11,340 nt of DNA, taken from Candidatus Roizmanbacteria bacterium (lineage in GTDB: Bacteria > Patescibacteriota > Microgenomatia > UBA1406 > GWC2-37-13). The notes under the pieces are model-generated. The model was not told the origin of the DNA. It searched no databases and saw nothing but the letters and a program-made list of their open reading frames with translations. A program made the translations under genes and the position numbers. The stretch is from NCBI GenBank assembly GCA_024653985.1, contig JANLIS010000037.1:1-11340 (forward strand), given 5' to 3'. Below, piece by piece: positions 1 to 11,340 of the stretch; within the stretch, counting starts at the first letter, position 1, and each line of letters begins with the position of its first letter.

Positions 1-894
1 TTTGAATATTTTAAAGGCAAATACGGCGATAAATTCCGCTTCTACGAGGGAGATCTAACAACCGACCTATCATCTGTCTTCGAAAAGGAATCCCAGACTG
101 GCGCCCCATTTGACGCAGTAATTCACTATGCTGCATCTTGCCTGGTTGATGAATCCATGAAAAAACCAGGAAAATATTTTATCAATAATGTCGGCAGTAC
201 TTCAATTTTACTTTCATTGATGAACAAGTTTGAGGTAAAAAATATTGTCTTCTCATCAACATGTGCCGTTTACGGTGAGGCCGAATATTATCCGATCGAC
301 GAGAAGCACCCACTAAATCCAACGACCCCCTACGGAGCATCCAAAAAAATGGCCGAAGAGGTCATTCAGTGGTATGGAAAATTAAAAGGGTTCAACTATA
401 TGATCCTTCGATATTTTAATGTTTGCGGTGCATCTGAAGATGGTTTGGTCGGTGATTCAAAAAAACCCTCTTCCCTACTAGTTCAGAATGCCGTTCGTGG
501 AGCGCTTGGAATAGAAAAATTTTATCTTACCTGTCCGGAGGTTGACACCCCAGATAAGACTCCGATCCGAGATTACATTGACGTGGTTGATCTTAACCTT
601 GCCCATTTGAAAGCTTTGGAATATCTTATTAAAAATAAAAAGAGCGAAATAATAAATTTAGGAACAGGTACAGGCAGTTCCGTCCTAGAAGTTGTTAACC
701 AAGTAAAAAAATTGACCGGTGTGGAAATTCCGATTGAAAAAGCCAATACAAGACAAGGTGATGACGCCAAAAAAATTGCCAATATTGAAAAAGCAGAAAA
801 AATTTTGGGTTGGAAACCAAGCAAAACAATTGAAGACTCCATAAGGTCTCTCATTACCTGGTATAAAGTTCATCCGAACGGTTGGGAAAAATGA
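1..894 (+). CDS. galE: UDP-glucose 4-epimerase, 5'-truncated by window start
   Basis: Extended-SDR epimerase that interconverts UDP-glucose and UDP-galactose using bound NAD in the cytoplasm. The frame is open from base 1, so the gene begins upstream; about 297 residues are visible and, against the usual ~330-340, some 35-45 N-terminal residues including the Gly-rich NAD motif are missing. The internal ATG at 157 is not the start, because the family motif IHYAASCLVDES lies upstream of it. Visible hallmarks are SSTCAVYG with the catalytic Ser (fragment residue 86), YGASK with catalytic Tyr111 and Lys115 (25 residues after the Ser, as in E. coli GalE), then RYFNVCGA, RDYIDVVDL, NLGTGTGSSVLEV and a late GW-P motif. 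It ends in TGA, whose last base is also the discriminator position of the opposite-strand tRNA. It supplies UDP-hexose for the glycan genes that follow. The family call is secure; UDP-GlcNAc specificity cannot be excluded. Confidence 0.95.
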   Translation, partial: FEYFKGKYGDKFRFYEGDLTTDLSSVFEKESQTGAPFDAVIHYAASCLVDESMKKPGKYFINNVGSTSILLSLMNKFEVKNIVFSSTCAVYGEAEYYPIDEKHPLNPTTPYGASKKMAEEVIQWYGKLKGFNYMILRYFNVCGASEDGLVGDSKKPSSLLVQNAVRGALGIEKFYLTCPEVDTPDKTPIRDYIDVVDLNLAHLKALEYLIKNKKSEIINLGTGTGSSVLEVVNQVKKLTGVEIPIEKANTRQGDDAKKIANIEKAEKILGWKPSKTIEDSIRSLITWYKVHPNGWEK

Positions 895-964
895 GCGGGA
901 TACGGGAATCGAACCCGTCCCCTCTGCTTGGAAAGCAGATATTCTACCGATGAACTAATCCCGC
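894..964 (-). tRNA. tRNA-Gly (anticodon UCC)
   Basis: The reverse complement folds into a complete cloverleaf: acceptor GCGGGAT paired with ATCCCGC, D stem GTTC/GAAT (one G-U), anticodon stem TCTGC/GCAGA with loop TTTCCAA (anticodon TCC at 34-36), a short variable loop, and T stem ACGGG/CCCGT with loop TTCGATT. The discriminator base is U73, as usual for bacterial tRNA-Gly. It reads GGA codons. CCA is not encoded (the next bases are CAT), so the 3' end must be added by a nucleotidyltransferase. The discriminator position is the last base of the galE TGA on the other strand, so the two genes converge with a 1-bp overlap. A -10 TATAAT lies 9 nt upstream on the minus strand. Confidence 0.96.
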
Positions 965-969
965 TTTTG

Positions 970-979
970 TATAATTATA
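970..979. promoter_or_regulatory. Palindromic bidirectional -10 element
   Basis: TATAATTATA is a perfect palindrome carrying a consensus TATAAT on each strand. The plus-strand copy (970-975) ends 8 nt before the ATG of the GT-C gene at 984. The minus-strand copy (979-974) ends 9 nt before the first base of tRNA-Gly. No good -35 is obvious on either side. Sharing one -10 for divergent transcription is inferred from position. Confidence 0.7.
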
Positions 980-983
980 CTAA

Positions 984-2381
984 ATGAACAAAAAAATCTT
1001 CTTGGTTTTTTTCTTCGCATTTGTTATCCGCTTAATTGCGATCAATCAGTCACTTTGGTTGGATGAGGCTGTAACGGCAAAGGTGGTCATGAGCTACAGT
1101 TACACGGAAATTATAAATAAGTTTTCACCGACAGATTTTCATCCTCCCTTATATTATTTGTTTATGAAAGCATGGACAAATATATTTGGATACAGTGAAT
1201 TAGCGTTGAGATTTCCTTCGATAATATTCTCGTTATTAACGGGCTATGTTGTATACAAAATTGCTTCATTGCTTCATGGTTCAATTGCTGGAAAGTGGGC
1301 GGCAACGTTCTTTTTGTTTAATCCTCTGATAGTTTACTATTCACAAGAAGCAAGAATGTATATGATGGCAACATTTTTTTTGACTGTTTCTTTATTTTTT
1401 TTCCTTCGTTTGTCATCCTCCAACTTGATTGGAGGATCCAGAAAATTGGATTCCCGCCTTCGCGGGAATGACAAGAATTCATTATTTTTTGGACTATTTA
1501 TTTCCTTAGCATTTATTACATTCTATGGCTCTATTTTTTTAATTATTCCAATGTTACTTTATTTATTATTCAAAAAAAAATATACGTTCTTTATACTAAA
1601 TACTTTATACTTTACACTAGCCGCTTTGGTTATTTCTCCCCTACTTTATCAACAGATTATCAATTCAAAGATCGCCTTAGCCAGCGTAACCAATTGGTCG
1701 GCCACTTTGGGAAAAGCCAATATCAAAAATCTATTATTGATCCCGATAAAGTTTTCCATAGGTAGGATAAGCTTTTATCCGAAATATATTTATTGGTTTA
1801 TATCTGGTGTTTGGACGGGGTCTATTCTATATCAAATATCAAAGATCAAAAATCAAAACGACAAATTAAAATTAAAAAATACTCATTTATTTTATTATTT
1901 GCTTATCTTCCCATTAATTTTAGGTTTTATTGTCTCCTTCTTTATTCCGATGTTGCAGTATTTTCGCTTCTTATATCTTATACCTATAGCTAGTCTATTA
2001 TTGAGTTTTGGACTGTTAAGCCAACCTAGTTCTAACCTCCGAGGTCAGATATTGGTTGGCGGGTTTTTGATATTCACACTGGTTTATCTTTTAAACCCGG
2101 CCTTTCATAGGGAAGATTGGAAAAGCCTAGTAAAAGACCTGCCAAAAAACAGACCGGTTTATATGATCATGTCATCAAGCGATCCGATTAGATATTATTC
2201 AAACAATTTAAATATCAAAGATCTATCTGGCCAGCCAGTTGAAAAAGATATCAATGTCATTCCCTACACATCTGATATTCACGGATTAGATTACAAAAGT
2301 CTTTTGAGTAATAAGGGATATCAACTTAAAAAAGAAAAGAGCTTCCGGGAATTAACTTACGAACAATGGTCTCTTAAATGA
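984..2381 (+). CDS. GT-C (PMT/ArnT-like) membrane glycosyltransferase
   Basis: A 465-residue multi-span membrane protein of the GT39/GT83-like GT-C group (PMT_2 type). These enzymes transfer a sugar from a polyprenyl-phosphate donor to an acceptor on the outer face of the membrane. The N-terminal helix is followed by SLWLDEAVT, whose Asp27-Glu28 pair is the typical catalytic acidic motif of the first extracytoplasmic loop; then HPPLYYLFMKAW (53-64) and YYSQEARMYMM (118-128), both family hallmarks. About ten further hydrophobic helices and a short polar C-terminal domain follow. The ATG at 984 lies 8 nt after a consensus TATAAT with no Shine-Dalgarno, so a leaderless transcript is likely. Two palindromic repeats lie in frame in the gene (residues 143-163 and about 346-359), both in loops. 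Its last 8 bp overlap the 3' end of the opposing flippase gene. Donor and acceptor cannot be deduced. Confidence 0.85.
   Translation: MNKKIFLVFFFAFVIRLIAINQSLWLDEAVTAKVVMSYSYTEIINKFSPTDFHPPLYYLFMKAWTNIFGYSELALRFPSIIFSLLTGYVVYKIASLLHGSIAGKWAATFFLFNPLIVYYSQEARMYMMATFFLTVSLFFFLRLSSSNLIGGSRKLDSRLRGNDKNSLFFGLFISLAFITFYGSIFLIIPMLLYLLFKKKYTFFILNTLYFTLAALVISPLLYQQIINSKIALASVTNWSATLGKANIKNLLLIPIKFSIGRISFYPKYIYWFISGVWTGSILYQISKIKNQNDKLKLKNTHLFYYLLIFPLILGFIVSFFIPMLQYFRFLYLIPIASLLLSFGLLSQPSSNLRGQILVGGFLIFTLVYLLNPAFHREDWKSLVKDLPKNRPVYMIMSSSDPIRYYSNNLNIKDLSGQPVEKDINVIPYTSDIHGLDYKSLLSNKGYQLKKEKSFRELTYEQWSLK
1412..1472 (+). repeat. In-frame palindromic element with two hairpins
   Basis: Terminal GTCAT (1412-1416) and ATGAC (1468-1472) are inverted. 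Inside are two perfect 8-bp hairpins: TCCTCCAA/TTGGAGGA (1416-1423 and 1429-1436, 5-nt loop) and ATTCCCGC/GCGGGAAT (1450-1457 and 1462-1469, 4-nt loop). The second matches the ATTCCC-N8-GGGAAT pattern of the Neisseria dRS3 repeat and similar REP-like repeats found in many bacteria. It is GC-rich against an AT-rich gene and is translated in frame as roughly residues 143-163, including SRLRGND, in a loop between two membrane helices. Family membership is inferred from the pattern. Confidence 0.8.
2020..2060 (+). repeat. Second in-frame palindromic element, nested inverted repeat
   Basis: GCCAACC (2020-2026) and GGTTGGC (2054-2060) form a 7-bp outer stem. The centre carries AACCTCCGAGGT (2034-2045), itself palindromic, with TCT/AGA flanks extending it. 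The 12-base core recurs in rfbG at 10844-10855. It is read in frame as a polar loop around SQPSSNLRGQ between membrane segments. Confidence 0.65.
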
Positions 2382-3666
2382 TCTTGCTTGGCAGTTTTTT
2401 GTATTCAATATAGGAGGTTACGGAGAGTATTATCAAACCGATAAAGAATGATAAGGCCAGTGCATACGGCGGCCCTGTCACTTTCATGGTCGGAATGAGA
2501 TAATAGCAACCAAAGGTAATAATGATAAAGATTACGAGGTTTGAAAAAAGAATATAGGCAGGTTTTTTGACCGTATACAAAAGGAAAAGTAAAGGCAAAT
2601 TAAGAAAGGTATAGATGATATATGGCCAGGTAAGGGTCTTGGTAATAATGGCCGTTTGGGCAAATTTTTCTGTAAAGAATATATAGAAGATCACATTTGG
2701 AGTAAAGAATAGGGCGATAAAAAAAGCGGTTGGGATCAAGAGATAAACCAAACCGGTTTTAAACTCTCGCCTTACTTCCTCCCTGGTTGAAATATTTGAA
2801 AATCTCGGGGATAGAACTTGAGTGATGCTGGCGATTGAGGCAATGACGGTCAAAATTATTTTTTGAGCCAGTCCATAGTAACCGACTTCCGGAGATTTTG
2901 ATAAGAAATATGAAAGAAGGAAAAGGTCCATTCTCTGGGCTATGTTAAAAAACTGCGAGGCGATGAAAAATGTGATCGTATATCCGAAACGGAATTCCCC
3001 TTTTTTTATGGGAGCCTTCAAAATACTTAGAACAATGTGTCTTTTTTCAAAAAATAACAATATGAAAAATACGATCGGGCCAATAATACCAAAAACAAAA
3101 ATTATTGAACCGACGTTAATTAGCTTCAACGGGATCATGGCGAAAATAATGATCGTCTTTATAAGATTAGAAAGATTTAAAAATACATTAGCCTTAAAAA
3201 ATCTTTTTGCGGCAAATAGGGCGTTGATCGCATAATTCTGCCAAACAAGAAATAAGACAGAAAACGTCGTCACATAAAGTTCCCACCAAGGAGCGCCAGT
3301 CTTAAAAAAGATCCTATCCAAAAATGGGAAAAAAATAAAAAGCAATGTAATGATCACCAGCGAAAAACCGGTTTGGTAGAAAAAGATCGTTTTTAAAAAA
3401 ATGTAAATATTTTTATGCTTTTTTTCGATCATGACCGGAAGATATGAATAGATGCTGGCAGTCGTGCCAAAATCCAAGATATTGGCAAGAACATACGAAA
3501 TTCCAAGTAATACGCTCAAGACCCCGTATTGGGAAGGAGCTAAGATGCGGACGAGAAGGAAAGCGAAGAAAGCTATAAAAACGACGTTTAAATAATTTCC
3601 AATTGTATTGATGACGATATTTTTACTGGTTGGCCTTTTGATAAAGCTAAAGATTCTTTCACGCAT
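2374..3666 (-). CDS. Wzx-like polysaccharide flippase (MOP superfamily)
   Basis: A 430-residue integral membrane protein of the polysaccharide transport group of the MVF/MATE (MOP) superfamily, which moves undecaprenyl-linked oligosaccharides to the outer leaflet. About 12-14 hydrophobic segments run the full length. The N-terminal stretch with VRILAPSQYGVLSVL followed by ILDFGTTASI (about residues 38-71) is the typical 'gp-eyG ... l-DfG' signature; a basic N-terminus (RERIFSFIKR) precedes the first helix. Length matches the family. The ATG is 6 nt after an extended -10 (TGCTACAAT), and no Shine-Dalgarno is visible. It is convergent with and overlaps the GT-C gene by 8 bp, and divergent from gmd. 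Context in a glycan cluster supports the role; the transported glycan is unknown. Confidence 0.85.
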   Translation of the reverse strand: MRERIFSFIKRPTSKNIVINTIGNYLNVVFIAFFAFLLVRILAPSQYGVLSVLLGISYVLANILDFGTTASIYSYLPVMIEKKHKNIYIFLKTIFFYQTGFSLVIITLLFIFFPFLDRIFFKTGAPWWELYVTTFSVLFLVWQNYAINALFAAKRFFKANVFLNLSNLIKTIIIFAMIPLKLINVGSIIFVFGIIGPIVFFILLFFEKRHIVLSILKAPIKKGEFRFGYTITFFIASQFFNIAQRMDLFLLSYFLSKSPEVGYYGLAQKIILTVIASIASITQVLSPRFSNISTREEVRREFKTGLVYLLIPTAFFIALFFTPNVIFYIFFTEKFAQTAIITKTLTWPYIIYTFLNLPLLFLLYTVKKPAYILFSNLVIFIIITFGCYYLIPTMKVTGPPYALALSFFIGLIILSVTSYIEYKKLPSKII

Positions 3667-3672
3667 CCAATA

Positions 3673-3678
3673 ATTGTA
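3673..3678 (-). promoter_or_regulatory. Extended -10 of the flippase gene
   Basis: On the minus strand TGCTACAAT gives an extended -10 (TG-N plus TACAAT, 5 of 6 to consensus), ending 6 nt before the flippase ATG. With the usual -10 to start-site distance this predicts transcription beginning at or next to the ATG. No convincing -35 is seen. Confidence 0.6.
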
Positions 3679-3699
3679 GCAGAATCAGAACCGGAATTT

Positions 3700-3801
3700 C
3701 TAATTACTCTAATTAACCTAATTGACCTAAAAAAATGTCCAAGTTTTACTTTTTGGTTATTGGGTATTATTTAGACTAATTAGAATAATTAGGTTAATTA
3801 G
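3700..3801. repeat. Inverted pair of 9-bp tandem repeats
   Basis: The left arm 3700-3731 reads CTAATTACT, CTAATTAAC, CTAATTGAC, CTAAA on the plus strand. The right arm 3770-3801 reads CTAATTAAC, CTAATTATT, CTAATTAGT, CTAAA on the minus strand. The arms match at 25 of 32 positions and enclose a 38-nt spacer. The first six bases of the 9-mer are constant and the last three vary. It lies between the divergent promoters of the flippase and gmd. Function unknown; a cruciform, protein-binding array or decayed mobile repeat are all possible. Confidence 0.8.
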
Positions 3802-3837
3802 GGCAATTTCATACATTTGTAATTTGCTTTATTATGC

Positions 3838-3843
3838 TATAAT
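3838..3843 (+). promoter_or_regulatory. Extended -10 of gmd
   Basis: TGCTATAAT is a perfect extended -10 ending 10 nt before the ATG at 3854. It lies inside the reading frame that would result from the upstream ATG at 3824, which argues that 3854 is the real start and that the transcript has almost no leader. It has the same TGCTAYAAT form as the divergent flippase promoter. Confidence 0.7.
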
Positions 3844-3853
3844 TTACAATATT

Positions 3854-4831
3854 ATGGCAAAAACAGCACTGATCACAGGAATACTTGGGCAAGATGGTCC
3901 CTATTTAGCAAAATTATTACTTGAAAAAGGCTACAAGGTCTACGGATTGATCCGCAGATACTCAAATCCTAACTTCAGCAACTTAGATTTTTTAGGGATA
4001 ACCAAAAAAATCGAATTAATTGATGGTGATATGTCCGATGAGTCTTCTCTTCTCCATCTGATTAAAAGAATCATGCCTGATGAGGTATATAATTTAGCCG
4101 CTCAATCATTTGTAGGTTCTTCATGGCAACAGGCTAAATTAACCACAGAGATAAATGCTCTTGGGGTCCTTTATATGCTCAATGCCATCAAACTTTTTTC
4201 TCCGACGACCAAGTTCTATCAGGCTTCAACCAGCGAAATGTTTGGAACCAGCCATGATGACGGATTTCAAGATGAAAATACGATCTTTCATCCGCGTTCA
4301 CCGTACGGAATTTCTAAGGTCTATGCCTATTGGATGACCGTTAATTTCAGAGAGTCCTACGATATCTTTACCTGCAACGGAATTTTATTTAACCATGAAT
4401 CCCCTATCCGAGGAATTCAATTTGTTACCCGAAAGATCACCGATGCCGTTGCCAGGATCAAGATGGGATTACAGGATAAATTAAGCCTAGGTAATTTAGA
4501 TGCCAAACGCGACTGGGGATTTGCTGGAGATTATGTTGAAGCGATGCACCTTATGCTTCAAAACGAAAAACCTGATGATTATGTCATTGGAACGGGTGAA
4601 AACCATTCGGTTAAAGAATTTGTCCAGTTGTCATTTAAGTATGCCGGAATTTCTGATTGGGAAAAATATGTTGTCATTGATGCCAGATTCAAAAGACCGG
4701 CTGAAGTACCTAATCTTAAAGCTCGTGCCACCAAAGCTCAAAAACAACTAGGATGGAAGGCCAAGACTTCTTTTGACGAGCTGGTCAAGATGATGGTCGA
4801 GGCGGATTTGAAACGTTATCAAAACAAATAA
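3854..4831 (+). CDS. gmd: GDP-mannose 4,6-dehydratase
   Basis: Converts GDP-D-mannose to GDP-4-keto-6-deoxy-D-mannose, precursor of GDP-fucose, GDP-rhamnose and GDP-perosamine. Extended SDR of 325 residues. From the chosen start it opens MAKTALITGILGQDG with the NADP-binding G9-x2-G12-x2-G15 motif, typical of GMD (TGITGQDG). It continues with NLAAQSFVGSSW, then STSEMFG (Thr126, Glu128), PYGISK (Tyr151, Lys155), a near-canonical NHESPIRG and VTRKIT, and LGNLDAKRDWGFAGDYVEAM, followed by the late RPAEVPNL motif. An in-frame ATG at 3824 would add ten residues but overlaps the promoter, so it is rejected. No partner reductase, epimerase or aminotransferase (Fcl, Rmd, Per) is in the window. The gene converges on the GT4 gene across a 77-bp gap with a repeat hairpin. 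Confidence 0.96.
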   Translation: MAKTALITGILGQDGPYLAKLLLEKGYKVYGLIRRYSNPNFSNLDFLGITKKIELIDGDMSDESSLLHLIKRIMPDEVYNLAAQSFVGSSWQQAKLTTEINALGVLYMLNAIKLFSPTTKFYQASTSEMFGTSHDDGFQDENTIFHPRSPYGISKVYAYWMTVNFRESYDIFTCNGILFNHESPIRGIQFVTRKITDAVARIKMGLQDKLSLGNLDAKRDWGFAGDYVEAMHLMLQNEKPDDYVIGTGENHSVKEFVQLSFKYAGISDWEKYVVIDARFKRPAEVPNLKARATKAQKQLGWKAKTSFDELVKMMVEADLKRYQNK

Positions 4832-4903
4832 CTTCATTGTTATATGGTTTCATTGATTCATTGCTAAAAAACAATGGAACAATTGGACAATGAAACAATT
4901 TCT
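4832..4903. repeat. Inverted pair of 8-bp tandem repeats, possible bidirectional terminator
   Basis: The right arm on the plus strand reads CAATGGAA, CAATTGGA, CAATGAAA, CAATTTCT (4872-4903). The left arm on the minus strand reads CAATGAAT, CAATGAAA, CCATATAA, CAATGAAG (4863 back to 4832). The spacer is 8 nt (CTAAAAAA). GTTTCATTG (4847-4855) and CAATGAAAC (4888-4896) are exact inverted copies. It fills the gap between the convergent ends of gmd and the GT4 gene, so a terminator role is plausible, but there is no clear U-tract after a GC-rich stem. Confidence 0.72.
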
Positions 4904-4908
4904 GTTTA

Positions 4909-6039
4909 TTAAAGTTTGTTAATAATTCCCAAAAACTTCCTTGCAGATTCTTGCCAACTGAATCTATCTTGGACTTCTTTAGAATTAATTTCTATTTTAT
5001 TATTTAGTAAATATTTCATCTTTTCCAACACTTTGTTTTTGTCAGTTATATCTACTAAAAACTGCTTATCAATTATTTCAACAAGTGATGAATTATTACC
5101 AGCTATGACCGGTGTACCACAGGCAAGCGATTCAAGAGGTGGAAGTCCAAAACCTTCATAAGCTGAAAGATAGACTGTCAAGTTAGCGGCATTATACAGA
5201 TAAGGCAAGTCTTCATCTTCTACGAAACCAATGAATTTTACCTTATCTTCAAGATGGAGATCTGCAACTCTCTGATATACGCCCTCTTTTCTCCAACCTG
5301 CTCTTCCGGCAATAATAAATTTATAATTTTTAAATTTAGCATCTTCAACTAGCTCATGAAAAACATTAATAGACATGACTAAATTTTTGCGTGGCTCTAT
5401 TGCTCCTACGTAAAGCAAAAATTTATCGTTAATATCAATTCGATATTTATTTAAAACATTCTTTGTTTTTTCGATATTGCTAATGATCTTGAATTCGTTT
5501 CCAATTCCGGGATATATAACATGAACTTTATTTTTTTTAACTTCTGGATAAAATTTAAGCAAATCATTTTTTGTACTTTGAGAATCAACTATAATCGTGT
5601 CATTACATTTAATAGTTTTTTCAAGTTTTTTTTCGTGAGCCTTAATTATTCTTGTTTCATGATATTCAGGAAAAATTTTCCAAGTTAGATCGTGAATAGT
5701 TGTTATCTCTTTTGTTCCTTTAAGTAAAGGTGGACGCAGAAAATCAGAGGAAAAAAATACATCTACTTTTCCAATAAACCACTCAACAGGAATTATCGAA
5801 AATTTCCTCCACCAAATCTGCAATAACGTTGGAGGGAATCTATAAGCATAAATTTTTCCACCTAATCTTTGAAGTTCGTCAAGATAATAGAAGTTTTTTG
5901 GTCTTCTTAGGCTGGAATAAAAAAGCCGATATTCATTTTTTTTGTCTATTTTAAGGAGGGTTTTGGTAAAGTTGTATATATAATTAGCTACTCCAGATCC
6001 GGCGTATACCAACATTGTTATATCAATTCCGATTATCAT
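4909..6039 (-). CDS. GT4-family (GT-B) glycosyltransferase
   Basis: A 376-residue soluble GT-B retaining glycosyltransferase, similar to mannosyltransferases of O-antigen clusters. It should transfer a sugar from a nucleotide donor to a lipid-linked acceptor on the cytoplasmic face. The N-terminal acceptor domain has the loop YAGSGVANYI (12-21) and TIHDLTW (114-120). The C-terminal domain has EPRKN (215-219), whose Arg217 and Lys218 are in the usual donor-phosphate position, and YEGFGLPPLESLACGTPVI with the EX7E pair Glu295/Glu303. The ATG is 18 bp after the stop of the upstream GT-C-like gene on the same strand, so co-transcription is likely. No Shine-Dalgarno is visible; a weak TAAACT -10 lies 7 nt before the ATG. 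The donor is not determined, though GDP-mannose-derived sugars from the adjacent gmd are plausible. Confidence 0.92.
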   Translation of the reverse strand: MIIGIDITMLVYAGSGVANYIYNFTKTLLKIDKKNEYRLFYSSLRRPKNFYYLDELQRLGGKIYAYRFPPTLLQIWWRKFSIIPVEWFIGKVDVFFSSDFLRPPLLKGTKEITTIHDLTWKIFPEYHETRIIKAHEKKLEKTIKCNDTIIVDSQSTKNDLLKFYPEVKKNKVHVIYPGIGNEFKIISNIEKTKNVLNKYRIDINDKFLLYVGAIEPRKNLVMSINVFHELVEDAKFKNYKFIIAGRAGWRKEGVYQRVADLHLEDKVKFIGFVEDEDLPYLYNAANLTVYLSAYEGFGLPPLESLACGTPVIAGNNSSLVEIIDKQFLVDITDKNKVLEKMKYLLNNKIEINSKEVQDRFSWQESARKFLGIINKL

Positions 6040-6057
6040 ATATCTAAGTTTAACAAT

Positions 6058-7494
6058 TTATTTTTCCAAAACATAAACAAACATTTTTTGATCAACCATG
6101 AATATTTCGCTTTTTTTTATTTTGGAATGATCGAATTCCGTCATCTCCCATGTTTTGAATTTATCAAAGTCAATGGCGTTCTCTTCACTGAAAATAACAA
6201 GCTTTTGAGAATCTTTATATAAGAAATCGCTTTGCGGTTCATATCCGTGTAACAGAAAGAAGAAACGGTACTCGTTACCGGCCGGGGTCGGGGCATCATC
6301 CGATCTTTTTAAGATGATATTAAATCGGTCACCCTTTGAAATAAGTTTTTTTTCCAAGGTCTTCTCTACCCTGCTTTTGATCAAAGGATAATTTCTTTCG
6401 GCCTTTGCATAATAATTTCTCGGAAATGTGATTGCCAAAAATATTACTGATATTGTCAGGATCAATATCTTTAGCTTACTTCTTGAAACAATTATTAGTG
6501 AACAAAAAGCGGTTAAGGTTAGGAAAGGCAGTAAATAATGACCGGAATATTGAAACCTTAAAAGAAATGCTAATATGACAAAACTGATGCTGGTTATAAA
6601 AATTAATAATCTTTCTTTATATTTCTTTAACCAAGTAAACGAACTTACCAAAAACAAAATTACCAAGTAAATACTAATACCGAAATAAGACTGCATTTTA
6701 TTTATCAAATCAAGTGAGTTAGCAAAAATATTTTTGTTTAATTTAACTCCTCCCGGAAGGTTTGTGTTGTTGACAAAAAATAGATAGGATTTATCAATAA
6801 AAGTATTTTTAAGCATGACAAAATTATTTTTTATTTCAAAAAGGATAAGCGGAGCGAATGCAAAAAATAATCCGGCTAAGAAGATCAAAAACTTTTCCTT
6901 CTTTTTAAGAAGTAAAAATACAAAGATCAGGACAGGAATCAAAACAATAATGTAGACAAATAACATGGAAAGGATCAGTCCAAAGAGAAAACCAAAAAGC
7001 AACATTTTTACCAAGCCAAATTTATTGATATTATAAAAATAAGCGATGGTCAGAAAAAATAAAAAGAAGGCCGTCGGTGTAAATCCGTTGCCGGGGTTAC
7101 GGGCGGAGAAAAGAAAAAACGGTAATATCATGATCACTAGTCCTGATAAAAATCCGGTCAGTTTTCCGAATTTTTTAGAAATATGAAAACTAAAAAAGAC
7201 CAACGACGCAGTAAATAAAATTACATTCAAAAATAAGACCCCGCTAAGCTGCTTTCCGGACAGGATAAACGGCAGGACAAATAGATAATAATGATATGGA
7301 GCTGTATATATTCCGCCAAAGCTCCCCTTTGGCCCGAGAAGAGTAATATTTCCAAGACTGATCTTGGCAATTTCAAAAAGATCCCGTCCCAGGTCTCCCT
7401 CAAACGAAGAAGCCGATTGTAATTTATATGAAAAGATAAAGAAACTAAGTAAACCCAAAATAATCAAGAGCCAATATCTCTTAATAATTTTCAT
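6058..7494 (-). CDS. GT-C-like multi-span membrane glycosyltransferase
   Basis: A 478-residue membrane protein with about 10-12 hydrophobic helices and a polar C-terminal domain (about residues 370-478). It resembles GT-C/PMT_2-type transferases that use polyprenyl-phosphate sugars outside the membrane. After the first helix comes FEGDLGRDLF (31-40), an acidic loop with Glu32, Asp34 and Asp38 in the position of the GT-C catalytic Asp/Glu motif, then YTAPYHYYL (63-71), comparable to the HPP-lY motif of the family. The remaining sequence is mostly hydrophobic and divergent, so the family call rests on the layout and these two motifs. The start ATG is 7 nt after TATAAT. It heads a likely two-gene unit with the GT4 gene and is divergent from the zinc-ribbon gene across 46 bp of very AT-rich DNA. 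Substrate unknown. Confidence 0.75.
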   Translation of the reverse strand: MKIIKRYWLLIILGLLSFFIFSYKLQSASSFEGDLGRDLFEIAKISLGNITLLGPKGSFGGIYTAPYHYYLFVLPFILSGKQLSGVLFLNVILFTASLVFFSFHISKKFGKLTGFLSGLVIMILPFFLFSARNPGNGFTPTAFFLFFLTIAYFYNINKFGLVKMLLFGFLFGLILSMLFVYIIVLIPVLIFVFLLLKKKEKFLIFLAGLFFAFAPLILFEIKNNFVMLKNTFIDKSYLFFVNNTNLPGGVKLNKNIFANSLDLINKMQSYFGISIYLVILFLVSSFTWLKKYKERLLIFITSISFVILAFLLRFQYSGHYLLPFLTLTAFCSLIIVSRSKLKILILTISVIFLAITFPRNYYAKAERNYPLIKSRVEKTLEKKLISKGDRFNIILKRSDDAPTPAGNEYRFFFLLHGYEPQSDFLYKDSQKLVIFSEENAIDFDKFKTWEMTEFDHSKIKKSEIFMVDQKMFVYVLEK

Positions 7495-7501
7495 TGCTAA
7501 T

Positions 7502-7507
7502 ATTATA
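7502..7507 (-). promoter_or_regulatory. -10 box of the GT-C-like / GT4 unit
   Basis: A consensus TATAAT on the minus strand, preceded by TTG, ends exactly 7 nt before the ATG at 7494. That spacing puts the expected transcription start on the ATG itself. No -35 or Shine-Dalgarno is evident. Confidence 0.65.
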
Positions 7508-7540
7508 CAATTTATATTATTAACATTTAAATATTATTCT

Positions 7541-7729
7541 ATGAACAGCGTTGTTTATGTTTGTGTAGGTACATGTAAGGCAGAGATCTCGGAAGAACAG
7601 TACAAAGGTGGTTTGACCAAGTGTGGCGGCGAAGGCTGTACCCTTAAAGGTCATGAATTTGAAAAGAGAATGAAGTGTAATCAGTGCGGAGCCATTTTTA
7701 AGGAAGGCGAAGCGCATTCACATCAATAA
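7541..7729 (+). CDS. Small Cys-rich zinc-ribbon-like protein, unknown function
   Basis: A 62-residue protein with six cysteines in three pairs: C8-x3-C12, C28-x4-C33 and C46-x2-C49, plus His38, His59 and His61. The C-x2-C with a following CG (KCNQCGAIF) looks like one half of a zinc ribbon, and the spacing allows one or two zinc sites. The acidic, His-ending tail (EGEAHSHQ) could also bind metal. The frame is open upstream to an ATG at 7364, but that lies inside the divergent GT-C-like gene, so the ATG at 7541 is preferred; the protein begins MNSVVYVCVGTC. A -10-like TTAAAT (7527-7532) is weak. Its last 7 bp overlap the end of the convergent DUF2142 gene. I do not recognise a named family; DNA/RNA binding or metal handling are guesses. 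Confidence 0.75.
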   Translation: MNSVVYVCVGTCKAEISEEQYKGGLTKCGGEGCTLKGHEFEKRMKCNQCGAIFKEGEAHSHQ

Positions 7730-9102
7730 TATCTATTGAAAACACTGAAAAAAGTAGCTGATATTAGATAGATAACTACCAACACTGATAATATATTGGT
7801 GAAAATAGGACTGACTTTAAATGAGATTTTTTTGTGGAAATTATTCATGTTTAGGTAGTATTTAATTTGAGCGATCAGCAAAATTATAAACGGAACAAAA
7901 GGAATAAAGTATCTACCTTGAACTCCATGAGCGACTATCGTATTCTTCTCTGTATTAAATACAAAAGCCAAAAGAAGAATAAATAAATATGAAACAAAAA
8001 GTGCGATGAAAAGTAAAATATTTTTCTTTTTGCTAAGTATATATTTCCCAACGAAGTTAGTATTAAAAATTACATAAATAAAAAAAAGCCCGTAAAGCAG
8101 ATAACTCAATGGATCAAGTCCGTACTCCAGCCATCCGAAGATCCCTATAAGACTTTGTAAATAAAAACCAGAACGTTGGATTGTAGTGGCAGCTAATACA
8201 TTAATAATATTTAAATTAGATAGCAAAAAGGTTATCTGTCTTAATGGATTAATCTCTGAGTTTGCTAGTGCAGTTTGCAGATCAAAAAATCCGTTTAATT
8301 TTGATATAAAAAGAAATGATCCAAATATCAGACTTGAAAATATCATCGGCTTTATTTCAAAAGGAATTAAAAATAAAAATAAAATGAAAGCCTCATACCC
8401 TATCTTCTTGCTCAGCAAAAATAAAAACAAAACAAAAAACATTTTAAAATATTTTGTAGGGGCGTGATTCATCACGTCCTTTACTCGATTATTCACAATT
8501 AGTGTAAAAAATGTTAAACCAAGCATGATATGGATCATGTCATAACTCAAAGAAGATATCTGATGTAGGGTCATCGGTAAGGCAAAAGTAAAAAGAAGTA
8601 TAAGTTTATAATTCTTAGTGATCTTTTTAAATAAATATAAAAACCAAAGATATCCGAGGACGGCCATAAACAATCTTCCAAGATATAGAGAAACAACAGG
8701 GTTTAGTTTAATTAGCGAACTTATGGTTAAGACAAATGCTTGTGGAAGATAGGAAACGATTGGGAAACTACAAAGGTGATTAATATTAAAATTAATTTTC
8801 TGATTATTTTGTTTCGTGAAAAAAAGGTCTTTTAAAAACATTTGGACAGGCAGTTTACCTTTTCCATGAGTTAACAAATCAAGATAAGGCGTTTTAATGA
8901 AATCAACATATTTCTTTTCGATAGGCATCGTATTGTTAGATTTTTTATCGCAGGATACAAATCCTTTACTTATTATCAATGATTGTTCAAAGTGCGCCTG
9001 TTCATCAGGTTTCTGAAAAGGAGGGACGAGGAAGGTAAAGATAAAAAGTTGAATTGGAATTAGTATATACAATATCATTTTGTTGAGAGAGCGCTTAAAC
9101 AT
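7723..9102 (-). CDS. DUF2142 family multi-span membrane protein
   Basis: A 459-residue membrane protein with about 10-12 helices. Family signatures are VPPFQKPDEQAHF (26-38) in the first extracytoplasmic loop, FALPMTLHQISSLSYDM with the conserved Asp after a helix, and VQGRYFIPFVPF (394-405). DUF2142 members are found in polysaccharide clusters and are thought to be GT-C-like enzymes, the PDE-x2-H loop being the candidate catalytic site; this role is inferred. The ATG is 8 nt after TATAAT, with no Shine-Dalgarno. The upstream promoter region is formed by the left heptamer array of the adjoining four-helix-bundle cassette. A palindromic repeat is read in frame at residues 207-216 (VKDVMNHAPT) in a loop between helices. 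It ends in TGA, overlapping the zinc-ribbon gene by 7 bp. Confidence 0.85.
   Translation of the reverse strand: MFKRSLNKMILYILIPIQLFIFTFLVPPFQKPDEQAHFEQSLIISKGFVSCDKKSNNTMPIEKKYVDFIKTPYLDLLTHGKGKLPVQMFLKDLFFTKQNNQKINFNINHLCSFPIVSYLPQAFVLTISSLIKLNPVVSLYLGRLFMAVLGYLWFLYLFKKITKNYKLILLFTFALPMTLHQISSLSYDMIHIMLGLTFFTLIVNNRVKDVMNHAPTKYFKMFFVLFLFLLSKKIGYEAFILFLFLIPFEIKPMIFSSLIFGSFLFISKLNGFFDLQTALANSEINPLRQITFLLSNLNIINVLAATTIQRSGFYLQSLIGIFGWLEYGLDPLSYLLYGLFFIYVIFNTNFVGKYILSKKKNILLFIALFVSYLFILLLAFVFNTEKNTIVAHGVQGRYFIPFVPFIILLIAQIKYYLNMNNFHKKISFKVSPIFTNILSVLVVIYLISATFFSVFNRYY
8456..8484 (-). repeat. In-frame palindromic element within the DUF2142 gene
   Basis: A hairpin centred on TTCA (8468-8471) with stem GGGGCGTGA against TCACGTCCT (about 9 pairs with two G-U wobbles), extending to GTA/TAC ends with one bulge. 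It is a GC-rich island in an AT-rich gene. On the coding strand it is read as residues 207-216, in a loop between membrane helices. The sequence has the look of a dispersed REP-like repeat. Confidence 0.6.
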
Positions 9103-9110
9103 TTAATAAT

Positions 9111-9116
9111 ATTATA
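9111..9116 (-). promoter_or_regulatory. -10 box of the DUF2142 gene
   Basis: TATAAT on the minus strand ends 8 nt before the ATG at 9102. Its first T coincides with the last base of the fifth heptamer of the adjoining repeat array, so the array occupies the -35 and spacer region. Confidence 0.65.
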
Positions 9117-9150
9117 AAGTATCTTGTATCTAGTATTCAGTATTTAGTAT
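9116..9150 (-). repeat. Left heptamer array (five units) of the four-helix-bundle cassette
   Basis: On the minus strand five consecutive 7-mers read ATACTAA, ATACTGA, ATACTAG, ATACAAG, ATACTTT. The array starts at the last base of the four-helix-bundle stop codon (TAA, 9152-9150) and ends on the -10 box of the DUF2142 gene. Positions 9124-9150 are inverted relative to 9536-9562 with 25 of 27 bases matching. Confidence 0.85.
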
Positions 9151-9530
9151 TAAGATTTAGGGTTATGTTTTGTTGATGAAGATCTTATTAATCCATTAAT
9201 TAATTTATGTATTTCCACTGATTCTTTGCCTACCTTTTGAAAGATGTTGTTTTCAATATAACCTAGATCACGAGCCAATATTAGTTGATTTTGTATTTCA
9301 GCTAAGGATCCAATAGACATAAAATAAAAATGGGACTTATCTATTGACGTTCGCCGATAGAATCCTTCAGATATATTTGAAGTGATAGAGACAGACGCTC
9401 TTCTTAGTTGATCTACCAAACTATATTTTTCTTCTCTTGGAAAATTATTAGTTAATTTATATATTTGCAATACAAATTTATGAGCTTTTTGCCAAACGAT
9501 CAAATCTGTAAATGATTGTATTTTTCCCAT
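9150..9530 (-). CDS. Four-helix-bundle protein (S23/IVP family)
   Basis: A 126-residue helical protein of the family first known as the ORF in intervening sequences of 23S rRNA genes (TIGR02436-type, 'S23 ribosomal protein'); Avd of diversity-generating retroelements shares the fold. Signature elements in order are SFTDLIVWQKAH (6-17), NNFPREEKYSLVDQLRRASVSITSNISEGF (about 28-57) and a third region beginning FYFMSIGSLAEIQNQL, followed by a fourth helix and a basic, Ser-rich tail. Length fits the family (about 115-130). The stop is immediately followed by the left heptamer array, and the ATG is 5 bp from the right one, with no Shine-Dalgarno. No rRNA, reverse transcriptase or template/variable repeats are near. 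The biochemical role is unknown; nucleic-acid binding has been proposed for the family. Confidence 0.92.
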   Translation of the reverse strand: MGKIQSFTDLIVWQKAHKFVLQIYKLTNNFPREEKYSLVDQLRRASVSITSNISEGFYRRTSIDKSHFYFMSIGSLAEIQNQLILARDLGYIENNIFQKVGKESVEIHKLINGLIRSSSTKHNPKS

Positions 9531-9535
9531 GCTAT

Positions 9536-9563
9536 ATACTACATACTAAATACTAGATACAAA
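9536..9563 (+). repeat. Right heptamer array (four units) of the four-helix-bundle cassette
   Basis: Four consecutive 7-mers ATACTAC, ATACTAA, ATACTAG, ATACAAA on the plus strand, inverted relative to the left array. On the minus strand, upstream of the four-helix-bundle ATG, the same bases read as repeated TAGTAT hexamers, which resemble -10 boxes. Confidence 0.85.
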
Positions 9564-9595
9564 GCTGTCCACCGCTTATAACCTACAAAACAACT

Positions 9596-9615
9596 TTATT
9601 GGACTGTTCCAATAA
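9596..9615. repeat. Perfect 7-bp inverted repeat upstream of rfbF
   Basis: TTATTGG (9596-9602) and CCAATAA (9609-9615) flank a 6-nt loop, about 36 nt upstream of the rfbF -10 box. It could be an operator or a weak terminator; there is no T-run to favour the latter. Confidence 0.45.
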
Positions 9616-9650
9616 TATAAAAAACTCAATATATATTAATAAAAATATAG

Positions 9651-9656
9651 TAGAAT
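9651..9656 (+). promoter_or_regulatory. -10 box of rfbF-rfbG
   Basis: TAGAAT (5 of 6 to consensus) ends exactly 7 nt before the ATG at 9664, the same leaderless spacing seen elsewhere in the window. No Shine-Dalgarno or good -35 is seen. Confidence 0.55.
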
Positions 9657-9663
9657 AATATTC

Positions 9664-10443
9664 ATGAAAGTCATTATTCTCTGTGGTGGGACAGGAACAA
9701 GGCTAAAAGAGGAGACAGAATATAAACCAAAGCCAATGGTTCACATAGGTAATCAACCTATTCTCTGGCATATAATGAAAATCTATGCCTCATATGGTTA
9801 CAACGAGTTTATACTTGCCTTGGGTTATAAAGCTGACTACATCAAAGATTATTTTTTAAATCAAAAAGCTTTTACTTCCGATTTTACTTTGGAAACCCGT
9901 CATCACAAAACAAAATTTTATCTTGAGGATCGTCCCGAGGTAGATAATTTTAAGATAACATTCGTCGATACTGGACTTGAAACCTTACCAGGTGAGCGTA
10001 TTTTACGTTGTCAAAAATATATTCCAAAAAATGATAAATATTTTATGGTCACATACGGAGATGGAGTTTCTGACGTCAATATCGATACTTTGGTTAAATT
10101 TCACAAAAAACAAAAGACGATCGGCACTTTGACCGGCATCCACCCCAAATTCAAATTTGGAGCAGTCAAAGTAAATAAAGAAAACAAAGTGACAGAATTT
10201 TCCGAAAAACCGATCCTTCAAGATTGGGTAAATGGCGGATATATGATCTTTGATAAAAGATATTTTGAATATCAAAAACCTGGAGAGCTTGAGCACGCAG
10301 CGTTAAAAAGATTATCTGACATCAATCAACTATCCCTATATAAACATGAAGGGTTTTGGTTTGCGGTTGATACAAACAAAGAATACGAAGATTTAAATAA
10401 GATTTGGAAAAGCGGCAAGGCACCTTGGAAAATATGGAAATGA
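9664..10443 (+). CDS. rfbF: Glucose-1-phosphate cytidylyltransferase
   Basis: Makes CDP-glucose and pyrophosphate from CTP and glucose 1-phosphate in the cytoplasm, first step of the CDP-dideoxyhexose pathway. At 259 residues it matches the family length (about 257). It starts with the nucleotidyltransferase motif LCGGTGTRL (6-14), then KPKPMV with Lys23, and IGNQPILWHIMKIYASYG, which is diagnostic of RfbF rather than RfbA or GalU. YGDGVSDV (131-138) supplies the metal-binding Asp133, followed by GIHPKFKFGAV, FSEKP and VNGGYMIF, and a C-terminal GFWFAVDTNKEYEDLN. The ATG is 7 nt after TAGAAT. Its TGA overlaps the ATG of rfbG (ATGA), a sign of translational coupling, and the two enzymes catalyse consecutive steps. 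Confidence 0.95.
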   Translation: MKVIILCGGTGTRLKEETEYKPKPMVHIGNQPILWHIMKIYASYGYNEFILALGYKADYIKDYFLNQKAFTSDFTLETRHHKTKFYLEDRPEVDNFKITFVDTGLETLPGERILRCQKYIPKNDKYFMVTYGDGVSDVNIDTLVKFHKKQKTIGTLTGIHPKFKFGAVKVNKENKVTEFSEKPILQDWVNGGYMIFDKRYFEYQKPGELEHAALKRLSDINQLSLYKHEGFWFAVDTNKEYEDLNKIWKSGKAPWKIWK

Positions 10444-11340
10444 AAAATAAAAATATACTTGTTACTGGAGGGGCTGGTTTTGTCGGCGGACATCTAGTTG
10501 AAGAACTGGTCAAATTAAATGCTAATGTATTTGTCGTTGATATAAGCCTGAATAAAAAATCTTACTTATTTTCAGAGAACCTGCATAAAAAATGCACAGT
10601 CATAAAACTTGATATCTGTGACAATAAAAAACTTTTATCCGTAATAAAAAAATATAAAATTGAACTGATCTTTCATCTGGCAGCTCAAGCATTAGTTGAA
10701 GATGCGTATAAAGATCCCAAATACACTCTTGAAAATAATATCGTTAGCACGATCAATATATTGGAGGCCGTAAGAACAAATTCACGGATAAAAGGACTTA
10801 TTGTTGCTTCATCAGATAAAGCCTATGGCAAACTTGGGGAGAAAACCTCCGAGGTTAAGCTTAAAGGTTTTACTAAAGCGGGAACCTCGGAGGTTAATCT
10901 TAAGCTTGGCAAATATACAGAAAATTATCCCCTATCAGGAGATCATCCCTATGACACATCAAAATCAGTTACTGACCTCATAAGTACTACATACTATAAA
11001 ACCTATAGAATTCCGGTTGTTGTTACCCGGTTTGGAAATATTTATGGTGAGGGTGACCTGAATTTTTCAAGGATAATTCCGGGGATAATGAAAAGCATAA
11101 TCAAAAATGAACTGCTGAAGATCAGAAGCAATGGTAAGTATATAAGAGACTATCTTTATGTAAAAGACGTCGTAAACGGCTATCTGTTATTGGCAAAAAA
11201 TATCAATAAAGTTAAAGGCGAGGCATTTAATTTCGGATCAAACGAGACGTTAAACGTCTTAGATTTAATAAAAATAGTTGGGAAAAACTTGTCTAAGAAA
11301 ATTAAATATAAAATATTAAATACGGCTCATAACGAAATCC
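10440..11340 (+). CDS. rfbG: CDP-glucose 4,6-dehydratase, 3'-truncated by window end
   Basis: Extended SDR converting CDP-glucose to CDP-4-keto-6-deoxyglucose. The frame opens at the ATG overlapping the rfbF stop and is free of stops to the window end, about 300 residues; the family is about 355-360, so roughly the last quarter to fifth is missing. Motifs: VTGGAGFVGGH with G10-x2-G13-x2-G16, IFHLAAQALV (77-86), ASSDKAYG (123-130), PYDTSKS with Tyr171 and Lys175, TRFGNIYGEGDLNFSRIIPG and RDYLYVKDVV, all typical of the CDP-glucose dehydratase branch. Ser125 to Tyr171 is 46 residues instead of about 25, because a repeat-bearing segment (about residues 133-158) sits between DKAYG and YTENYPLSGDHPYD. 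Whether it still folds and works is open, but the frame and catalytic residues are intact. Confidence 0.92.
   Translation, partial: MKNKNILVTGGAGFVGGHLVEELVKLNANVFVVDISLNKKSYLFSENLHKKCTVIKLDICDNKKLLSVIKKYKIELIFHLAAQALVEDAYKDPKYTLENNIVSTINILEAVRTNSRIKGLIVASSDKAYGKLGEKTSEVKLKGFTKAGTSEVNLKLGKYTENYPLSGDHPYDTSKSVTDLISTTYYKTYRIPVVVTRFGNIYGEGDLNFSRIIPGIMKSIIKNELLKIRSNGKYIRDYLYVKDVVNGYLLLAKNINKVKGEAFNFGSNETLNVLDLIKIVGKNLSKKIKYKILNTAHNEI
10844..10903 (+). repeat. In-frame duplicated palindromic element within rfbG
   Basis: AACCTCCGAGGTT (10844-10856) and AACCTCGGAGGTT (10883-10895) are each near-palindromes and are exact reverse complements of one another, able to form a 13-bp stem with a 26-nt loop. 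Read as direct repeats, 10844-10864 and 10883-10903 match at 19 of 21 positions with a 39-bp period, giving a 13-residue protein repeat (TSEVKLK at 136-142, TSEVNLK at 149-155). The 12-base core is shared with 2034-2045 in the first GT-C gene. Confidence 0.8.

Follow-up and report, generated by a model that had tools for sequence, protein, structure and literature searches.

Analysis of an 11,340-nucleotide stretch of Candidatus Roizmanbacteria DNA (hereafter the window), together with related genomes, plasmids and loci, suggests that a four-helix-bundle gene and the inverted heptamer arrays bracketing it probably make up a small mobile DNA element (approximately 0.4-0.5 kb) of a widespread family, the protein of which putatively reads its own array type. 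The original prediction of a free-standing mobile relative of the rRNA intervening sequence (IVS) proteins, with the arrays as part of the unit, is supported by matched arms, by a correspondence between protein and array and by empty sites.

The gene (126 amino acids, PF05635 23S_rRNA_IVP / TIGR02436) occupies positions 9150..9530 on the minus strand and was assigned by profile matches, AlphaFold2 and Foldseek. The window belongs to a 0.82-Mb draft genome, and the neighbouring genes code for a DUF2142 membrane protein (7723..9102, minus strand) and a nucleotidyl transferase (9664..10443, plus strand; named rfbF earlier), the latter identified by profile match and congener comparison. The array at the 3' end in gene sense (9117..9151, plus strand) consists of five 7-mers of the form NWGTATY (AAGTATC, TTGTATC, TAGTATT, CAGTATT and TAGTATT), the fifth of which overlaps the stop codon at 9150-9152. 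The 5' array (9535..9562, minus strand) consists of four 7-mers of the form TWGTATN (TTGTATC, TAGTATT, TAGTATG and TAGTATA) and is separated from the ATG start codon (9528-9530) by four bases. The earlier counts of five and four units stood, and the spacing before the start codon is corrected from five bases to four. A repeat search of the window found inverted arms at 9124-9150 and 9536-9562 that are 27 nt long and 93% complementary. At up to one mismatch TAGTATNTAGTAT matched nine times in the window, seven of them inside the two arrays, whereas 200 dinucleotide shuffles gave 0.09 matches on average and never more than 2; the arrays are therefore far beyond chance, and inverted heptamer arrays around the gene are confirmed. 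The left array sits directly upstream of the DUF2142 start, and the proposal that it forms the upstream part of the DUF2142 promoter was not borne out: the interval from array to start contains a TATAAT that also occurs in the empty sites of two congeners, and on the minus strand a promoter consensus scan listed no site from the left array to DUF2142. Another congener (L091) likewise has a PF05635 copy, here with arrays of AAAAGTC type, upstream of a gene, the start of which matches the same nucleotidyl transferase.

PF05635 is a widespread and structurally solved family that, to our knowledge, has no assigned function. The window protein matched PF05635 with an E value of 1.4e-37 (128.5 bits; cut-off 33.8) and TIGR02436 with an E value of 8.2e-35, and among named genomes Candidatus Roizmanbacteria gave the best match, the best-matching segment being 60% identical. 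Aligning the window protein with 37 relatives showed N52, E55 and E78 to be invariant. Foldseek analysis of the AlphaFold2 model (mean pLDDT 95.4) revealed 2gsc, a Xanthomonas protein, as the best match (TM 0.86, E value 8.2e-8). The structures nearest to the model are 2gsc and 2rld, both of which were deposited as five chains, and Avd (4dwl, 8ub7) comes next. By analogy with these solved relatives, the window protein probably forms a pentameric ring. No recognizable transposase domain was found in the window protein, the matches being PF05635, bAvd and related models only, and PF01797 (Y1/HUH) gave no match. The predicted fold is held in common with Avd of diversity-generating retroelements. 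The window protein differs in scoring below the cut-off of the Avd equivalog NF033474 (36 bits against 80) and below that of the bAvd model (37.6 bits against 40), and no reverse transcriptase was found among the nine main window ORFs scanned. The relation of the four-helix-bundle family to Avd is noted in PMC10053308.

Analysis of relatives revealed that bracketing arrays are common in this family. A profile search of genomes gave more than 150 PF05635 matches, from which 110 loci, mainly those listed first, were taken; among the matches listed, 44 of 57 genomes (the window's own and relatives) carry PF05635 genes, up to 13 per genome, and none of 14 control genomes does. For the arm comparison, 100 nt were taken upstream of the start and 100 nt downstream of the stop in the 107 of 115 distinct PF05635 genes with flanks of at least 60 nt and a protein of at least 100 amino acids. 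The mean arm score was 16.0 for a copy's own 5' and 3' flanks and 7.7 for mismatched pairs; the own-arm score exceeded the 95th percentile of its row and column in 86 of the 107 copies and the 99th in 62. A score of at least 12 was reached by 82 of the 107 copies in the CPR lineage and by none of 39 neighbour genes; the neighbour set first numbered 43, and the four genes scoring at least 12 were all PF05635 genes under a second locus name. The shuffle threshold was passed by 75 of the 107 copies in inverted orientation and by 17 in direct orientation, and direct-orientation arrays are visible by eye in a few copies (L016, L126). Relatives devoid of flanking arrays, named beforehand as one of two findings that would refute the proposal, were mostly not seen, although clear arm complementarity is absent in 25 of the 107 copies.

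A clear period was found in 76 of the 107 copies compared with seven of 43 neighbour genes, some of these seven being PF05635 genes themselves. Period 7 accounts for 46 of the 76, periods of 8, 9 and 10 are also seen, and 31 copies are without a clear period. Period-7 arrays have a median of six units, six and five being the commonest counts, with a long tail, so a match between five units per array and a pentamer is not sharp and was rejected. When unit order was shuffled, 10 of 47 elements beat 95% of the shuffles (mean z 1.4), which gives modest support to the arms being in-register copies of each other. Breadth outside the CPR set was assessed with a single-protein scan with 22 loci and 43 plasmid records. 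Among plasmids and genome contigs (31 gene rows, one of them from a CPR contig), 18 of 28 scorable copies reach an arm score of 12; phages are represented by three matching records only, all annotated as Avd.

The repeat sequence varies between copies and the two arms within one copy match; by eye, the units in different copies are TAGTATN, AAAAGTC, GTTAACGN, ATAAAGTCC, TAGATGC and GAATTCT. Comparison of proteins and arrays for 129 genes revealed that the array type follows the protein lineage. Arrays are shared by under 1% of pairs with protein identity below 0.4 and by 25%, 41% and 95% of pairs at identities of 0.5-0.6, 0.6-0.7 and above 0.7, respectively. Because distant pairs predominate, the rank correlation across all pairs is small (rho 0.056; 17 of 500 permutations gave at least this value). 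Among 109 pairs with more than 50% protein identity and common arrays, the outer flanks are unrelated in 99, related in nine and too short in one, and some array-sharing pairs span different phyla. The Trichormus plasmid copy (L127), for example, has by array score the array type of Bacteroidetes (L136) and Gracilimonas (L147), at 70% protein identity. Common arrays in unrelated surroundings indicate that array and gene are one unit that has moved to new places, including across phyla. That the protein recognizes the heptamers, raised as a possibility in the original prediction, is made likely by this correspondence, which is one of sequence.

Comparison of occupied and empty sites at nine places revealed exact 5-nt direct repeats at three, all in cyanobacterial plasmids, partial repeats at two, no visible repeat at two and unresolvable ends at two. 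At the window site, the DUF2142 and nucleotidyl transferase genes adjoin without the element in two congeners (L156, L159), with gaps of 34 and 32 nt compared with 561 nt in the window; these empty sites also lack approximately 90 nt lying outside the 5' array in the window, and they are too diverged for any duplication to be visible. The second site, in a type IV secretion system (T4SS) operon of cyanobacterial plasmids, is occupied in Trichormus and Scytonema (L127, L166) and empty, at approximately 97% identity, in Aulosira, Nostoc linckia and Fremyella (L161-L163); GTAAT flanks the inserted unit on either side, and a single copy of it is present where the site is empty. Inspection of this gap by eye in three further loci showed a truncated copy (L164), a gene-less hairpin (L165) and no insertion (L170). 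The first junction of a Nostoc operon is occupied in L333, L123 and L334 and empty in L329-L332 and L130; TTCTA flanks both sides in L333 and L334 (with one base fewer on the right in L333) and is mutated in L123, with the caveat that TTCT is also the end of the array. Two PF05635 genes are themselves interrupted by gene-less units: one of GGGAAAA type in L332 by a 296-bp unit with GGGAAAA-type arrays and ATTAC on both sides, and one in L334 with no visible duplication. The cas10-cmr3 site is occupied in Picosynechococcus PCC 7003 and empty in PCC 7002 and Synechocystis PCC 6714, its ends not being resolvable. Four of five repeat letters (TAGT) are present at nrdB-nrdA, and three (ATG) at the second Nostoc junction in L130, where approximately 35 nt after the 3' array are present in neither array nor empty site. 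At the ninth site, a gene-less unit stands before the first gene in L329-L331, L333 and L334 and is absent in L123, L332 and L130, with no clear duplication. Where an insertion is best resolved, a few bases at most separate the arrays from its ends; the extra stretches in L130 and in the window mean that the ends of the unit are not settled everywhere.

Further arrangements were observed in these surroundings. The cas6-cas4 gap of cyanobacterial plasmids (L126, L328, L335) is filled in one of three ways, by a PF05635 gene carrying AAAAGCT arrays, by a PF05635 gene with very long GGTGACA arrays upstream or by an AATTACG array alone, and we propose to read it as a hot spot or as a case of array replacement. 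Gene-less units are nested within gene-less units in L329, L330, L331 and L333, and in L330 and L333 different cores lie between the arrays at the same insertion point.

Analysis of the region upstream of the gene revealed a 24-nt motif (TTTGTAGGTTATAAGCGGTGGACA, 9566..9589, minus strand) directly outside the 5' array that occurs genome-wide in the genus. Searched as TTTGTAGNNTATARKCNNTTGACW (window 9566-9589, L171-L200), it was present in all 20 genus genomes searched, with 1 to 31 matches each and none for a reversed-pattern control, and its variants differ between species. As part of the element it was rejected, being genus-wide and more frequent than the gene. A promoter-like pair on the minus strand (9543..9571) consists of TGGACA (9571-9566), 17 nt and TAGTAT (9548-9543), the second hexamer lying inside the 5' array; with nine of 12 consensus matches in a region that has seven sites against 4.3 expected, the pair is weak alone, and its spacing agrees with a weak TANNNT conservation. 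It is possible that the 5' array provides the -10 hexamer behind the motif's -35 in the window. The motif precedes approximately 30 PF05635 copies (30 of 36 instances in the loci examined, at up to four mismatches). The genes behind it include RecA, RadC, Mg-chelatase (ComM-like), Trp repressor, Y1 (IS200-like) transposase and PF05635, one or two of each named by Pfam and the others by look. The motif-bearing genes are possibly a regulon, and their names at most suggest that expression follows DNA uptake or repair.

Bracketing by inverted repeats was also found for three of 17 other genes behind the motif, so it is not unique to the PF05635 protein. All three are Trp-repressor-like (L177, L183, L198), with arm scores of 21 to 30 and, in L183 and L198, repeats of ATCGATTA type; no bracketing repeats were found for the Trp-repressor-like genes of L171, L178 and L193 behind the motif. 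A second kind of single-gene element may therefore exist.

A model in which the arrays are operators, through which the protein controls its own gene and a regulon in place, would explain why the arrays hug start and stop, why single arrays occur elsewhere in the genome and why the 5' array may supply a -10 hexamer. This model is contradicted by the empty sites with short repeats, by insertions inside genes and by like copies in unrelated surroundings, and we give it hardly any weight. Regulation may exist in addition to mobility.

Arrays also occur without the gene. The window's genome contains gene-less TAGTATN hairpins on two contigs (C24, C33) and single arrays on two others (C35, C95). 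A scan of 459 kb of CPR sequence revealed 33 hairpins, 17 of them periodic (one counted twice owing to the overlap of L002 and L093), some at PF05635 genes. Among 29 TAGTAT loci, a PF05635 gene was found in one, six gene-less loci contain a second, inverted array no more than 200 nt away, and the remainder appear mostly to be single arrays; among 30 GTTAACG loci, two have a PF05635 gene in the stretch. These loci are the first places listed per genome, and some overlap. GTTAACG arrays were present in all six genomes that carry the corresponding gene subfamily (identity of at least 63%) compared with 12 of 51 without it (Mann-Whitney p 2.4e-6), with 3 to 108 matches in the six cognate genomes, the gene's own arrays included; array counts per genome also include overlapping registers. 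The link is weaker for TAGTAT arrays, which were present in five of six genomes judged cognate by eye compared with 14 of 51 others, and one genome (G039) has 14 TAGTAT matches and no matching gene. Loss of the gene, incomplete drafts or another mobilizing factor could account for TAGTAT arrays without a gene. The original prediction would have been refuted by arrays that are common without the gene and unrelated to it; the former is the case, and the GTTAACG comparison argues against the latter.

The frequency of such arrays (28 of 29 TAGTAT and 28 of 30 GTTAACG loci, partly overlapping, lack a PF05635 gene) is what would be expected if a different transposase, such as an IS200-like Y1 enzyme, moved the arrays as miniature elements or REP-like hairpins, with the gene a passenger or regulator captured between two arrays. 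Y1 transposases are present in 27 of 37 genomes, and a promoter motif is common to Y1 and PF05635 genes. A passenger would not need an array type that tracks its subfamily, however, and among Y1 genes with scorable flanks an arm score of 12 was reached in only two of 11 and one of four cases, which by eye are palindromes rather than heptamer arrays. We regard this explanation as rather unlikely, though it deserves to be kept in view beside that of an element addressed by its own protein.

Whether the arms are maintained in DNA or RNA was judged from their mismatches, since a selected stem in the sense transcript should leave more G.U than A.C pairs. The two were equal (78 and 76, respectively, at 2261 aligned positions in 62 elements; p 0.94), so pairing in sense RNA does not seem to maintain the arms, and an RNA stem as the force keeping them alike was rejected. 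Our analysis favours, from sequence comparison, arms shaped by DNA-level processes and leaves only protein family and layout of the IVS analogy. With Rfam at gathering thresholds, no rRNA was found in the window, only a tRNA gene (894-964, minus strand, 66 bits), and the window plus 20 loci gave tRNAs only.

An IVS-like RNA element, the arms of which pair in the transcript into a stem that RNase III cleaves, allowing the element to persist through its removal from RNA, would have the same protein family and complementary ends as the 23S rRNA IVSs of Coxiella and Leptospira, where an S23/IVP ORF of PF05635 type lies between such ends (PMC4990558, which also reports the idea that IVSs are mobile elements or remnants of transposition). 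Such an element is also brought to mind by the PF05635 family in rRNA-gene insertions of CPR bacteria at scattered sites (PMC11270868). The equal mismatch counts, the lack of rRNA in the window and the existence of single and direct-orientation arrays all speak against it; the IVS-like stem of the original prediction is not supported, and we consider the RNA reading very unlikely. The window copy resembles an IVS in its PF05635-type ORF and complementary ends (27 nt, 93%) and differs in its location, the neighbours being DUF2142 and nucleotidyl transferase genes rather than rRNA. The elements described here further differ from IVSs in having ends made of tandem 7- to 10-mers with subfamily-specific sequence, no sign of selected RNA pairing, short direct repeats at some insertions and gene-less relatives.

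In the mechanism that we propose for the mobile element, the protein, probably a pentamer, would bind DNA made of its own type of tandem unit, perhaps when this is single-stranded at replication forks or in the course of DNA uptake, and would bring the two inverted arrays together, whereby its own element and gene-less units could be copied or moved. The strand chemistry would come from an unrecognized activity of the protein, or from enzymes of the host or of other mobile elements. A more far-reaching and tentative proposal, which we hold as possible rather than probable, is a new class of transposable element in which specificity comes from a pentameric four-helix-bundle protein that has no known catalytic motif, a lineage-specific tandem 'address' of 7- to 10-nt units, typically repeated some five or six times at both ends, marks the element, and the dispersed heptamers of Cyanobacteria, CPR bacteria and others are footprints and non-autonomous passengers. 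If so, the four-helix-bundle genes in CRISPR-cas operons would be hitchhikers, not CRISPR components.

No report of PF05635 genes bracketed by inverted heptamer arrays was found in open-licence PMC literature, among the matches listed, by title and beginning of abstract, which is no proof of absence. The available parts of PMC4853749, PMC5524665 and PMC8700078 contain nothing on arrays. The TAACTGA repeats of Beggiatoaceae are intergenic tandem 7-mers for which spread by some mobile element was considered (PMC4679880); in the part of that paper available, no associated PF05635-family gene is named, and 'four helix', 'S23' and 'intervening' are absent from the main text. Eighteen IVP genes in cas loci are described in PMC3936711. 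Both these and the presence of PF05635 in rRNA insertions (PMC11270868) would be explained by a mobile unit whose repeat address is specific to its protein. Such a unit would likewise explain the erratic distribution of PF05635, intergenic heptamer repeats would gain a candidate source, and the protein-array correspondence makes DNA recognition by the family directly testable.

Short tandemly repeated repetitive sequences (STRRs) of cyanobacteria are tandem 7-mers in intergenic regions, and the likeness to the arrays described here is one of form only. Miniature inverted-repeat elements (MITEs) and insertion sequences have terminal inverted repeats, short target duplications and non-autonomous derivatives. 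The present elements share terminal inverted repeats and non-autonomous derivatives with them, have exact 5-nt direct repeats at three of the nine sites compared and differ in that their ends are tandem arrays varying by copy and their sole ORF is no known transposase. In REP/RAYT systems, a single gene is bracketed by inverted repeats and gene-less copies are dispersed in the genome. Unlike these, the window protein lacks Y1/HUH and its repeats are tandem heptamers, not one short palindrome; the likeness lies in a gene between inverted repeats accompanied by dispersed gene-less copies and, in the window's genus, in the promoter motif common to IS200-like and PF05635 genes.
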